Source: Burkholderiaceae bacterium (GTDB lineage: Bacteria > Pseudomonadota > Gammaproteobacteria > Burkholderiales > Burkholderiaceae_D). From it: a stretch of 64,000 nt of DNA. Within the stretch, counting starts at the first letter, position 1. The number at the start of each line of letters is the position of its first letter. This document shows positions 1 to 64,000 of this stretch, one piece after another. The translations under genes and the position numbers were made by a program. The notes beneath the pieces are model-generated. The model did no database searches, was not told the DNA's origin, and saw only the letters and a program-made list of their open reading frames with translations. The DNA is taken from the NCBI GenBank assembly GCA_019232795.1, contig JAFANH010000010.1:1-64000 (forward strand), read 5' to 3'.

Positions 1-74
1 TCGGGCCCTTGGAAAAGAGTGTGGGACCCTTAGTGTCAATCCTTGAAACAGCCCGGCATGCGGAGAGTTGACGG

Positions 75-132
75 GTGTTTACCGGCCGATTCCCAAAAAA
101 CCCAAGAGAATTGTAAACAGAGTGTTTACCGG
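75..132. promoter_or_regulatory. Repeated GTGTTTACCGG motif upstream of the Cys-rich protein gene
   Basis: The 11-base motif GTGTTTACCGG occurs at 75-85 and again at 122-132. The second copy is also half of an inverted repeat, GTAAAC (113-118) and GTTTAC (124-129). Such spaced repeats upstream of a small secreted-protein gene look like binding sites for a regulator. No clear -10/-35 pair was recognised, and the regulator is unknown. The rest of 1-225 shows no gene. Confidence 0.3.
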
Positions 133-225
133 GCACCAGAACGGGCAGCCGTGCTACATTGGCGAGGCCGTTGCGAGGCCGGTATCACGTCATGGCGCTT
201 GGGAAAATAACGAAAGGAAACAAGT

Positions 226-519
226 ATGAAACGACTCGCAGCCCTTGCCTTGATCGCCTGCACGGCCGGTTTCGCCGCCGCGCAGAGTGCCGCACAAAGT
301 ACGGATACAGCGCCGGCCCAGCCCCACGGAGCAGGTAGAGATGCCTGCAAGGCGGATGTGGCAAGGCTGTGCCCGAACGTGCAACCGGGCGGTCGCCGCA
401 TCCTGGCCTGCCTGAAAGCCAACCAGGATCAGCTCTCGGACGCCTGCAAGGCTCTGCTGAAAAAGCGGGAGGGAAAGAAACCTGGCGCACCAGGCGACGC
501 CAGTAACGGCAAAAACTGA
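226..519 (+). CDS. Small secreted cysteine-rich-repeat protein
   Basis: This encodes 97 residues beginning with a clear Sec signal peptide (Lys-Arg, then a hydrophobic Ala/Leu stretch, cleavage probably after Ala-Ala near residue 20). The mature part has the pattern DACKADVARLCP, then ILACLKANQDQLSDACKALL. This matches the cysteine-rich repeat found in the Golgi GLG1/FGFR-binding family and in many small proteobacterial periplasmic proteins. Four cysteines could form two disulfides. The tail is Lys/Gly-rich. The start ATG has an upstream AAAGGAA ribosome-binding site. The protein is predicted to be periplasmic; its function is unknown. It is monocistronic and convergent with metH. Confidence 0.8.
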   Translation: MKRLAALALIACTAGFAAAQSAAQSTDTAPAQPHGAGRDACKADVARLCPNVQPGGRRILACLKANQDQLSDACKALLKKREGKKPGAPGDASNGKN

Positions 520-553
520 GGCGGCCGCTTTTCCGGAAAAGGGCGCGGCCGCC
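520..553. terminator. GC-rich hairpin between convergent genes
   Basis: GGCGGCCGC (520-528) pairs with GCGGCCGCC (545-553). The loop contains the self-complementary TTTTCCGGAAAA. The hairpin lies between the ends of the Cys-rich gene and metH. It lacks a good T tract on either strand, so it is a possible rather than certain terminator. Confidence 0.4.
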
Positions 554-562
554 GCCCAGCGA

Positions 563-3500
563 TCAATTCAGGTTGGGCGCCAGCCAACGTTCGACATCTT
601 CCTTTGCCACCGCGCGCCGGCGCGCCATGTCTGCCACCTGGTCGTCGCCGATCTTGCCGACGCTGAAGTACTTCGACTCGGGGTGGGCGAAATAGAAGCC
701 TGACACCGAGGCACCGGGCGCCATGGCAAACGATTCGGTCAGTTGCATGCCGATCTCTTCGCACTGCAGCAGCTTGAAGACATCGGCCTTGACCGTGTGC
801 TCTGGGCAAGCCGGGTACCCGGGCGCCGGCCGTATGCCGCGATACGCTTCCTTGATCAGCTCGGCATTGCTCAAGCCTTCGTCGGCCGCATAACCCCACA
901 AGTCCTTGCGCACACGTTCGTGCAGTTGTTCGGCAAAGGCTTCCGCCAGTCGGTCGGCCAACGCCTTCAGCATGATCGAAGAATAGTCGTCGTGCGCGTC
1001 TTCAAAGCGCTTCTCGTGCTTTTCTATGCCTATGCCGGCCGTGACGGCAAACATGCCGATGTAATCGGCAACGCCAGATTCCTTGGGCGCAATGAAGTCC
1101 GACAGACATTGGTTCGGGCGCGCGACGCCGTCAATCACCGGTTTTTCGGTTTGCTGACGCGCACCGTAGTAGGTAAATGCCACTTGCGTACGTGACTCGT
1201 CGGTATAAATCTCGATGTCGTCGCCGACACTATTGGCCGGCAACAGCGCGAGCACGCCGTTGGCGGTCAGCCAGCGGCCTTCGACCAGTTTTTTCAACAG
1301 TTGCTTGCCTTCTTCGTACACCTTGGTGGCCGCCTCGCCCACCACTTCGTCGTTCAGGATGGCCGGAAAAGGTCCGGCCAAATCCCAGGTCTGGAAGAAC
1401 GGCCCCCAGTCCACGTAATCGACCAGCGAGCCCAGATCGGCATTGCGGAATTCGCGGCGGCCGATAAATTTCGGCTTGGCCGGCGCGTGGCGGCCGGTGA
1501 AATCAAGCTTGGTTTTGTTGGCGCGCGCCCGCTCCAAAGTAAGCAGCGGCGTGGCTTTCTTGTTTGCGTGCAGCACGCGCAGGCGTTCGTGATCCGCTGC
1601 CACCTCGGCGACGTATTGCTCGCGCTGTTCCGGCGTCAACAAGGCTTGCGCCACCGACACCGAACGCGACGCATCCGGCACGTACACCACCGGGCCTTCG
1701 TAATTGTTGGCGATCTTCACCGCGGTGTGGGCGCGGCTGGTCGTTGCGCCACCGATCAAGAGCGGGATCTTGAGCATGCGGAAATGCGGGTCGCGCTGCA
1801 TTTCCTTCGCCACGTGTGCCATCTCTTCGAGCGAAGGCGTGATCAAGCCCGACAGACCGACGATGTCGGCGTTCTCGGCCTTGGCTTTCGCCAGGATTTC
1901 CGAGCACGGCACCATCACGCCCATGTTGACCACTTCAAAGTTATTGCATTGCAAGACCACCGACACGATGTTCTTGCCAATGTCGTGCACGTCGCCCTTG
2001 ACGGTCGCGATCACGATCTTGCCCTTGGGTTTGGCGACAATGCCGGTGCGCGCCTCTTCCTGCTTCTTTTCTTCCTCGATGAAAGGAATCAAGTGCGCCA
2101 CCGCCTGTTTCATCACGCGCGCCGACTTCACCACCTGCGGCAGGAACATCTTGCCTTGGCCGAACAGGTCGCCGACGATGTTCATGCCATCCATCAGCGG
2201 ACCTTCGATCACCTGGATAGGCCGGCCGCCGGCTTGCAGCAATTCCTGGCGCGCTTCCTCGGTATCTTCGACTATCCATTGCGTGATACCGTGCACCAGT
2301 GCATGCGCCAGGCGCTTGGACACCGGCGCATTGCGCCATTCCAGGCTTTGTTCTTCCTTTTTTCCGCCAGCCTTCATGCTGCCGGCGAATTCAATCATGC
2401 GTTCGGTGGCGTCAGGCCGGCGGTTCAGCACCACGTCTTCGACCCGTTCGCGCAAATCCTCGGACAGTTCGCTGTACACGCCGACCATGCCGGCGTTGAC
2501 GATGCCCATCGTCAGGCCGGCCTTGATGGCGTGATACAGGAATACAGTGTGAATCGCCTCGCGCGCCGGATCATTGCCACGGAAGCTGAAGCTGACGTTG
2601 GAGACGCCGCCGCTGATCTTTGCGTGCGGCAGGTTTTGCTTGATCCAGCGCGTCGCTTCGATGAAATCGACGGCGTAGTTGTTGTGCTCCTCGATACCGG
2701 TCGCAATCGCGAAAATATTGGGATCGAAGATGATGTCTTCCGGCGGAAAGCCGATTTGCTCGACCAGCAGCTTGTAGGCGCGCGCGCAAATTTCAGTCTT
2801 GCGCGCAAACGTGTCGGCCTGCCCCTGCTCGTCGAAGGCCATCACGATCACGGCTGCGCCGTAACGGCGGCACAGCTTGGCCTGGCGCAGGAATTCAGCC
2901 TCGCCTTCCTTCATCGAAATCGAGTTGACGACGGCCTTGCCCTGCACGCATTTCAAGCCTGCTTCCAGCACCGACCATTTCGACGAGTCGATCATGATGG
3001 GTACGCGCGCAATATCGGGTTCGGACGCGATCAGATTCAGGAAGCGCGTCATGGCGGCCACCGAATCGAGCATCGCCTCGTCCATGTTGATGTCGATGAC
3101 TTGCGCGCCGTTCTCCACCTGCTGGCGCGCCACCGACAGCGCTTCGTCGTATTGCTCATTCAGGATCAGGCGCGCAAAAGCCTTGGATCCGGTCACATTG
3201 GTGCGCTCGCCGACGTTGACGAACAGCGAAGCGTCGTCAATCGTAAACGGCTCCAAGCCGGACAGGCGCATGGCGGTCGGAATCTCGGGAATCTTGCGCG
3301 GGGCAATCTTGCTCACCGTCTCGGCAATCGCCCGAATATGAGACGGCGTGGTACCGCAACAGCCGCCGGCGATATTGACGAAGCCGCTCTCGGCAAATTC
3401 CTTGAGCAGCGAAGCCGTGATATCCGGCGTTTCATCGAAGCCGGTGTCCGACATCGGGTTGGGCAGGCCGGCGTTCGGGTAAATACAGACATAGGTGTCG

Positions 3501-4318
3501 GCTATCGCGGCCAACTCTTCCGCGTAAGGGCGCATCAGCGCCGCGCCGAGCGCGCAGTTGAGACCGACCGTCAGCGGCTTGGCGTGGCGCACGGAGTTCC
3601 AGAACGCCGGCACGGTCTGGCCGGACAGGATGCGGCCCGAAGCATCGGTGACCGTGCCCGAGATCATGATGGGCAGCCGCTTGCCCGATTCTTCGAAGAA
3701 AGCGTCGATGGCAAACAGCGCCGCCTTGCAGTTGAGCGTGTCGAAAATCGTTTCCACCAGCAGCACGTCTGCGCCGCCTTCGACCAGGGCGCGCGTCTGC
3801 TCCAGGTAGGCGGCCACGAGCTGGTCGAACGTGACGTTACGCGCGGCCGGGTCATTGACGTCGGGAGAAATCGAGGCCGTCTTCGGCGTCGGTCCCAGCG
3901 CGCCGCACACGAAACGCGGCTTATCCGCCGTCGCATACTTGTCGCAGGCGGCGCGCGCCAGCCGTGCCGCCTGCAGGTTCATTTCATAGACCAGATGGCC
4001 CATGTGGTAATCGTCCTGCGCAACCGTGGTGGCGCCGAAAGTGTTGGTTTCGACCATGTCGGCGCCGGCCGCCAGGTATTTCTCGTGGATTTCGCTGATG
4101 ATGTGCGGCTGCGTCAACGTCAGCAATTCATTGTTGCCTTTGACGAACACCTCCTTGCTCGGCACCGCAAAGTCGGCGAAGCGCGTGCCGCGATAGTCTT
4201 CCTCGGTCAGCTTGTATTGCTGGATCATGGTGCCCATGGCGCCGTCCAAGACCAGGATGCGGCGCGCCAGCAGGTCGCGCAATATCGTTTCGGTTGGGGA
4301 AATGGCGTCGCGTTTCAT
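563..4318 (-). CDS. metH: Cobalamin-dependent methionine synthase
   Basis: The enzyme transfers the methyl group of 5-methyltetrahydrofolate via methylcobalamin to homocysteine, in the cytoplasm. It has about 1251 residues, the usual full MetH length. Domains run in order: an N-terminal homocysteine-binding barrel ending in the zinc-ligand stretch [11 protein letters not shown], a pterin-binding domain, a B12-binding module with DVHDIG (cobalt-ligating His778), and a C-terminal activation domain with the SAM-binding stretch [13 protein letters not shown] chose the start at MKRDAISP because an in-frame upstream start would place 11 unconserved residues inside the leader. The gene is transcribed alone, downstream of a structured leader with a terminator-like hairpin. 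It is one of the B12-linked genes in this window, together with the BtuF-like protein at 62.5 kb and a B12-binding radical SAM protein. Confidence 0.97.
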
Positions 4319-4352
4319 AAGGCACTCGTTCTTTTCTAATCCACAAAGCAAA

Positions 4353-4384
4353 AAACCCGGTCTGCCAAAAACGGGACCGGGTTT
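4353..4384 (-). terminator. Intrinsic terminator-like hairpin in the metH leader (possible attenuator)
   Basis: AAACCCGGTC and GACCGGGTTT form a 10-bp stem with a 12-base loop. On the minus strand it is followed by a run of six T. It ends about 32 bases upstream of the metH ATG, so it reads as an intrinsic terminator inside the metH 5' leader. An alternative is that it terminates the upstream ars operon, whose last gene ends about 260 bases earlier. Confidence 0.6.
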
Positions 4385-4410
4385 GCATCTCCGCTTTAGC
4401 AGTATTTATA

Positions 4411-4471
4411 GAGGTTCGGTCGGAACCGGATCCAAAGCGGATCCAAAGGGGGTAAATCTGGACCAAACCTC
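4411..4471 (-). promoter_or_regulatory. Structured RNA element upstream of metH
   Basis: Written on the minus strand, GAGGTTTGGTC (4471-4461) pairs with GACCGAACCTC (4421-4411) over 11 positions with one G-U pair. Inside it, two GGATCC palindromes (4439-4444 and 4428-4433) flank GCTTT and form a small hairpin. The fold sits directly before the terminator-like hairpin. I did not recognise it as a SAH, SAM or cobalamin riboswitch. The remainder of 4472-4646 is AT-richer and shows only short repeats (AATAGGTG/CACCTATT around the aqpS stop). Confidence 0.45.
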
Positions 4472-4646
4472 GGCGCCCGCAAGCTGGGTTTGACTGGTTC
4501 AATCAAATCGGCGCAAAAAAATTATACGGGAAATCGGCTGATGGCACCAAATCCGCATTTGCCACACTGCATACAAGATAAATTACCTAAATAGCAACGG
4601 CCTGTAGATAAATAGGTGTTCCAAATATCCGCCACCTATGCGCCAC

Positions 4647-5327
4647 CTATTCAGTGACCTTGGCTTGAGTAGAAGATGTGGGAAGCAACCAGCCAAACAA
4701 GAGCGTGGCCGCGACAGTCCCCAGGAGCTGCGCCACGATAAACCCACCCACGTCTTCCGGCCGAATACCGGCAAAGGTATTGCTCGCTGCGCGCGCCAGC
4801 GTGACGGCCGGATTGGCGAACGAGGTCGACGCCGTGAACCAGTATGCCGCCGTGATGTATAGCGCCACGGCAAACGGCGTCACACCCGGTCGGCTGCGCG
4901 AGCAACTGATAATCGTTGCCACCAGGCCGAATGTCGCGATGAACTCGCTCCACCATTGCGCACCACCTGAGCGCACGTGTGCCGAAGCGACAAACAGCGG
5001 CTCGCCAAACATCAGATGCGCTGCGGCGACGCCGGCAAAAGCGCCGGCCAGCTGGGAGGCAAGATACGGCAGGACTTCCCTTGCCGGCAAATTTTTCCGC
5101 CAGGCCTCGGACAGCGTCACGACAGGATTGAAGTGCGCGCCGGAGATCGGACCGAACATCAGAATCAATACAGCCAGGCCGCAACCGGTCGCGACGGCAT
5201 TGGCCAACAAGGCGATCGCGACATTGCCGCCGGCCAGACGCTCGCCCATGATGCCGGAACCGACCACCACGGCCAACAGCAACGCCGTGCCGAGCGCTTC
5301 AGACACAGTACGCCGCGCGCGCGTCAT
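4647..5327 (-). CDS. aqpS: Aquaporin-type channel of the arsenic operon (AqpS-like)
   Basis: This is a 226-residue inner-membrane MIP-family channel with six hydrophobic segments. The first pore box is HFNPVVT (NPV at 67-69 instead of NPA). The second is SFANPAVTL (NPA at 172-174), followed by Val where water channels carry the selectivity-filter Arg. From memory, the arsenite-conducting AqpS of Sinorhizobium meliloti has the same kind of Arg-to-Val change. Its ATG overlaps the arsC stop by ATGA, so translation is probably coupled. The inferred role is passive exit of arsenite made by ArsC. A generic water or glycerol channel is less likely given this operon. Confidence 0.88.
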   Translation of the reverse strand: MTRARRTVSEALGTALLLAVVVGSGIMGERLAGGNVAIALLANAVATGCGLAVLILMFGPISGAHFNPVVTLSEAWRKNLPAREVLPYLASQLAGAFAGVAAAHLMFGEPLFVASAHVRSGGAQWWSEFIATFGLVATIISCSRSRPGVTPFAVALYITAAYWFTASTSFANPAVTLARAASNTFAGIRPEDVGGFIVAQLLGTVAATLLFGWLLPTSSTQAKVTE

Positions 5328-5830
5328 ACTGCCATCTCCCCGATCTTCTTCGCCGCGCTGCTGACCGCCTCGAAACTCATAGCCTCGATCGGCAAGGCGG
5401 TGAAGGCTTCAATGCGCCGTCTAATCTGATCGAAGGTTTTGGCAAACGCAGCACGTTTCGCCTCATCCGAACCTTCCACCGCCGCCGGATCGGCATAGCC
5501 CCAGTGTGCGGTGGCCGGCCGGCCCGGCCAGTAGGGGCAGGTCTCGCCGGCGGCGTTGTCGCAGACGGTGATAATGACGTCCATCTTGGGTGCGCCAGGA
5601 GAGGCAAAGTCATTCCAGCTCTTGCTGCGCAGGTCGTCGGTGCGGTACGACGGGTCGAATTGCCGGATCTGCTCGATCGCGAACGGATTGACCTGCCCGG
5701 TCGGATGGCTGCCGGCCGAGTAGCCTTGGAAGCGGCCATTGCCGAGGCTGGTCAGCAGCGCTTCCGACATGACGCTACGCGCGGAATTGCCGGTGCACAG
5801 GAACAGGACGTTGATGACAGGGGCGCTCAT
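5324..5830 (-). CDS. arsC: Arsenate reductase, low-molecular-weight phosphatase fold
   Basis: This is a 168-residue cytoplasmic enzyme reducing arsenate to arsenite. The N-terminal phosphate loop reads FLCTGNSARSVMSEALL, matching the C-x-G-N-x-x-R-S signature of LMW-PTP-type arsenate reductases. The catalytic Cys is followed by further cysteines in VCDNAAGETCPYWPG. A longer frame upstream lacks this family's conserved beginning, so I start at MSAPVINVLF. It lies 22 bases downstream of arsR and overlaps aqpS by 4 bases. The electron donor (thioredoxin or glutathione) cannot be told from sequence alone. Confidence 0.93.
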   Translation of the reverse strand: MSAPVINVLFLCTGNSARSVMSEALLTSLGNGRFQGYSAGSHPTGQVNPFAIEQIRQFDPSYRTDDLRSKSWNDFASPGAPKMDVIITVCDNAAGETCPYWPGRPATAHWGYADPAAVEGSDEAKRAAFAKTFDQIRRRIEAFTALPIEAMSFEAVSSAAKKIGEMAV

Positions 5831-5852
5831 GGTGAATTCATGTGCAGGCGTT

Positions 5853-6206
5853 TCATGCCGGCACTCCCTTGGATTTGGCTTGCGACGGTTCACATGCGGG
5901 CGCACAGGCCGGTCCGCACAGATTGCCGCCACAGCAGTTTTCCGTGAGAAAGGCGATCAAGCCGTTCATCGTGGCGAAGTTGGCCGAATAGATGATGAAG
6001 CGTCCCTCTTGGCGCGAGCTGATCAGGCCGGCATATGACATGTCCTTCAGGTGGAACGACAGTGAGGATGGCGCGACACCAATCTGCTCGCTGATCCTGG
6101 AGGCCGCCATGCCTTCCGGCCCAGCCTGCACCAGCAGGCGGAACACCGCCAGGCGCGATTCCTGGGCCAAGGCACTCAAGGCCGTGATAACTTGTTTAGT
6201 TTCCAT
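5853..6206 (-). CDS. arsR: ArsR-family arsenite-responsive repressor
   Basis: This 117-residue winged-helix repressor has a recognition region around residues 33-60 (MAASRISEQIGVAPSSLSFH). The arsenic site is likely the C-terminal cysteine cluster Cys91, Cys92 and Cys97, with Cys101 and Cys105 following. This resembles the Acidithiobacillus-type ArsR, whose ligands sit in the C-terminal part, rather than the R773 type with cysteines in the DNA-binding helix. It is the first gene of arsR-arsC-aqpS and overlooks its own operator just upstream. It probably represses its operon, and the divergent metal gene cluster starts only about 130 bases away. Confidence 0.94.
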   Translation of the reverse strand: METKQVITALSALAQESRLAVFRLLVQAGPEGMAASRISEQIGVAPSSLSFHLKDMSYAGLISSRQEGRFIIYSANFATMNGLIAFLTENCCGGNLCGPACAPACEPSQAKSKGVPA

Positions 6207-6211
6207 AAGGG

Positions 6212-6252
6212 TTGAAATATTTTATTTCATATTTCAATAATAGTTGAAATAT
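6212..6252. promoter_or_regulatory. ArsR operator: TTGAAATAT inverted repeat plus a third half-site
   Basis: TTGAAATAT (6212-6220) and ATATTTCAA (6229-6237) form a perfect 9-base inverted repeat. A third TTGAAATAT follows at 6244-6252. The AT-rich site lies immediately upstream of the arsR start in the divergent arsR/metal-operon region. This is the expected position and style of an ArsR operator. Confidence 0.75.
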
Positions 6253-6334
6253 AGAATAAAAGCGAGGGCTGTCGGAACATCAACATTTGAAGCGGGAACC
6301 AACCCAAATAATCGAATTCTGATATTCTCCAGCG

Positions 6335-6724
6335 ATGTCTATTGCTGTCCGTCATTGGCTCGCTTGCCTACTCATGGCGCTGCTGCCGTTCCAGGCTTTT
6401 GCCGGAATGGTCAATGTGTCGTGTTCAGATGCGATGCCGCATTGCCCAGGCATGTCGGCGGCAACCGGCGGTTGCTGCGACTCTGTGGCTTCCGCGCAGG
6501 AAAGGAAAGACGGCAGCAGTCATGCGGCTGCAGGGCATGAGGCCATGGCTTCATGCGCGGGCGCCACGACTTGCGCCACGCTCGCCAGTACCGCCGCGCT
6601 GCCGATCGGCGGTTCCGTCCTGCCGTTGCCCGTCGCCGCAGAAACCTGGTTGGCGCCGGCAACTCCCCGCTTCCATTCCTTCATTCCCGACGGCTTGCGC
6701 CGCCCCCCTCGCTTCCTCGCTTAG
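6335..6724 (+). CDS. Small secreted Cys/His/Met-rich protein of unknown function
   Basis: This encodes 129 residues with an N-terminal hydrophobic signal ending ALLPFQAFAG. The mature region is rich in possible metal ligands: SCSDAMPHCPGM, GGCCDS, HAAAGHEAM and CAGATTCAT. A second hydrophobic stretch follows near residues 90-105. I do not recognise a defined family; it resembles small proteins found in proteobacterial copper or mercury loci. It opens a four-gene plus-strand cluster whose last two members look like MerP and MerT, so metal binding in the periplasm is a reasonable inference. Confidence 0.6.
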   Translation: MSIAVRHWLACLLMALLPFQAFAGMVNVSCSDAMPHCPGMSAATGGCCDSVASAQERKDGSSHAAAGHEAMASCAGATTCATLASTAALPIGGSVLPLPVAAETWLAPATPRFHSFIPDGLRRPPRFLA

Positions 6725-6795
6725 CAAGCCTTTGCGCTTGCTTTTGTCGTACCGCCGCGGCATATCGCCCCGGCGGAACTTCGCGAGGACGATTC

Positions 6796-7470
6796 ATGAC
6801 TATTTTCCGTATTGTGCGGCGCTTGCCGGCCTGCTTGGCCTTGCTGGCCGGCTCTGCAGCGCTCTCTGCCACCGCAGCGCCCATGGGGTACAAGGACTCC
6901 TGGATGACGATGGCCGATCTTGGGCCGAACTGGCGTGAGCTTTCCCTCAACTATGCTCTGACGGCCACCGATGCACTCGGCGTGGATGAGGCGTATATGC
7001 GTTCGGACGACAAGCAATCGACGCTTGATCTTTCCGACCTGACCTATACGCGCCTGCTGCACCGATGGAATAGCGCCGACGCGCAAGCCAATCTCTGGTT
7101 TGTCACCGGGATAGGCGAGGCATGGACGCATAACCGGGTAACCGGCATATCGGAAACCAGAACGATGTGGTCGCCGGGCACGCAGTTCGACTACGAGACG
7201 CGGCGCGTGTATTTCGCGGCCGCGGCCAGGCTGTACCGGGCCACCGGCATCGACCATGACTATGGCTCCGTGCGCGGCGGATTTTCCTTCTATGAAACCG
7301 AGTACGACGAGACCCAACCCTGGTTCGTGCTGGAAGCGCGACGGATGCATGACTTGTCCGACAAGACCGAAATCACCCCCATGCTGCGTTTGATCAACAA
7401 GGGGCTGTTTATCGAAGCCGGCGTCAACAATTCGCATCAGCCTCGTTTGAACTTCATGTATATATTTTAA
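6796..7470 (+). CDS. Putative outer-membrane/periplasmic protein of a metal cluster
   Basis: This is a 224-residue product with a signal peptide (MTIFRIVRRLPACLALLAGS, cleavage near Ala-Ala-Pro). The rest is rich in alternating aromatic and polar residues with Tyr/Trp/Phe-rich strands, and it ends in LNFMYIF with a C-terminal Phe. That ending and composition fit a small outer-membrane beta-barrel. I chose ATG 6796 because it is preceded by GAGGAC and begins a normal signal peptide. It precedes the MerP-like gene by 9 bases. A role in letting a metal ion cross or stay at the outer membrane is inferred only from context. Confidence 0.65.
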   Translation: MTIFRIVRRLPACLALLAGSAALSATAAPMGYKDSWMTMADLGPNWRELSLNYALTATDALGVDEAYMRSDDKQSTLDLSDLTYTRLLHRWNSADAQANLWFVTGIGEAWTHNRVTGISETRTMWSPGTQFDYETRRVYFAAAARLYRATGIDHDYGSVRGGFSFYETEYDETQPWFVLEARRMHDLSDKTEITPMLRLINKGLFIEAGVNNSHQPRLNFMYIF

Positions 7471-7479
7471 GGACCCTTC

Positions 7480-7812
7480 ATGAAAAAAATAATTCTCTTC
7501 ATGCTGCTCGCAGCAAATCTCGTGGCGGCGCCGGCTTATGCCGCCACGCAAACGATCAAGGTCGACGTCAACGGCATGGTCTGCGCATTTTGTGCACAAG
7601 GTATCGAAAAGAAACTGCGCGCCATGCCGCAGACCAAGGATGTCTACGTCAACTTGAAGCGCAAGATCGTTGCCGTCGAGTTGAAAGAGGGCCAAAGTGT
7701 GCCGCTCGATACGGTCAAGGCCCTGGTTAATGACGCCGGATATGACGTGACCCACATCGAGGCCGTGGGACAGACGGCGCAGGAAATCAAAGCCGGTATC
7801 GGTAAGGAGTGA
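7480..7812 (+). CDS. MerP-like periplasmic heavy-metal-associated protein
   Basis: This 110-residue protein has a signal peptide (AANLVAAPAYA) followed by one HMA fold. The metal-binding loop reads GMVCAFCAQGIEKKL, with Cys-x-x-Cys in the position used by MerP and copper chaperones. The last third (SVPLDTVKALVNDAGYDVTHI) is the usual final strand and helix. It is predicted to carry a soft metal ion in the periplasm to the membrane protein encoded immediately downstream. There is no merA or merR nearby, so mercury specificity is not established; copper or another thiophilic ion is possible. Confidence 0.82.
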   Translation: MKKIILFMLLAANLVAAPAYAATQTIKVDVNGMVCAFCAQGIEKKLRAMPQTKDVYVNLKRKIVAVELKEGQSVPLDTVKALVNDAGYDVTHIEAVGQTAQEIKAGIGKE

Positions 7813-8211
7813 ATGATGGCCGCAAGCGAAATTGACGGTTTGCACAAAGTGCGCGCCGCGTCGGTGCTGTCACTGTTCAGCAGCGGCAGCACCTTGATCT
7901 GTTGCGCGTTGCCGGCCTTGCTGGTAGCGCTCGGCGCCGGGGCGGCGTTATCCTCGCTGGTGTCGGCGGTGCCGCAATTAGTATGGTTTTCCGAGCACAA
8001 GGGAACCGTATTCGCGTTCGCCGCGGTGATGCTGACCGTGTCGGGTGCCCTGCAGTGGCGTGCGCGTCTGCTGCCGTGCCCCATCGACCCGGTGCTGGCG
8101 GAAGTTTGCACCAAGACCAGGAGGCGCTCATTCGCCGTCTATCTTGTTTCCGTAGTGCTATTTGTGGTCGGCGGATTCTTTGCCTTTGTTGCGCCGATAC
8201 TGAATAGCTGA
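7813..8211 (+). CDS. MerT-like inner-membrane metal transport protein
   Basis: This is a 132-residue membrane protein with about four hydrophobic segments. The first contains the adjacent Cys pair in STLICCALPALLVALGAGA, very like the first helix of MerT. A second, spaced Cys pair lies in LLPCPIDPVLAEVC, as MerT has in its cytoplasmic loop. The ATG directly follows the MerP-like stop codon, with AAGGAG as ribosome-binding site, so the two are coupled. The likely task is receiving an ion from the MerP-like protein and passing it to the cytoplasm. The ion is not determined. Confidence 0.72.
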   Translation: MMAASEIDGLHKVRAASVLSLFSSGSTLICCALPALLVALGAGAALSSLVSAVPQLVWFSEHKGTVFAFAAVMLTVSGALQWRARLLPCPIDPVLAEVCTKTRRRSFAVYLVSVVLFVVGGFFAFVAPILNS

Positions 8212-8227
8212 ACCTGGGCAAAAAAAA

Positions 8228-8249
8228 AGCCCACCGCGGACGGTGGGCT
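8228..8249 (-). terminator. Intrinsic terminator oriented on the minus strand
   Basis: AGCCCACCG (8228-8236) and CGGTGGGCT (8241-8249) form a perfect 9-bp stem with a CGGA loop. On the minus strand it is followed by a run of nine T. On the plus strand there is no T tract, so it is a poor terminator for the metal operon that ends at 8211. Confidence 0.75.
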
Positions 8250-8338
8250 GAATCCATATCACTTTGGAAGACATGGAGGAGACAGGTGCAACTATATCCA
8301 CCCTCCAGATATAAGGCCAATTTCGTTTTCATATACCG

Positions 8339-8359
8339 CATATTCACAATGTGAATATG
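8339..8359. promoter_or_regulatory. 21-base palindrome over a possible minus-strand promoter
   Basis: CATATTCAC (8339-8347) and GTGAATATG (8351-8359) are perfect inverted repeats separated by AAT. On the minus strand a TTCACA and a TATGAA lie 16 bases apart across this site and could serve as -35 and -10. The regulator was not recognised. Confidence 0.45.
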
Positions 8360-8484
8360 TTGTCTCGCGGCATATAGACTGTCCCTTCAAGTCGGCACGA
8401 AACCCCATCCTGCGGCCCGTCAGGCTGGCAACGCCATTTTTCCCGATCAGGCACAATCTTGTTTTGCCAATTCCGAGGACCGTT

Positions 8485-8868
8485 ATGCCGCTCGTCACCG
8501 TCACCACCCGCAAGGGCAAAACCGCCGCATTCAAAACCGCCGTGCTCGAAGGCGTGCATCAGGCGCTGGTCGCGTCCGGCGTGCCGCAATCCGACCGCTT
8601 CCATCGCGTGCTGGAACTCGATGAGGAGGACTTCCGTTTCGACCCGCGCTACCCCGATCTGGCCAGCGACCGCAGCAAGGACTTTGTGCTGATCGAAATC
8701 CTGTTGTCGGTCGGGCGCAGCGTCAAGATCAAGAAAAAGATTTTGGCCGACCTGATCGAGAACCTGCAACGCGCTCCGGGACTCGATCCCGAGCAAGTTC
8801 TGGTGTGCTTCAAGGAGACGTCATGGGAGAATTGGTCGTTTGGCGGTGGCCGCCAGATCCACGTCTAA
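8485..8868 (+). CDS. Tautomerase-superfamily protein
   Basis: This encodes 127 residues starting MPLVTVTTRKGK. A Pro directly after the initiator Met is the catalytic base of the 4-oxalocrotonate tautomerase/MIF superfamily. A start further upstream would bury it, so I use ATG 8485, preceded by GAGGAC. The body (KTAVLEGVHQALVASGVP, then DRSKDFVLIEILLSVGRS) fits a two-repeat tautomerase-like fold. The substrate is unknown. The gene is alone between the metal cluster and the convergent fmt. Confidence 0.72.
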   Translation: MPLVTVTTRKGKTAAFKTAVLEGVHQALVASGVPQSDRFHRVLELDEEDFRFDPRYPDLASDRSKDFVLIEILLSVGRSVKIKKKILADLIENLQRAPGLDPEQVLVCFKETSWENWSFGGGRQIHV

Positions 8869-8875
8869 ATCCCGA

Positions 8876-9823
8876 CTAGCTAAAGCGCAGATTCTCCAGC
8901 GGGAAACCTTTGAGAAACTCGGCGGCAGCCAAACGCTTGCCGCCCGGCTTCTGCAATTCCCGCACACGCAGGGCTCCATCGCCGCACGCAATCAACACGC
9001 CCTCGCGGGCATTGGCAGCAAGCACCTGTCCCGGCTCGCCTTTGCCGGATTCGGCTTGCGCCTGCCACAGTTTGACCGCCACGCCATCGACCATGCCGAA
9101 TGCGCCCGGAAAGGGATTGAAAGCGCCTATCTTGCGCGCCAGCGTCGCGGCCGGCAGCGTGAAATCCAGAGCCGCTTCTTCCTTGGCGATCTTGGAGGCG
9201 TAAATCACTCCGACTTCCGGCTGCGGCGTCGCTTGCAGACCGCCGCGCTCCAAGGCATGCAGCGCATCGACGATCATGCGGCCGCCCAGCTCTGCCAGCT
9301 TGTCATGCAGGCTGCCGGTCGTATCCTGCGCGGCGATGGGCAGGCTCTCAACCGCCAGCATGGGACCGGTATCGAGCCCCTCTTCCATCTGCATGATAGT
9401 GACGCCGGTCTCGGCATCACCGGCTTCGATGGCGCGATGGATAGGCGCGGCGCCGCGCCAGCGCGGCAGCAGCGATGCGTGGATATTGATGCAGCCCAGG
9501 GGCGGGATGTCGAGCACCGAGCGCGGCAAAATCAAACCGTAGGCCGCCACCACCATCACGTCGTGCGGCGTGGCGCGCAACAAGTCGTGCGCTTCACGTG
9601 CCACCTCGGGGTATTTGCCATCCAGTCGCAGCGACACCGGCTGTGCCACCGGCATGCCGTGCGCGACGGCATATTGCTTGACGGCCGAGGCCTGCATCTG
9701 CATGCCGCGCCCGGCTGGACGGTCGGGCTGGGTCAGCACCAGCGGAATTTCGAAACCGGCTTCATGCAGGGCGCGTAGCGCAACGGCCGCGAACTCCGGC
9801 GTACCGGCGAAAATGACTCTCAT
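8876..9823 (-). CDS. fmt: Methionyl-tRNA formyltransferase
   Basis: The enzyme formylates initiator Met-tRNA with 10-formyltetrahydrofolate. At 315 residues it has the family's normal length. The N-terminal domain begins [16 protein letters not shown]. The catalytic and folate-binding segment reads [20 protein letters not shown] (Asn113 and His115), followed by [19 protein letters not shown]. The C-terminal tRNA-binding domain contains [14 protein letters not shown]. It lies 6 bases downstream of def, the usual def-fmt pair, so formylation and deformylation of Met are co-expressed. Confidence 0.97.
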
Positions 9824-9829
9824 GGAAAT

Positions 9830-10363
9830 TTAGCGTACGGCCGCTTGTTTGCGCGACTTAGTCTGCTCGCGCTCTTCCTTCAGCATCTTGGTCTTGATGC
9901 GGTTGCGCTTGAGCGGCGACAGGTATTCGACGAATACCTTGCCTTTCAAATGGTCCATTTCATGCTGAATGCACACGGCCAGCAAGCCATCGGCCTCGAG
10001 TTCGAAAGGCTTGCCTTCGATATCGAGCGCCTTGACCCTGACTTGCGCATGGCGTTCGACGCCGTCGTAAATCCCCGGCACCGACAGGCAGCCCTCTTCA
10101 TACACCTGCATTTCTGCGCTCGCCCAGACGATTTCCGGGTTGATGAACACGCGCAGATCGGTGCGCGCGTCGGATGTATCGATCACAATCAATTGTTCGT
10201 GCACGTCGACCTGGGTCGCCGCCAAGCCGACGCCGGGCGCTTCATACATGGTTTCCGCCATGTCTTCCGCCAATTGTTTCAGCTTGGCGTCGAAAGTCGT
10301 TACCGGCTTGGCAACTTTATGCAAGCGAGGGTCGGGATAGCGGAGAATATTCAGTAATGGCAT
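9830..10363 (-). CDS. def: Peptide deformylase
   Basis: This removes the N-formyl group from nascent proteins. The 177-residue product carries all three family motifs: GVGLAATQ (44-51), EGCLS (Cys92) and QHEMDH (His134, Glu135, His138). These supply the metal ligands and the catalytic Glu. I start at [14 protein letters not shown], the usual family start, rather than six residues upstream. It is the first gene of def-fmt and is divergent from the LysM-protein gene. Confidence 0.97.
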
Positions 10364-10545
10364 ACGGCGTTTGCGCAACAAGTCCGCAAGAGAGATTGGT
10401 ATATTCTCTTGCTAGTTCAAGGATTTATGTGCAGAATTTGATTCAAAGTAACAAGAGTTGCCGCACCTACCCTGCATGGATACTTTCGTACGGACAACAT
10501 TTTGCGGCGTTCCGGCAAACCTTAATCCCTTTCACCGGATGAAAC

Positions 10546-11682
10546 ATGAAAAAGTTTAGCATAGCCGCTTCCCTCCTTGTTTCCACTTTTATTCCTGCCC
10601 TGGCCTTGCTCTCGCAAGCCAGCCTGGCCGACACCATCTCGCAGGAAATGAAGGCCGATCCGAACGCCTTCCACTGCGAATTCCTGGAAAACGCGCCTGA
10701 CCAGCACGTGGTGGTGGTAGGCGACACGCTGTGGAGCATTTCCGGCCAATTCCTCAAACACCCTTGGTGCTGGCCGCAAGTGTGGGGCATCAACAAGGAC
10801 CAGATCAGCAATCCGCACTGGATCTATCCCGGCCAGATCGTGTATTTCGACCGCGCCGCCGGCCGCCTGCGCCTCGGCACGCCGATAGGCGGCACGCCCG
10901 CGCCGAATTATGGCGGCGGCAAGGCTTCCGGCGACTTGCGCCTGGAACCGCAAACCCGCACGCAGAACCTGGCGAGCAACGCCATCACCAGCATCGCCAA
11001 TTCCGTGATCGAGCCTTTCCTGTCGCAACCGCTCGTGGTCGGTGAAAAGGAATTGAACGAAGCGCCGCGCATTGTCGCCACCCAGGAAGGCCGTGTCGTG
11101 GTCGGCAAGGGTGACCGCGCCTATGTGCGCGGTGATTTGAAAGGCGGCACCTCGTTCCAGGTATTCCGTCCGGCCAAGCCGCTGAAAGATCCGGGCACGG
11201 GCAAGGTTATCGGTTACGAGGCCGTGTACCTGGGCACCATCAAGCTGGTGCGCGCGGCTGCCGATCCGATCGAGGCCCATACCTTCAGCGTGGCGAATGC
11301 GAAAGAGGAAATGGGCATAGGCGACCGCCTGCTGCCCAGTCCGCCGACACCACTGATCAACTATATGCCGCACGCCCCCTTGCAGCCCATGGCGGCGCGC
11401 ATCGTGTCCATATATGAAGGCGTCAGCCACGCCGGCCAAAACCAGATCGTCTCGATCAACCGCGGGCGCAGCGACGGCGTCGACGTCGGCACCGTGCTTC
11501 AGCTATTCCGCTTCGGCACGGTCGTGGCCGATCCCACCGATCATAACAAGGCCATCAAGCTGCCCGACGAGGAATACGGCGACTTGTTCGTGTTCCGCGT
11601 GTTCGACAACATTTCCTATGCGCTGATCATGGACGTACGCGACTCGGCCCAGGTCGGCGACCTCGCGAAATCGCCTGAGTGA
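10546..11682 (+). CDS. LysM-domain cell-wall-associated protein
   Basis: This 378-residue secreted protein has a signal peptide (KKFSIAASLLVSTFIPALALLSQASLA region). One LysM domain covers about residues 50-105, containing VVVVGDTLWSISGQFLKHPWCWPQVW and ending in IYPGQIVYFD. It is followed by an uncharacterised C-terminal region of about 250 residues. LysM domains bind peptidoglycan, so a periplasmic location is expected. In betaproteobacteria this gene typically sits between def-fmt and dprA, as here. The dprA start overlaps its stop (GTGA), suggesting coupled translation. Confidence 0.88.
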   Translation: MKKFSIAASLLVSTFIPALALLSQASLADTISQEMKADPNAFHCEFLENAPDQHVVVVGDTLWSISGQFLKHPWCWPQVWGINKDQISNPHWIYPGQIVYFDRAAGRLRLGTPIGGTPAPNYGGGKASGDLRLEPQTRTQNLASNAITSIANSVIEPFLSQPLVVGEKELNEAPRIVATQEGRVVVGKGDRAYVRGDLKGGTSFQVFRPAKPLKDPGTGKVIGYEAVYLGTIKLVRAAADPIEAHTFSVANAKEEMGIGDRLLPSPPTPLINYMPHAPLQPMAARIVSIYEGVSHAGQNQIVSINRGRSDGVDVGTVLQLFRFGTVVADPTDHNKAIKLPDEEYGDLFVFRVFDNISYALIMDVRDSAQVGDLAKSPE

Positions 11683-12833
11683 GGAAAGCGCCAAGTGAAG
11701 GAACCGGCTTGGGAGCTGTAGAAGGGCTGGAGGCGTGGGTCCGGCTGGAGCAAACCGCGGGTGTAGGCCGTGAAACCGCGCGCAAGCTGCTCGGCGCATT
11801 CGGCCTGCCGGAAAACATTTTCAGCGCGAGTTTTTCCGCACTACAGAAGGTCGTGCCGGAACGCATAGCGCTTGCGCTCAGCGGCACTCTCCCGGCCGAG
11901 ACCGAGGCGCTCATAGAACGCACTCTGGCCTGGGTCGAACAGTCCGACAATGCGATTCTGACGCTGGCCGACGAGCGCTATCCACGCCTGCTGCTCGACA
12001 TTCCTGATCCACCCACCATGCTGTATGTCAAAGGCCGGATCGACATTCTGTCGGAACTGTCTCTGGCCATCGTCGGCAGCCGCAACGCCACGGCCCAGGG
12101 CATTGCCAATGCCGAACGCTTTGCCGAGGCTCTCAGCGTCGCGGGCTTGCACACCGTGTCCGGACTCGCGCTCGGCATCGACGCCGCAGCTCACCGCGGC
12201 AGTCTCACGAGCTTGCACAATCACGCGGGCAGGGGGTCGACCATCGCCGTGATCGGCACCGGCATCGATATCGTCTACCCGGCGCGTAACCGCGATCTGG
12301 CCCACCAGATCGCCGCAGAGGGCTGCATCGTCAGCGAATACGCGCTCGGCACACCGGCCGTCCCGGCGAATTTCCCGCGCCGCAATCGCATCATCAGCGG
12401 CTTGGCGCGCGGTACGCTGGTGGTGGAAGCAGCCGCGCAATCGGGGTCGCTGATCACGGCGCGTCAGGCGGCCGAGCAAGGGCGCGAGGTATTCGCGATA
12501 CCGGGTTCCATCCATTCGCCACTGGCCAAAGGCTGCCACCAATTGATCCGCCAAGGCGCGAAGCTGGTCGAGTCAGCCCAACATATACTCGAAGAGCTGC
12601 AGCCCTATATGAAATTGCCGCTCGCCCCGGCCAAACTCTTGAGCAAACTTCCGGACACTGCCGCCACCGAATCTGCCCTGCTCGAAGCCATGGGCTACGA
12701 CCCGGTCGATGCCACCACCCTGGCCACGCGCGCCGGATTGGACGCGGCCAGTCTGGCCGCGCAATTAATGACCTTGGAAATCGCCGGCCTGGTCGAGACC
12801 CTGCCCGGCGGCAATTACCGCCGCCTCGCCTAG
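11679..12833 (+). CDS. dprA: DNA-processing protein DprA
   Basis: DprA binds incoming single-stranded DNA and loads RecA during natural transformation. The 384-residue protein has an N-terminal helical domain (to about 85), then a Rossmann-like domain with AIVGSRNATAQG and HTVSGLALGIDAAAHRGSL. These continue into FPRRNRIISGLARGTLVVEAA and SGSLITARQAAEQGREVFAIPG. A C-terminal winged-helix segment lies in the last 65 residues. The start is a GTG overlapping the LysM-gene stop. Its presence suggests, but does not prove, competence. Confidence 0.96.
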   Translation: MRKAPSEGTGLGAVEGLEAWVRLEQTAGVGRETARKLLGAFGLPENIFSASFSALQKVVPERIALALSGTLPAETEALIERTLAWVEQSDNAILTLADERYPRLLLDIPDPPTMLYVKGRIDILSELSLAIVGSRNATAQGIANAERFAEALSVAGLHTVSGLALGIDAAAHRGSLTSLHNHAGRGSTIAVIGTGIDIVYPARNRDLAHQIAAEGCIVSEYALGTPAVPANFPRRNRIISGLARGTLVVEAAAQSGSLITARQAAEQGREVFAIPGSIHSPLAKGCHQLIRQGAKLVESAQHILEELQPYMKLPLAPAKLLSKLPDTAATESALLEAMGYDPVDATTLATRAGLDAASLAAQLMTLEIAGLVETLPGGNYRRLA

Positions 12834-12923
12834 CAAAAAATCCAAATCGGCCACAAAAAGTGCCTGTTTTCGCTAATTTTTTGCGCAAACGCGGCCAAAA
12901 AGCACAGATTTTCTTTTCCAGCC

Positions 12924-12929
12924 TATAAT
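12924..12929 (+). promoter_or_regulatory. TATAAT box upstream of smg
   Basis: A perfect TATAAT lies 51 bases upstream of the smg ATG, in AT-rich sequence containing TTTTTTG and TTTTCTTTT runs. No convincing -35 was seen at the right spacing. It suggests smg has its own promoter rather than only reading through from dprA. Confidence 0.5.
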
Positions 12930-12979
12930 CGGCAGTGTGACGTTTCAGTACGGCCTTTTAATTCCACCGAGGCGAAAAC

Positions 12980-13459
12980 ATGTTCGATATCCTTGTTTAC
13001 CTGTACGAGACGTATTACCGCCCCGATGCCTGCCCCGACCCGGAGGCGCTGGTCAAGAAGCTGTCTGCGGTCGGCTTCGAAGATGAAGATATTTCGCAGG
13101 CGCTGGGCTGGCTGACTGATTTAGCGACAGCCACAGACGAGTTCAATAGCTGCTATCCGCAGCAGGCCGCGTTTTCCTTCGGCACGCGCATTTACGTGGA
13201 ACAGGAAATCAACCAGATTGGCACGGCGGCCGTGGGGTTCCTGCAATTTCTCGAATCGGCCAAGGTAATCAACGCGATTCAGCGCGAAATCGTGGTCGGA
13301 CGCGCCTTGGCGGTTGGCGAAGCGCCGTTGCCGCTCGACAAGCTCAAAGTCATCGTGCTGATGGTGCTGTGGAGCCAAGGCCAGGAACCCGACAGCCTGA
13401 TGTTTGACGAGCTCCTGCTCGATGAGGACGAAGAGCCGGAGCCACGCTTGTTGCATTGA
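12980..13459 (+). CDS. smg: Smg family protein (DUF494)
   Basis: This is a 159-residue soluble acidic protein of the Smg/DUF494 family. It begins [28 protein letters not shown] and has the family's helical pattern and acidic tail ([12 protein letters not shown]). Its function is not established. In Escherichia coli it also lies next to smf (dprA). Here the order is dprA-smg-topB, a recurrent arrangement in betaproteobacteria. Confidence 0.93.
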
Positions 13460-13782
13460 TGTCACACTGGCGCGGCCGCTGGAATCCGGCTCGCGGCCTG
13501 CACCTCTCGCCCGGCCCTCGCTCATTAATAGTGAAAAAGCGAGCGCAAAAGCGGTATTCCGCGCAGCCCTTTGTCCGATTTGCTCAATTTTGAGCGCACT
13601 CTCCTCGCCCTCCCGGTATTCGCTTGGCAGTTGAGCTGGCCGGCATGGCGCCTCGGAAATTTCGGGCGATCCGGGAAAAACAGCGGCCTGCTTGCGAATT
13701 TCGCGACAACCCGCTTATCATTGGCCCCTAAATTGGTGTCACCGTTGCCTTAGTGACAGGTATTGACAGATATTTATTATTT
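13460..13782. other. Intergenic region between smg and the palindromic element
   Basis: No gene is supported here. The sequence changes from GC-rich to AT-rich towards topB. A TTGACA (13763-13768) occurs without a -10 at normal distance. Short open frames across it have no recognisable family features. Confidence 0.5.
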
Positions 13783-13899
13783 AGAGGCTGTTGCAAAATT
13801 AGTCTGGCTAGGCGGATGGCCGCCCCGCTTGCGACGCAGACAGTACAACTGTACGGCAAGGAGCGGTAACACCGCCAGAGTAATTTTGCGACGGCCTCT
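13783..13899. repeat. Palindromic MITE-like intergenic element
   Basis: The two ends are 26-base inverted repeats (13783-13808 and 13874-13899) matching at 23 of 26 positions. They start AGAGGC and contain GCAAAATTA. The interior has its own symmetry, GTACA and TGTAC around AC, plus CCGCTTGC opposite GCAAGGAGCGG. There is no coding potential. The design is that of a non-autonomous mobile element or a large folded RNA/DNA repeat. It lies 45 bases before topB and could influence its expression. Confidence 0.65.
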
Positions 13900-13944
13900 T
13901 GGCAACGCGACACCCACCAGCACGCATATTTCAGGATCTTATTT

Positions 13945-16638
13945 ATGTCCAAGTCCCTCATCATCGCCGAAAAGCCCTCTGTCGCGAACGACATCGCGAA
14001 GACGCTCGGCGGCTTTACCAAGCACGATGAGTACTTCGAATCGGACGAATACGTCCTGTCTTCCGCGGTCGGCCACCTGGTCGAAATCGCGGTGCCCGAA
14101 GAATACGACGTCAAGCGCGGCAAGTGGACTTTCACCCACCTGCCCATGATTCCGCCGCATTTCGCGCTCAACCCCATTGCCAAGACCGAATCGCGCCTGA
14201 AGGTCTTGAACAAGCTGATCAAGCGCAAGGACGTCACGACCCTGATCAACGCCTGCGACGCCGGGCGCGAGGGTGAATTGATTTTCCGCCTGATCGCGCA
14301 ATATGCGAAAGCCAAGCAGCCGATCAAGCGCCTGTGGCTGCAATCGATGACGCCGGGCGCGATCCGCGACGCCTTCGGCCACTTGCGCGAAGACCAGGAA
14401 ATGATGCCGCTGGCCGATGCAGCGCGCTGCCGTTCGGAAGCCGATTGGCTGATCGGCATCAACGGCACGCGCGCCATGACGGCGTTCAACTCGAAGGAAG
14501 GCGGCTTTTACCTGACCACGGTCGGCCGTGTGCAGACGCCGACCTTGTCCATCGTGGTCGAGCGTGAAGAGAAGATCAAGAAATTCGTGCCGCGCGACTA
14601 TTGGGAAGTGCGCGCCGAATTCGTCTGCGCCGCCGGCATCTATGAAGGCCGCTGGCTCGACACCAAGCACAAGAAAGACGAAACCGATCCGGAAAAGAAG
14701 GCCGAACGCCTGTGGAGCAAGGCCGCCGCCGAATCCATCGTCGCCGCCTGCCGCGGCAAGCCCGGCAATGTCACGGAAGAATCCAAGCCTTCCACCTCGA
14801 TGGCGCCGGCCCTGTTCGATCTCACCAGCCTGCAGCGCGAAGCGAACGCGCGCTTCGGCTTTTCGGCGAAGAATACGCTGGGCCTGGCGCAGGCGCTGTA
14901 TGAAAAGCACAAGGTGTTGACCTACCCGCGTACCGATTCGCGCCACCTGCCGGAAGACTATCTGAACACGGTCAAGCAGACGCTGGACACGATTTCGGAA
15001 AACCACAATTACCAGCAGTTCGCCGCGCAGATCCTGAAGAACAACTGGGTCAAGCCGAACAAGCGCATCTTCGACAATACGAAGATCAGCGACCACTTCG
15101 CCATCATTCCGACCACGCTGGCGCCGAAGAGCCTGTCCGAGCCCGAGCAGAAGCTGTACGACCTGGTGACACGCCGCTTCATGGCGATCTTCTTCCCGGC
15201 TGCCGAATTCCAGGTGACGACGCGCTATACCGAAGTCTCGGGCCATCAGTTCAAGTCCGAAGGCAAGGTCATGACCAACCCCGGCTGGCTGGCCGTGTAC
15301 GGCAAGGAAGTCACCGCCGCTAAGGAAGAAGGCGAAGACAACAACCGCACACTGGTGCCGGTCGCCAAGGATGAAAAGGTCAAGACAGACAAGGTCACGG
15401 CCAACGGCCTCGTGACGAAACCGCCGGCACGGTATTCGGAAGCCACGCTGCTGTCGGCCATGGAAGGCGCCGGCAAGCTGATCGACGACGAAGAGCTGCG
15501 CGATGCCATGGCCGGCAAGGGCCTGGGCACGCCGGCCACGCGCGCCGCCATCATAGAAGGCTTGCTGACGGAAAAATACCTGCTGCGCGATGGCCGCGAA
15601 CTGATTCCCACCGCCAAGGCGTTCCAGCTCATGACGCTGTTGCGCGGACTCGGCGTCAGTGAATTGACGGCACCGGAACTGACCGGCGAATGGGAATACA
15701 AGTTGTCGCAGATGGAACGCGGCAAGATCAGCCGGGAAACCTTCATGCGCGAAATCGCGCAAATGACGCAAGTCATCGTCAAGCGCGCCAAGGAATACGA
15801 CAACGACACCATTCCCGGCGACTACGCGACGCTGAAGACGCCGTGCCCGAATTGCGGCAGCGTGGTCAAGGAAAACTACCGCCGCTTCGCCTGCACCAAG
15901 TGCGAATTCTCGATGACCAAGGTGCCGGGCGGCCGCCAGTTTGAAGTCGCCGAAGTCGAGGAATTGCTCGAGAAGCGCACCATCGGTCCGCTGCAAGGCT
16001 TCCGTTCCAAGATGGGCCGGCCGTTCGCCGCCATCCTGAAAATCTCGCGCGACGAAGAAATCAAGAACTACAAGCTCGAATTCGATTTCGGCCAGAGCAA
16101 CGAGGAAGATGAAAACGCAGAAGCGCCCGACTTCAGCGGCCAGACCACCTTGGGCGCCTGCCCGAAATGCGGTGGCGGCGTCTACGAAATGGGCCTGGCC
16201 TACGTGTGCGAGAACACCGTCGCCAAGCCCAAGACTTGCGACTTCCGCAGCGGCCGCATCATCCTGCAACAGGAAATCCTGCCCGAGCAGATGATCAAGC
16301 TGCTCAACGACGGCCGCACCGACTTGCTGCCCGGCTTCGTCTCGCAGCGCACGCGCCGACCGTTCAAGGCTTTCCTGGTCAAGGGCAAGGACGGCAAGGT
16401 GAGCTTCGAGTTTGAAGAGCGCAAGGCCAAGACACCAGCCAAGGGTAAAGCTGCAGCGAAAGACGAGGTGGAAGAGGAAGCCGCGCCGGCCAAGAAGAAG
16501 GCCGCAGCGGAAAAGACCACCAAAGCCAAGGCGGCAACAAAGACCACTGCCGCCAAGACTACAGCTGCGAAGACCGCTGCCAAGAAGCCGGCGGCCAAAC
16601 CGGCACTCAAGAAAGCGACGGCAAAGAAAGCCGCCTAG
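13945..16638 (+). CDS. topB: DNA topoisomerase III with a lysine/alanine-rich tail
   Basis: This type IA topoisomerase decatenates DNA through a transient tyrosine-DNA link. The N-terminal Toprim region starts SLIIAEKPSVANDIAK and includes NACDAGREGELIFRLI. The active site is Tyr327 in LTYPRTDSRHLPEDY. Two zinc-ribbon-like modules follow (CPNCGSVVKENYRRFAC-TKC and ACPKCGGGVY...C). Residues from about 825 to the end (897) form a low-complexity Lys/Ala/Thr/Pro tail resembling histone H1-like DNA-binding tails. Such tails occur on some betaproteobacterial enzymes but not on E. coli TopB (653 residues). The stop overlaps the convergent gene's stop region. Confidence 0.96.
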   Translation: MSKSLIIAEKPSVANDIAKTLGGFTKHDEYFESDEYVLSSAVGHLVEIAVPEEYDVKRGKWTFTHLPMIPPHFALNPIAKTESRLKVLNKLIKRKDVTTLINACDAGREGELIFRLIAQYAKAKQPIKRLWLQSMTPGAIRDAFGHLREDQEMMPLADAARCRSEADWLIGINGTRAMTAFNSKEGGFYLTTVGRVQTPTLSIVVEREEKIKKFVPRDYWEVRAEFVCAAGIYEGRWLDTKHKKDETDPEKKAERLWSKAAAESIVAACRGKPGNVTEESKPSTSMAPALFDLTSLQREANARFGFSAKNTLGLAQALYEKHKVLTYPRTDSRHLPEDYLNTVKQTLDTISENHNYQQFAAQILKNNWVKPNKRIFDNTKISDHFAIIPTTLAPKSLSEPEQKLYDLVTRRFMAIFFPAAEFQVTTRYTEVSGHQFKSEGKVMTNPGWLAVYGKEVTAAKEEGEDNNRTLVPVAKDEKVKTDKVTANGLVTKPPARYSEATLLSAMEGAGKLIDDEELRDAMAGKGLGTPATRAAIIEGLLTEKYLLRDGRELIPTAKAFQLMTLLRGLGVSELTAPELTGEWEYKLSQMERGKISRETFMREIAQMTQVIVKRAKEYDNDTIPGDYATLKTPCPNCGSVVKENYRRFACTKCEFSMTKVPGGRQFEVAEVEELLEKRTIGPLQGFRSKMGRPFAAILKISRDEEIKNYKLEFDFGQSNEEDENAEAPDFSGQTTLGACPKCGGGVYEMGLAYVCENTVAKPKTCDFRSGRIILQQEILPEQMIKLLNDGRTDLLPGFVSQRTRRPFKAFLVKGKDGKVSFEFEERKAKTPAKGKAAAKDEVEEEAAPAKKKAAAEKTTKAKAATKTTAAKTTAAKTAAKKPAAKPALKKATAKKAA

Positions 16639-16940
16639 GGGGCCTGTCCCTTATCCGCATCGGCGTCGACCGGCACATAACGCCGTTCGCCGCTGTGCGG
16701 ATCGTACAAAACCTTGGTCAAACGGCCGCTCTCCGGGTCGATAAAGCGCTCACCGGTTTCCTGCCAGGCACCGTTTGCGTTGTGGCTCTGCTGATAGCGC
16801 CAGCGTTCAAACAGCACCGCCAAGAGCAGAATCACTCCCCACACCGTCATAGGCAACCCATGGCCGTATCCGGACGACAGGCAAAACAGCCCGGCTACTG
16901 AAAGCAACGCCGCAAACACCAATAGCGCCAAACGCAACAT
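16635..16940 (-). CDS. Small two-helix membrane protein
   Basis: This encodes 101 residues with two predicted transmembrane segments (about 2-21 and 29-45). A soluble C-terminal part follows, with the pattern ERFIDPESGRLTKVLYDPHSGERRYV. I know no function for this family. It lies 8 bases downstream of the YbjQ-like gene and is probably co-transcribed with it. It is convergent with topB, overlapping it by 4 bases. Confidence 0.7.
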   Translation of the reverse strand: MLRLALLVFAALLSVAGLFCLSSGYGHGLPMTVWGVILLLAVLFERWRYQQSHNANGAWQETGERFIDPESGRLTKVLYDPHSGERRYVPVDADADKGQAP

Positions 16941-16948
16941 CGTTCCCC

Positions 16949-17272
16949 CTATTTATTCGGTTCAACGATCACTGCCGTACCGTAAGCGACAATCTCGCTC
17001 ATGGTCTGGCCGATTTCCGACGAATCGAAACGCATCATCACGACCGCGTTCGCTCCCATCAGTCGCGCGTTCTTGACCATGCGGTCGACCGCGTGGCGGC
17101 GCGCCTCTTCGAGCAATTGCGTGTATTCGGTAATTTCACCGCCGATCAGCGAACGCAAGCCCGCCATGAAGTTGCCGGCCAATCCGCGGCTGCGCACGAC
17201 GACGCCGAACACTTGCCCCTTGACCTCGGTGACCCGATGGCCGGAAATGTTTTCTGTGGTAACTACCAACAT
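16949..17272 (-). CDS. YbjQ/UPF0145 family protein
   Basis: This 107-residue protein begins MLVVTTENISGHRVTEVKG. It contains GQVFGVVVRSRGLAGNFMAGLRSLIGGE and ARLMGANAVVMMRFDSSEIG, the conserved core of the YbjQ (UPF0145, sometimes called heavy-metal-binding domain) family. Members form cytosolic pentamers; their biological role is not defined. It is the first gene of a two-gene unit with the small membrane protein. Confidence 0.92.
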   Translation of the reverse strand: MLVVTTENISGHRVTEVKGQVFGVVVRSRGLAGNFMAGLRSLIGGEITEYTQLLEEARRHAVDRMVKNARLMGANAVVMMRFDSSEIGQTMSEIVAYGTAVIVEPNK

Positions 17273-17464
17273 GCTCTACTCCCATTTTCTGTTGACCGCG
17301 GAATCCCTCGCGACGAGGCAATCCGATACCTGCACTTTAACCATACGCCTCACAAAATGAAACGGTAATCGCCCTGTTTTTTCACCACCGCAATTATTCG
17401 CATTGGCGATGGGACTGCGCTATGATCGCATTGCCTGATTCCACGATTTCCAAAAGGAGAAGAA

Positions 17465-17809
17465 ATGGACGAAATGACAGTCAGCACCACGAGCCCCGAC
17501 GAACGCAACTTCGCCATGCTCGCACACTTGCTCGGGATTTTCACCGGCCCGCTCGGCGCCTTGATCATCTGGCTGATCAAGAGGGGCGAATCGACCTACG
17601 CCGAACAGGAAGCGCGCGAAGCGCTCAATTTCCAGATCACGCTCCTGATCGGCTACTGCATTGCCGGCCTGATGGTGATCGTCTTGATCGGCCTGGCTTT
17701 GCTGCCGCTGCTGCACGTGATCAACATCATCTTCTGCATCATCGCCGCCATCGCTTCGTCCAAGGGACAGGGGTACCGCTACCCTTTTGCGCTGCGCTTA
17801 GTGAGTTAG
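17465..17809 (+). CDS. DUF4870 (Tic20-like) membrane protein
   Basis: This is a 114-residue membrane protein with three hydrophobic segments. The family signature is NFAMLAHLLGIFTGPLGALIIWLIKR, followed by AEQEAREALNFQIT and a final GYRYPF. DUF4870 proteins are widespread small membrane proteins of unknown function, distantly like chloroplast Tic20. GGAGAA precedes the start. The stop codon lies inside a three-copy 13-base tandem repeat. Confidence 0.88.
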   Translation: MDEMTVSTTSPDERNFAMLAHLLGIFTGPLGALIIWLIKRGESTYAEQEAREALNFQITLLIGYCIAGLMVIVLIGLALLPLLHVINIIFCIIAAIASSKGQGYRYPFALRLVS

Positions 17810-17836
17810 CTTAATGAGTTAGCTTAGTGAGTTAAA
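17798..17836. repeat. 13-base tandem repeat, three copies, across a stop codon
   Basis: The copies are TTAGTGAGTTAGC (17798-17810), TTAATGAGTTAGC (17811-17823) and TTAGTGAGTTAAA (17824-17836). The first contains the last two codons and stop of the DUF4870 gene. The other copies add further stops downstream. Confidence 0.85.
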
Positions 17837-17844
17837 TTCGTGCG

Positions 17845-18336
17845 CTAAGCCAGAGCTTCCGCCCCGGCCTCGAAAGCAAGCAGACGGCGTTTGCGCTCCA
17901 GCCCGCCGGCATAGCCGGTGTGGGCGCCGCTGCTTGCCACCACACGATGGCAGGGCACGATGATCGACACTGGATTGCGTCCTATGGCCGCTCCGACCGC
18001 ACGCACCGCCGCCGGTTTGCCGACACGGCGCGCGTGTTCGCCATAACTGATCGTGGCGCCGAACGGGATCGCCAGCAAGGCATCCCATACCGCGTGCTGA
18101 AACGGCGTGCCCCGCAAGTCGAACGGCAAATCGAAAGCCTGGCGCGTGCCGGCGAAAAATTCACCGAGCTGCCGCCGCGTGCGCGTCAACACCTCCTGAT
18201 CGGGCTTCTCATGCCAATCGTCGGCCTTGCCCTTGAAATGACGATGCTGCTCGAAATAAATGCCACACAAACCCCGTTCGCTCGCCACCAGCAGCAGGCT
18301 ACCGAGCGGACTCACATATTCGCAATAAGAAATCAT
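17845..18336 (-). CDS. ogt: Methylated-DNA--protein-cysteine methyltransferase
   Basis: The protein removes O6-methyl groups from guanine (and O4-methyl from thymine) by irreversible transfer to its own Cys129. Its 163 residues carry the active-site motif IIVPCHRVV. The helix-turn-helix/recognition segment around residues 79-117 includes FQHAVWDALLAIPFGATISYGE. Its start overlaps the stop of the upstream Ada-AlkA fusion gene by 4 bases, making a two-gene alkylation-repair operon. It supplies the methyltransferase domain that the upstream protein lacks. Confidence 0.96.
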   Translation of the reverse strand: MISYCEYVSPLGSLLLVASERGLCGIYFEQHRHFKGKADDWHEKPDQEVLTRTRRQLGEFFAGTRQAFDLPFDLRGTPFQHAVWDALLAIPFGATISYGEHARRVGKPAAVRAVGAAIGRNPVSIIVPCHRVVASSGAHTGYAGGLERKRRLLAFEAGAEALA

Positions 18337-19865
18337 TTTCTATCCTTGTGACTTAGAGAAGTCCACAGCAGCAAGGCGCCATAGCCGCGCCAAGGCGACC
18401 ACGCCGCCACGCGATCCAGCAACTGCTTTTCCGTCAAACGCTGACCGTCCACGTCTGCTGCCGCTTTCTGCAAACCGAGATCACCGGCCGGAAATGCGTC
18501 GGGAAAACGCAAGGCACGCAAGGCAACATACTGCGCCGTCCATTCGCCTATGCCGCGCACCGTCCTCAATTGTTCGACCGCTTGCTGCAGACTCAGGCCC
18601 GCACGCAGTTCCAGACCGCCGTCCACGGCGAATTGCGCAATATTGCGTATCGTTTGCGCACGCGTGCCGGGCATGCCGATTTGCGCGATATCGGCCACTT
18701 CGGCACCTGCCAAAACCTGAGCCGTCGGAAAATAATGCGTCACCGCGGCAAACGGCGCATCGGCGGCCGCGCCGAAGCGCATAGCCATGCGTCCAGACAA
18801 GGTAGTCGCTCCGGCCACGCTCACTTGCTGTCCCAGGATCGCGCGTACGGCGAGCTCGAACACGTCGAACGCACCCGGCACGCGCAAGCCCGGCACTTTG
18901 CGGATTTGCCGTGCCAGCAAAGGGTCGTGCCGCAAATGCGCTTCGATCACGGCAGGATTGGCGTCGAGATCGAATTGCATGCGTACACGCGACAGCAAAG
19001 GCATGAGTTGCGGCGCCAAGACCGGCGCCACTTCCAATTCCAGCTGCTGCTTCGCGGCCACATGCCGCACGCGCAGCCAGCCGCGCGCTTCACCCAAGGC
19101 GACGCTGCGCATGTAGGTTTGCGCTTCGGCGTCGACTGCTTCGACGCCCGGTATCCCGCGCCCGGCCAGATACGACAGCAGTTCGCTCCAATTGAACGGT
19201 GGGCGGTAAGCAAGGCGCAACACCAGCGCGCCGGCGCTGTGCCCGTCTTGCGGCTCTGCGCGCCGCACGGCGGACGGCGCCATGCCGTAGCGCTCGTCGA
19301 ACAAGGCATTGAAGCGCCGCAGGCTGCCGAAACCAGCCGCATACGCGAGTTCCGTCATTGGCAGATTTGTTTCCTGCAACAGCTTTTTCGCGAACAACAA
19401 GCGCTGCGTCTGCGCCAGTTCGACCGGCGTCACGCCGAAGTGCTGCAACAGCACGCGCCGCAACTGCCGCGACGACAGGCCGACTTCGCCAGCCAAGGCT
19501 TCGACGTCGCCATGATTCAAGGCACCCGCAGCAATGCGCCGCCAAACCGCATAAGCCAGGTTTTGTTGCAACGCGTACGGCGCCAGTTCCGGGCGGCAGC
19601 GCAAGCAAGGCCGAAAACCGGCCGCTTCCGCCGCCGCCGCATTCGGAAAGAAGGTGCATGAGGACGCGCGCGGCGTTTTTACGGTGCACACCGGGCGGCA
19701 ATAAATGCCGGTGCTTTTTACACCCGTGAAAAACACGCCATCGAAACGCGTATCGCGCGCCTGCAAGGCGCGGTAACACACTTCGCGGTCTGGCAAGGCC
19801 GTGTCGCTCAGTTCTGACGCACCATCCGTGTGTGTCGCCGGGTGCGTGGGTTGGTGAGTATCCAT
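18333..19865 (-). CDS. Ada-AlkA fusion: regulatory Ada N-terminus joined to 3-methyladenine DNA glycosylase
   Basis: This 510-residue protein combines sensing and base excision repair. The Ada zinc domain has Cys56, Cys60, Cys87 and Cys90, exactly the spacing of E. coli Ada Cys38/42/69/72. Cys56 is therefore the likely methylphosphotriester acceptor. An AraC-type HTH follows (about 105-205, with LSSRQLRRVLLQHFGVTPVE and MTELAYAAGFGSLRRFNALF). From about 215 on it is AlkA: an N-terminal AlkA domain, HhH motif VRGIGEWTAQYVALRAL, and a catalytic Asp in FPAGDLGLQ. The methyltransferase domain of Ada is absent and is encoded separately by ogt downstream. It probably activates its own operon when methylated. 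Confidence 0.93.
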   Translation of the reverse strand: MDTHQPTHPATHTDGASELSDTALPDREVCYRALQARDTRFDGVFFTGVKSTGIYCRPVCTVKTPRASSCTFFPNAAAAEAAGFRPCLRCRPELAPYALQQNLAYAVWRRIAAGALNHGDVEALAGEVGLSSRQLRRVLLQHFGVTPVELAQTQRLLFAKKLLQETNLPMTELAYAAGFGSLRRFNALFDERYGMAPSAVRRAEPQDGHSAGALVLRLAYRPPFNWSELLSYLAGRGIPGVEAVDAEAQTYMRSVALGEARGWLRVRHVAAKQQLELEVAPVLAPQLMPLLSRVRMQFDLDANPAVIEAHLRHDPLLARQIRKVPGLRVPGAFDVFELAVRAILGQQVSVAGATTLSGRMAMRFGAAADAPFAAVTHYFPTAQVLAGAEVADIAQIGMPGTRAQTIRNIAQFAVDGGLELRAGLSLQQAVEQLRTVRGIGEWTAQYVALRALRFPDAFPAGDLGLQKAAADVDGQRLTEKQLLDRVAAWSPWRGYGALLLWTSLSHKDRK

Positions 19866-20001
19866 GGCTTCATTTTACTCACTCTTCCGCCCGCGGCTAG
19901 CCGCTTTCGGACATCTTTCCAAGCAGGCTTCGCGAGACTTGTTATGGCCGGAAATTATTTTCTTTGCATTGCTACGCGACACACTGGCGTACAATCAAGT
20001 C

Positions 20002-20235
20002 ATGGACATCACTTTGACCGAATTGGAAGAAGCGATCAATTATTGGCGCTCCGAGCGGCCGTCCGCCGGCGAAGAGCGCGCACTGTCGCCGGAAGTCAAC
20101 GCATTGGCCACGGCTTACGCGCTGATGATTTACAACCGCCGGCAGACTGCGCCACTCGCCGCTTTCGATCAGGCGGCACAGCAACTGATAGGTAAATGGC
20201 GGGAATCGCGCGAATCGCGCGAATTGCGCGCGTGA
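20002..20235 (+). CDS. DUF3717 small protein
   Basis: This is a 77-residue soluble protein starting MDITLTELEEAINYWRSERPS. It matches the short DUF3717 family found mainly in Burkholderiales, whose role is unknown. A longer reading frame extends upstream, but I start at ATG 20002 because the conserved region begins there. The C-terminus is a repeated Arg-Glu-Ser (RESRESREL) made by a 9-base tandem repeat. It is convergent with the radical SAM gene. Confidence 0.8.
   Translation: MDITLTELEEAINYWRSERPSAGEERALSPEVNALATAYALMIYNRRQTAPLAAFDQAAQQLIGKWRESRESRELRA
20203..20229. repeat. 9-base tandem repeat, three copies, at the end of a gene
   Basis: The copies are GAATCGCGC (20203-20211), GAATCGCGC (20212-20220) and GAATTGCGC (20221-20229). 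They encode the repeated end of the DUF3717 protein, and the stop codon follows within six bases. Confidence 0.85.
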
Positions 20236-20239
20236 TGCG

Positions 20240-21742
20240 TCATGCGGTCAAGTGCAGTGCCTGGCGCTGCGGTACGTTGAGTGCATTGGGAGTGGGCGCC
20301 TCTTCTTCCGCATGCGGCGACTTCTGCGGCCGGCCCGCATAATCCCGGCTCAGCATCCTGTTCACGTAAGCGACTTCGAAGCCGCGCTCGCGCAACCATT
20401 GCGCCACCAGCCCCGCGAGACGGTCAAGCGCGATGCGATGCGTTGCGTCCGTATGCGCATACAGCCAATCCGACAAGACCATGAAGTTTGCAAACGGCGC
20501 CTCTCCCAGTATAAGCGTCAACGTATGCGCGAAACGCCCTGAATTCGCAACCAGGTCCCAGTAACGCGCAAAACGCACCAGCCGCTGCATCTCGGAGAAA
20601 TTGATGCGATCCGTCGCCAGTATCGTATACGGCGGATGCGGATCGAACACCAAGGCATACTCCTGCGTATGGCGCACGATAGGCGTGCCGCGCAAGCGCT
20701 TCAGGATGCCGAACTGGATTTCGTGCGGAGCAAGCGCAACCAGCCGATCGAACCCGCGCGCAAAGCTCTCGACATCCTCGCCTGGCAAGCCGGCAATCAG
20801 ATCGACGTGCAAGTGCGCGTGCGAATGTGCGCGCAGCCAAGCGATATTCGCGGCCGCCTTGTCGTTGTTCTGCTTGCGGCTGACCAGGGCCTGCACCTCA
20901 GGATTGAAACTCTGGATGCCGATTTCGAATTGCAAGGCTCCAGGCGGAAATTGCGCGATCGCATCCTTGAGCGCGTCCGGCAGATGGTCGGGCACGACTT
21001 CGAAATGCGCGAACACCGGATCGTGCGGCGCAGCTTCCAGCTTGTCGAGAAAGAAGCGCAGGATGCGCAAACTCGATTTCACGTTCAGGTTGAACGTGCG
21101 GTCGACAAACTTGAACAGGCGCGCGCCGCGCGCATGCAAGGATTCGAGTTCGCCGAGAAAGCGATCCAAGTCAAACGGCCAGGCCGTCTTGTCAAGCGAA
21201 GACAGGCAGAATTCGCACTTGAACGGACAGCCGCGCGACGCTTCCACGTACAGCGTACGGTGCGCGATATCCTCATCGGCGTACAGGGCATACGGCAACG
21301 CCAGCTCATCCAGCGGCGGCTGCACACCGGCATGCACCTTCATCAAAGGCTTAGGCCCGTTCAAAATCTGCCGGCACAATTGCGCGAAGCTGATGTCACC
21401 CCAGCCCGTGATCAGATAGTCGGCCGCCTGCACAATCGCCTGCTGCTCGTATTCGTACGACACTTCTGGGCCGCCTAGCACCACCACCACATGCGGCGCC
21501 ACGCGCTTCAGCATCGCCACCACTTTCGTGATTTCCTCGATGTTCCATATGTACACGCCGAAACCGACAATGCGCGGCTGCGAGGCCAGCAGTTTCTCGA
21601 CCACGTCTGCCGTTTTGACGCCGATTACGAATTCCTGCAAACGCGTCACCCCACGCAGCTCGCCCATATTTGCGAGCAGGTAGCGCAAACCCAGTGAAGC
21701 ATGCGCGTAACGCGCATTGAGCGTGGACAACACGATACTCAT
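20240..21742 (-). CDS. B12-binding-domain radical SAM protein (DUF4080 type)
   Basis: This 500-residue enzyme has an N-terminal cobalamin-binding-like Rossmann domain (about 1-135, with VVVLGGPEVSYEYE). A radical SAM domain follows, with the iron-sulfur cluster ligands Cys172, Cys176 and Cys179 in SRGCPFKCEFC. The C-terminal part, starting from about 375, matches the DUF4080 arrangement. Neither the substrate nor the reaction is known; relatives include methyltransferases and methylthiolases. It is a single gene, and no biosynthetic partners are adjacent. Confidence 0.88.
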   Translation of the reverse strand: MSIVLSTLNARYAHASLGLRYLLANMGELRGVTRLQEFVIGVKTADVVEKLLASQPRIVGFGVYIWNIEEITKVVAMLKRVAPHVVVVLGGPEVSYEYEQQAIVQAADYLITGWGDISFAQLCRQILNGPKPLMKVHAGVQPPLDELALPYALYADEDIAHRTLYVEASRGCPFKCEFCLSSLDKTAWPFDLDRFLGELESLHARGARLFKFVDRTFNLNVKSSLRILRFFLDKLEAAPHDPVFAHFEVVPDHLPDALKDAIAQFPPGALQFEIGIQSFNPEVQALVSRKQNNDKAAANIAWLRAHSHAHLHVDLIAGLPGEDVESFARGFDRLVALAPHEIQFGILKRLRGTPIVRHTQEYALVFDPHPPYTILATDRINFSEMQRLVRFARYWDLVANSGRFAHTLTLILGEAPFANFMVLSDWLYAHTDATHRIALDRLAGLVAQWLRERGFEVAYVNRMLSRDYAGRPQKSPHAEEEAPTPNALNVPQRQALHLTA

Positions 21743-21936
21743 GAGCTACTCATTTCCTTTTCCCGCGGCGTACGCCGCATGATCCAGAATTATAGGCGCA
21801 GCAAGCGGCAAGGGCTTCTTGTTTATCGGCCGTCAACACGAATTTGCGCACTGCGCTACCATATTGCCGTACGCCCGGCCGGAAGATTACGGAAAACCGG
21901 GTGTCTCTTTTCGTGTTTCCATAAAAAGGATAAAAA

Positions 21937-22548
21937 ATGAAATTATTTTTCAGTCCGGGCGCTTGCTCGCTGGCTCCGCACATCGTACTGCGTGAAGCCG
22001 GCCTGTCGTTCGAACTCGACCAAGTCAATCTCGGCACCAAGCAGACGGCCAGCGGCAAGGATTTTTTGCAGATCAACCCCAAGGGTTATGTTCCGACTCT
22101 ACAGCTCGACAACGGCCAAGTCCTGACCGAAGGCGCCGTCATCCTGCAATACCTGGCCGATCAGGTACCGCGCAAACATCTGGCGCCCCCGTCCGGCACT
22201 CTGGAGCGTTTCCATTTAATGGAGTGGCTGACCTTCATCTCGAGCGAACTGCACAAAGCCTTTTCGCCGCTCTTCAACAGCAAGACACCGGAAGAATACC
22301 GCGTCATCGTCCGCGAGAATCTGACCAAGCGCATCGGCTTCGTCGCCAAGCAACTGGAAAAAACCGACTATATCGGCGGTGACCAGTTCAGCATCGCCGA
22401 CGCCTATCTGTTCACAGTCCTGTGCTGGACACGTCCGACCAAGATGGATCTTGCTCCCTGGCCTTCAGTGGTCGCTTACATGGACCGTGTCGGTTCGCGC
22501 CCGGCCGTGCATGCAGCGATGATTGCCGAAGGTTTGATCAAAGGTTAA
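21937..22548 (+). CDS. gstA: Glutathione S-transferase (beta-class, GstA-like)
   Basis: This is a 203-residue cytosolic enzyme conjugating glutathione to electrophiles. The thioredoxin-like N-terminal domain begins MKLFFSPGACSLAPHIVLRE, with the Cys10 characteristic of bacterial beta-class enzymes. The glutathione-binding stretch is GYVPTLQLDNGQVLTEGAVILQYL. The C-terminal helical domain has GGDQFSIADAYLF. AAAGGA precedes the start. It is followed by a strong intrinsic terminator. Confidence 0.95.
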   Translation: MKLFFSPGACSLAPHIVLREAGLSFELDQVNLGTKQTASGKDFLQINPKGYVPTLQLDNGQVLTEGAVILQYLADQVPRKHLAPPSGTLERFHLMEWLTFISSELHKAFSPLFNSKTPEEYRVIVRENLTKRIGFVAKQLEKTDYIGGDQFSIADAYLFTVLCWTRPTKMDLAPWPSVVAYMDRVGSRPAVHAAMIAEGLIKG

Positions 22549-22586
22549 AAAGCTCTGCCAAGAATCACCTTTTCTTTGATCGGCAT

Positions 22587-22622
22587 ACAGCCGCCGCGGC
22601 AAAAAGCCGGGCGGCTGTTTTT
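22587..22622 (+). terminator. Intrinsic terminator after gstA
   Basis: ACAGCCGC (22587-22594) pairs with GCGGCTGT (22611-22618). An inner CGGC/GCCG pair closes an AAAAA loop, and five T end the element. It lies 39 bases after the gstA stop and 36 before rarD. Confidence 0.85.
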
Positions 22623-22657
22623 CTCTTCCAACCCCGTTAACTTACCGTCCCTATCCG

Positions 22658-23539
22658 ATGCAAGCAGGAGTTTTTTACGCCGCCGGCGCCTATATTCTGT
22701 GGGGCCTGTTTCCCTTGTACTTCAAGGCTTTGCGGGGCATCGCGCCGCTGGAAATCCTCACGCACCGGATTGCCTGGGCCCTGTTGTTCCTGGCTGTCGT
22801 GCTGGTGGCGCGGCGCCAATGGGATTGGATCGCCAAGGTCGCGCGCGAACCGAAAATCCTGGCCTGGTTCATGGCCAGCTCCACCCTGCTGTCGGTGAAC
22901 TGGTTCATCTACATATGGTCGGTCAACAACGGCCACGTGATCGACAGCAGCCTGGGCTACTTCATGAATCCGCTGGTCAATGTCTTGCTCGGCTTCCTTT
23001 TGTTGCACGAGCGCTTGCGCCCAGTGCAGTGGTTTTCCATTGCCGTGGCAGCAAGCGGCGTTGCCTGGCTGACCTGGCAGACCGGGCATCTGCCATGGAT
23101 AGGCTTGTCGCTGGCTTTCTCGTTCGGCGTATACGGCTTATTACGCAAGACCGCCGCACTCGGCGCGCTTGAAGGTTTGTCGCTGGAAACAGCTTTGTTG
23201 TTCCCTCTTGCTTTCGGATACTTGGTTTTCCTGGCTTGGCAAGGCGAGAACGGCTTCCTGCAGGCATCCGCGTCTACCCAGTGGCTGCTGGCTGCTGCCG
23301 GCCCCATCACCGCGATCCCCTTGCTCATGTTCGCGGCCGGTGCACGCCGCATCCGCATGGCGACCTTGGGCCTGCTGCAATACATCGCACCGACCATACA
23401 ACTGTTGCTGGGTGTGCTGCTGTATCACGAGCCGTTTAGCGGTGCACGTTTGTCCGGGTTTGTGGTGATTTGGTCGGCGCTGGCGATTTATTCTTTGGAG
23501 GGGTTGTGGCGGGCTTGGGGCGCTCGGGCTACCTACTGA
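22658..23539 (+). CDS. rarD: EamA-family transporter RarD
   Basis: This is a 293-residue inner-membrane protein with about ten transmembrane helices in two EamA repeats. The start AGVFYAAGAYILWGLFPLYFK and the segment NWFIYIWSVNNGHVIDSSLGYFMNPLVNVLLG are characteristic of RarD. The second half includes RIRMATLGLLQYIAPTIQLLLGV. RarD was named for chloramphenicol sensitivity in E. coli; its natural substrate is unknown. It is a single gene with its own upstream terminator boundary. Confidence 0.93.
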   Translation: MQAGVFYAAGAYILWGLFPLYFKALRGIAPLEILTHRIAWALLFLAVVLVARRQWDWIAKVAREPKILAWFMASSTLLSVNWFIYIWSVNNGHVIDSSLGYFMNPLVNVLLGFLLLHERLRPVQWFSIAVAASGVAWLTWQTGHLPWIGLSLAFSFGVYGLLRKTAALGALEGLSLETALLFPLAFGYLVFLAWQGENGFLQASASTQWLLAAAGPITAIPLLMFAAGARRIRMATLGLLQYIAPTIQLLLGVLLYHEPFSGARLSGFVVIWSALAIYSLEGLWRAWGARATY

Positions 23540-23574
23540 TTTCCAATTGGGCATGACCGTAGGTGCGCCCTAGT

Positions 23575-23969
23575 CTACCTACAGGGGAACACGCTGGAAA
23601 GCGGACGCGTCTTTCGTAGTTTCTCTTGCGACCGCTTTAGATTAATCACTCCGTAAGCTACGGCAACGGATCGCCCGCGCTACCTCCGCTCCCCATCCTG
23701 CTCCCCTATAGATAGACTGGGAATGAGGTCGTCACAGGTTCGACCAAACCAACATTTAGTGCATCCCGTCTGCTTGCAAATACCAACTACGTAGTAGTTT
23801 CCTCGCCTATCTGTGGGGCGTGTGTGGCGCGAGAGGGGGAAGCGCGGGTGACCTAACTCCCGTTGATCGAAGAACAGACATCTAATATTTTGGGGAAGTA
23901 TTCCGGAGAAACAACGAAAGACGCGCCCTCTCGCAGAACACTCCCCCACAGGTAGGCGAGGCAACTACG
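23575..23969. repeat. Non-coding region with three diverged repeats, two of them inverted
   Basis: The stretch 23540-24073 between rarD and ettA lacks a supported gene. One sequence type (CTACCT, a GGGG core, then GCGTCTTTCGTAGTTTCTC) appears at 23575-23625 on the plus strand. It appears again, diverged, at 23906-23955 on the minus strand. A further copy of the CTCGCCTAyCTGTGGGG part lies at 23801-23836 (plus), facing 23924-23960, so a transcript could fold into a long imperfect hairpin. A 94-residue open frame on the minus strand (23680-23964) crosses these repeats and is probably not a gene. Confidence 0.45.
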
Positions 23970-24073
23970 GCACTACACAACCCACTCCCAAGAATCAATT
24001 CCAACAATTCACGGGAAAGCCACAAAACTATCGTATCCTATCGAATCCCGCATTTTTAGCTCGCACAAAGCCC

Positions 24074-25741
24074 ATGGCAAACTACGTCTACACCATGAAC
24101 CGCGTCGGCAAGATTGTTCCGCCGAAACGCCAGATCCTCAAGGATATTTCGCTTTCCTTCTTTCCCGGCGCCAAGATCGGCGTGCTCGGCCTGAACGGCT
24201 CGGGCAAGTCGACCTTGCTCAAGATCATGGCCGGGCTCGACAAGGACATCATCGGCGAGGCCGTGCCCATGCCGGGCATCAAGATCGGCTACCTGCCGCA
24301 GGAGCCTCAACTCAATCCCGAAGAAACCGTGCGCCAAGCAGTCGAAGCCGGCCTCGGCGAAATCTTCGAAGCCAAGGCCAAGCTCGACGCCGTGTACGCC
24401 GCCTATGCCGAACCGGACGCCGACTTCGACGCGCTCGCTGCCGAGCAGGCACGCCTGGAAGCCATCATCTCAACTTCCGCCGGCGACAACCCCGAGCAGC
24501 AACTCGAAATGGCCGCCGACGCGCTGCGCCTGCCGCCCTGGGACGCCAAGATAGGCGTGCTGTCGGGCGGTGAAAAGCGCCGCGTCGCGCTGTGCCGCCT
24601 GCTGCTGTCCAAGCCCGACATGCTGCTGCTGGACGAGCCAACCAACCACCTCGACGCCGAATCGGTCGAGTGGCTAGAGCAATTCCTGCAGCGCTTCCCC
24701 GGCACCGTGGTCGGCATCACCCATGATCGCTACTTCCTCGACAATGCCGCCGAGTGGATACTCGAACTCGACCGCGGCCAAGGCATCCCTTGGAAGGGCA
24801 ACTACAGTTCCTGGCTCGAGCAGAAGAGCAACCGCCTGAAGCAGGAAGAAGCAGCGGAGTCCTCGCGTCAAAAGACCATGGCCAAAGAACTGGAATGGGT
24901 GCGCCAAAACCCCAAAGGCCGGCAAGCGAAGAGCAAGGCCCGCCTGGCGCGCTTCAACGAACTGGCCGAATACGAATACCAGAAACGCAACGAGACGCAG
25001 GAAATCTTTATTCCCGTAGCCGAACGCCTCGGCAATGAAGTGATCGAATTCACGAACGTCTCGAAAGCCTTCGGCGACCGCCTGCTGATCGACAATCTCA
25101 GTTTCCGCATTCCGCCGGGCGCCATCGTCGGCATCATCGGCCCGAACGGCGCCGGCAAGTCGACGCTGTTCAAGATGATTGCCGGCATCGAGCAGCCGGA
25201 CAGCGGCGAAGTCAAGGTTGGCACTACCGCCAAAGTCTCGCTGGTCGATCAGAGCCGCGATGCGCTGGCCGACAGCAAGACCGTGTGGGAAGACGTCAGC
25301 GGCGGCGCCGACCTGCTCACCGTCGGCCGTTTCGAAATGCCGTCGCGCGCCTATCTCGGCCGCTTCAACTTCAAGGGCTCGGATCAACAAAAGATCGTCG
25401 GCAACCTGTCCGGCGGCGAACGCGGTCGCCTGCATCTGGCGAAGACGCTGCTCAAAGGCGGCAATGTATTGCTACTGGACGAACCGTCGAACGATCTTGA
25501 CGTCGAAACCCTGCGCGCGCTCGAAGACGCACTGCTCGAGTTTGCCGGCAGCGTGCTCGTCATCTCGCACGATCGCTGGTTCCTCGACCGTATCGCCACG
25601 CATATCCTGGCCTTCGAAGGCAATTCGCAAGTGAGCTTCTTCGACGGCAATTACCAGGAATACGAAGCCGACAAGAAGAAGCGACTGGGCGAAGAAGGCG
25701 CGAAACCCAAGCGCATCCGTTACAAGCCGCTGACGACTTGA
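24074..25741 (+). CDS. ettA: Energy-dependent translational throttle protein EttA
   Basis: This is a 555-residue ABC-F ATPase that binds the ribosomal E site and gates early elongation according to ATP/ADP. It has two nucleotide-binding domains: Walker A GLNGSGKST and signature LSGGEKRR, then GPNGAGKST and LSGGERGR. The intervening linker is charged and helical (LKQEEAAESSRQKTMAKELEW). It starts ANYVYTMNRVGKIVPPKRQILKDIS, typical of EttA. There is no transmembrane segment, consistent with a non-transport role. Confidence 0.97.
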   Translation: MANYVYTMNRVGKIVPPKRQILKDISLSFFPGAKIGVLGLNGSGKSTLLKIMAGLDKDIIGEAVPMPGIKIGYLPQEPQLNPEETVRQAVEAGLGEIFEAKAKLDAVYAAYAEPDADFDALAAEQARLEAIISTSAGDNPEQQLEMAADALRLPPWDAKIGVLSGGEKRRVALCRLLLSKPDMLLLDEPTNHLDAESVEWLEQFLQRFPGTVVGITHDRYFLDNAAEWILELDRGQGIPWKGNYSSWLEQKSNRLKQEEAAESSRQKTMAKELEWVRQNPKGRQAKSKARLARFNELAEYEYQKRNETQEIFIPVAERLGNEVIEFTNVSKAFGDRLLIDNLSFRIPPGAIVGIIGPNGAGKSTLFKMIAGIEQPDSGEVKVGTTAKVSLVDQSRDALADSKTVWEDVSGGADLLTVGRFEMPSRAYLGRFNFKGSDQQKIVGNLSGGERGRLHLAKTLLKGGNVLLLDEPSNDLDVETLRALEDALLEFAGSVLVISHDRWFLDRIATHILAFEGNSQVSFFDGNYQEYEADKKKRLGEEGAKPKRIRYKPLTT

Positions 25742-25746
25742 GCAGA

Positions 25747-26562
25747 ATGCAGGGCATGAGTCTGCCACGCCGCATCGGCATGCTGACCGCTGCACTGGCT
25801 CTGGCCGGCGCAGCGTTCGCGCAGGAGCCGGTGCTGGAAATCGACGTCGGCGCCAACCACCGGCAAGTTACCAGGGCCGAGCTGTTGGCGAATCCGGCCG
25901 TGCGCACCATCGCCGTCACCGACGACGTCTCCTACCACCGCCCCATGCGCTATCGCGCGCTGCCGTGGAGCGCATTGCTCCATACGGCAGATCCGGTCAC
26001 TGGCGACGTGCAATTCACCGCCGACGACGGTTTCGTTGCGAATATTCCCGCCGCCCAGCTGAATGGCGCGGGACAAGCCTGGCTGGCCATCGAACCGGCC
26101 AAAGCGCCCTGGCCGGCATTGAAAGCCGGTGGTCCGAGTGCGGGGCCGTTTTATCTCGTATGGCTGACACCGGCAAAAGCCGCTATCTCACCCGAACAGT
26201 GGCCCTACCAGATTGCCAAGATCGCCTCGGCCGCACCGCTGGAGCTGCGCTATCCGCAACTGCTTCCAAAAACGGGGGATGACGCTGCGCAGCGCGGCTT
26301 GCATGTCTACACCGCCAATTGCGCGAGCTGTCACCAGTTGAATGGCGCAGGCGACGCCACCATCGGCCCCGACCTCAACCGGCCGCATAGTCCGACGGAA
26401 TATTTTCAGGAAGATTATTTGCGCAAACTCGTGCGCGACCCGGCCAGCGTACGCAACTGGGGACAAAGGGTGATGCCGGGGTTTTCAACGGCGGTCTTGA
26501 GCGACGCCGAATTGAATGACTTGCTTGCTTACCTCAGGCAGATGGCGAAACAACGCCCCTGA
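25747..26562 (+). CDS. Periplasmic c-type cytochrome with an additional N-terminal domain
   Basis: This encodes about 271 residues with a signal peptide (MLTAALALAGAAFA). The first 160 mature residues resemble an oxidoreductase-like domain (RYRALPWSALLHTADP; GPSAGPFYLVWL), possibly related to the sulfite-oxidase/YedY molybdopterin fold. I see no certain molybdenum-ligand Cys there. The C-terminal domain binds one heme c at Cys192-Ala-Ser-Cys195-His196, with a Met ligand likely in GQRVMPGFS. The start could also be ATG 25756, three codons later. It begins just after ettA but no functional link is evident. The likely role is periplasmic electron transfer. Confidence 0.82.
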   Translation: MQGMSLPRRIGMLTAALALAGAAFAQEPVLEIDVGANHRQVTRAELLANPAVRTIAVTDDVSYHRPMRYRALPWSALLHTADPVTGDVQFTADDGFVANIPAAQLNGAGQAWLAIEPAKAPWPALKAGGPSAGPFYLVWLTPAKAAISPEQWPYQIAKIASAAPLELRYPQLLPKTGDDAAQRGLHVYTANCASCHQLNGAGDATIGPDLNRPHSPTEYFQEDYLRKLVRDPASVRNWGQRVMPGFSTAVLSDAELNDLLAYLRQMAKQRP

Positions 26563-26575
26563 AGCAGCCAGCAAA

Positions 26576-27094
26576 TTACTGACGACTCTGGGTCGAGAAA
26601 TCTGTCAGTAACACGGCCTGCACGCGCTGGGCGCCGAACGCCGCGTTGGTGCCTTTCGTCAACGCATCCTGCAGGTTCTGTAAGCCGCCAGGCGATTTGA
26701 TCGTGCCGGCATTGACGTTATCAGCCAGCAGCTGTTTGAGGACGATGTCCAGCCCCTTCTGGTTTTCCTTGACCCAGCCGGTATCGTCGGCATTGGTCTG
26801 CACGGACAGGGTGGCGATAATCGTATACTTTTGCGCCTCGACCTGGTAGGGCCCGGCTACGGTCGAGCTAAGCTTTGGCACTTCGACGACATCGGCCTTG
26901 CGTGCATGGGTCCAGACAAAGGCCGAAATTGCCGCCAGCGCGACCACCACCACAGCAATCAGGACAGCGAGGAAATTGTCGCGTGCCCTGGTGTCGGGGA
27001 CCGCCGGCGCCGGCCGCTTGAAGCGCTCGGCCGCGGATTGATCCACCGCTTGCTGGATGAAAGACGGTACGCGGCTGGCAGACTTTGTGCTCAT
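26576..27094 (-). CDS. Membrane-anchored protein with a FliL-like C-terminal domain
   Basis: This 172-residue protein has one transmembrane helix (about 41-63). A periplasmic domain follows, whose end (LKQLLADNVNAGTIKSPGGLQNLQDAL and then RVQAVLLTDFSTQ) resembles the last helix and strand of the flagellar protein FliL. No other flagellar gene is nearby. It overlaps the MAPEG gene by ATGA and is downstream of it, so they are co-translated. The function is not known, and FliL relationship is a pattern judgement. Confidence 0.6.
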   Translation of the reverse strand: MSTKSASRVPSFIQQAVDQSAAERFKRPAPAVPDTRARDNFLAVLIAVVVVALAAISAFVWTHARKADVVEVPKLSSTVAGPYQVEAQKYTIIATLSVQTNADDTGWVKENQKGLDIVLKQLLADNVNAGTIKSPGGLQNLQDALTKGTNAAFGAQRVQAVLLTDFSTQSRQ

Positions 27095-27474
27095 TTCGTT
27101 ATTAACCCCACTGCTGTACCGATCATCAGCGCCAGAGACGCCAACGAGGTAATCGTGAAACCAAGACTGCGCTTGGCTGGTTCTTTGTAATAGCCTAGCG
27201 CATACACAATACGGCCGATCGACCAGACAAAACCACCGATCGCCGCAACCTTATCGCCCTCGAAATAGGCACACATCCACAGTGCCGGGAAAAACACCAC
27301 CATCTGTTCGACGGTGTTGGCCTGCACGCGCAACACACTTTGGAATTCGACCGGACCATCCGTCGCCGGCGCATTGATCTTGAATTTTCCGCGCGCCTGA
27401 CCGACCTTCATCAGCATCCACGCATACACCATCAACGCTGCCAGAGTTGCCCAAGCTGTCCACTGCAATGCCAT
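27091..27474 (-). CDS. MAPEG-family membrane protein
   Basis: This is a 127-residue protein with four hydrophobic helices. It carries the MAPEG signature FQSVLRVQANTVEQMVVFFPALW followed by GFVWSIGRIVYALGYYKEPAKRSLGF. The family includes microsomal glutathione transferases and eicosanoid enzymes. Bacterial members are usually of unknown substrate, with glutathione-dependent detoxification suspected. It is the first gene of a two-gene unit with the FliL-like protein. Confidence 0.9.
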   Translation of the reverse strand: MALQWTAWATLAALMVYAWMLMKVGQARGKFKINAPATDGPVEFQSVLRVQANTVEQMVVFFPALWMCAYFEGDKVAAIGGFVWSIGRIVYALGYYKEPAKRSLGFTITSLASLALMIGTAVGLITK

Positions 27475-27598
27475 CGTATTCTCCCTGTTTTTTATAAAGC
27501 CGGTTCGGCTTGGAGAAATTCTATAACGGAGGCGGAACGTTCACATGATAACGTTAAATTTCCGCACAGCAATACTCAGATTGGCAATTTATGGCTAA

Positions 27599-28615
<1,017 letters not shown>

Positions 28616-28625
28616 CGCTGACAAA

Positions 28626-29087
28626 TTAGTTTTTGTCGACGACCTTGCTGAAAAAATCGTAGATGCCGTTCTCGCCCATGCTGCGCGCATCGGCCAGTTC
28701 GCCGCCCTTGGTCGAATACAGGATCTTGTTGTCGGCTGTCAGCACCACCGCGGCCGGAATGCCTTTCTTGATCGGGTTGCCATAGGTCTCTGCAATGTCG
28801 AGGTTCTTGTCGAAATTGCCGACGTCGACCTTGATCACCACGAACTTGCCGTCGATCAGCGGCGCGCTCTTGCCATGCAAGGCCTTGTCGAGTTCGCGGC
28901 AATCCTTGCACCAGTTGGCGCCGAAGACCAGCAGCACTTCCTTGTGCGCGCTCTGCGCGTCCGCCAACGCATGGCTGATGCCGGCATGGGCGTCGGCGCT
29001 TTCATCGTACGGCAGGTCGGCCGCCATGGCATGCGACATGAACAGGGCAGCCAAGGCTGCAATCAATAAACCCAACAGCTTTTTCAT
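28626..29087 (-). CDS. Secreted thioredoxin-like protein
   Basis: This encodes 153 residues with a signal peptide (MKKLLGLLIAALAALFMSHAMA). One thioredoxin domain carries the redox site GANWCKDCRELDKAL (CKDC). The pattern resembles the C-terminal domain of DsbD and related periplasmic thiol-disulfide proteins rather than cytoplasmic thioredoxin. It is probably periplasmic and reduces or senses disulfides. It is sandwiched between the aminopeptidase and ltaE genes on the same strand; the partner protein is not apparent. Confidence 0.86.
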   Translation of the reverse strand: MKKLLGLLIAALAALFMSHAMAADLPYDESADAHAGISHALADAQSAHKEVLLVFGANWCKDCRELDKALHGKSAPLIDGKFVVIKVDVGNFDKNLDIAETYGNPIKKGIPAAVVLTADNKILYSTKGGELADARSMGENGIYDFFSKVVDKN

Positions 29088-29110
29088 TTCACACCTCATT
29101 CGTCAACTCA

Positions 29111-30922
29111 TTAAATTGCCGCCGTACGTATTTCCAGCCAGTCCTTGGCACTGCCTTCAAGCAGCGGCGACAAGCGCTCGCGCACGACTGCGTGATAGCG
29201 GTTCAACCATGCGATCTCGTCGGCGCGCAGCAATGCCACGTCGAGGCAGCGCGTATCGATCGGGCACAGCGTCAAAGTCTCGAATTCGAGGAATTCGCCG
29301 AACTCGGTCGTTCCCGCCGAACGGTTCAACACCAGGTTTTCGATGCGCACACCCCACTTCTCGGGGCGGTAGATGCCGGGTTCGATCGAAGTGATCATGC
29401 CAGGCTCCATCGCCGTCTGCGGCTCCGGCATCGCATAACAGGATATCGATTGCGGTCCTTCGTGCACGTTCAGAAAGTAACCGACGCCGTGGCCGGTGCC
29501 GTGGCCGTAATCGACGCCGTCGGCCCAGATCGGCGCACGTGCGATCGCGTCCAGCATCGGCGACTTCGCACCGCGCGGGAAACGCGTGCTCGACAGTGCG
29601 ATCACGCCCTTCAGCACCAGCGTGCAATCGCGCTTTTGCGCAGCCGAGGGCTGGCCGATGGCGACCACGCGCGTGATGTCGGTGGTGCCGCCCAGATATT
29701 GGCCGCCCGAATCGATCAGCAGCAGTCCGTCGCCTTCGATCACCGCATGCGATTCCGGCGTGGCGTGGTAGTGCGGCATGGCGCCGTTGCCGTTGAAGCC
29801 GGCAATCGTGCCGAAACTCGGGCTGACGAAGCCTGGCCGGCGCGCGCGCGCCTCGCAAATCTGTTCGTCTATCGTCAATTCCGTCACGCTTTCCTTGCCC
29901 AGGGCGCCTTCGAGCCAGGCAAAGAATTCGCACAGGGCCGCACCATCCTGCTCCATCGCGGCGCGCACGTGGCCGGCCTCGGCCTCGCTCTTGCGCGACT
30001 TCGCAAACTGGGTCGGATTGATCGCTTCGACCACTTTCATCGCAGCCGGCACCGCTTGCCGCAAACCGAACGTGATGCGGCGCGGATCCAGCAACAGACT
30101 ATCGGCCGCGGGCAGCGCACTCAGGGCTGCGGCCGCATCCGCATACGCGGCGGCCTCGACGCCGTCCTTGGCCAGCGCCGCACGCACTTCCTGCGGCACT
30201 TTGCCCTCGGCCACATACAGCGTCGCGCGTTCCAGTCCGATCAGGGCGTGGGCCACGAATACCGGGTTGTAGTTGACGTCCGAGCCGCGCAGGTTGAACA
30301 GGTAGGCGATGTCGTCAAGCGTAGAAATGAAATGCCATTGCGTGCCCTGGCTGCGCATGGTCTCGCGCAGCGCCGCCAGCTTGGAGGCACGCGTCATGGT
30401 CGCTTGCGGCCCCACGTGCTCGTACACAGGTTCGGTCGGCAGGGACGGCCGCTGCGACCAGATGTCGTCGAGCAGATCGCAATCGGTGCGCAAGGCGATG
30501 CGCTTCGCCCCAAGTGCTTGTGCGAGCGCACGCGCGCCGGCCAGCGCCAGCACGGCGCCGTCAACACCTACCGTCTGCCCCTCGCGCAAATTCGCCGCCA
30601 GCCAGTCGATATGGGCCGGACTGGCGTAACCCGCAATCTTCATCAAGGCAATGCCGGTACCCACCAATTCGGTCTCGGCCTGCGACCAGTAACGCGCGTC
30701 GACCCACAGGCCGGCAAATTCGGCGGTGACAATCAGCGTACCGACCGAGCCGGTGAATCCAGACAGCCATTCGCGCCCCTGCCAGCGTTGCGGCAGATAT
30801 TCGGACAAGTGCGGATCAGCCGTCGGCACCACGTAAGCGTCGAGTTGCTGTTGCGCCATGGCATGGCGTAGTGCGTGCAGGCGGGCGCGCGTAGTCGCTT
30901 GGGCGGTATGCAGTGTATCCAT
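29111..30922 (-). CDS. Xaa-Pro aminopeptidase (aminopeptidase P family)
   Basis: This is a 603-residue metallopeptidase that removes N-terminal residues preceding proline. Two creatinase-like N-terminal domains (about 10-310) precede the pita-bread catalytic domain. The metal ligands are seen in LLIDSGGQYLGGTTDITR, GHGTGHGVGYFLNVHEGP and ITSIEPGIYRPEKWGVRIEN. The length and C-terminal extension fit the long, eukaryote-like AMPP group rather than E. coli PepP. The start is MDTLHTAQATTRARLHALR. It is divergent from the prolyl oligopeptidase gene. Confidence 0.94.
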   Translation of the reverse strand: MDTLHTAQATTRARLHALRHAMAQQQLDAYVVPTADPHLSEYLPQRWQGREWLSGFTGSVGTLIVTAEFAGLWVDARYWSQAETELVGTGIALMKIAGYASPAHIDWLAANLREGQTVGVDGAVLALAGARALAQALGAKRIALRTDCDLLDDIWSQRPSLPTEPVYEHVGPQATMTRASKLAALRETMRSQGTQWHFISTLDDIAYLFNLRGSDVNYNPVFVAHALIGLERATLYVAEGKVPQEVRAALAKDGVEAAAYADAAAALSALPAADSLLLDPRRITFGLRQAVPAAMKVVEAINPTQFAKSRKSEAEAGHVRAAMEQDGAALCEFFAWLEGALGKESVTELTIDEQICEARARRPGFVSPSFGTIAGFNGNGAMPHYHATPESHAVIEGDGLLLIDSGGQYLGGTTDITRVVAIGQPSAAQKRDCTLVLKGVIALSSTRFPRGAKSPMLDAIARAPIWADGVDYGHGTGHGVGYFLNVHEGPQSISCYAMPEPQTAMEPGMITSIEPGIYRPEKWGVRIENLVLNRSAGTTEFGEFLEFETLTLCPIDTRCLDVALLRADEIAWLNRYHAVVRERLSPLLEGSAKDWLEIRTAAI

Positions 30923-31133
30923 CGGGAAAATAAAAAGGGCGTGAATAGTCGGGAAAATAAGTGGAGAGAAATCTCGCGGATAGCGACATGATACAGAAAG
31001 CCGCCGCACCGTACCGGAACTGCCGCTGTCACGGCTCCTGCGGGTGCACCCGGATTCTTGTATGCTTGCCGCGCGCACATTGAAATTTAAACAACGTAAA
31101 AAATGCGCATAACTAATTAGGAGCGAACGTCCG

Positions 31134-33299
31134 ATGAAGCCAAGCCCATTGCAACGCCCACGCTGCCTGCTGGTGGCCGCCCTGATCGCCTGCCAGATCG
31201 CCGGCGCCGAAGCCCTTGCCCAACAACCCGAGCAACAGCTGGCCTATCCGCATACGCGCCAGGTCGACCAGGTTGACAACTACTTCGGCACCAAGGTCGC
31301 CGACCCCTACCGCTGGCTCGAAGACGACCACGCCGCCGACACCGAGGCCTGGGTGGCCGCGCAAAACAAGCTGACCTTCGGCTACCTGGCCGCCATCCCC
31401 TACCGCGCTCAGGTGCAACAGCGCGTCAAGGCCCTGGCCAATTACGTGCGCTACAGCGCGCCGTTCAAGAAGAATGGCGACTTGTTCTACTACAAAAACG
31501 ACGGCCTGCAGAACCAGTCCGTGCTTTATACGCAAAAGGGCGGCGACGGCAAACCGGAAGTGCTGCTCGACCCGAACAGTTTTTCCGCCGACGGCACAGT
31601 GCGCCTGACTTCCTTCGTGCTGAGCAAGGATGGCCGCTATGCCGCCTACGGCCGCACCGCCATTCCCGGTTCGGACTGGTACGACTTGTACGTGATGGAC
31701 ATGCAAACGCGCCAGACCCTGCCGGAGGTCTTGCACTGGGCACGCTATGCGCACGCCGCCTGGCGTGGCGACGGCTTCTACTACAGCCGCTATCCCGAGC
31801 CGGAAAAGGGCAAGGAGCTGACCGCGAAGAACGAATACCAGAAAGTGTATTTCCACAAGGTCGGCACGCCGCAAAGCGCCGACACGCTGATCTATGAAGA
31901 CAATGAGCATCCCAGCTATTACGTCGGCGTCGAGACCACGGAAGACGAACGTTTTGCCGTACTCAGCGCGCAAGACCCGAACAAGCGCGGCAACAGCCTG
32001 CTCGTGCGCGACGACGCCAAGGGCGATGCCGCGTTCACGCCCATCATCAAGGAAAACAGCGAAGACAGCTTCGGCGTGGTCGACAACATGGCCGACAAGC
32101 TGCTGATCCAGACCAACCGCAATGCGCCGAACCAGAAAGTCATGTTGTACGACCCGGCCCATCCGGCCGAGGCCGATTGGACCACGGTCTTGCCGGAAAA
32201 GCCCGAGCCGATGGAAAACGTGGCGGCCACCGGCGGCAAGCTGTTCGTCACCTACCTCAAGGATGTCAGTGCCCGCACCATGGTCTACGACCGCGACGGC
32301 AAGTTCGAGAACGAGATCGCCCTGCCCGGCCCCGGTACCGTAGGCGGCTTTTACGGCGAGAAAGGCGACAAGGACACCTACTACGTCTTCACGACCATGA
32401 ATTACCCGCCGACCATCTTCCGCTACGACATCGCCGGCCGCACCTCCGAGCTGTACCGCGCGCCGGAAATCCCCGGCTTCAAGTCGGATCAGTACGAGAG
32501 CAAGCAGGTGTTCTACCGCAGCAAGGACGGCACGCGCATACCGATGTTCCTGGTCTACAAGAAGGGCTTGAAGCAGGACGGCAAGAACCCGGCCATCCTG
32601 TACGGTTACGGCGGCTTCGACATCACCATCAACCCCGGTTTCAGTGCGCCGCGCATCGCCTGGCTCGAGCAAGGCGGCATCTTCGCCATTGCCAACTTGC
32701 GCGGCGGCGGCGAGTACGGCGAGAAGTGGCATGAAGCCGGCATGAAGCTGAACAAGCAAAACGTGTTCGACGACTGTATCGCCGCCGCCGAATACCTGAT
32801 CAGGGAAAAATACACGTCGCCGCAGCGTCTCGCCCTGCAGGGCGGCAGCAACGGCGGCTTGCTGGTAGGCGCCGTGGTCAACCAGCGGCCAGACCTGTTC
32901 AGGGTCGCACTGCCCGAAGTCGGCGTGATGGATATGCTGCGCTTCCAGAAATTCACGGCCGGCGTCGGCTGGGTTTCCGACTACGGCTCCAGTGACGACG
33001 AAACGCAGTTCCATTACCTGCTCGGCTATTCGCCGCTGCACAACATCAAGGCCGGTGCGAAATATCCGGCCATCCTGGCGCTGACTTCGGACCACGACGA
33101 CCGCGTCGTGCCGGCCCACTCGTTCAAATACATGGCCACCATGCAGGCCAGGAACCCGCACGGCGCACCGGCCCTGATCCGCATCGAGACGCACTCCGGC
33201 CATGGGGCCAGCAACCTGAGCAAGAATCTCGAGCAGACGGCGGATATCTATGCCTTCACCTGGAAAAACATGGGCATTACCCCCAGGTACCCGCACTGA
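31134..33299 (+). CDS. Prolyl oligopeptidase family serine peptidase (S9A)
   Basis: This 721-residue enzyme cleaves short peptides after proline. A signal peptide (up to EALAQQ, near residue 32) predicts a periplasmic location. The N-terminal beta-propeller (about 90-440) includes [17 protein letters not shown]. The C-terminal hydrolase has the nucleophile Ser572 in [13 protein letters not shown], the Asp in [15 protein letters not shown] (653-657) and the His in SGHGA (His690). The upstream divergent aminopeptidase P handles related Xaa-Pro substrates. GGAGCG precedes the start. Confidence 0.96.
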
Positions 33300-33306
33300 G
33301 GCCGAC

Positions 33307-33675
33307 ATGGCGAGCAAAGCCAAGAAACTGTCGTTCGCCAAGCTGCGCGAAGTGTGTGCCGCCATGCCGGCGGCGACCGAGGATGTGAAATGGGGTGCCG
33401 ACCTGGTTTATTCGATCGGCGGGAAGATGTTCGCGGTCACCGGGCTGGAAGTCGATTCGAAGTTTGCGTTCAAAGTCGAGGACGACCGCTTCCTGGAATT
33501 GACTGACATACCCGGTATTGCACCTTCACCCTATCTGGCGCGCATGAAGTGGGTACAGATCGCGCCGGACTGCGCGTTGAGCCAGGAGGACGCCGCAGCG
33601 CTGGTGCGGCGGTCTTATGAACTGGTATTCGCCAAGCTGACGAAAAAATTGCAGCGCGAGATATCAGGCGGGTGA
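33307..33675 (+). CDS. MmcQ/YjbR-family protein
   Basis: This is a 122-residue small basic/acidic protein of the YjbR (CyaY-like fold, MmcQ) family. It contains AMPAATEDVKWGADLVYSIGGKMFAV and SPYLARMKWVQIAP. E. coli YjbR has been proposed to bind DNA, but its role is unclear. It starts eight bases after the prolyl oligopeptidase stop and is likely co-transcribed. Its stop codon lies in a 10-base tandem duplication, and a bidirectional terminator follows. Confidence 0.88.
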   Translation: MASKAKKLSFAKLREVCAAMPAATEDVKWGADLVYSIGGKMFAVTGLEVDSKFAFKVEDDRFLELTDIPGIAPSPYLARMKWVQIAPDCALSQEDAAALVRRSYELVFAKLTKKLQREISGG

Positions 33676-33687
33676 AAGCGGGTGAAT
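33668..33687. repeat. 10-base tandem duplication across a stop codon
   Basis: GCGGGTGAAA (33668-33677) is followed by GCGGGTGAAT (33678-33687), with a decayed third unit after it. The first copy contains the TGA stop of the YjbR-like gene. Confidence 0.75.
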
Positions 33688-33704
33688 GAGAGCGGGAGAT
33701 TAAA

Positions 33705-33730
33705 AAAAGAGGTGCCGAAGCACCTCTTTT
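33705..33730. terminator. Bidirectional intrinsic terminator
   Basis: AAAAGAGGTGC (33705-33715) and GCACCTCTTTT (33720-33730) form an 11-bp stem with a CGAA tetraloop. A and T tracts lie on both sides. It serves the convergent YjbR-like and MBL-fold genes. Confidence 0.9.
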
Positions 33731-33751
33731 CTCACGCCATCCGGGAACGGC

Positions 33752-34729
33752 TTAATTGCGCACCACCGAATAATTGACCGGCACCCAGACATAGCCCTTG
33801 CCCTCGGCACGCAAGCGCCCCAGGCCCGGGAAGGAGATATGTGCGCCGGCCACGATGTAGCCTTCCTTCGCCGCCTCCGCATACACCTTGTGGCGCATGG
33901 CGAGGCCGGCCTTGGTATCCGAATCGAAATTCATCAAGACGTCGGGATGGCCAAGCTGCACCGAAGCCACGTGGATCAGGTCGCCCCACACCACCATCTT
34001 CTGGCCCTTGCTCTCGACCGCGTAGGAAGTGTGGCCCGGCGTGTGGCCGTAAGTCGATTCCGATTTCACGCCCGGCACCAGTTCGACGCTGCCTTCGAAG
34101 GGCTTGAACTTGCCGGCCTGGATGTAGGGAGCCAACGCCGCCTGCGCATTCTCGAACCCGCCCTTGCGGTCGGCCGGAGCCTTGTCCATGTTTTCCTTGC
34201 TCAGCCAATAGTCGGACTCGCGCTTGTCCATGCGCACGACCGCATTCGGGAACGCTGCCTTGCCGTCAGCCAGCAAACCGCCGATATGGTCGCCGTGCAT
34301 ATGCGTGATGTAGACCTCATCGACCTGTTCCGGCTGGTAGCCGGCGGCCTTCAGGCTGTTCAACAGATTGCCCAGCGTCGGCCCGAAGAACTTGCCGGCG
34401 CCAGTGTCGATCAATACCAGCTTGCCGCCGGTATTGACGAGAAAACCGTTGAACGAAGTTTCCAGCGGCGTCTTCAGGTAAGACTTGGCCAGCACCGTGC
34501 CGACTTCAGCCGGCTTGATATTGCCGAGAATCTTGTCGGCCGGCAGTTCGGTCGTGCCGTCCGACAAGGCTGTGACTTCAAAATCGCCGACCATGGTGCG
34601 GTAATAACCAGGCGCGGAAGCCTTGACCATGGGCGCTTCGGCCAGCGCGACGCCAGGCGCTGCAACGCCGGCGGCAAAGGCGGCCGCGATTGCCAATACA
34701 CCGGCGCGCAAAATACGGGAAGTGTTCAT
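33752..34729 (-). CDS. Secreted MBL-fold metallo-hydrolase
   Basis: This is a 325-residue protein with a signal peptide (MNTSRILRAGVLAIAAAFAAG, ending near ALAEAP). It has the metallo-beta-lactamase zinc motif ITHMHGDHIGG, then TYGHTPGHTSYAV and VWGDLIHVASVQ. The layout resembles periplasmic quorum-quenching or beta-lactamase-like hydrolases, but the substrate cannot be told. I chose the start at MNTSRIL because the upstream in-frame Met has no signal-peptide logic. It is transcribed alone between two terminators. Confidence 0.88.
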   Translation of the reverse strand: MNTSRILRAGVLAIAAAFAAGVAAPGVALAEAPMVKASAPGYYRTMVGDFEVTALSDGTTELPADKILGNIKPAEVGTVLAKSYLKTPLETSFNGFLVNTGGKLVLIDTGAGKFFGPTLGNLLNSLKAAGYQPEQVDEVYITHMHGDHIGGLLADGKAAFPNAVVRMDKRESDYWLSKENMDKAPADRKGGFENAQAALAPYIQAGKFKPFEGSVELVPGVKSESTYGHTPGHTSYAVESKGQKMVVWGDLIHVASVQLGHPDVLMNFDSDTKAGLAMRHKVYAEAAKEGYIVAGAHISFPGLGRLRAEGKGYVWVPVNYSVVRN

Positions 34730-34834
34730 CGGTTTTTCTCCTGATGCTTTTTGGGATGAGGGGATGGAATAACACGGAGCGAGCCGATTGTACTCTTTTG
34801 CCAATTTTTTCACTTATACGGTTCGTAAACGAAA

Positions 34835-34856
34835 ATGGCGGCCCGCAGGCCGCCAT
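34835..34856 (-). terminator. Intrinsic terminator after the POT transporter gene
   Basis: ATGGCGGCC (34835-34843) and GGCCGCCAT (34848-34856) pair around CGCA. On the minus strand the stem is followed by TTTTC. It lies 22 bases beyond the POT gene stop. Confidence 0.8.
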
Positions 34857-34877
34857 CTTTTCTATACGGAGATTTGT

Positions 34878-36269
34878 TTATGCCGCTCCGCTAGGCTCCA
34901 CTTGCAGCGGCGGATTTTCCGTAATCGCTTCCGCGCCATGCATCCAGTCGACCACCTTGCCGGACAAGAACCACAGGATGACCGCAAACGCCGCCAGCGT
35001 ACCGGCCAAGCCGGCGAACACGGTCAATTCTCCGGCCTGTTCCGCGAACACGCCAATCTTGCCGGCCAGGTAGTTCGCCACCGAGTTGGTCAGGAACCAG
35101 CAGCCCATCATCAAGCTGGCCAGGCGCAGGGGTGCGAGTTTGGTCACCATGGACAAGCCCACCGGCGAAATGCACAGCTCGCCCATGGTATGGAACAGGT
35201 AAGCGAGAATCAGCCAGATCATGTTGGCCTTGCCATGCGCACCTTGATCGAACACTGCTGCGACCATGGCCACGAAGCCTATGCCGGTAAACAGCAGGCC
35301 CATCACCATCTTGATCGGAGTCGGCATGGCCTTGCCCCGCTTGGCCAATCCCACCCACAACATGCCGAACACCGGTGCCAGCAGAATGATGAACATCGAA
35401 TTGACCGACTGGAACCAGCCGGCCGGTATTTCGAAGCTGCCCAGCATGCGGTCGGTCTTTTCCGAGGCATACAAGTTCATCAGGCCGCCGGCCTGCTCGA
35501 ACGCAGCCCAGAACAGCACGACGAACACGAACAGCATGAAGACCACCCGCAGACGGTCGCGTTCCACCGAGGTCAAAGGATTCTTAACGCCGCCGGCCAG
35601 GGCCTTGGAGCGTTGTGCCGACGGCTGCTTGCCGAGGTCGCCGATGAAGCGCGGGGCCAGGAAGATCTGGATCAATGCCGACAGGGTCATGCCGCAACCG
35701 GCGGCGAAATAACCATATTTCCATGCGACCTTCTCACCGAAATAGGAACAGACCAGCGGCGCCAGGAAAGCGCCGAGATTGACACCCATGTAGAAGATCG
35801 AAAACGCGGCATCGCGGCGCGCATCGCCGGGGCGGTACAGCTCGCCGACCATGGTCGAGATGTTCGCCTTGAACAGACCGTTACCGGAAATCAGCACCGC
35901 CAGGCCTATGTAAAACATGGTCAGGTCCTTGGCGACGCTGGCAGACAGAATGAATTGCCCGGCCGACATGATGATGGCGCCCATCACGACGGCGCGGCGC
36001 TGGCCGAGGAAATTGTCAGCGAGCCAGCCGCCGACCAGCGGCGTGAAATAACTGAAGCCGGTATAGATGCCGTACAGTTCGAGCGCTTGCGAATTGGTCC
36101 AGCCGAAGCCGGGGTTGGCCGCCTCGGTAGCAGCCACCATGGTCAAGACCAGCAGCGCGCGCATACCGTAATAGCTGAAGCGTTCCCACATCTCGGTGGC
36201 GAACAGCAGGAATAAACCCTTGGGATGGCCGAGGATTTCGCCCTCGGGGATGTTGAGGTCGTTGCTCAT
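34878..36269 (-). CDS. Proton-dependent oligopeptide transporter (POT family)
   Basis: This is a 463-residue inner-membrane symporter importing di- and tripeptides. Its 12-14 helices follow the POT plan. The start carries GHPKGLFLLFATEMWERFSYYGMRALLVL, where the ExxERFxYY motif couples protons, and later PLVGGWLADNFLGQRRAVVMG. Nearby proline-specific peptidases could process imported or periplasmic peptides, though co-regulation is not shown. The start is preceded by AGGAGAAG on the minus strand. Confidence 0.96.
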   Translation of the reverse strand: MSNDLNIPEGEILGHPKGLFLLFATEMWERFSYYGMRALLVLTMVAATEAANPGFGWTNSQALELYGIYTGFSYFTPLVGGWLADNFLGQRRAVVMGAIIMSAGQFILSASVAKDLTMFYIGLAVLISGNGLFKANISTMVGELYRPGDARRDAAFSIFYMGVNLGAFLAPLVCSYFGEKVAWKYGYFAAGCGMTLSALIQIFLAPRFIGDLGKQPSAQRSKALAGGVKNPLTSVERDRLRVVFMLFVFVVLFWAAFEQAGGLMNLYASEKTDRMLGSFEIPAGWFQSVNSMFIILLAPVFGMLWVGLAKRGKAMPTPIKMVMGLLFTGIGFVAMVAAVFDQGAHGKANMIWLILAYLFHTMGELCISPVGLSMVTKLAPLRLASLMMGCWFLTNSVANYLAGKIGVFAEQAGELTVFAGLAGTLAAFAVILWFLSGKVVDWMHGAEAITENPPLQVEPSGAA

Positions 36270-36406
36270 GTCTTCTCCTGTTTCCTTGCGATTTTCCTTA
36301 TGGGTTCACCGCATGTAATTTGAATTTTGCGCGTACTTTAACATGCAAAACGCGCTTTTCCGGGTTTTCGTGGGATGATGCCCGCCTCCCCCTCTGCTCG
36401 CCTCTC

Positions 36407-36892
36407 ATGCGCAATCTTTTCGCGAAATGCTCGGAACGGCTGGGTCGGCTGCACCCCGCGCTATTCGTGTACCTGGTCTTGTTTTTTTCCTACGCCGTGC
36501 TGCTGCCGCAAGTCGCGCTTGAAGCCGTCATCCATAACGAGGCACTGCACATCAACGGCGGCCCCAGCAATCTACCGGCGTTCGGGCCGGTGGGCAGGTT
36601 GATAGTTGCTTCGTTGATTGCCCCGCTGGTTGAAACCGCGCTGTTTCAATGGGCGCCAATCCGCCTGTTACACACTTGGCTGCGCCAGCCGGCCTGGCTC
36701 GCCGTACTGGTTTCGGCCGTCTTGTTCGGCATGGGCCACACCTATAGCCTCGGTTACGTGGTGTTTACCTTCCTGGTCGGCCTGGTGCTGGCCTTCGGTT
36801 TCCAGGCGAAGAATTACCGCGGGGGGCATCCCTATCTGCTGATCTGCATCGTGCATGCATTGCGCAATGTGATTGCCGTCTTTCTGATGTAG
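36407..36892 (+). CDS. CPBP-family intramembrane protease homologue with degenerate motif 1
   Basis: This is a 161-residue membrane protein with several helices. Motif 1 of the family is normally EExxxR; here it reads ETALFQ in APLVETALFQWAPIR, so the second Glu and the Arg are changed. Other motifs look kept: LFGMGHTYSLGYVVFTFLVGLVLAF and IVHALRNVIAVF. Activity is therefore uncertain. The start ATG 36407 follows a poor ribosome site. The gene sits alone between the POT gene and the flavin oxidoreductase. Confidence 0.75.
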   Translation: MRNLFAKCSERLGRLHPALFVYLVLFFSYAVLLPQVALEAVIHNEALHINGGPSNLPAFGPVGRLIVASLIAPLVETALFQWAPIRLLHTWLRQPAWLAVLVSAVLFGMGHTYSLGYVVFTFLVGLVLAFGFQAKNYRGGHPYLLICIVHALRNVIAVFLM

Positions 36893-36940
36893 GCAGGCCG
36901 AAGACCCACATCTTCGGCCGCCATGACAAGTGGAAGCAGC

Positions 36941-37912
36941 TTACAGCGCCAGACGCTTGCGCGCCGCTTCGTACTCGCCCTTGAGGCGCGCGACGATTTC
37001 CGCCACTTCGCTCACGTCGTCCATCAAGCCCACGCCTTGGCCTGCGCCCCAGATATCGCGCCAAGCCTTGGCCTTGCTGCCGCCGCCCGAGCCGAAATTC
37101 ATCTTCGACTTGTCGGCTTCCGGCAGGTTGTCGGGATCGAGGCCGGCATTGACGATGGATTTCTTCAGGTAATTGCCATGCACGCCGGTGAACAGATTCG
37201 TGTAGACCACATCGGCAGCGGCCGATTCCAGGATCGCCTGCTTGTAGTCCTCGCTCACGTTCGCTTCCTTGGTCGCCAGCCAGCGCGATCCGATGTAGGC
37301 GAAGTCGGCGCCCATGGCGCGCGCCGCCAGCACGGCGTCACCGGTCGCGATCGAGCCGGACAGGGCGATCGGGCCGTCGAAGAATTTGCGCACTTCACCG
37401 ACCAGCGCGAACGGCGACAAGGCGCCCGCATGGCCGCCGGCGCCGGCAGCCACCAGGATCAGGCCGTCGACGCCGGCTTCCAGCGCCTTCTGCGCGTGGC
37501 GGATGGAAATCACGTCGTGCAGCACGATGCCGCCGTAACTGTGCACGGCGTCGAGCATTTCCTTAGGCGGCGCGCGCAGGCTGGAAATGATGATGGGCAC
37601 CTGGTGCTTCACGCAGACTTCGACGTCGTGCTCGAGCCGGTCGTTCGACTGGTGCACAATCTGGTTGACCGCGATCGGGCCGACGATGGCATCCGGGTTG
37701 GCGGCCTTGTGAGCAGTCAGCTCGGCCTGGATTTCAGTCAACCACGTATCCAGCAATTCGGCCGGACGCGCATTCAGGGCCGGGAAGGAGCCGACGATGC
37801 CGGCCTTGCATTGCGCCGTAACCAGTTGCGGACCGCTGGCGATGAACATGGGCGATGCGATCACAGGCAGGCTCAGATGCTGCAATACGGGAGGCAGGTG
37901 CTTGGCTAACAT
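36941..37912 (-). CDS. FMN-dependent nitronate monooxygenase-like oxidoreductase
   Basis: This is a 323-residue TIM-barrel flavoenzyme. It contains PVIASPMFIASGPQLVTAQCKAGIVGSFPALNARP and the FMN-binding stretch GLILVAAGAGGHAGALSPFALVGEVR. Residues GSIATGDAVLAARAMGADFAYIGSRWLAT form the second half of the site. The family includes nitronate monooxygenases and enoyl-ACP reductase-like FabK proteins. The nearby TetR regulator and enoyl-CoA hydratase suggest acyl-related metabolism, but the substrate is unknown. It is divergent from the TetR gene. Confidence 0.9.
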   Translation of the reverse strand: MLAKHLPPVLQHLSLPVIASPMFIASGPQLVTAQCKAGIVGSFPALNARPAELLDTWLTEIQAELTAHKAANPDAIVGPIAVNQIVHQSNDRLEHDVEVCVKHQVPIIISSLRAPPKEMLDAVHSYGGIVLHDVISIRHAQKALEAGVDGLILVAAGAGGHAGALSPFALVGEVRKFFDGPIALSGSIATGDAVLAARAMGADFAYIGSRWLATKEANVSEDYKQAILESAAADVVYTNLFTGVHGNYLKKSIVNAGLDPDNLPEADKSKMNFGSGGGSKAKAWRDIWGAGQGVGLMDDVSEVAEIVARLKGEYEAARKRLAL

Positions 37913-37996
37913 CGTTCTTCCTTCATTCAAGTGTGAGAGTCGGATTCCGGCCAAAGCGCTTGCGTTTTCCACCGGATTGGGTATGATCTTAAATCA

Positions 37997-38013
37997 TGTT
38001 TTTTGAAAAAACA
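37997..38013. promoter_or_regulatory. 17-base palindrome between flavin oxidoreductase and TetR genes
   Basis: TGTTTTTTGAAAAAACA is a perfect palindrome centred on one G. A weaker TGAT/ATCA symmetry around CTTAA lies just before it. The position in the divergent promoter region suggests the operator of the adjacent TetR-type repressor. Confidence 0.5.
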
Positions 38014-38059
38014 ATGTTATTTGACGGCTTCGCACGCGAATTTATTCCCTTAAATTGCC

Positions 38060-38698
38060 ATGTCGACAAGTAAAACTAAAGCCGCCGGCAAAACTGTGGA
38101 CTTTCGCCAAGGCCAGGAAGATTTGCGGCAGGAGCTGCGGCAAGGCATGCTCGAGGCCGCCACCCGTCTGTTGACCGAAGAAGGTCCGACTGCACTGACA
38201 GTACGCAAAGTGGCCGACGCTGTGAATTGCTCGACCACCCTGCTGTACTCGCTATTCGGCGGCAAGGATGGTTTGTCCAACGAGCTCTACCTGGAAGGCT
38301 TCGCGCGCATGGAAGCCGCACTGGCTGCGGTCCCGCCGCAGAGCATGGGGTTGCAACGCCTGCATGCCCTGGCGCACGCCTATCACCAATATGCGCGCAA
38401 CAACCCCAGCTATTACATGGTGATGTTCGGCGACGCCCTGGCCGGCTTCGTGCCACCGGTCGAATCGCGCACCCAGAGTTGGAAGTCGATGGCCGTGCTG
38501 ATCGAGGCCTGCGACGAAGCGATGAAGCAAGGCGTACTGGCACCCGGCAACGCCACAGCTGCTGCGCGCTTGCTATGGGCAGCCATGCACGGCGCCGTCA
38601 GCCTGGAACTGAAAGGCTATTACCTGAAAACCGAACGCGCCGACGAACTGTTCGAGTCGGCAGTACAGGCCGTGTTAGGTCATTTGCAAAAATCATAG
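38060..38698 (+). CDS. TetR/AcrR-family transcriptional regulator
   Basis: This is a 212-residue repressor with an N-terminal HTH (about 26-70: RQGMLEAATRLLTEEGPTALTVRKVADAVNCSTTLLYSLFGGKDGL). The ligand domain resembles the WHG-type C-terminus (NPSYYMVMFGDALAGF). The gene is divergent from the flavin oxidoreductase and 18 bases upstream of the enoyl-CoA hydratase. It probably controls both, perhaps responding to an acyl-CoA or aromatic ligand, which is inferred. Confidence 0.9.
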   Translation: MSTSKTKAAGKTVDFRQGQEDLRQELRQGMLEAATRLLTEEGPTALTVRKVADAVNCSTTLLYSLFGGKDGLSNELYLEGFARMEAALAAVPPQSMGLQRLHALAHAYHQYARNNPSYYMVMFGDALAGFVPPVESRTQSWKSMAVLIEACDEAMKQGVLAPGNATAAARLLWAAMHGAVSLELKGYYLKTERADELFESAVQAVLGHLQKS

Positions 38699-38716
38699 AA
38701 CGCAATGGAGCGCACC

Positions 38717-39577
38717 ATGACGTATCAATGCTTCAGCTTCACGATCGAAAACAGGATCGCCCACCTGCAATTCAACCGCCCGGCCGCACTCAACACCATG
38801 CAACCGGTGTTTTGGCGCGAGCTGAGCGCCATCGTCGCCGAGCTGCAGCGCAGCGCCGCCGCGCGCGTGCTGGTGATCTCCTCGACTGGCAAGCACTTCA
38901 CCGCAGGCATGGCGCTGGACGTGTTCGGCGGCCCCGGCTCCGCGCCCCTGATCGACGACCGCAACGCCACCGGCCGCGCCAGCGTAGCGCCTTTGCTAGC
39001 TGACATGCAGCAAGCCTTCAATGCGCTCGAAACGCTGCGCATGCCGGTGATTGCCGCCATACACGGCGGCTGCATAGGTGGCGGCGTCGACATGGTATGT
39101 GCCTGCGACATCCGCTTGGCAACGGCCGACGCCTTTTTCTGCATCCAGGAAATCAACATCGGCATGGCCGCCGATCTCGGCACGCTGCAGCGCCTGCCCA
39201 AGCTGATTCCGGAAGGCGTGGTGCATGAACTGGCCTATACCGGTCGCCGCCTGCCGGCCCAACGCGCGCTGGCGCTTGGCCTGGTCAACGAAGTGCATGC
39301 TACACAGGAAGACATGCTGCAAGCGGCTATGCTGATGGCCAGGGAAATCGCCGAAAAATCGCCGGTAGCAATCTGGGGCAGCAAGCAAGCCATTCACTAC
39401 GCGCGCGACCATGCGACCGCCGACGCGCTTCAGCAAATGGGTTGGCTGCAATCCGGCATCTGGCAAAACGCCGACTTGTTCGAAGCCTTCATGGCCAAGC
39501 AGCAAGGGCGCACGCCGCAGTTTGCCGACTTGCCGGCATTGCGTTCGTTCGAGGATGCGCCTTACGAACTTAAATAA
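38717..39577 (+). CDS. Enoyl-CoA hydratase/isomerase family protein
   Basis: This is a 286-residue crotonase. It has the oxyanion-hole segments KHFTAGMALDVFGG and IHGGCIGGGVDMVCACDIRLATADAFF, then the helix with EINIGMAADLGTLQRLP. The Glu/Asp pattern EINIGMAADLG is like delta-3,5-delta-2,4-dienoyl-CoA isomerases as well as hydratases, so the exact reaction is open. I start at MTYQCFSF because GGAGCG lies suitably before it. It probably forms an operon with the TetR gene. Confidence 0.88.
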   Translation: MTYQCFSFTIENRIAHLQFNRPAALNTMQPVFWRELSAIVAELQRSAAARVLVISSTGKHFTAGMALDVFGGPGSAPLIDDRNATGRASVAPLLADMQQAFNALETLRMPVIAAIHGGCIGGGVDMVCACDIRLATADAFFCIQEINIGMAADLGTLQRLPKLIPEGVVHELAYTGRRLPAQRALALGLVNEVHATQEDMLQAAMLMAREIAEKSPVAIWGSKQAIHYARDHATADALQQMGWLQSGIWQNADLFEAFMAKQQGRTPQFADLPALRSFEDAPYELK

Positions 39578-39580
39578 CGA

Positions 39581-39970
39581 TTATTGCGGGCGTAACGGCA
39601 CCAACATCTTGGTCGCCGCGACGAAGGCAAGGAAACCGACGCAGGCTGCCACGGACAGCGTCAACTGGTTCAGGTTAGAGGGAAACACCAGGATGTAGCC
39701 GTGTCCCTTGATCAACGCCGAAAAGCTCGAGACGCAAAACGGCATCATGTAAAGACGCCGGGTCTGCCAGCGGTCCGGCTTCACACCCGCGGGGTTGGCG
39801 ACGCTCAGCATCAGGGCCGTACCGATCACGGCGCTGATGCCGACCGAGTTCAACCAGATCGCCGGCGACGGGTCGAAGCACAGGTAGACGGTGACCATGT
39901 ACCAGCAAAGATAGCACCACAGAACCATCTTGCCTTTGCTCAGCGCCGCGAAATATTTGAAGACAAACAT
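39581..39970 (-). CDS. Hypothetical four-helix membrane protein
   Basis: This encodes 129 residues with about four hydrophobic segments (around 15-33, 40-60, 75-92 and 103-122). No family was recognised. It follows the MBL gene by 3 bases on the same strand and is probably co-transcribed. It is convergent with the crotonase gene. Confidence 0.6.
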   Translation of the reverse strand: MFVFKYFAALSKGKMVLWCYLCWYMVTVYLCFDPSPAIWLNSVGISAVIGTALMLSVANPAGVKPDRWQTRRLYMMPFCVSSFSALIKGHGYILVFPSNLNQLTLSVAACVGFLAFVAATKMLVPLRPQ

Positions 39971-39973
39971 AAG

Positions 39974-40888
39974 CTAATCTCGATTGATCAGGATGCCGTC
40001 TACCACTTCCGCAGCACCGACGCGTAACAACTGCCCCATGGCCCACTCGGCCAATTCGGTATCGGTCTTTTGCAAATAGCGTTCATTGGCGGCGATGAAC
40101 AGGCTGCCCCGTGTCAGCATCGCAGGCAATTCCCTTACCGGCACGCGCTGGCGTTCCAACAGCAGGAACTTCAACATGACCTTGATCGCGTTTTGCGCAT
40201 TGCGCGCCGGATCGGCCACGAAGTAGTCGACCCGTGCGAAGGCCGTAGCCAGCGCCTTCTGCACGCCGTCAAACGGCGCGCCATGGCCCGGTATCACTAA
40301 GCGCACGTCGAGGCCGGCGATCAATTCCAACGTGGCACGCGTCTCGGCAAAACCCGACTCGCCTTCCAGCTCGGGGAAGATCACACCGAAGCCGTTTTCC
40401 CACAAGGCGTCGGCCGAGATCAGGATGCGCTCCTCGGGACTATAGAAGATCAGCGAATGCGGGTCATGGCCGGGCGCGGCCAGCGCCTGCCAGTGCAAAT
40501 CACCCCAGAGCAAAGTATCGCCGGGCTTGATGGTCTCATCGAAGCCGAAACGTTCGCATTGCTGGTTAGCGGCGATGAAGGTCAGCTCGTCTTCCTTCCA
40601 ATCGCGCACTTTGCCGGCTTCGGCGGCAGGGATGGCGATACGGCAGCCGAATTCGCGCCGCAGCGCGGCATTGCCGCCGCAATGGTCGGAATGCAAGTGA
40701 GTGTTGACGAGCAGGTCGAGCTTGCGCCCCTGCAAAGCGTGCCGCACCAGCGCCACCGTCTGTTGCGCGTGGGTCAGATAGCCACTATCGACCAGCACAG
40801 TTTTCCCGCTTCCCGCAAACAGAATATTGTTCGAGGAGAGCCAGCCGCGCTCGAATACCTGCATGGTGGAGGGCAACATAATACTCAC
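39974..40888 (-). CDS. Cytoplasmic MBL-fold metallo-hydrolase
   Basis: This 304-residue protein lacks a signal peptide. It has the zinc motif NTHLHSDHCGGNAALRREF, then AAPGHDPHSLIFYSPEERILISAD and VIPGHGAPFDGVQ. A C-terminal helical part may be a DNA- or substrate-binding extension. It is likely a hydrolase of thioesters or lactones, but the substrate is unknown. It overlaps the DUF1289 gene by ATGA, so the two are translated together, at the 3' side of the liuE gene. Confidence 0.88.
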   Translation of the reverse strand: MSIMLPSTMQVFERGWLSSNNILFAGSGKTVLVDSGYLTHAQQTVALVRHALQGRKLDLLVNTHLHSDHCGGNAALRREFGCRIAIPAAEAGKVRDWKEDELTFIAANQQCERFGFDETIKPGDTLLWGDLHWQALAAPGHDPHSLIFYSPEERILISADALWENGFGVIFPELEGESGFAETRATLELIAGLDVRLVIPGHGAPFDGVQKALATAFARVDYFVADPARNAQNAIKVMLKFLLLERQRVPVRELPAMLTRGSLFIAANERYLQKTDTELAEWAMGQLLRVGAAEVVDGILINRD

Positions 40889-41133
40889 GGTGTCACCCGG
40901 CTTTGCGCGGCCTGCAAGGCCGTCTCGCGTTCACGAATTTCCACCCACACCGCACGCTTATAGGATTCGCTGGCCGTGCCCCATTGCACGATTTCATCTA
41001 TGGTGCGCAAGCAACCCTGGCAAAAGCCGGTGCCTTGGTCCATGGTACAGATGTTGATGCAAGGCGAAGGCGCCGCGCCAGTGTCGACGAAGGGATCGAA
41101 TGCGGTTAGCGCCGTGCGGCTGATGTTGTGCAT
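40885..41133 (-). CDS. DUF1289 small Cys-containing protein
   Basis: This encodes 82 residues with the DUF1289 signature SPCINICTMDQGTGFCQGCLRTIDEIVQW. The four cysteines (CxxxC and CxxC spacing) probably bind a metal ion. The function is unknown. The gene is 3 bases from liuE upstream and overlaps the MBL gene downstream, so it forms part of the liuE end of the leucine-degradation array. Confidence 0.9.
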   Translation of the reverse strand: MHNISRTALTAFDPFVDTGAAPSPCINICTMDQGTGFCQGCLRTIDEIVQWGTASESYKRAVWVEIRERETALQAAQSRVTP

Positions 41134-41136
41134 AGC

Positions 41137-42054
41137 TCAGTTTGCAGCGACAGCGCGCTTGGCGGCAATCGCATTGCCGGCGCGGCTGACCGCCTTGCGG
41201 CCCAGGTGCCGGGAAATGAACTGGCCGGCGTCGACCACGGTATCCAAGTCTATGCCGGTCTCTATCCCCAGCCCCTGCATCAGGTAGAGCACGTCTTCCG
41301 ACGAGACGTTCCCGGTCGCGCCCTTGGCGTACGGGCAGCCGCCGAGGCCGGCTACCGAGGAATGGAAAATCGCGACGCCGACTTCGAGGCTGGCATAGAT
41401 GTTCGCCAGCGCCTGTCCGTAAGTGTCGTGGAAGTGCCCCGACAATTGCGCCAGCGGGTACTCTTTCGCCACGCGCTCGAACACGCCTTGCACCTTGCGT
41501 GCCGTACCTACGCCTATAGTGTCGGCGATATCGATCTCGTCGCAGCCGAGGTCGCGCATGCGTTGCACCACGTCGGCCACAGCATCGGGCGCCACCTCGC
41601 CCTGGTAGGGGCAGCCGAACGAACAGCTGATGCTGCCGCGCAGGCGTATCTTGTTGGCCTTGGCCGCTTCCGCCACTTCGCGGAAACGCTCTATCGATTC
41701 GGCAATCGAGCAATTGATGTTCTTTTGCGAAAACGCTTCCGAAGCCGCGCCGAAGATCACCACCTCGCCGGCACCGGCGGCCAGCGCGGCCTCGAAACCC
41801 CTCATGTTCGGCGTCAGGGCCGAGTAGATCACGCCCGGCTTGCGCGCAATCGCCGCCATCACCTCGGCCGAGGTCGCCATTTGCGGCACCCATTTCGGCG
41901 AGACGAAGGACGCTGCTTCGATGTTGGCAAAGCCCGCTTGCGACAAACGGTTCACCAGCTCGACCTTGACTTCGGCGCCGATGATTTCCTTCTCGTTCTG
42001 CAAGCCGTCACGCGGACCGACTTCGACGATTTTGACTTTTTGGGGTAATGACAT
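41137..42054 (-). CDS. liuE: Hydroxymethylglutaryl-CoA lyase
   Basis: This is the last step of leucine breakdown: HMG-CoA is split to acetyl-CoA and acetoacetate. It has 305 residues. Conserved segments include IVEVGPRDGLQNE (Arg and Asp at the active site), GHFHDTYGQALAN (metal ligands) and the signature SVAGLGGCPYAKGATGN with Cys240. It is also called mvaB. It lies at the far end of the liu array from liuR, downstream of ghrA and liuD and separated from them by REP-like repeats. Confidence 0.96.
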   Translation of the reverse strand: MSLPQKVKIVEVGPRDGLQNEKEIIGAEVKVELVNRLSQAGFANIEAASFVSPKWVPQMATSAEVMAAIARKPGVIYSALTPNMRGFEAALAAGAGEVVIFGAASEAFSQKNINCSIAESIERFREVAEAAKANKIRLRGSISCSFGCPYQGEVAPDAVADVVQRMRDLGCDEIDIADTIGVGTARKVQGVFERVAKEYPLAQLSGHFHDTYGQALANIYASLEVGVAIFHSSVAGLGGCPYAKGATGNVSSEDVLYLMQGLGIETGIDLDTVVDAGQFISRHLGRKAVSRAGNAIAAKRAVAAN

Positions 42055-42099
42055 AACTACCTATCGACAGAGTATTGATGCGATACATCTCTCTACTTG

Positions 42100-42172
42100 T
42101 CGTTCCCGCGCAGGCGGGAACCCAGGTTGCCTTTAAAATCTACCTGGATTCCCGCCTGCGCGGGAATGACGG
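42100..42172. repeat. REP-like inverted repeat pair
   Basis: The arms TCGTTCCCGCGCAGGCGGGA... (42100-42127) and the complementary ...TCCCGCCTGCGCGGGAATGA (42142-42171) are inverted across about 14 bases. The type is the common extragenic palindrome found in many Proteobacteria. It lies between ghrA and liuE and may affect mRNA ends. A related pair is at 49705-49794. Confidence 0.85.
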
Positions 42173-42229
42173 GGAAAGTTCGCGTATTGCTCGAAAAATA
42201 TGTCCCGCACATCTCACACAGGGCGCAGC

Positions 42230-43159
42230 TCAGTAACCCCTGCCACGATCCACCAAACCCGTCACCGCCTCACCACGTTCAAGCATGGCTATCTTGTGCG
42301 CGATCTGCCGCACACTCTCGTCGCGCACCGTCAACGCAGCAATATGCGGCGTCACCGTAATGCGCGGCTCTTTCCAGAACGGATGTCCGGCTGGCAGCGG
42401 CTCCTGCTCGAACACATCGAGCGTAGCACCAGCGATATGCCCACTTTGCACCATTTCCAGCAAATCCGCTTCGACCACGTGACGGCCGCGCGCGACGTTG
42501 ATCAGGTACGAACCCTGCGGCATCTTCGCCAGCCGCTCTCGGTTCAGGATGCGGTCGGTTTCCGCCGTCAACGGCAACAGGCAGGCGACGACTTGTGAAG
42601 CAGCCAGGAATGCATCCAGGCCTTCTGCGCCGTGAAAGCACTCTACGCCGGGCAGGTTTTTCGGCGTGCGGCTCCATCCGCACAACGGGAATTCAAAGGG
42701 CGCCAGCGCGTGAGCGACGCGCTGCCCGAGCAGGCCGAGACCGAGGATGCCGACTGGAAACTCGTTTTTTTCGCGCGGCTTGAGGAAACGCCACTCGCCG
42801 CTCCTCGCTTGCAGATCGAATTGGTCAAAGCGGCGGAAATAACGCAGCACCGCGTGCGTGACATACTCGGCCATTTGCACGCCCATGCCGGCGTCGTCGA
42901 GACGGATCACGGGTACGTGCGCCGGCAGGCCGTCGGCCAATTGCAGGATTGCGTCGACGCCGGCGCCGAGATTGAAGATCGCCTTCAAGTCGCTGCGGCC
43001 GGCCAGCATCTCGCGCGGCGGCTTCCACACCAGCGCATAATCGGCGGGCGCAACATCACCTTCTTCCCAGTTACGCACCTCGGCCTGCGGCAACGCTTGC
43101 TTCAATGCCGCAATCCAGGCTTCCGGATTGATTGCCGGGGCATAGAACAGGATGCGCAT
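42230..43159 (-). CDS. ghrA: Glyoxylate/hydroxypyruvate reductase A
   Basis: This is a 309-residue NAD(P)H-dependent 2-hydroxyacid dehydrogenase. The start MRILFYAPAINPEAWIAALK, the Rossmann glycine motif GILGLGLLGQRVAHAL, the Arg in INVARGRHVVE and the catalytic His in VTPHIAALT fit GhrA. It reduces glyoxylate to glycolate and hydroxypyruvate to glycerate. It follows liuD by 10 bases on the same strand. A connection with aceK (glyoxylate shunt control) elsewhere in this array is possible but not shown. Confidence 0.93.
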   Translation of the reverse strand: MRILFYAPAINPEAWIAALKQALPQAEVRNWEEGDVAPADYALVWKPPREMLAGRSDLKAIFNLGAGVDAILQLADGLPAHVPVIRLDDAGMGVQMAEYVTHAVLRYFRRFDQFDLQARSGEWRFLKPREKNEFPVGILGLGLLGQRVAHALAPFEFPLCGWSRTPKNLPGVECFHGAEGLDAFLAASQVVACLLPLTAETDRILNRERLAKMPQGSYLINVARGRHVVEADLLEMVQSGHIAGATLDVFEQEPLPAGHPFWKEPRITVTPHIAALTVRDESVRQIAHKIAMLERGEAVTGLVDRGRGY

Positions 43160-43169
43160 CGTCGAATCC

Positions 43170-45188
<2,019 letters not shown>

Positions 45189-45224
45189 GTCATCCCCTCT
45201 GCTCTTCTTGTCGCTATTCTTGGC

Positions 45225-45257
45225 ATTACTGCTCGATTACCGCTCGATTACTGCTCG
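45225..45257. repeat. 11-base tandem repeat, three copies, across the bioB stop
   Basis: The copies are ATTACTGCTCG (45225-45235), ATTACCGCTCG (45236-45246) and ATTACTGCTCG (45247-45257). The bioB stop codon (45248-45250 on the minus strand) lies in the third copy. Confidence 0.85.
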
Positions 45258-46276
45258 GTGACTTCGCACCGCGCGTCGATTGCAATGCCGCGCGAATGCA
45301 TGCCCAGCTTTTCCAGCAGCGCCTGATCCTGTTCCACGTCGGGGTTGCCGGTAGTGAGCAGCTTGTCGCCGTAGAAAATCGAGTTGGCGCCGGCCAGGAA
45401 GCACAGCGTCTGCACCGCTTCGCCCATCTGGCGGCGGCCGGCCGACAGGCGCACACGCGCCTTCGGCATGGTGATGCGCGCCACGGCCACGGTGCGCACG
45501 AATTCGAGTGGATCGATCGGGTCCGTGCCGTGCAGCGGCGTGCCTTCCACTTGCACCAGGTTGTTGACCGGCACCGATTCCGGGTAAGGGTCGAGATTGC
45601 ACAGTTGCGCGATCAGGCCGGCACGCTGCAGACGCGTCTCGCCCATGCCGACGATGCCGCCGCAGCAAACCTTGATGCCGGCGTCGCGCACGCGGCCCAG
45701 CGTGTCGATGCGCTGCTGATACTCGCGCGTCGAGATGACGTTGCCGTAAAACTCGGGCGCGGTGTCGAGGTTGTGGTTGTAATAGTCGAGGCCGGCCTGC
45801 TTGAGCTTCTCGGCCTGGCCTTCGCCCAGCATGCCGAGCGTGGCGCAGGTCTCGAGTCCGAGCGCCTTCACTTCGCGCACCATTTCTTCGACGTGTTCGA
45901 GATCGCGGTCCTTGGGCTCGCGCCAGGCCGCACCCATGCAGAAGCGGGTGGCGCCGTGTTCCTTGGCTTTGCGCGCTGCGTCCAGCACGGTTTCCAGCGG
46001 CAAGATCTTTTGCGCGGTTACGCCGGTGTCGTAGCGCGCGGCCTGCGGGCAGTAGCCGCAATCTTCGGGGCAGCCGCCGGTCTTGATCGAAAGCAGCGTC
46101 GCCAATTCGACTTCGTTGGCATCGAAGTTCTCGCGGTGCACCTGCTGTGCGCGGTACAGCAAGTCGTTGAACGGCAGATTGAACAGGGCGACGATGTCTT
46201 CCACCGACCACTTGTCGGCGACGATGGGGGCCACGGCGGCAGGCGCCGGATGGAAGGTCATGGGTTGCGACGACAT
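45248..46276 (-). CDS. bioB: Biotin synthase
   Basis: This radical SAM enzyme inserts sulfur into dethiobiotin. It has 342 residues. Cluster ligands Cys69, Cys73 and Cys76 lie in [19 protein letters not shown]. Conserved [16 protein letters not shown] and the Arg-containing [35 protein letters not shown] (second cluster region) follow. It is last in bioA-bioF-bioD-bioB and directly upstream of the biotin-dependent liuD. About 114 bases with a 12-bp hairpin separate it from bioD. Confidence 0.97.
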
Positions 46277-46353
46277 AATAATTCCTCTCTTCTAAAACTC
46301 TTATTCAAAATTCTTCAATCAAATCAAGTTCGCGAACCATCCTCGGTCAGCTT

Positions 46354-46380
46354 GTAGGCTGGGATGCAATCCCAGCCTAC
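46354..46380. repeat. 12-bp perfect inverted repeat between bioD and bioB
   Basis: GTAGGCTGGGAT (46354-46365) and ATCCCAGCCTAC (46369-46380) are perfect inverted repeats around GCA. There is no T tract. It could be a repeat-family element or a processing/attenuation hairpin inside the bio transcript. Confidence 0.8.
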
Positions 46381-46390
46381 TATCCCTTAC

Positions 46391-47086
46391 TCAGCCAAGC
46401 CAACCCGGCAACAAGGAACAGTTCAAATGTTCAGCGGCGTTTGCGGCAGAAGCCACGTGCAAACGCGGCACGAAGCCGAGCAGCGGCGCCTGCACGCGCT
46501 CTTTGATCGCCTGCACATTCGCCTCGACATGACGCATCTGCGGATCGGCCAGGTTCGCCACCCAGCCAACCAGTTTCAAGCCACGCGCGGCAATCGCCTC
46601 GGCGGTCAGCAAGGCATGGTTGATGCAACCCAGGCGCAGACCCACCACCAGCACCACCGGCAAACCGAGGTCGGCTGCCAGGTCGGCGCTGTCATAGTCG
46701 CCCGCCAGAGGCACGCGAAAGCCGCCCACTCCTTCCACCACCACTGCATCGGCCACGTCGGCGATGCGCGCATGGCAGGCGCGGATGTGGGCAGGCTCGA
46801 TTTGCACGTCTTCCATGGCGGCAGCCCAATGCGGCGCCGCAGGTTCGCGCAACAGATAGGGGACCACCCATTCCATTGGCAATTCGACACTGGAAGCCGC
46901 CATCAGGCTGTCGACATCGTCATTATGCATCACGCCGCCGCGCATTTCGGTGCCGGCGGCAATCGGCTTCATGCCCGCCGCGCGCACACCACGCTGGGCC
47001 AAGGCATGCAGCAAGGCCGAGGAAATCAGGGTTTTACCGATTTCCGTGTCGGTGCCGGTGACGAAACATTGGAAAGAAGCCGCCAC
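46391..47086 (-). CDS. bioD: Dethiobiotin synthetase
   Basis: This forms the ureido ring of dethiobiotin from DAPA, CO2 and ATP. It has 231 residues from a GTG start that has GGAAGGGGG as ribosome-binding site, two bases after the bioF stop codon. An upstream TTG would overlap bioF and is less likely. The P-loop FVTGTDTEIGKT and the segment VVEGVGGFRVPLAGDY are characteristic. It has the usual position in bioAFDB. Confidence 0.94.
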   Translation of the reverse strand: MAASFQCFVTGTDTEIGKTLISSALLHALAQRGVRAAGMKPIAAGTEMRGGVMHNDDVDSLMAASSVELPMEWVVPYLLREPAAPHWAAAMEDVQIEPAHIRACHARIADVADAVVVEGVGGFRVPLAGDYDSADLAADLGLPVVLVVGLRLGCINHALLTAEAIAARGLKLVGWVANLADPQMRHVEANVQAIKERVQAPLLGFVPRLHVASAANAAEHLNCSLLPGWLG

Positions 47087-47087
47087 T

Positions 47088-48302
47088 CTAACCCCCTTCC
47101 GCCGCAAGCTCGTTCAGGGCCGCGATCAATAGGTCGACGTCGGCAAGCTGATGCGTGGCCGACAGGCCGACGCGCAGGCGGGCGGTCCCGGCCGGTACGG
47201 TCGGCGGCCGGATCGCCGGCACCCACAAGCCGCGTGCATAAAGCGCCGCCGACACCCGCATGGCGACATCGTTGGCGCCGATCACGATAGGCTGGATTGC
47301 GGTGCTGGATTCCATCAACTTCCAATGCGGCAGCGTCAAGCCGGTGCGCAAAGCTGCGATCAAGTCCTGCAAATGGGCGCGGCGGCGCTGGCCGTCGGCG
47401 CCGCCAATGATTTCTATACTGGTCAGCAAGGCATGCGCCAGCGCCGGCGCGGTTGCCGTCGTATAGATATAGGTACGCGCGCGCTGCACCAGCCATTCGA
47501 TCACAGTTTCGTGCGCAGCGACAAAAGCGCCGCCAACACCGGCCGCCTTGCCCAGCGTGCCCATGTAGACGAGGTTGGGCGAACAGATCCCGAAGTGTTC
47601 GAGTGTGCCGCGCCCATGCGCGCCCAGCACGCCGAAGCCGTGGGCGTCGTCCACCACCAGCCAGGCGCCGCGCCGTTCGCACAGCGCGAGCAGCGCCGGC
47701 AGCGGCGCCAGGTCGCCATCCATGGAAAACACACTGTCGGTAACGACAATCTTGACCGGCGCTGCACTGGCTACCAGCATGGTCTCCAGTTGCGCACAGT
47801 CGGCATGCGCATAGACCTGCACCTTGGCGCGCGACAGCCGCGCGCCGTCGATCAGCGAGGCGTGATTCAGGCTCTCGGAAAAAATCTCGGCGCCCGGCTT
47901 GGCCAGCGCACCGAGGATCGCCAGGTTGGCCATGTAGCCGCTGCCGAAATACAGCGCGCGCGGGCTTTCCACGCAAGGCGCCATGAATTGCGCGAGACGT
48001 TCCTCAAGCAGAGCGTGGGCGCGCGAGTGGCCGCTGATCAGGTGCGAAGCACCGCTGCCGACGCCGTACAAAACCGCGCCTTCGCGCAGGGCTTCGACCA
48101 CGCGCTCGTCGGCCGCCAGGCCGAGATAGTCGTTGCTGCAAAACGCCAGCATGGCGCGACCGTCGACCTGGACATGCGGTGCGCACGGCGTTTGCGCCTC
48201 GCGCAGGCGGCGGCGCAAGCTGCGCGCATCGAGTTCGCGCAAATCGCTTTCGAGTTCGGCGATCAGCGGATGATGCAGGCTGTGCTTTATCGGGGGATTC
48301 AT
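47088..48302 (-). CDS. bioF: 8-Amino-7-oxononanoate synthase
   Basis: This PLP enzyme condenses pimeloyl-thioester with alanine. It has 404 residues. The cofactor Lys252 lies in [15 protein letters not shown], with [17 protein letters not shown] and [18 protein letters not shown]. Its ATG overlaps the bioA stop (ATGA), so translation is coupled. bioH, bioC and bioZ, which make the pimeloyl precursor, are not in this window. Confidence 0.96.
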
Positions 48303-49639
48303 CTTGTCATTACTTTCGCAAATACGGTTTGCACCTTGTCGGCCAACAACGCAATCTCCTCGTCGTCCAGCACATAGGGCGGCATCAGGTACACGGTACG
48401 GCCTATCGGCCGCAACAACAATTCTTGTTCGAGTCCCTCGGTGAAAAAGCGGCGCGAAAAGGTCGACGCCGCCTGCGAGTCGTCGACCACGGCGTCGAAA
48501 GCCCAGATCATGCCGCGCCGGCGGAAATGCCGCACTTGCGCGTGCCCTGCCAAAGGCTGCAGGGCAGCCGTCAGACCTTCGGCACGCGTGCGGTTCTGTG
48601 CCAGCACATCGTCTTCCTCAAAGATCGCCAGCGTCGCCAGCGCCGCACGGCAAGCGAGCGGATTGCCGGTATACGAATGCGAGTGCAGGAAGCCGCGCCG
48701 CACGTCGGCGTCGTAAAACGCCTGGTAAATCGCATCGCGCGTCATCACCAGCGAAAGCGGCAAATAGCCGCCGCTGATGCCCTTGGACAGGCACAGGAAA
48801 TCGGGCCAGATGCCGGCCTGTTCGCAGGCAAAGAAAGTGCCGGTGCGGCCACAGCCAACCGCGATCTCGTCGGCGATCAGGTGCACTTGATAACGGTCGC
48901 ACAAGGCACGTACTTCGGTCAGATAAGCCGGGTCGTACATCGCCATGCCGGCCGCGCATTGCACCAGCGGTTCGACGATGACGGCAGCGATCTTGTCTGA
49001 ACGTTGTTCAAATAGCGTTTCCAGTTCGCGCGCTGCGCGCCGGGCCACGTCGGCAGCCGTTTCGCCTTCGCGCGCCTGGCGTGCATCGGGCGCTGCGACG
49101 ACATGGGTCTGCTGCAGCATGGCGCCATACGCTTCGCGGAACAAGGGTACGTCGGTCACGGCCAACGCGCCGACGGTTTCGCCGTGATAGCTATTCTTCA
49201 GACAAACAAATTCACGCTTGTCATCATGGCCCGTGTTGCGCCAATAATGGAAGCTCATTTTCAGCGCGATTTCCACCGCCGATGCGCCGTCAGAAGCGTA
49301 AAAGCAATGGCCGAGCACATTTCCGGTAAGCGTCGCCAGGCGCTCTGACAGTTGCACCACCGGTTCATGCGTAAAGCCGGCAAGCATGGCGTGTTCAAGC
49401 TTGTCGAGCTGATCCTTGAGCGCGGCATTGATGCGCGGATTGGCATGGCCGAACAAGTTGACCCACCACGAACTGATGGCGTCTAGATAACGCTTGCCGT
49501 CGCCGTCATACAGCCAGACCCCACGCCCATGCGTAACCGGCACCAGCGGCACGGTCTCATGGTGCTGCATCTGCGTGCACGGATGCCAGACGCTGCGCAG
49601 GCTGCGTTTAACCCATTCCGATTGTTGATTAGACGTCAA
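48299..49639 (-). CDS. bioA: Adenosylmethionine-8-amino-7-oxononanoate aminotransferase (TTG start)
   Basis: This transfers the amino group of SAM to KAPA, making DAPA. It has 446 residues. PLP-binding Lys286 lies in [17 protein letters not shown], with [19 protein letters not shown] and [20 protein letters not shown] place the start at the TTG at 49639, because GAGGAAA lies just upstream. Extending to the only in-frame ATG (49759) would translate a REP-like repeat. It is first in the bio operon and is preceded by the repeat at 49705-49794. Confidence 0.95.
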
Positions 49640-49704
49640 AATTTCCTCGGTATTGCGTAAATACTGAATTTGCGCAAAGCACTCTCTACAGATCAAACAT
49701 TCTC

Positions 49705-49794
49705 CGTCATCCCCGCGCAGGCGGGGATCCAGGTAGCTTTTGCTTTTTGCACCAATCAACTTCTACCTGGGCCCCCGTCTACACGGGGGCGACA
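49705..49794. repeat. REP-like inverted repeat pair upstream of bioA
   Basis: Arms CCGTCATCCCCGCGCAGGCG... (49705-49736) and the complementary ...CCCCGTCTACACGGGGGCGAC (49763-49794) are inverted, with mismatches. They are related to the element at 42100-42172. It lies between liuC and bioA and marks the border between the liu and bio operons. Confidence 0.8.
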
Positions 49795-49806
49795 GTAAAA
49801 GGATGA

Positions 49807-50595
49807 TTACCCTTCCAGCCAATTCGGTTTGCGCTTTTCCAGGAATGAACGTACGCCTTCACGCCCCTCGTCCGAGGCCCGGATCGCGGCAATGCGTTCG
49901 GCACTGTCGGCGATCAAGCTGTCGCTCAAAGGCATGCCGGCCACCTCGCGCACCAGGCGCTTCGCTTCCTTGACTGCGTTCGGGCTGTTCGCACACAAGG
50001 CCTTGACGATGCCAGCTACGGTTTCGTCGAGTTCCCCGGCTTTCGTCACCGCGTGGACGAACCCGACACGCAAGGCTTCCTGCGCCGAAAAGCGCTCGGC
50101 CGTGAGGAAATATCGGCGCGCCGCATTTTCGCCCATGGCCTTGATGACGTAAGGCGAAATCGTGGCCGGGATCAGGCCGAGCTTGACTTCCGACAGGCAA
50201 AAATTGGCTTCCTCGACCGTGACGGCGATGTCGCAGGCCGCCACCAGGCCCATGCCGCCGGCATAACAATCGCCTTGCACCTTGGCCACCACCGGCTTGG
50301 CGCAGTTGTAAATAGTGCGCAGCATATCGGCCAGTTGCGCAGCGTCGGCACGATTCTCATCGTTGCTGTAGCCGGCCATCTTCTTCATCCAGTTGAGGTC
50401 GGCGCCGGCGCAAAAGGCAGGACCGTTCGCGGCCAGCACGATGGCGCGCACGCCGGCATCATTGCCGAGCTGAAGGAAGGTCTCGGTCAACTCGGTAATC
50501 GTGGTTTCGTTGAACGCATTGCGCACTTCGGCGCGATTCAGGCACACCTCGGCCAGCGCGCCGCTGCGGTTCAAACTGATGGTTGTATAAGTCAT
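49807..50595 (-). CDS. liuC: Methylglutaconyl-CoA hydratase
   Basis: This hydrates 3-methylglutaconyl-CoA to HMG-CoA in leucine degradation. It is a 262-residue crotonase. FCAGADLNWMKKM and VQGDCYAGGMGLVAACDIAVTVEEANFCLSEVKLGLIPATISPYV match LiuC-type enzymes. It lies 14 bases downstream of liuB, on the same strand. The bio operon follows it downstream beyond the REP-like repeat. Confidence 0.92.
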   Translation of the reverse strand: MTYTTISLNRSGALAEVCLNRAEVRNAFNETTITELTETFLQLGNDAGVRAIVLAANGPAFCAGADLNWMKKMAGYSNDENRADAAQLADMLRTIYNCAKPVVAKVQGDCYAGGMGLVAACDIAVTVEEANFCLSEVKLGLIPATISPYVIKAMGENAARRYFLTAERFSAQEALRVGFVHAVTKAGELDETVAGIVKALCANSPNAVKEAKRLVREVAGMPLSDSLIADSAERIAAIRASDEGREGVRSFLEKRKPNWLEG

Positions 50596-50609
50596 TGCAA
50601 ATTCTCTGC

Positions 50610-52217
50610 TTACATGCGGAATACGCCGAATTTTGTCTCCGGTATCGGCGCATTAAGCGCCGCGCTCAGGCACAGTCCCAGCACGCGGCGCGTATCGGCC
50701 GGGTCGATCACGCCGTCGTCCCACAGGCGTGCGGTCGCGTAATAGGGATGCCCCTGGTGCTCATATTGCTCGCGGATGGGCTGCTTGAACGCTTCTTCCT
50801 CGTCCGCGCTCCAGGCGCCACCCTTGGCTTCGATGCCGTCACGCTTGACCGTCGCCAGCACGCTCGCGGCTTGCTCGCCGCCCATCACCGAGATGCGCGC
50901 ATTCGGCCACATCCACATGAAGCGCGGTGAATACGCGCGTCCGCACATGCCATAGTTTCCGGCGCCGAAGCTGCCGCCTATGATGACCGTGAACTTGGGC
51001 ACGGCAGCAGTGGCCACTGCAGTCACCATCTTGGCGCCGTTACGGGCGATGCCTTCGTTTTCATACTTGCGGCCGACCATGAAGCCGGTGATGTTCTGCA
51101 AGAACACCAACGGAATCTTGCGCTGGCAGCACAGTTCGATGAAGTGCGCGCCCTTGAGTGCCGATTCGGAAAACAGGATGCCGTTGTTGGCGATGATGCC
51201 GACCGGCATGCCGTAGATGTGGGCAAAGCCGCAGATCAGCGTGGTGCCGTAGCGCGCCTTGAATTCGTCGAATTCGCTGCCGTCGACGATGCGGGCGATC
51301 ACCTCGCGCACGTCGAAGGGTTTGCGCGTATCGACCGGGATCACGCCATACAGTTCCGACGCCGCGTATTTCGGCTCGACCACTTCGCGCACGGCCAGTT
51401 CATGCTTCTTTTGCCGGTTCAGGTTGGAAACAATCGTGCGCGCCAACGACAGCGCATGCATGTCGTTTTGCGCCAGGTGGTCGACTACGCCGGACAGGCG
51501 CGTGTGCACGTCGCCGCCACCGAGGTCTTCGGCGCTGACCACTTCGCCGGTAGCAGCCTTCACCAGCGGCGGGCCGCCGAGGAAGATGGTGCCCTGTTCC
51601 TTGACGATGATGGATTCATCGCTCATGGCCGGCACGTAGGCGCCGCCGGCGGTGCAAGAACCCATCACCACGGCGATCTGCGGCACGCCCTGGGCCGACA
51701 GGTTGGTCTGGTTGTAGAAGATGCGGCCGAAATGATCGCGGTCGGGAAACACGTCGTCCTGATTCGGCAGGTTGGCACCGCCGCTGTCGACCAGGTAGAT
51801 GCAGGGCAGCTGGTTCTGTTCGGCGATTTCTTGCGCGCGCAAATGCTTCTTGACCGTCATCGGATAATAGGTGCCGCCCTTGACCGTGGCGTCGTTGCAG
51901 ACGATCACGCATTCCTGCCCGCTGACGCGGCCGATGCCGGTGATGATGCCGGCCGCCGGCGCGGCATTGTGATACATCTCGTAAGCCGCCAACTGGGAAA
52001 ATTCCAGGAAGGGTGTGCCCGGGTCGAGCAGCATCTGCACGCGGTCGCGCGGCAGCAGCTTGCCGCGCGCCCTGTGCTTCTTGCGCGCATCTTCACCGCC
52101 TCCCTGTGCCGCCTTGGCCACCTTGGCCTTGAGGTCCTCGACCAGCTTTTCCATCGCCTCCGCATTGCGCTTGAAGTCGTCGCTGCGGCTGTTCAATTTG
52201 GTTTCGAGAATTGTCAT
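50610..52217 (-). CDS. liuB: 3-Methylcrotonyl-CoA carboxylase, carboxyltransferase beta subunit
   Basis: This is the partner of LiuD: it transfers carboxyl from biotin to methylcrotonyl-CoA. It has 535 residues. Characteristic segments are [51 protein letters not shown] and [37 protein letters not shown]. Start [15 protein letters not shown] overlaps the stop of ychJ by one base (TAATG), so it is translationally coupled to the upstream genes. Confidence 0.95.
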
Positions 52218-52621
52218 TATTTGTTTTCCGGAAAACTGCCGTCCACATAAATCCATAGTCCATCGCGCCGCTCGAAGCGGCTGACTTCATGCAGCCTATG
52301 CGCGCGCCCGCCGAGTTTGTAGCGCGCCACAAATTCGACCACGGCGCCGTCGCCATCCTGCGCATGGCGTTTCACTTCGAGTCCCAGCCACTTGCCGCCA
52401 TCGTCGTCGCGCAGCTCCTCCAGGCTGGGGCGGCCACGCTCATCCCAGGTACGGTGTACAAATTCCCATTCGCCCAATACATAGGCGCTGTAACGCGCCC
52501 GCATCAACTGTTCGGCCGTCTGCGGCGCTTCGCCGCGATGAAAACGCGCGCAGCAGCTTGAGTAGTCGGCGCCACCGCATGGGCAGGCCTGTCTCGCTGC
52601 GGTCTGTCCTTTTTTTCCCAT
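52217..52621 (-). CDS. YchJ-family SEC-C-motif protein
   Basis: This is a 134-residue protein with a zinc-type SEC-C-like motif at the N-terminus ([22 protein letters not shown]), then the YchJ domain [21 protein letters not shown]. The cellular role is not established. It is overlapped by one base with liuB downstream, and its ATG overlaps the stop of the rhodanese-like gene (TGATG), so it lies in the same operon. Confidence 0.9.
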
Positions 52622-53016
52622 CAGACTTTCTTCGCCTTCTCTGCCACCGGCGCACCCGCCTCTTTCCAGGCAGTGAAGCCGCCTGCTATATCAGCCACCG
52701 GACTCAAGCCCATGTCTTGCACCGTCTTGGCGGTCAGCGCGCTGCGCCAGCCGGCAGCACAAAAGAAAACGAATTCCTTCTTTTCGCCGAACACCGGCTT
52801 GAAATAAGGCGAATCGGGATCGACCCAGAATTCGATCATGCCGCGCGGCGCATGGAAGGCGCCGGGAATGATGCCTTCGCGTTCGAGTTCGCGGATATCG
52901 CGCACGTCGACGAATTGGACGCTCGGATCGGACAGCTTGGCTTGCGCTTCCGCCACCGAGTAAGTCTTGATTTGCGCCGCAGCCTCGTCGATCAGGGCCT
53001 GGTAACCTTTTTTCAT
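52621..53016 (-). CDS. Rhodanese-like domain protein
   Basis: This is a 131-residue single rhodanese domain with the active-site Cys in FFCAAGWRSALTAKTVQDMG. An upstream SDPSVQFVDVRDIRELEREGIIPGAFHAP matches the first half of the fold. The protein may carry persulfide sulfur, but the acceptor is unknown. It is directly upstream of ychJ and 13 bases downstream of the DsbA-fold isomerase gene. Confidence 0.92.
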   Translation of the reverse strand: MKKGYQALIDEAAAQIKTYSVAEAQAKLSDPSVQFVDVRDIRELEREGIIPGAFHAPRGMIEFWVDPDSPYFKPVFGEKKEFVFFCAAGWRSALTAKTVQDMGLSPVADIAGGFTAWKEAGAPVAEKAKKV

Positions 53017-53029
53017 GACGCCCTCCCGG

Positions 53030-53635
53030 TCAGATGCTGCCGTTCTTGAGCAGCGCCTCCAGCTGATCGAAGCGGTCGAAGCCCCAGAACGGCTCGCCGT
53101 CGACGATGATGTAGGGCGAACCGAACACGCCGCGCAGCATGGCTTGCTCGACTTCGGTCTTCAGCTGCTCCTTGATCTCCGGCTGTTCTATGCCTGCAGC
53201 CAAGGCTCCCGTATCAATGCCTTGCTGCGCGGCGATCCGCAGCATGCTGTTGGCCTCGCCGACATCGATCCCATCGACAAAAAAAGCGCGATATACCGCT
53301 TTGGCAAATCCGACCGCCGCCTGCGCGCCGACCGCTTTCTGCAGCCACAGCATGGCGCGCGCCGCCGCCACGCTGGCGATCGGGAACTTGGGCGGCATGT
53401 TGAACGGAATGCCATGGAAACGCGCCGTGCGCACGAAGTCGCGAATCGAATACTCGCCCTTGAGCGGCACCATGGTCAGCGGCTGCGCGCCGCTGGTCTT
53501 GAACACCACGCCCAGCAGAACCGGATGCCAGTTCACCCGGCGGCCGTAACGCTGCGCCAGTTCGTCGATACGCGTCGACGCAAAATAGCCGTAAGGCGAT
53601 GAAAAGTCGAAATAGAAGTCGATGTCCGCAGCCAT
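53030..53635 (-). CDS. 2-Hydroxychromene-2-carboxylate isomerase / DsbA-fold GST-kappa-like protein
   Basis: This is a 201-residue DsbA-like fold protein. The family start is ADIDFYFDFSSPYGYFASTRIDELA, where a Ser replaces the thioredoxin Cys, as in HCCA isomerases and GST-kappa. Later VFGSPYIIVDGEPFWGFDRFDQLE closes the fold. The biochemical role here is unknown. It follows the acyl-CoA dehydrogenase gene in the liu array, with 31 bases between them. Confidence 0.9.
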   Translation of the reverse strand: MAADIDFYFDFSSPYGYFASTRIDELAQRYGRRVNWHPVLLGVVFKTSGAQPLTMVPLKGEYSIRDFVRTARFHGIPFNMPPKFPIASVAAARAMLWLQKAVGAQAAVGFAKAVYRAFFVDGIDVGEANSMLRIAAQQGIDTGALAAGIEQPEIKEQLKTEVEQAMLRGVFGSPYIIVDGEPFWGFDRFDQLEALLKNGSI

Positions 53636-53666
53636 GCTTGCTCCCCTTTGCCTCCGATTGGTCGCT

Positions 53667-54797
53667 TCAGTCCAGCGCCCGCCCAATCAAAATCTTTTGA
53701 ATATCGCTCGTGCCTTCATAGATCTGGCAGACGCGTACGTCGCGGTAAATCCGCTCCACCGGAAAATCGCTGACGTAGCCGTAACCGCCATGAATCTGGA
53801 TGGCGTCGGAACACACCTTTTCCGCCATTTCGCTGGCGAACAGCTTGGCCATCGCCGCCTCTTTCAAACAAGGCTTTCCCGCATCCTTCATGCTGGCCGC
53901 ATGCCAGATCAACTGGCGCGCCGCTTCGATTTGGGTCGCCATATCGGCCAGCTTGAATTGCACAGCCTGGTGGTCGAACAGGTTCTGCCCGAAGCTGCTG
54001 CGTTCCTTGGAATACGCGAGTGCCGCTTCGAACGCCGCGCGCGCCATGCCGACCGATTGCGAAGCGATACCGATGCGCCCGCCTTCCAGTCCGGACAGCG
54101 CGATCTTGTAGCCCTGCCCTTCTTCACCGATCAGGTTTTCGGCCGGAATGCGGCAATTCTCGAACAGGATCTGCGCTGTATCCGACGAGTGCTGACCCAG
54201 CTTGTCTTCGATGCGCGCCACGATATAACCGGGCGTGGCAGTCGGCACCCAGAAGGCGCTGATGCCTTTCTTGCCGGCCGCCTTGTCGGTCACCGCCATG
54301 ACGATGGCGACGTCGGCATGCTTGCCGCTGGTGATGAACTGCTTGACGCCGTTGAGTACATAATGATCGCCGTCCTTCACCGCCGTAGTGCGCAGCGACG
54401 AGGCATCGCTGCCGGCATGCGGTTCGGTCAGGCAAAAGGCACCCAGCATCTTGCCTTGCGCGAGAGGACGCAGCCATTGTTCTTTTTGCGCCGGATTCGC
54501 ATACATCATGGCGATGCTGCACACCGGACAATTGTTGACCGAAATGACGGTCGAGGTGCCGCCGTCGCCGGCGGCGATTTCTTCCAGGACCAGGGCCAGC
54601 GACAGGTAATCGAGGCCGGCACCGCCCAGCTCTTCTGGCACGGCTACGCCGTAAGCGCCAAGCTCGGCCAAGCCCTGCAATTCCTCGCGCGGGAAGTGAT
54701 GCTCCTTGTCCCAGCGCGCCGCATTCGGCGACAGACGCTCGCGGCTGTATGCGCGCAGCGCGTCGCGGATCATTTCATGTTGTTCGGATAAAACCAT
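53667..54797 (-). CDS. Acyl-CoA dehydrogenase
   Basis: This is a 376-residue FAD enzyme oxidising an acyl-CoA. Signature segments are GAFCLTEPHAGSDASSLRTTAV (flavin contact) and the C-terminal RIYRDVRVCQIYEGTSDIQKILIGRAL, with the likely catalytic Glu in YEGT as in short-chain and 2-methyl-branched enzymes. This differs from the isovaleryl-CoA dehydrogenase liuA encoded upstream. The substrate could be short or branched acyl-CoA; sequence alone does not settle it. Confidence 0.93.
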   Translation of the reverse strand: MVLSEQHEMIRDALRAYSRERLSPNAARWDKEHHFPREELQGLAELGAYGVAVPEELGGAGLDYLSLALVLEEIAAGDGGTSTVISVNNCPVCSIAMMYANPAQKEQWLRPLAQGKMLGAFCLTEPHAGSDASSLRTTAVKDGDHYVLNGVKQFITSGKHADVAIVMAVTDKAAGKKGISAFWVPTATPGYIVARIEDKLGQHSSDTAQILFENCRIPAENLIGEEGQGYKIALSGLEGGRIGIASQSVGMARAAFEAALAYSKERSSFGQNLFDHQAVQFKLADMATQIEAARQLIWHAASMKDAGKPCLKEAAMAKLFASEMAEKVCSDAIQIHGGYGYVSDFPVERIYRDVRVCQIYEGTSDIQKILIGRALD

Positions 54798-54830
54798 ATT
54801 TTTCGTTTTCTATCGCTTTTACTGTCAACC

Positions 54831-55502
54831 TCACCAAGGTAGATGCCGGCCCGACAGGTTGTAATAACTGCCGCTGTGCCTGGTTCCCAATTGCTCCAAT
54901 ACCCGCAGCATGTCGTCCACACTCTCCTCGACCGAGCTGGTGGCGCGTGGCGTACCCATGTCGGTGCGCACCCAGCCAGGACACATGGCGACAAAAGTCG
55001 CCTTCGGGTAGTCGAAGGCCACGCTCTTGACCGCCATGTTCAAAGCCGCCTTCGAGACGCGATAAATCCACCACGGCCCGCTTTCCTGCGCCTCGGCGAT
55101 ACTGCCCATGCCGCTGGTCAGGAACACGAACTTGCCGCCTGCGGCTTCCACCGCGGGCGCCACCAGCGGCACCGCCTGCATGGCGCCGAGCACGTTGACG
55201 TGCATTACCGCATCGAAATCCGGCGTCAGCGGCGGCTCTTTGGCATCCTTTTGCGGACCGAGCAGGCCGGCCACGTACAGGGCCAGGTCGAGCTTGACGC
55301 CGTCCAAGTGCCAGGCCAGCGCGGCCAGCGACTCGGGCTTGGCGACGTCGAGCTTGAGCGCCTCGGCGCCGATATCGCGCAAGCGCGCCAATCCCGCACT
55401 GTCGCGCGCAGTCGCGATCACTTTCCAGCCGTCAGCCGCGAGCCGTTCGGCAAAACCGTAACCGATACCGCGCGAAGCGCCAATTACGAGTGCGGTACGC
55501 AT
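54831..55502 (-). CDS. Short-chain dehydrogenase/reductase
   Basis: This is a 223-residue NAD(P)-dependent SDR. The nucleotide motif ALVIGASRGIGYGF is at residues 4-17, and the active-site pair Tyr147-x-x-x-Lys151 is in WIYRVSKAALNMA. The catalytic Ser is in FLTSGMGS, and the catalytic segment continues to CPGWVRTDMG. The substrate is unknown. It lies on the same strand as its neighbours, downstream of thiolase across a REP-like repeat. Confidence 0.93.
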   Translation of the reverse strand: MRTALVIGASRGIGYGFAERLAADGWKVIATARDSAGLARLRDIGAEALKLDVAKPESLAALAWHLDGVKLDLALYVAGLLGPQKDAKEPPLTPDFDAVMHVNVLGAMQAVPLVAPAVEAAGGKFVFLTSGMGSIAEAQESGPWWIYRVSKAALNMAVKSVAFDYPKATFVAMCPGWVRTDMGTPRATSSVEESVDDMLRVLEQLGTRHSGSYYNLSGRHLPW

Positions 55503-55527
55503 GGCTTTTATTTCAGGTCGCTATACA

Positions 55528-55641
55528 CTCCCCTCGCCCGTGAAACGGGAGAGGGGCCGGGGGAGAGGGTGGTCGCAAAAGCAGGTTACCGTCGCGCTTG
55601 CCTCTCCCCCAACCCCTCTCCCACGATGCGGGCGAGGGGAG
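55528..55641. repeat. REP-like inverted repeat between thiolase and SDR genes
   Basis: The left arm CTCCCCTCGCCCGTGAAACG... (55528-55568) and the complementary right arm ...ACGATGCGGGCGAGGGGAG (55601-55641) form a long imperfect hairpin. It is of the ctcccc/gagaggg type common in Proteobacteria. A half copy occurs at 62411-62448. Confidence 0.85.
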
Positions 55642-55651
55642 CAGAATGGTC

Positions 55652-56833
55652 TTAGACCAGTTCGATCGCCACGGCCGTACCTTCGCCGCCGCCTATGCAC
55701 AGCGAAGCGACGCCGCGCTTGCCGCCGGTCTTTTGCAGCGCGTTCAGCAGGGTCACGATAATGCGCGCCCCCGAGGCGCCGATCGGGTGACCCAGCGCGC
55801 AGGCGCCGCCGTAGATATTGACCTTGCTGTGCGGGATGTCGAGTTCGTGCATGGCGGCCATCGGCACCACGGCAAACGCTTCGTTGATCTCGAACAGATC
55901 GACCTGCTTGCTGGTCCAGCCGATTTTCTTGTACAGCTTCTGGATCGCGCCGACCGGAGCCGTGGTGAACCAGTTCGGTTCCTGCGAATGCGTGGCATGG
56001 CCGAGGATGCGGGCAATCACCTTGTGGCCGTGCTTGGCTGCGGTCGATTCGCGCATCAGCACCAGTGCGGCAGCGCCGTCGTTGATCGACGACGACGAGG
56101 CGGCGGTGATGGTGCCGTCTTTCTTGAATGCCGCTTTGAGCGTCGGGATCTTGTCGAGTTTGGCCTTGACCGGACCTTCATCCTTGTCGATCACGACATC
56201 GCCGCCGCGACCGGCCACCGTCACCGGTGCGATTTCCCATTTGAAGGTGCCGTCGTTGGTGGCGGCCTGCGCGCGCTTGACCGATTCCATCGCAAACGCA
56301 TCCTGCGCTTCTCGCGTGAAACTGTACTTGGCCGCGCACTCTTCACCGAAGGTGCCCATGGAACGGCCTTTTTCGTAGGCGTCTTCCAGGCCATCGAGCA
56401 TCATGTGGTCATAGATGGTGCCGTGGCCGATGCGGTAGCCGCCGCGTCCTTTCGGGATCAGGTAGGGGGCATTGGTCATCGACTCCATGCCGCCCGCCAC
56501 CACGATTTCATTGGTGCCGGCCACGATGGAGTCGTAGGCCAGCATGGTGGCCTTCATGGCCGAACCGCACATCTTGGACAGCGTGACCGCGCCGGCCGAG
56601 ACCGGAATGCCGGCCTTGATCGCGGCCTGGCGTGCCGGCGCCTGGCCGAGACCGGCCATCAGGCAGTTGCCGAACAAGACTTCATTGACCTGGTCCGGCG
56701 CCACGCCGGAACGCTCGACCGCCGCACGGATCGCGGCCGCGCCCAGATCGACTGCGGTCAAAGAAGAAAAATCGCCCTGAAAACCGCCCATGGGAGTACG
56801 TGCGGCGCCGACGATAACGATGGGATCATTCAT
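55652..56833 (-). CDS. Acetyl-CoA C-acyltransferase (thiolase)
   Basis: This is a 393-residue thiolase making or cleaving acetoacetyl-CoA or longer 3-oxoacyl-CoA. Nucleophile Cys89 lies in [11 protein letters not shown]. His is in [21 protein letters not shown] ([12 protein letters not shown]), and the second Cys in [16 protein letters not shown]. Its ATG overlaps the aceK stop (ATGA). It could handle the acetoacetate-derived end product of leucine degradation as well as beta-oxidation. Confidence 0.95.
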
Positions 56834-58722
56834 TTTGCTTCTCCAAATGAGTCAGCCTGGGCTGACGGTATAAAGTAACTGTTTGCCGGTACGGCCGGCA
56901 CTGAGCCGGCTGGCTGGGCGCGCTCGGCACGCCCTTGGTCCGCCCGCACTTGTTCCGATACATAGCTGAAGCGCAATTCCTGCGGATACGGGAACACGTC
57001 TTCGATCTGGCCCTCCATTATCCGCTTTTTACGCGTTTGCCAGAATTCCGCGGTCAGCAAGTCGGCATGATGGCGCAGGAAATACTTCCTCACCTCCGTG
57101 TTGCCAAGGAGGAAAGTTCCAAGCTGCTCGGGAAACACGTCGTTCTTGGCGACCGGATACCAGGGCTCGGCCGACATCTCATCTTCCTCGTTGCGCGGCG
57201 CCGGAATTGCACGGAAGTTGCAATCGGTGATGTATTCGATTTCGTCGTAATCGTAGAACACCACGCGCCCATGCTTGGTGACGCCGAAATTCTTGTACAG
57301 CATGTCGCCGGGAAAGATATTGACGCCGACCAGCTCCTTGATGGCGTTGCCGTATTCGAGCACGCCATGCTCGATGGCGGCGGCGTCGCCGCTCTGCTCG
57401 GCATTGGACAGCCAGATATTGAGCGGCATCATGCGCCGCTCGATGTACAAATGCTTGATGACGACCTGGTCACCTTCTTCCTCGACCACCGAGGGCGCCA
57501 CCTGCTTCAATTCGGCCAGCAGGTCGTCGGCGAAGCGCGCGCGCGGAAACGCCACGTCGGAATACTCGAGCGTATCGGCCATGCGGCCGACGCGGTCGTG
57601 GTTTTTCACGAGCAGGTATTTTTCCTTGACGATGTCCTTGGTGGTTTCCTTCGGCAAAGGGAAGGAATCCTTGATCACCTTGAACACGTAGGGGAAAGAC
57701 GGCAAGGCAAACACCACCATCACCAGGCCGCGGATGCCGGGCGCGCTCTCGATGCGGTCCGAGGAATGGCGCAGGTGATGCAGGAAATCGCGGTAAAACA
57801 GCGTCTTGCCCAGCTTTTGCAAGCCGAGGATGGTGTAGATCTCGCTCGGCGGCTTGTTCGGCAGAATGGTGCGCAGGAATTGCACATAGGCCGACGGCAC
57901 TTCCATGTCAACCATGAAGTAGGCGCGCGTAAACGAGAACAGCACCGTGATCAGGGTCGGATCGATCAGCACCGTGTCGAGCACCAGCTCGCCCTTGCGG
58001 TTGTGCAGGATGGGCACCACGAACGGGTACTGGCGATTGCCATTGATGCGCTTGCCGACGATATAGGCGCCCTTGTTGCGGAAGAACAGGCTGGACAACA
58101 CCTGGAACTGGTGGTTAGGCTCGCGCGGTTCGCGCGCGAAAATACGCGTCAGGCGTTCTTCCACGTAGGCGACGTCGCGGTCGAGATCGGCGAACGGGCA
58201 CTGCAGCTGGAAGTTGGTGACGATGCGCTTGATGGTGAAGCGCAGGCCGTCGCGGTCCGGGTAATACACGCGGTAGGTCGGCGTTACCTCGTCATTCTCG
58301 ATGTATTCCGAGGAAATCGCCGGCCGCACGAAGATGAAATCGTTATGGAAATACTCGCGGTGCAGCATCTTGCAGCACACCGAATTGAAGAAGGTTTCGG
58401 CGCACTCGGGCTGCTTGTGGTCGGTCAGCAAGCCGATGTAGTGCAGCTTGACCTCGCGCCACACCTCGTCGGTCAATTCCTCTTCGGTATATTCGTCTTC
58501 CAGCACACGCACGCATTCGGCCACACGCATGTCGTAAAACGCGATGCGTTCGCGCGCCGCCACCTGGGCGGTCTTCCAGTCGCTGGTTTCGAAAAAGCGG
58601 CGTGCCGCCTCACAGGCTTCGCGAAACAGGCGGTAGTGCTTGTCGAAGCCGTCCACGATCGTGCGCGCGATATCGAACGCGATCTGCGAGGACAGGACTT
58701 TCGGGAAGACTTGCGTGCGCAT
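56830..58722 (-). CDS. aceK: Isocitrate dehydrogenase kinase/phosphatase
   Basis: This bifunctional enzyme phosphorylates and reactivates isocitrate dehydrogenase, directing carbon to the glyoxylate shunt. It has 630 residues, above E. coli AceK length. It has [59 protein letters not shown] (active-site region) and a Pro/Ala-rich tail. aceA and aceB are not in the window. Its coupling to thiolase suits growth on acetyl-CoA-yielding substrates. Confidence 0.96.
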
Positions 58723-58767
58723 GTCCGCTTGGCTGCCTGCATTGTCATGCAGGCATAGCCTTATCGT

Positions 58768-59955
58768 TTAACGGGTTTCCGCGAACAATTCGCGGCCGAT
58801 CAGCATGCGGCGAATTTCGCTGGTGCCAGCGCCGATTTCATACAACTTGGCATCGCGCCACAAGCGGCCTGCGGGGAATTCGTTGATATAGCCGTTGCCG
58901 CCCAGCGCCTGGATCGCCTCGCCGGCCATCCAGGTCGCCTTCTCGGCCGAATACAGGATGGCCGAAGCGGCATCCTTGCGCAGCGCGCGCACCGCCTCCG
59001 GCGTCTTGGCGCGGTCGCAAGCCTGGCCAACTGCATAGACATAGGCGCGGCAAGCCATCATGGTCGAATACATGTCGGCCAGCTTGCCTTGCATCAGCTG
59101 GAACTCGCCAATGGGCTGGCCGAATTGCTTGCGCTCATGCACATAGGGCACCACCACGTCCATACAGGCCTGCATGATGCCGAGCGGGCCGCCCGACAGC
59201 ACGGCGCGCTCGTAATCGAGGCCGGACATCAACACATTGACGCCTTGGCCCAAGCCGCCCAAGACGTTTTCGGCCGGCACTTCGCAATCCTGGAACACCA
59301 ATTCGCCCGTGTGCGAGCCGCGCATGCCGAGCTTGTCGAGCTTTTGCGCCACGCTGAAACCCTTGAAGCCTTTTTCGATCAGGAAAGCCGTCATGCCGCG
59401 CGGACCGGCTTCGAGGTCGCTCTTCGCGTACACCACCAGCACGTCGGCATCGGGGCCGTTGGTGATCCACATCTTGGTGCCGTTCAGCACCCAGCGGTCG
59501 CCTTTCCAGTCGGCGCGCAAACGCATGCTGACCACGTCGGAACCGGCGTTCGGTTCCGACATTGCCAAACCGCCGATGTAGTCGCCCGAGACCAGCTTGG
59601 GCAAGTACTTCGCCTTTTGCTCGGCATTGCCGTTGCGGCGGATCTGGTTCACGCAGAGGTTGGAATGCGCGCCGTAGGACAGGCCGACCGAAGCCGAGGC
59701 GCGCGAAATTTCTTCCATGGCGACGATGTGCGCCAGGTAACCCATGGCGGTGCCGCCGTATTCCTCGTCGACCGTGACGCCAAGCACGCCGAGCTCGCCC
59801 AGCTTTTTCCAAAGATCCATCGGGAATTGGTCGCTGCGGTCGATCTCGCCCGCACGCGGCGCAATTTCCGCGGCCGCAAATTGCTGCACGGTTTCGCGCA
59901 GGGCGGCGATATCTTCGCCATGATCGAAATTCAAGCCGGGTAGATGAATCATCAT
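58768..59955 (-). CDS. liuA: Isovaleryl-CoA dehydrogenase
   Basis: This is the first committed step of the local leucine pathway: isovaleryl-CoA to 3-methylcrotonyl-CoA. It has 395 residues. Segments such as [40 protein letters not shown] and the [41 protein letters not shown] region match IVD rather than general acyl-CoA dehydrogenases. It is the first structural gene under the LiuR operator at 60037-60072, and ends 46 bases before aceK. Confidence 0.95.
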
Positions 59956-60036
59956 GTCCTCAATTCTGGTTCAGAGAATGCACATCGCGACAAGGCCGAA
60001 CACAACTGTACTCGCCCCTTGGCGAAGGAAAGCAAA

Positions 60037-60072
60037 ATCATAGCTTCAATTGACGTTTACGTAAACGTAAAG
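60037..60072 (-). promoter_or_regulatory. LiuR operator overlapping the liuA promoter
   Basis: ACGTTTAC and GTAAACGT (60053-60068) form a perfect 16-base palindrome. On the minus strand TTTACG and TATGAT (60042-60037) lie 17 bases apart and suit -35 and -10 boxes for liuA. The palindrome covers the -35. A related half occurs upstream of the 60790 gene. Such sites are typical of LiuR, the MerR-type regulator encoded next to it. Confidence 0.75.
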
Positions 60073-60127
60073 TAAATTCGCGTCGGGCAAATTTGCGCAA
60101 AACGAATTCAGGCCAATCTCATGCCAT

Positions 60128-60547
60128 TCAGGCAACATTGCTGCGCTTGACGGCCCGCACCGGCGTTTTGGTCCCGTCGAGCAGGCGCCGGCATTCGTCT
60201 TCGTGCGAGTCGATTTCCGCCAGCATGACTTCGATGTCTTCGCGTTGCCGTTCCAGAGTTTCGCGGTGCTGGGCCAGCACAGCCAAAAAGCGTTTCAATT
60301 GCGCATTGGTGTCCTTGGGCGATTCGTACATGTCGACCAAATCCTTAATTTCGGACAGCGTCAAACCGAGCCGCTTGCCGCGCAAAGTCAGTTTCAGGCG
60401 CGTACGCTCGCGTGCCGTGTAGACACGCGTGCGTCCGCCCGCTCCTTCGCGCTTGGGGCTGAGCAAGCCCTGGTCTTCATAGAAACGAATCGCACGCGGC
60501 GTCAGATCGAACTCGCGCGCCAATTCCGTGATGGTGTAATTCGGCAT
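60128..60547 (-). CDS. liuR: LiuR, MerR-family regulator of leucine/isovalerate degradation
   Basis: This is a 139-residue MerR-type protein. The N-terminal winged HTH has YTITELAREFDLTPRAIRFYEDQGLLSPKREG, then RTRVYTARERTRLKLTLRGKRLGLTLSEIKDLV. A coiled-coil dimerisation helix follows (about 85-120). No Cys ligand cluster is seen, as expected for a LiuR sensing an acyl-CoA intermediate. It lies between the liuA operator and the divergently placed MBL gene, so it likely controls both. Confidence 0.93.
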   Translation of the reverse strand: MPNYTITELAREFDLTPRAIRFYEDQGLLSPKREGAGGRTRVYTARERTRLKLTLRGKRLGLTLSEIKDLVDMYESPKDTNAQLKRFLAVLAQHRETLERQREDIEVMLAEIDSHEDECRRLLDGTKTPVRAVKRSNVA

Positions 60548-60697
60548 GAGAAGTGAGAAAAATTAAATTGCGTTATACATTTCCGCTTTACAATTTCGCC
60601 CGAGATGCCTCAATGGACCGTTGCGAAATTTTCCTTGCCGAGCGGATGGACGTCCCAGGTACCGGCGCCAGGGAAGTTTCCCAACAGCCTGCGAGCA

Positions 60698-60715
60698 GTT
60701 TACGTAAACGTAAAG
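60698..60715 (+). promoter_or_regulatory. Second LiuR-type palindrome upstream of the MBL gene
   Basis: GTTTACGTAAAC (60698-60709) is a 12-base palindrome extended on the right by GTAAAG, like the site over liuA. It lies between liuR and the plus-strand MBL gene, about 80 bases before its ATG. It may serve liuR itself, the MBL gene, or both. Confidence 0.6.
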
Positions 60716-60789
60716 CACTATTGTAGGCGTCGTGACCGGAAAAGTTAATACCCGGCGACTTTCGCGATTGATCTTTGCCAGACCCACAA

Positions 60790-61866
60790 ATGAATCCTCT
60801 TGAGTCGCAACTCGACTATGCCTTCGGCGACACGCTGCCGGAACCGGGCCAGGTGCTCGAGCTCGCCCCCGGCATCCTATGGCTGCGCATGGGACTGCCC
60901 TTTGCCTTGAATCATATCAACCTGTGGCTGCTCGCCGACGAAATCGATCGCGGCAACGGCCCCGAGCGCGGCTGGACTGCGGTCGATTGCGGCATCGCCA
61001 ACGACGCCACGCGCGACGCCTGGGAAGAAATTTTTGCCCATCAGCTGCGCGGCTTGCCGATCCTGCGCGTCATCGTCACGCATTGCCACCCCGACCACGT
61101 CGGCCTGGCCGATTGGCTATGCCGGCGCTGGAACGCGCCGCTGTGGATGACCACGGGCGAATACGCATTCGCGCGCATGATGTCGGCATCCCTGCCCGGC
61201 GTCGATGGCACCTCGATGTTTCCGCATTTCCAAAGGCATGGATTGACCGACGCCGCCATGCTGGAAAAATTGCAGGAACGCAGGAATTACTATTCCTCGC
61301 TGGTCCCTTCCGTGCCGCAAGCCTATACCCGCATGCGCGACGGCGAAACCGTGCGCATCGGTGGCTGGAATGGCGCGCATGACTGGCAAGTCGTCACAGG
61401 TTTCGGCCATGCGCCCGAACATGCTTCCCTGCATTGTGCGGAATTGAAACTGTTGATCTCCGGCGACATGGTGCTGCCGCGCATTTCCACCAATGTCTCG
61501 GTGTTCGCCGTCGAGCCGGAAGCGAATCCGGTGCAGCTTTACCTCGATTCTCTGGCCAGGTTCGGCAAGCTTGCAGACGATACCCTGGTGCTGCCCGCGC
61601 ACGGCAAACCCTTCCGCGGATTGCACACGCGCATCGCGCAATTGAACCAGCATCATGCCGAACGCCTGGCTGAAGTATTGGAGGCCTGCGTCACGCCGCA
61701 ATCTGCAGTCGACATCGTGCCGCTGATGTTCAAGCGCGCGCTCGACGCGCATCAGCTTACTTTCGCTATAGGCGAGGCGCTCGCCCACTTGCACAAGCTA
61801 TGGTTCGATGGAGCCCTGCAGCGCCGCGTCGGCGACGACGGCGTCATCCGGTTTTGCAGAAATTGA
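60790..61866 (+). CDS. MBL-fold metallo-hydrolase of the LiuR locus
   Basis: This is a 358-residue cytoplasmic MBL-fold protein. The zinc motif is VTHCHPDHVGLADWL, with VVTGFGHAPEHASLHCAELKLLISGDM and VLPAHGKPFRGLH. A C-terminal extension of about 80 residues may bind a substrate or nucleic acid. I use ATG 60790 since the upstream in-frame TTG lacks a ribosome site. A LiuR-type palindrome precedes it, so thioester hydrolysis in the leucine pathway is a plausible but untested role. Confidence 0.88.
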   Translation: MNPLESQLDYAFGDTLPEPGQVLELAPGILWLRMGLPFALNHINLWLLADEIDRGNGPERGWTAVDCGIANDATRDAWEEIFAHQLRGLPILRVIVTHCHPDHVGLADWLCRRWNAPLWMTTGEYAFARMMSASLPGVDGTSMFPHFQRHGLTDAAMLEKLQERRNYYSSLVPSVPQAYTRMRDGETVRIGGWNGAHDWQVVTGFGHAPEHASLHCAELKLLISGDMVLPRISTNVSVFAVEPEANPVQLYLDSLARFGKLADDTLVLPAHGKPFRGLHTRIAQLNQHHAERLAEVLEACVTPQSAVDIVPLMFKRALDAHQLTFAIGEALAHLHKLWFDGALQRRVGDDGVIRFCRN

Positions 61867-61937
61867 CAAGCTGCAAGGCTGCCTATCCCTACCCCAGGAT
61901 GTTGTGCGAACCATCACGAAAAGTTGCTGTCATACAG

Positions 61938-61956
61938 AGACTGACTGTCACAGTCT
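61938..61956. promoter_or_regulatory. Inverted repeat upstream of the small HTH gene
   Basis: AGACTG (61938-61943) and CAGTCT (61951-61956) flank seven bases. The site is 22 bases before the ATG, a usual place for autoregulation by the adjacent HTH protein. Confidence 0.45.
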
Positions 61957-61977
61957 GATATGGAATAGTGCGCAACG

Positions 61978-62385
61978 ATGACAGCTTCCATTGAAAGAGA
62001 AGATTTCAGCAAGCGCTTGCAGCAGGCTCTGCGCAAAGCTGACTATTCCCCAGACAGCCCTACCCTCTTGGCGCGGGAATTCAATGTTCGCTTTGCCGGC
62101 AACCCCATTACCGTCCACGCGGCGCGTAAATGGCTGCAGGGTGAGGCGATCCCGACGCAGGAAAAATTGCGCGCGCTCGCGCAATGGTTGGGCGTGCCTG
62201 CGGAGTGGTTGCGCTTTGGCGGCCGCGAAGAGGAACATGCCACCAACGGCAACGACGTCGGCCCGCGTTTCGAAACCAACGACGTCAAGCTGATCGCTGA
62301 CCTCCAGCGTCTGGACGAATCCTCGCGCGTGATCGTGCGCGAGTTCGTGCGCATGCTGCTGCGCATCAGCTCCAATAAGCGTTAA
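61978..62385 (+). CDS. Small HTH transcriptional regulator
   Basis: This is a 135-residue protein. The central part has an XRE/phage-type helix-turn-helix (about 44-75: ITVHAARKWLQGEAIPTQEKLRALAQWLGVP). A C-terminal helical segment (DLQRLDESSRVIVREFVRMLLRI) probably dimerises. Similar proteins are common and often lysogeny-like or mobile-element-borne, but no phage genes are nearby. The target is unknown; it may regulate itself through the adjacent inverted repeat. Confidence 0.78.
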   Translation: MTASIEREDFSKRLQQALRKADYSPDSPTLLAREFNVRFAGNPITVHAARKWLQGEAIPTQEKLRALAQWLGVPAEWLRFGGREEEHATNGNDVGPRFETNDVKLIADLQRLDESSRVIVREFVRMLLRISSNKR

Positions 62386-62410
62386 GGCTCTTCACGGAAC
62401 GCGCTTTCTA

Positions 62411-62448
62411 CTCCCCTCGACCGCGCGGGACAGGGGTCAGGGAGAGGG
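62411..62448. repeat. Half copy of the REP-like element
   Basis: CTCCCCTCGACCGCGCGGGA... to GAGAGGG resembles the left arm of the element at 55528-55641, without a matching right arm. It lies between the HTH gene and the BtuF-like gene. Confidence 0.6.
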
Positions 62449-62460
62449 TGCGTTATTCAT

Positions 62461-63276
62461 CTATTCCGTCGGCTGAGCGGTCGTAGCCAATGCACGCAAA
62501 TAGTGCAAGCCCCGGATCGCCCGGCTGCCGTACCAGGACAGCATTTCGCCATCGACCAGCCGTACCGGCCTGTTTAATTCGCGTTGCAGTTCCGCCACAT
62601 GCGCCTGCGTAAATCTATACGGCTCAGTCGATAGCAACACGGCATCAATCGTGCCCCATACCTCATTGCCCCACTCGAATTTCGGATAGCGCGCGGCGTC
62701 GCCGATCGCCTCCGCGGCGCTCCACTGACGCCAGCCTATCAGCTCCAGCATGCGCGCAATATAAGTGTCGCGCGATACCGTCATCCAAGGATCCTTCCAG
62801 ATGCAATACAACACCGTTTTGCAACTTGCCGGCGGTCGCGGCGGCAATGCGCTCCAGGCGCGCTCGAAGGCGACACACAGCCTTTCTGCACTTTCTTCAG
62901 CGCCGAAGATGCCGCCCAGCAGGCGATATAAGTTCAGGTTATCGCGCGGCGCCAGCGGATGCGTGACGATCACATGTGGAATGAATTGCGCAAGCGCATC
63001 GACCGTCGGCTTTTCGTTTTCGTCGATGTTGACGATCACGTGGGTCGGTTTCAGCTTGCGGATTTTCTCGACATTGACGTCCTTGGTGCCGCCGACCTTG
63101 GCAATGCCGGCAACCGCTGCCCGCGGATGGATGCAAAAACCCGTGCGCCCAACCAGCAAGCTCGTCAGGCCCAGCTCGCACAATAATTCGGTAATCGACG
63201 GCACCAGCGAGACGATGCGCGTGGCCGCGAGGTCTGCCGCTTGGTGACTGCACCCGAGGGCATCGACCAGTTCCAT
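62461..63276 (-). CDS. Cobalamin-binding-protein (BtuF)-like protein without signal peptide
   Basis: This is a 271-residue helical-backbone metal-receptor protein. It contains TRIVSLVPSITELLCELGLTSLLVGRTGFC, VGGTKDVNVEKIRKLKPTHVIVN and WNEVWGTIDAVLLSTEPYRFTQ-like segments, as in BtuF and related Fe/B12 binding proteins. From MELVDALGC there is no signal peptide or lipobox; a longer frame upstream starts in overlapping DNA and is not signal-like. It might act in the cytoplasm or be mis-started. B12 uptake genes are absent here. Confidence 0.8.
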   Translation of the reverse strand: MELVDALGCSHQAADLAATRIVSLVPSITELLCELGLTSLLVGRTGFCIHPRAAVAGIAKVGGTKDVNVEKIRKLKPTHVIVNIDENEKPTVDALAQFIPHVIVTHPLAPRDNLNLYRLLGGIFGAEESAERLCVAFERAWSALPPRPPASCKTVLYCIWKDPWMTVSRDTYIARMLELIGWRQWSAAEAIGDAARYPKFEWGNEVWGTIDAVLLSTEPYRFTQAHVAELQRELNRPVRLVDGEMLSWYGSRAIRGLHYLRALATTAQPTE

Positions 63277-63286
63277 CGACCTTCCC

Positions 63287-64000
63287 TTACTGTGTACTGC
63301 GCGCCTTGTGCGGCGCCCTGGAAAACAGGAAGTCGTACAAAGTATTCGGCAACAGCCGCAACAGCTTCGCCACGATGCCCATTTGCCAGGGGATGACGGT
63401 ATAGCTGGTGCCGCGCGCAATGGCCTTGGCGGCGGATCTGGCAAAGCGTTCGGCCGGCATCAGGAAGGGCATGGGGTAGGCGTTTTTTTCCGTCATCGGC
63501 GTATCGATATAGCCGGGTGCGATGGTGACCACCCTGATGCCGCTGGCGCGCAATTCCACGCGCAGCGATTCGCAGTACGACATCACCGCGGCCTTCGACG
63601 CGCTGTAGGCGCCGGCGCCGGGCAGGCCGCGTATGCCGGCGACACTGGCAATGCCGACCAGGCGGGCGAGCCTGCCGGCAGCGGCTTGCTGCTTGAGCGC
63701 GCCAATAAAAGGAGTGAACGTGGCCACCGTTGCCGTCACGTTGGTGGCGAAGATGCGCTCGAACACCGACAAGTCTTCGTCGAGTTCAGTCAGCGTGCCG
63801 TGCGAAATGCCGGCATTGGCGATCACGATATCGACGCCGCCGCCGGCCAGAAAGTCGGCCGCCGCCGCTGCCAGCAAGTCGTGCCGCATGACATCAGCGG
63901 CGTAGACGCGGTGCCGTTCCGGATGCGGCAGACTTGCGCGCAATTGTTCCAGCAGCTCGCGCCGCCGCGCCAGCAGGCCAAGTGCCGCGCCCTGTTGCGC
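63287..64000 (-). CDS. SDR-family oxidoreductase, 5' end outside the window
   Basis: This runs off the window end; at least 237 residues are seen. The visible part has DIVIANAGISHGTLTELDED (NAG motif), VGIASVAGIRGLPGAGAYSASKAAVMSYCESLRVEL (Ser, Tyr and Lys of the active site) and TIAPGYIDTPMTEKN. The last segment, about 50 residues, is Arg/Leu-rich. The reading frame continues upstream without a stop to base 64000, so the N-terminal nucleotide motif is outside. It ends 10 bases from the BtuF-like start. Confidence 0.9.
   Translation of the reverse strand, partial: AQQGAALGLLARRRELLEQLRASLPHPERHRVYAADVMRHDLLAAAAADFLAGGGVDIVIANAGISHGTLTELDEDLSVFERIFATNVTATVATFTPFIGALKQQAAAGRLARLVGIASVAGIRGLPGAGAYSASKAAVMSYCESLRVELRASGIRVVTIAPGYIDTPMTEKNAYPMPFLMPAERFARSAAKAIARGTSYTVIPWQMGIVAKLLRLLPNTLYDFLFSRAPHKARSTQ

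Follow-up and report, generated by a model that had tools for sequence, protein, structure and literature searches.

The leader of metH in the window (the whole stretch of 64,000 nucleotides analysed here) is very probably a SAM riboswitch of the SAM-II type that works as a transcriptional OFF switch; we regard the class as very likely and the mechanism as likely. The element spans about 4514 to 4350 on the minus strand, between a MIP-channel-like gene that ends at 4647 on the same strand and metH, whose ATG has its A at 4318. The same-strand genes upstream resemble a MIP-family channel gene and arsC, both below the NCBIfam cut-offs. Comparison with related leaders supports the boundaries of the element, the pseudoknot, the identity of the pocket, the inserted hairpin P3, the terminator and the gene context, and we infer the ligand, the start site, the direction of control, the antiterminator and the role of a hairpin in loop 1. 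The features assigned are as follows.

563-4318, minus strand: metH, cobalamin-dependent methionine synthase (NF007024, 2127.1 bits, cut-off 1497; TIGR02082, 1719.6 bits, cut-off 1010.85)
4350-4384, minus strand: intrinsic terminator, stem 4384-4375/4362-4353 plus T6 at 4355-4350 (-17.7 kcal/mol)
4363-4401, minus strand: candidate antiterminator, TGCTAAAGCGG (4401-4391) with CCGTTTTTGGCA (4374-4363), from the nascent-RNA fold of the window
4391-4409, minus strand: A-rich strand and P2 3' strand, ATAAATACTGCTAAAGCGG, with GCTAAA as G42-A47 (alignments A2 and A3)
4411-4471, minus strand: P3, an inserted hairpin made of an 11-bp helix and an inner GGATCC hairpin; a variable insert at the same place as P3 of SAM-V
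4473-4477, minus strand: P1 3' strand, GGCGC (A3 pairing)
4479-4487, minus strand: P2 (pseudoknot) 5' strand, CC(A)GCTTGC, with TTGC as U20 U21 G22 C23 (A3 pairing and pocket letters)
4489-4507, minus strand: loop-1 hairpin, UUUGAUUG/CAGUCAAA, which would cover the 5' pocket strand in the ligand-free state
4503-4509, minus strand: 5' pocket strand, GATTTGA, with UUU as U10-U12 and G as G8 of the SAM-II structure
4510-4514, minus strand: P1 5' strand, GCGCC (alignments A2 and A3)
4521-4526, minus strand: TATAAT, the probable -10 box (exact TATAAT before P1 in relatives)

Leader hairpins and the element shared by relatives

The initial annotation had proposed a possible undescribed cis-regulatory RNA at 4353-4471, built from two hairpins, and both were found on the minus strand where it had placed them. 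One is an 11-bp helix with a single G-U pair (GAGGTTTGGTC, 4471-4461, with GACCGAACCTC, 4421-4411) that encloses a GGATCC/GGATCC hairpin; the other is a perfect 10-bp stem (AAACCCGGTC, 4384-4375, with GACCGGGTTT, 4362-4353) with a T6 tract (4355-4350), three bases of which lie inside the stem, 31 nt from the ATG of metH. The region 4345-4475 folded more stably than its shuffles (z = -4.60; as good in 0 of 200), as did 4319-4500 (z = -2.77; as good in 2 of 200). A generic terminator scan and a consensus promoter scan of 4200-4700 each returned no sites, the former probably because it accepts loops of at most 8 nt and the loop here has 12 nt. The proposed layout, a structured domain and then a terminator before metH, stands, and the leader is very probably a cis-regulatory RNA. 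The coordinates of the annotation placed the hairpins correctly and left out the 5' half of the aptamer (P1 and loop 1, 4514-4472), so that the conserved part begins 43 nt upstream of the annotated stretch. Nor does the RNA appear to be of an undescribed kind, its aptamer being very likely a SAM-II-type pseudoknot. This type could not be recognised from 4353-4471, because the helix chosen there belongs to the variable insert and the annotated stretch does not reach the 5' half of the pocket. An attenuator centred on the 11-bp helix was rejected, since that helix falls in the part that varies among relatives.

In a DNA search of two congeners, one matched (73%) from window position 4535 through to the query's end, and the other matched in two blocks (4535-4460 and 4409-4345), between which the stretch of the 11-bp helix was unmatched; neither had a DNA match upstream of 4535. 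There were 113 genomes of the family with a metH match, and the leaders of 70 were examined. A shared pattern was found in 48 of the 70 (47 by a first script and one more, with a 146-nt insert, by a second), and it reads TATAAT (nearly always), GCGCCGATTTGA, a loop, TTGCGGGCGC, an insert, AAATNCNGCTAAA, the terminator and metH. An additional 80 named metH loci were examined, and 19 have the element; the named relatives that carry it include Noviherbaspirillum (among them Noviherbaspirillum autotrophicum), Undibacterium and Oxalicibacterium, and it was not seen in the Herbaspirillum, Janthinobacterium, Massilia and Duganella loci among these 80. Of the 61 named loci that lack the pattern, 20 were scanned for a known Rfam element in place of the aptamer, with 0 matches at the gathering threshold. 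Each set of identical cores, leaders, terminators or inserts entered the counts once.

In the remaining 22 of the 70 family leaders the aptamer was not found, and a terminator is kept in some of them. TATAAT followed 21-25 nt later by a terminator-like hairpin was seen in the aptamer-less metH leaders of loci L070, L074, L078, L082, L084 and L088, and likewise in L163, L170 (Herminiimonas) and L167 (Herbaspirillum). The hairpins of such leaders mostly have an ACCCGG-type arm, and these leaders seem to be attenuators that have lost their sensor or use another.

The pseudoknot aptamer, its pocket and the downstream genes

Of 60 distinct metH leaders with the aptamer, 58 have an exact TATAAT at most 45 nt upstream of P1, compared to 1.6% of shuffled upstream stretches, and transcription would be expected to start at about the first base of P1 (~4514). 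The H-type pseudoknot of P1 and P2 that characterises SAM-II was recovered on alignment A3 (87 distinct rows), in which 95.6% of 1,100 P1 and P2 cells are paired, compared to 28-46% with the partners slid. Changes on both sides of a pair occur in 33 cells of A3, compared to 2.8 +/- 1.9 in shuffles (0 of 500 as high), a test that ignores common descent; the signal from further pair types was weaker (11 compared to 9.0; 26 of 500 shuffles as high). All P1 cells pair and three of the five pairs show changes on both sides, counts that lean towards P1, as A3 was aligned to a model that holds P1 and not P2. Most of the covariation comes from the outer P2 pair (CG 24, UA 18, UG 15, GC 4, AU 3, other 17), and the four innermost P2 pairs are invariant and thus uninformative in this respect. 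The covariation that the initial annotation had named as a check is thus seen for P1 and P2 in the wide set A3, and P3 persists as a hairpin while its sequence changes; among 30 family metH leaders alone, P1 and P2 had 0 changes on both sides.

In the available part of one structural account, the SAM-II pocket comprises 13 positions listed as fully conserved (U10-12, U20-C23 and G42-A47), and SAM is contacted by U11, U21, G22, U44 and A47 (PMC3764141). All 13, together with G8 and A9, which we added to this list, are present in the window and occur together in 83 of the 87 distinct A3 rows, positions having been assigned by matching letter blocks and not against the 2QWY sequence. The SAM-contacting sites are thus kept in the window, and each site of the 5' pocket strand is kept in 84-86 of the 87 rows. 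Pocket identity among the family leaders was 58 of 58, partly by construction, as the search pattern allowed 1-2 mismatches per block. On these comparisons, the assignment to the SAM-II type is strong and SAM is very probably the ligand of the metH leader RNA.

A covariance model, R1, was made from 30 metH leaders with P1 as its sole structure, and its E-values are rough owing to a short calibration. R1 matched 144 of 200 genomes of the order, taken to be Burkholderiales from the names of the relatives, at E <= 0.01 and 34 of 249 genomes of the phylum at E <= 0.05, a few matched genomes having supplied training rows; in the order, 30 loci were examined among the matches listed. In the genome of the window, the metH leader alone was significant (next E 0.49). 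The genes behind 90 matches (89 of A3 and L108), part of whose metH loci had been included deliberately, were metH in 23, metX in 19, metZ in 15, metN in 3 and metK in 1; 16 were unclassified and 13 had no ORF in short flanking DNA. By NCBIfam, the metZ, metX and metK seeds scored above the cut-off, and the metN seed and a shortened metH seed below it. The genes that could be identified behind the element belong to methionine or SAM metabolism.

Several other loci with matches had features of their own. In L150 (1557-1394, minus strand) and L147 (1501-1675, plus strand), a full SAM-II-type element is followed 46 and 60 nt downstream, respectively, by a weaker or partial match (17.4 and 20.6 bits), possibly as tandem elements, and L150 has a terminator-like hairpin between its two matches. 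L135 carries two full elements about 1 kb apart (474-542 and 1501-1568, plus strand), with no recognised methionine gene behind either in the flanking DNA examined. R1 matches in L253, L254, L256, L260 and L261 have an insert at the place of P3. Behind the element of L253, L254, L260 and L261 lies a short ORF of 102-123 aa that is not a known methionine gene; that of L261, a locus that also carries the Rfam Pseudomonas RNA P11, has a weak match to Methyltransf_11 (E 0.052, below the cut-off). Targets outside metX, metZ and metH were a threonine ammonia-lyase gene in L138 (1557-1501, minus strand; TIGR01127 above the cut-off) and metK in L259 (1555-1501, minus strand; TIGR01034 above the cut-off).

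Known riboswitch models did not match the window, in line with the earlier remark that no SAH, SAM or cobalamin features could be recognised. RF00521 (SAM_alpha; cut-off 36 bits) and every other SAM riboswitch model gave no match in the window leader even at E <= 10, and SAH and cobalamin riboswitches gave none at gathering in the 64 kb and none at E <= 10 in 4250-4660; the SAH, cobalamin, SAM-I and SAM-V identities were rejected on this ground. The SAM-V model, which we take to be RF01826, was absent among the matches at E <= 10 in the window leader and in 20 relatives. The long-loop SAM-II model RF01726 (cut-off 44 bits) had no match in the window genome and reached its cut-off in 0 of 40 family genomes, and this identity is unsupported. 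Among 20 element-bearing family metH leaders, RF00521 matched four (27.4-32.4 bits, none over the cut-off), all of them compact and without P3. In 40 family genomes it passed the cut-off twice, before metZ and metX (loci L105 and L106; score 40.6). Sub-threshold RF00521 matches lie just upstream of metH in genomes G037 (35.8 bits), G034 (32.4), G012 (32.2) and G038 (24.8), and P3-bearing leaders score lower (G027, 19.0 bits; G018, 15.8 bits). From the phylum, 20 R1 loci were compared with RF00521, and 10 coincide with its matches (27.7-36.2 bits, one above 36) and 10 do not. At the level of sequence, the link of the window RNA to the SAM-II class runs through its compact relatives, and the inserts at P3 and loop 1 probably explain why the SAM_alpha model misses the window. 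The same scans placed a Betaproteobacteria toxic small RNA (RF02278, 59.5 bits) at 8221-8284 on the minus strand of the window; in 4 of 20 loci scanned (L065, L071, L075 and L094), RF02278 was also found ahead of the metH element and in the orientation of metH, as if it were the terminator of the neighbouring gene.

Termination and competing pairings

Terminator-like hairpins, defined as a stem of at least 5 bp with at least three G-C pairs before TTTT, follow the aptamer in 53 of 53 distinct aptamer-bearing leaders. The survey skipped leaders that had neither the pattern nor an exact TATAAT in their last 220 nt, and of the 66 pattern-less leaders kept, 46 have no terminator. With a folding program that does not predict pseudoknots, the window RNA ending at the terminator loop was predicted to fold into P1, P3 and the loop-1 hairpin while UGCUAAAGCGG pairs with the loop region of the terminator, and once the 3' arm was included, the predicted fold was the terminator. 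This candidate antiterminator was predicted in 38 of 58 leaders, compared to 15.7% when the terminator 5' arm and loop were shuffled, and it was not predicted in the other 20; for the window itself, it also appeared in 6 of 20 shuffles. A complementarity score of at least 5 to CTAAAGCGGA was reached by 40 of 53 terminators behind aptamers, compared to 4 of 20 terminators of pattern-less leaders, with p-values that overstate the difference, the leaders being related. An earlier count, of uninterrupted helices, was mixed, with p <= 0.05 in 15 of the 41 leaders tested, and it left out 17 of the 58, in which the automatic terminator call ran into the tail; a stricter definition of the terminator was used for the counts above.

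We propose that transcription would start at about 4514, and that P1 (4514-4510/4477-4473), the pseudoknot P2 (4487-4479/4400-4391) and the GAUUU strand in the groove of P2 would together form the SAM pocket. Without SAM, the loop-1 hairpin would mask GAUUU, and the 3' pocket strand UGCUAAAGCGG would pair with the terminator loop (CCGUUUUUGGCA), so that polymerase reads into metH. With SAM, P2 would capture the 3' pocket strand, the terminator (4384-4353) would form and transcription would stop before metH. The 3' pocket strand would thus pair either with the 5' arm and loop of the terminator or with P2; as the antiterminator competes with P2 for this strand, bound SAM would be expected to promote termination, as in an OFF switch.

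The same aptamer and ligand might also drive a different switch, in which the terminator 5' arm pairs, without SAM, with the P1 3' strand and the P3 5' arm. For nascent RNA truncated right after the terminator 5' arm, this is the predicted partner in many leaders, the window itself pairing 18 of 23 nt in this way; several nascent folds favour P1/P3 partners over the P2 3' strand, and the available text of Leyn 2014 speculates that GC-rich regions 3 and 4 contact the terminator stem (PMC4239095). However, the partner test used an over-extended 5' arm in many leaders, and the window RNA extended through the loop prefers the antiterminator with the P2 3' strand, P1 and P3 remaining intact. Terminators also still follow in those surveyed of the seven distinct leaders that lack P3, and we consider this other switch unlikely. 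It is far less probable that the pocket has drifted to another ligand, such as SAH or a polyamine; a spermidine riboswitch whose sensor is a close variant of a SAM aptamer has been published (PMC10853860, as far as its available part goes), but all five SAM-contacting nucleotides are kept here, and the identified downstream genes belong to methionine or SAM metabolism.

A hairpin that merely terminates the upstream ars/aquaporin transcript, with a leader that does not regulate metH, is very improbable as well. Such a terminator would also stop read-through from the MIP-family-channel-like and arsC-like genes, yet the TATAAT kept in 58 of 60 leaders lies between the ars-side genes and the element, the element stands before metH in 48 of 70 family leaders, and the similarity to the two congeners begins only at 4535; the initial annotation had named this outcome as one that would speak against regulation of metH, and it is disfavoured. 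Least credible is an independent small RNA of the anti-hemB type. RF02837 does match weakly over 4462-4347 (19.4 bits, E 0.031), a score far under its cut-off of 49.5, and of 14 control genomes, 9 also have matches to the model at E <= 1, with 0 reaching the cut-off, so that weak scores carry little weight; this candidate was rejected. The SAM-II-type OFF switch remains the preferred reading of the leader.

P3, loop 1 and the relation to SAM-II and SAM-V

The insert between P1 and the A-rich strand ranges from 5 to 146 nt across metH leaders and is variable in sequence. For 46 distinct inserts of at least 10 nt, the mean folding z was -2.6, with 26 of 46 at p <= 0.05 (mononucleotide shuffles). 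When halves were swapped among 45 inserts, the mean energy was -8.8 kcal/mol for own halves compared to -5.2 kcal/mol for swapped ones (Wilcoxon p = 5e-6, relatedness ignored), and many short P3s pair no better than swapped halves. P3 is missing from seven distinct leaders, in which the insert is 5-6 nt long. In metX and metZ elements of other families, an insert at this place is present in some and absent in many, so that P3 would be an optional hairpin that spaces P1 from the A-rich strand. Of 43 family metH leaders with a long loop 1, 41 have UUUGA paired in the predicted fold (33 of 35 distinct), compared to 25% when shuffled, and 15 further family leaders have a short loop 1; the modelled loop-1 hairpin would compete for the GAUUU strand.

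SAM-II was defined with few occurrences outside the alpha-proteobacteria, Bordetella bronchiseptica being named in a figure legend, and an OFF switch was proposed for it in the same work (Corbino 2005, PMC1273637, available part). The metH leader resembles this metA element (SAM_alpha, RF00521; PMC1273637) in the P1 and P2 pseudoknot and the pocket nucleotides, in a promoter a few nt before P1, in a terminator before a methionine gene and in the OFF logic expected; it differs in P3, the loop-1 hairpin, metH as target and the lack of a window match to RF00521 at E <= 10. As described in the part of PMC6061858 available, SAM-II has no P3 between P1 and the A-rich strand, while in SAM-V a stem-loop P3 leaves the 3' end of P1 and is followed by the stacked A strand. 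The window and most element-bearing family metH leaders do have P3, and it is for this reason that we file the metH leader RNA as a SAM-II variant. Compared to SAM-V as portrayed there, the pocket and topology are very similar and P3 directly follows the P1 3' strand in both; SAM-V is, however, translational with a 2-bp P2a, whereas the metH leader has a terminator and no SAM_V match. The variant RF01726, by its name a SAM-II with enlarged loops, is listed for Bacteroidetes and marine samples in the excerpt at hand (PMC2864571), unlike the metH leader element.

In the available portion of Leyn 2014 (PMC4239095), SAM_alpha is confined to Rhizobiales and Rhodobacterales, metH of Comamonadaceae is placed under a SAH riboswitch, and a metXZ element that combines a pseudoknot with a terminator is described separately for beta-proteobacteria. 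That element likewise occupies beta-proteobacterial metX and metZ leaders, with a pseudoknot formed from four of six conserved regions and a terminator behind; in that portion it is not called SAM-II, and metX and metZ are named, not metH. Judged by topology, genes and clade, and not by sequence, it probably belongs to the same RNA family as the metH leader element. SAM-II switches with terminators in beta-proteobacteria have already been published, and the mechanism of the terminator type was called not experimentally established in 2007 (PMC2258182); the metA and metZ SAM-II switches of Sinorhizobium meliloti have since been studied experimentally, with a predicted mechanism for metZ (2022; PMC9373788, available part). 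Among top-ranked results in the open-licence literature, we found no paper on a SAM-II switch of beta-proteobacterial metH.

It is conceivable, although we hold it with somewhat less than even confidence, that the metH leaders of the family form a subclass between SAM-II and SAM-V, in which the SAM-II pocket and terminator would be combined with a SAM-V-type P3 and the unliganded state would be gated twice. The loop-1 hairpin would mask GAUUU and the antiterminator would mask GCUAAA, so that SAM must win both strands. If true, metH would through this double gate become a transcriptional switch under kinetic control, and the subclass would show how SAM-II and SAM-V grade into each other.

Overall, the metH leader is very likely a SAM-II-type structural variant missed by Rfam, whose SAM_alpha model rarely passes its cut-off here (0 of 20 metH leaders, 2 of 40 family genomes and 1 of 20 R1 loci). 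The variant would add metH to the targets of SAM-II-type control, its P3 insert blurs the stated difference between SAM-II and SAM-V, and the leaders compared here offer a candidate antiterminator for SAM-II switches of the terminator type. Together with the R1 matches across the order, these results suggest that SAM-II-type control is widespread among methionine genes of the order.
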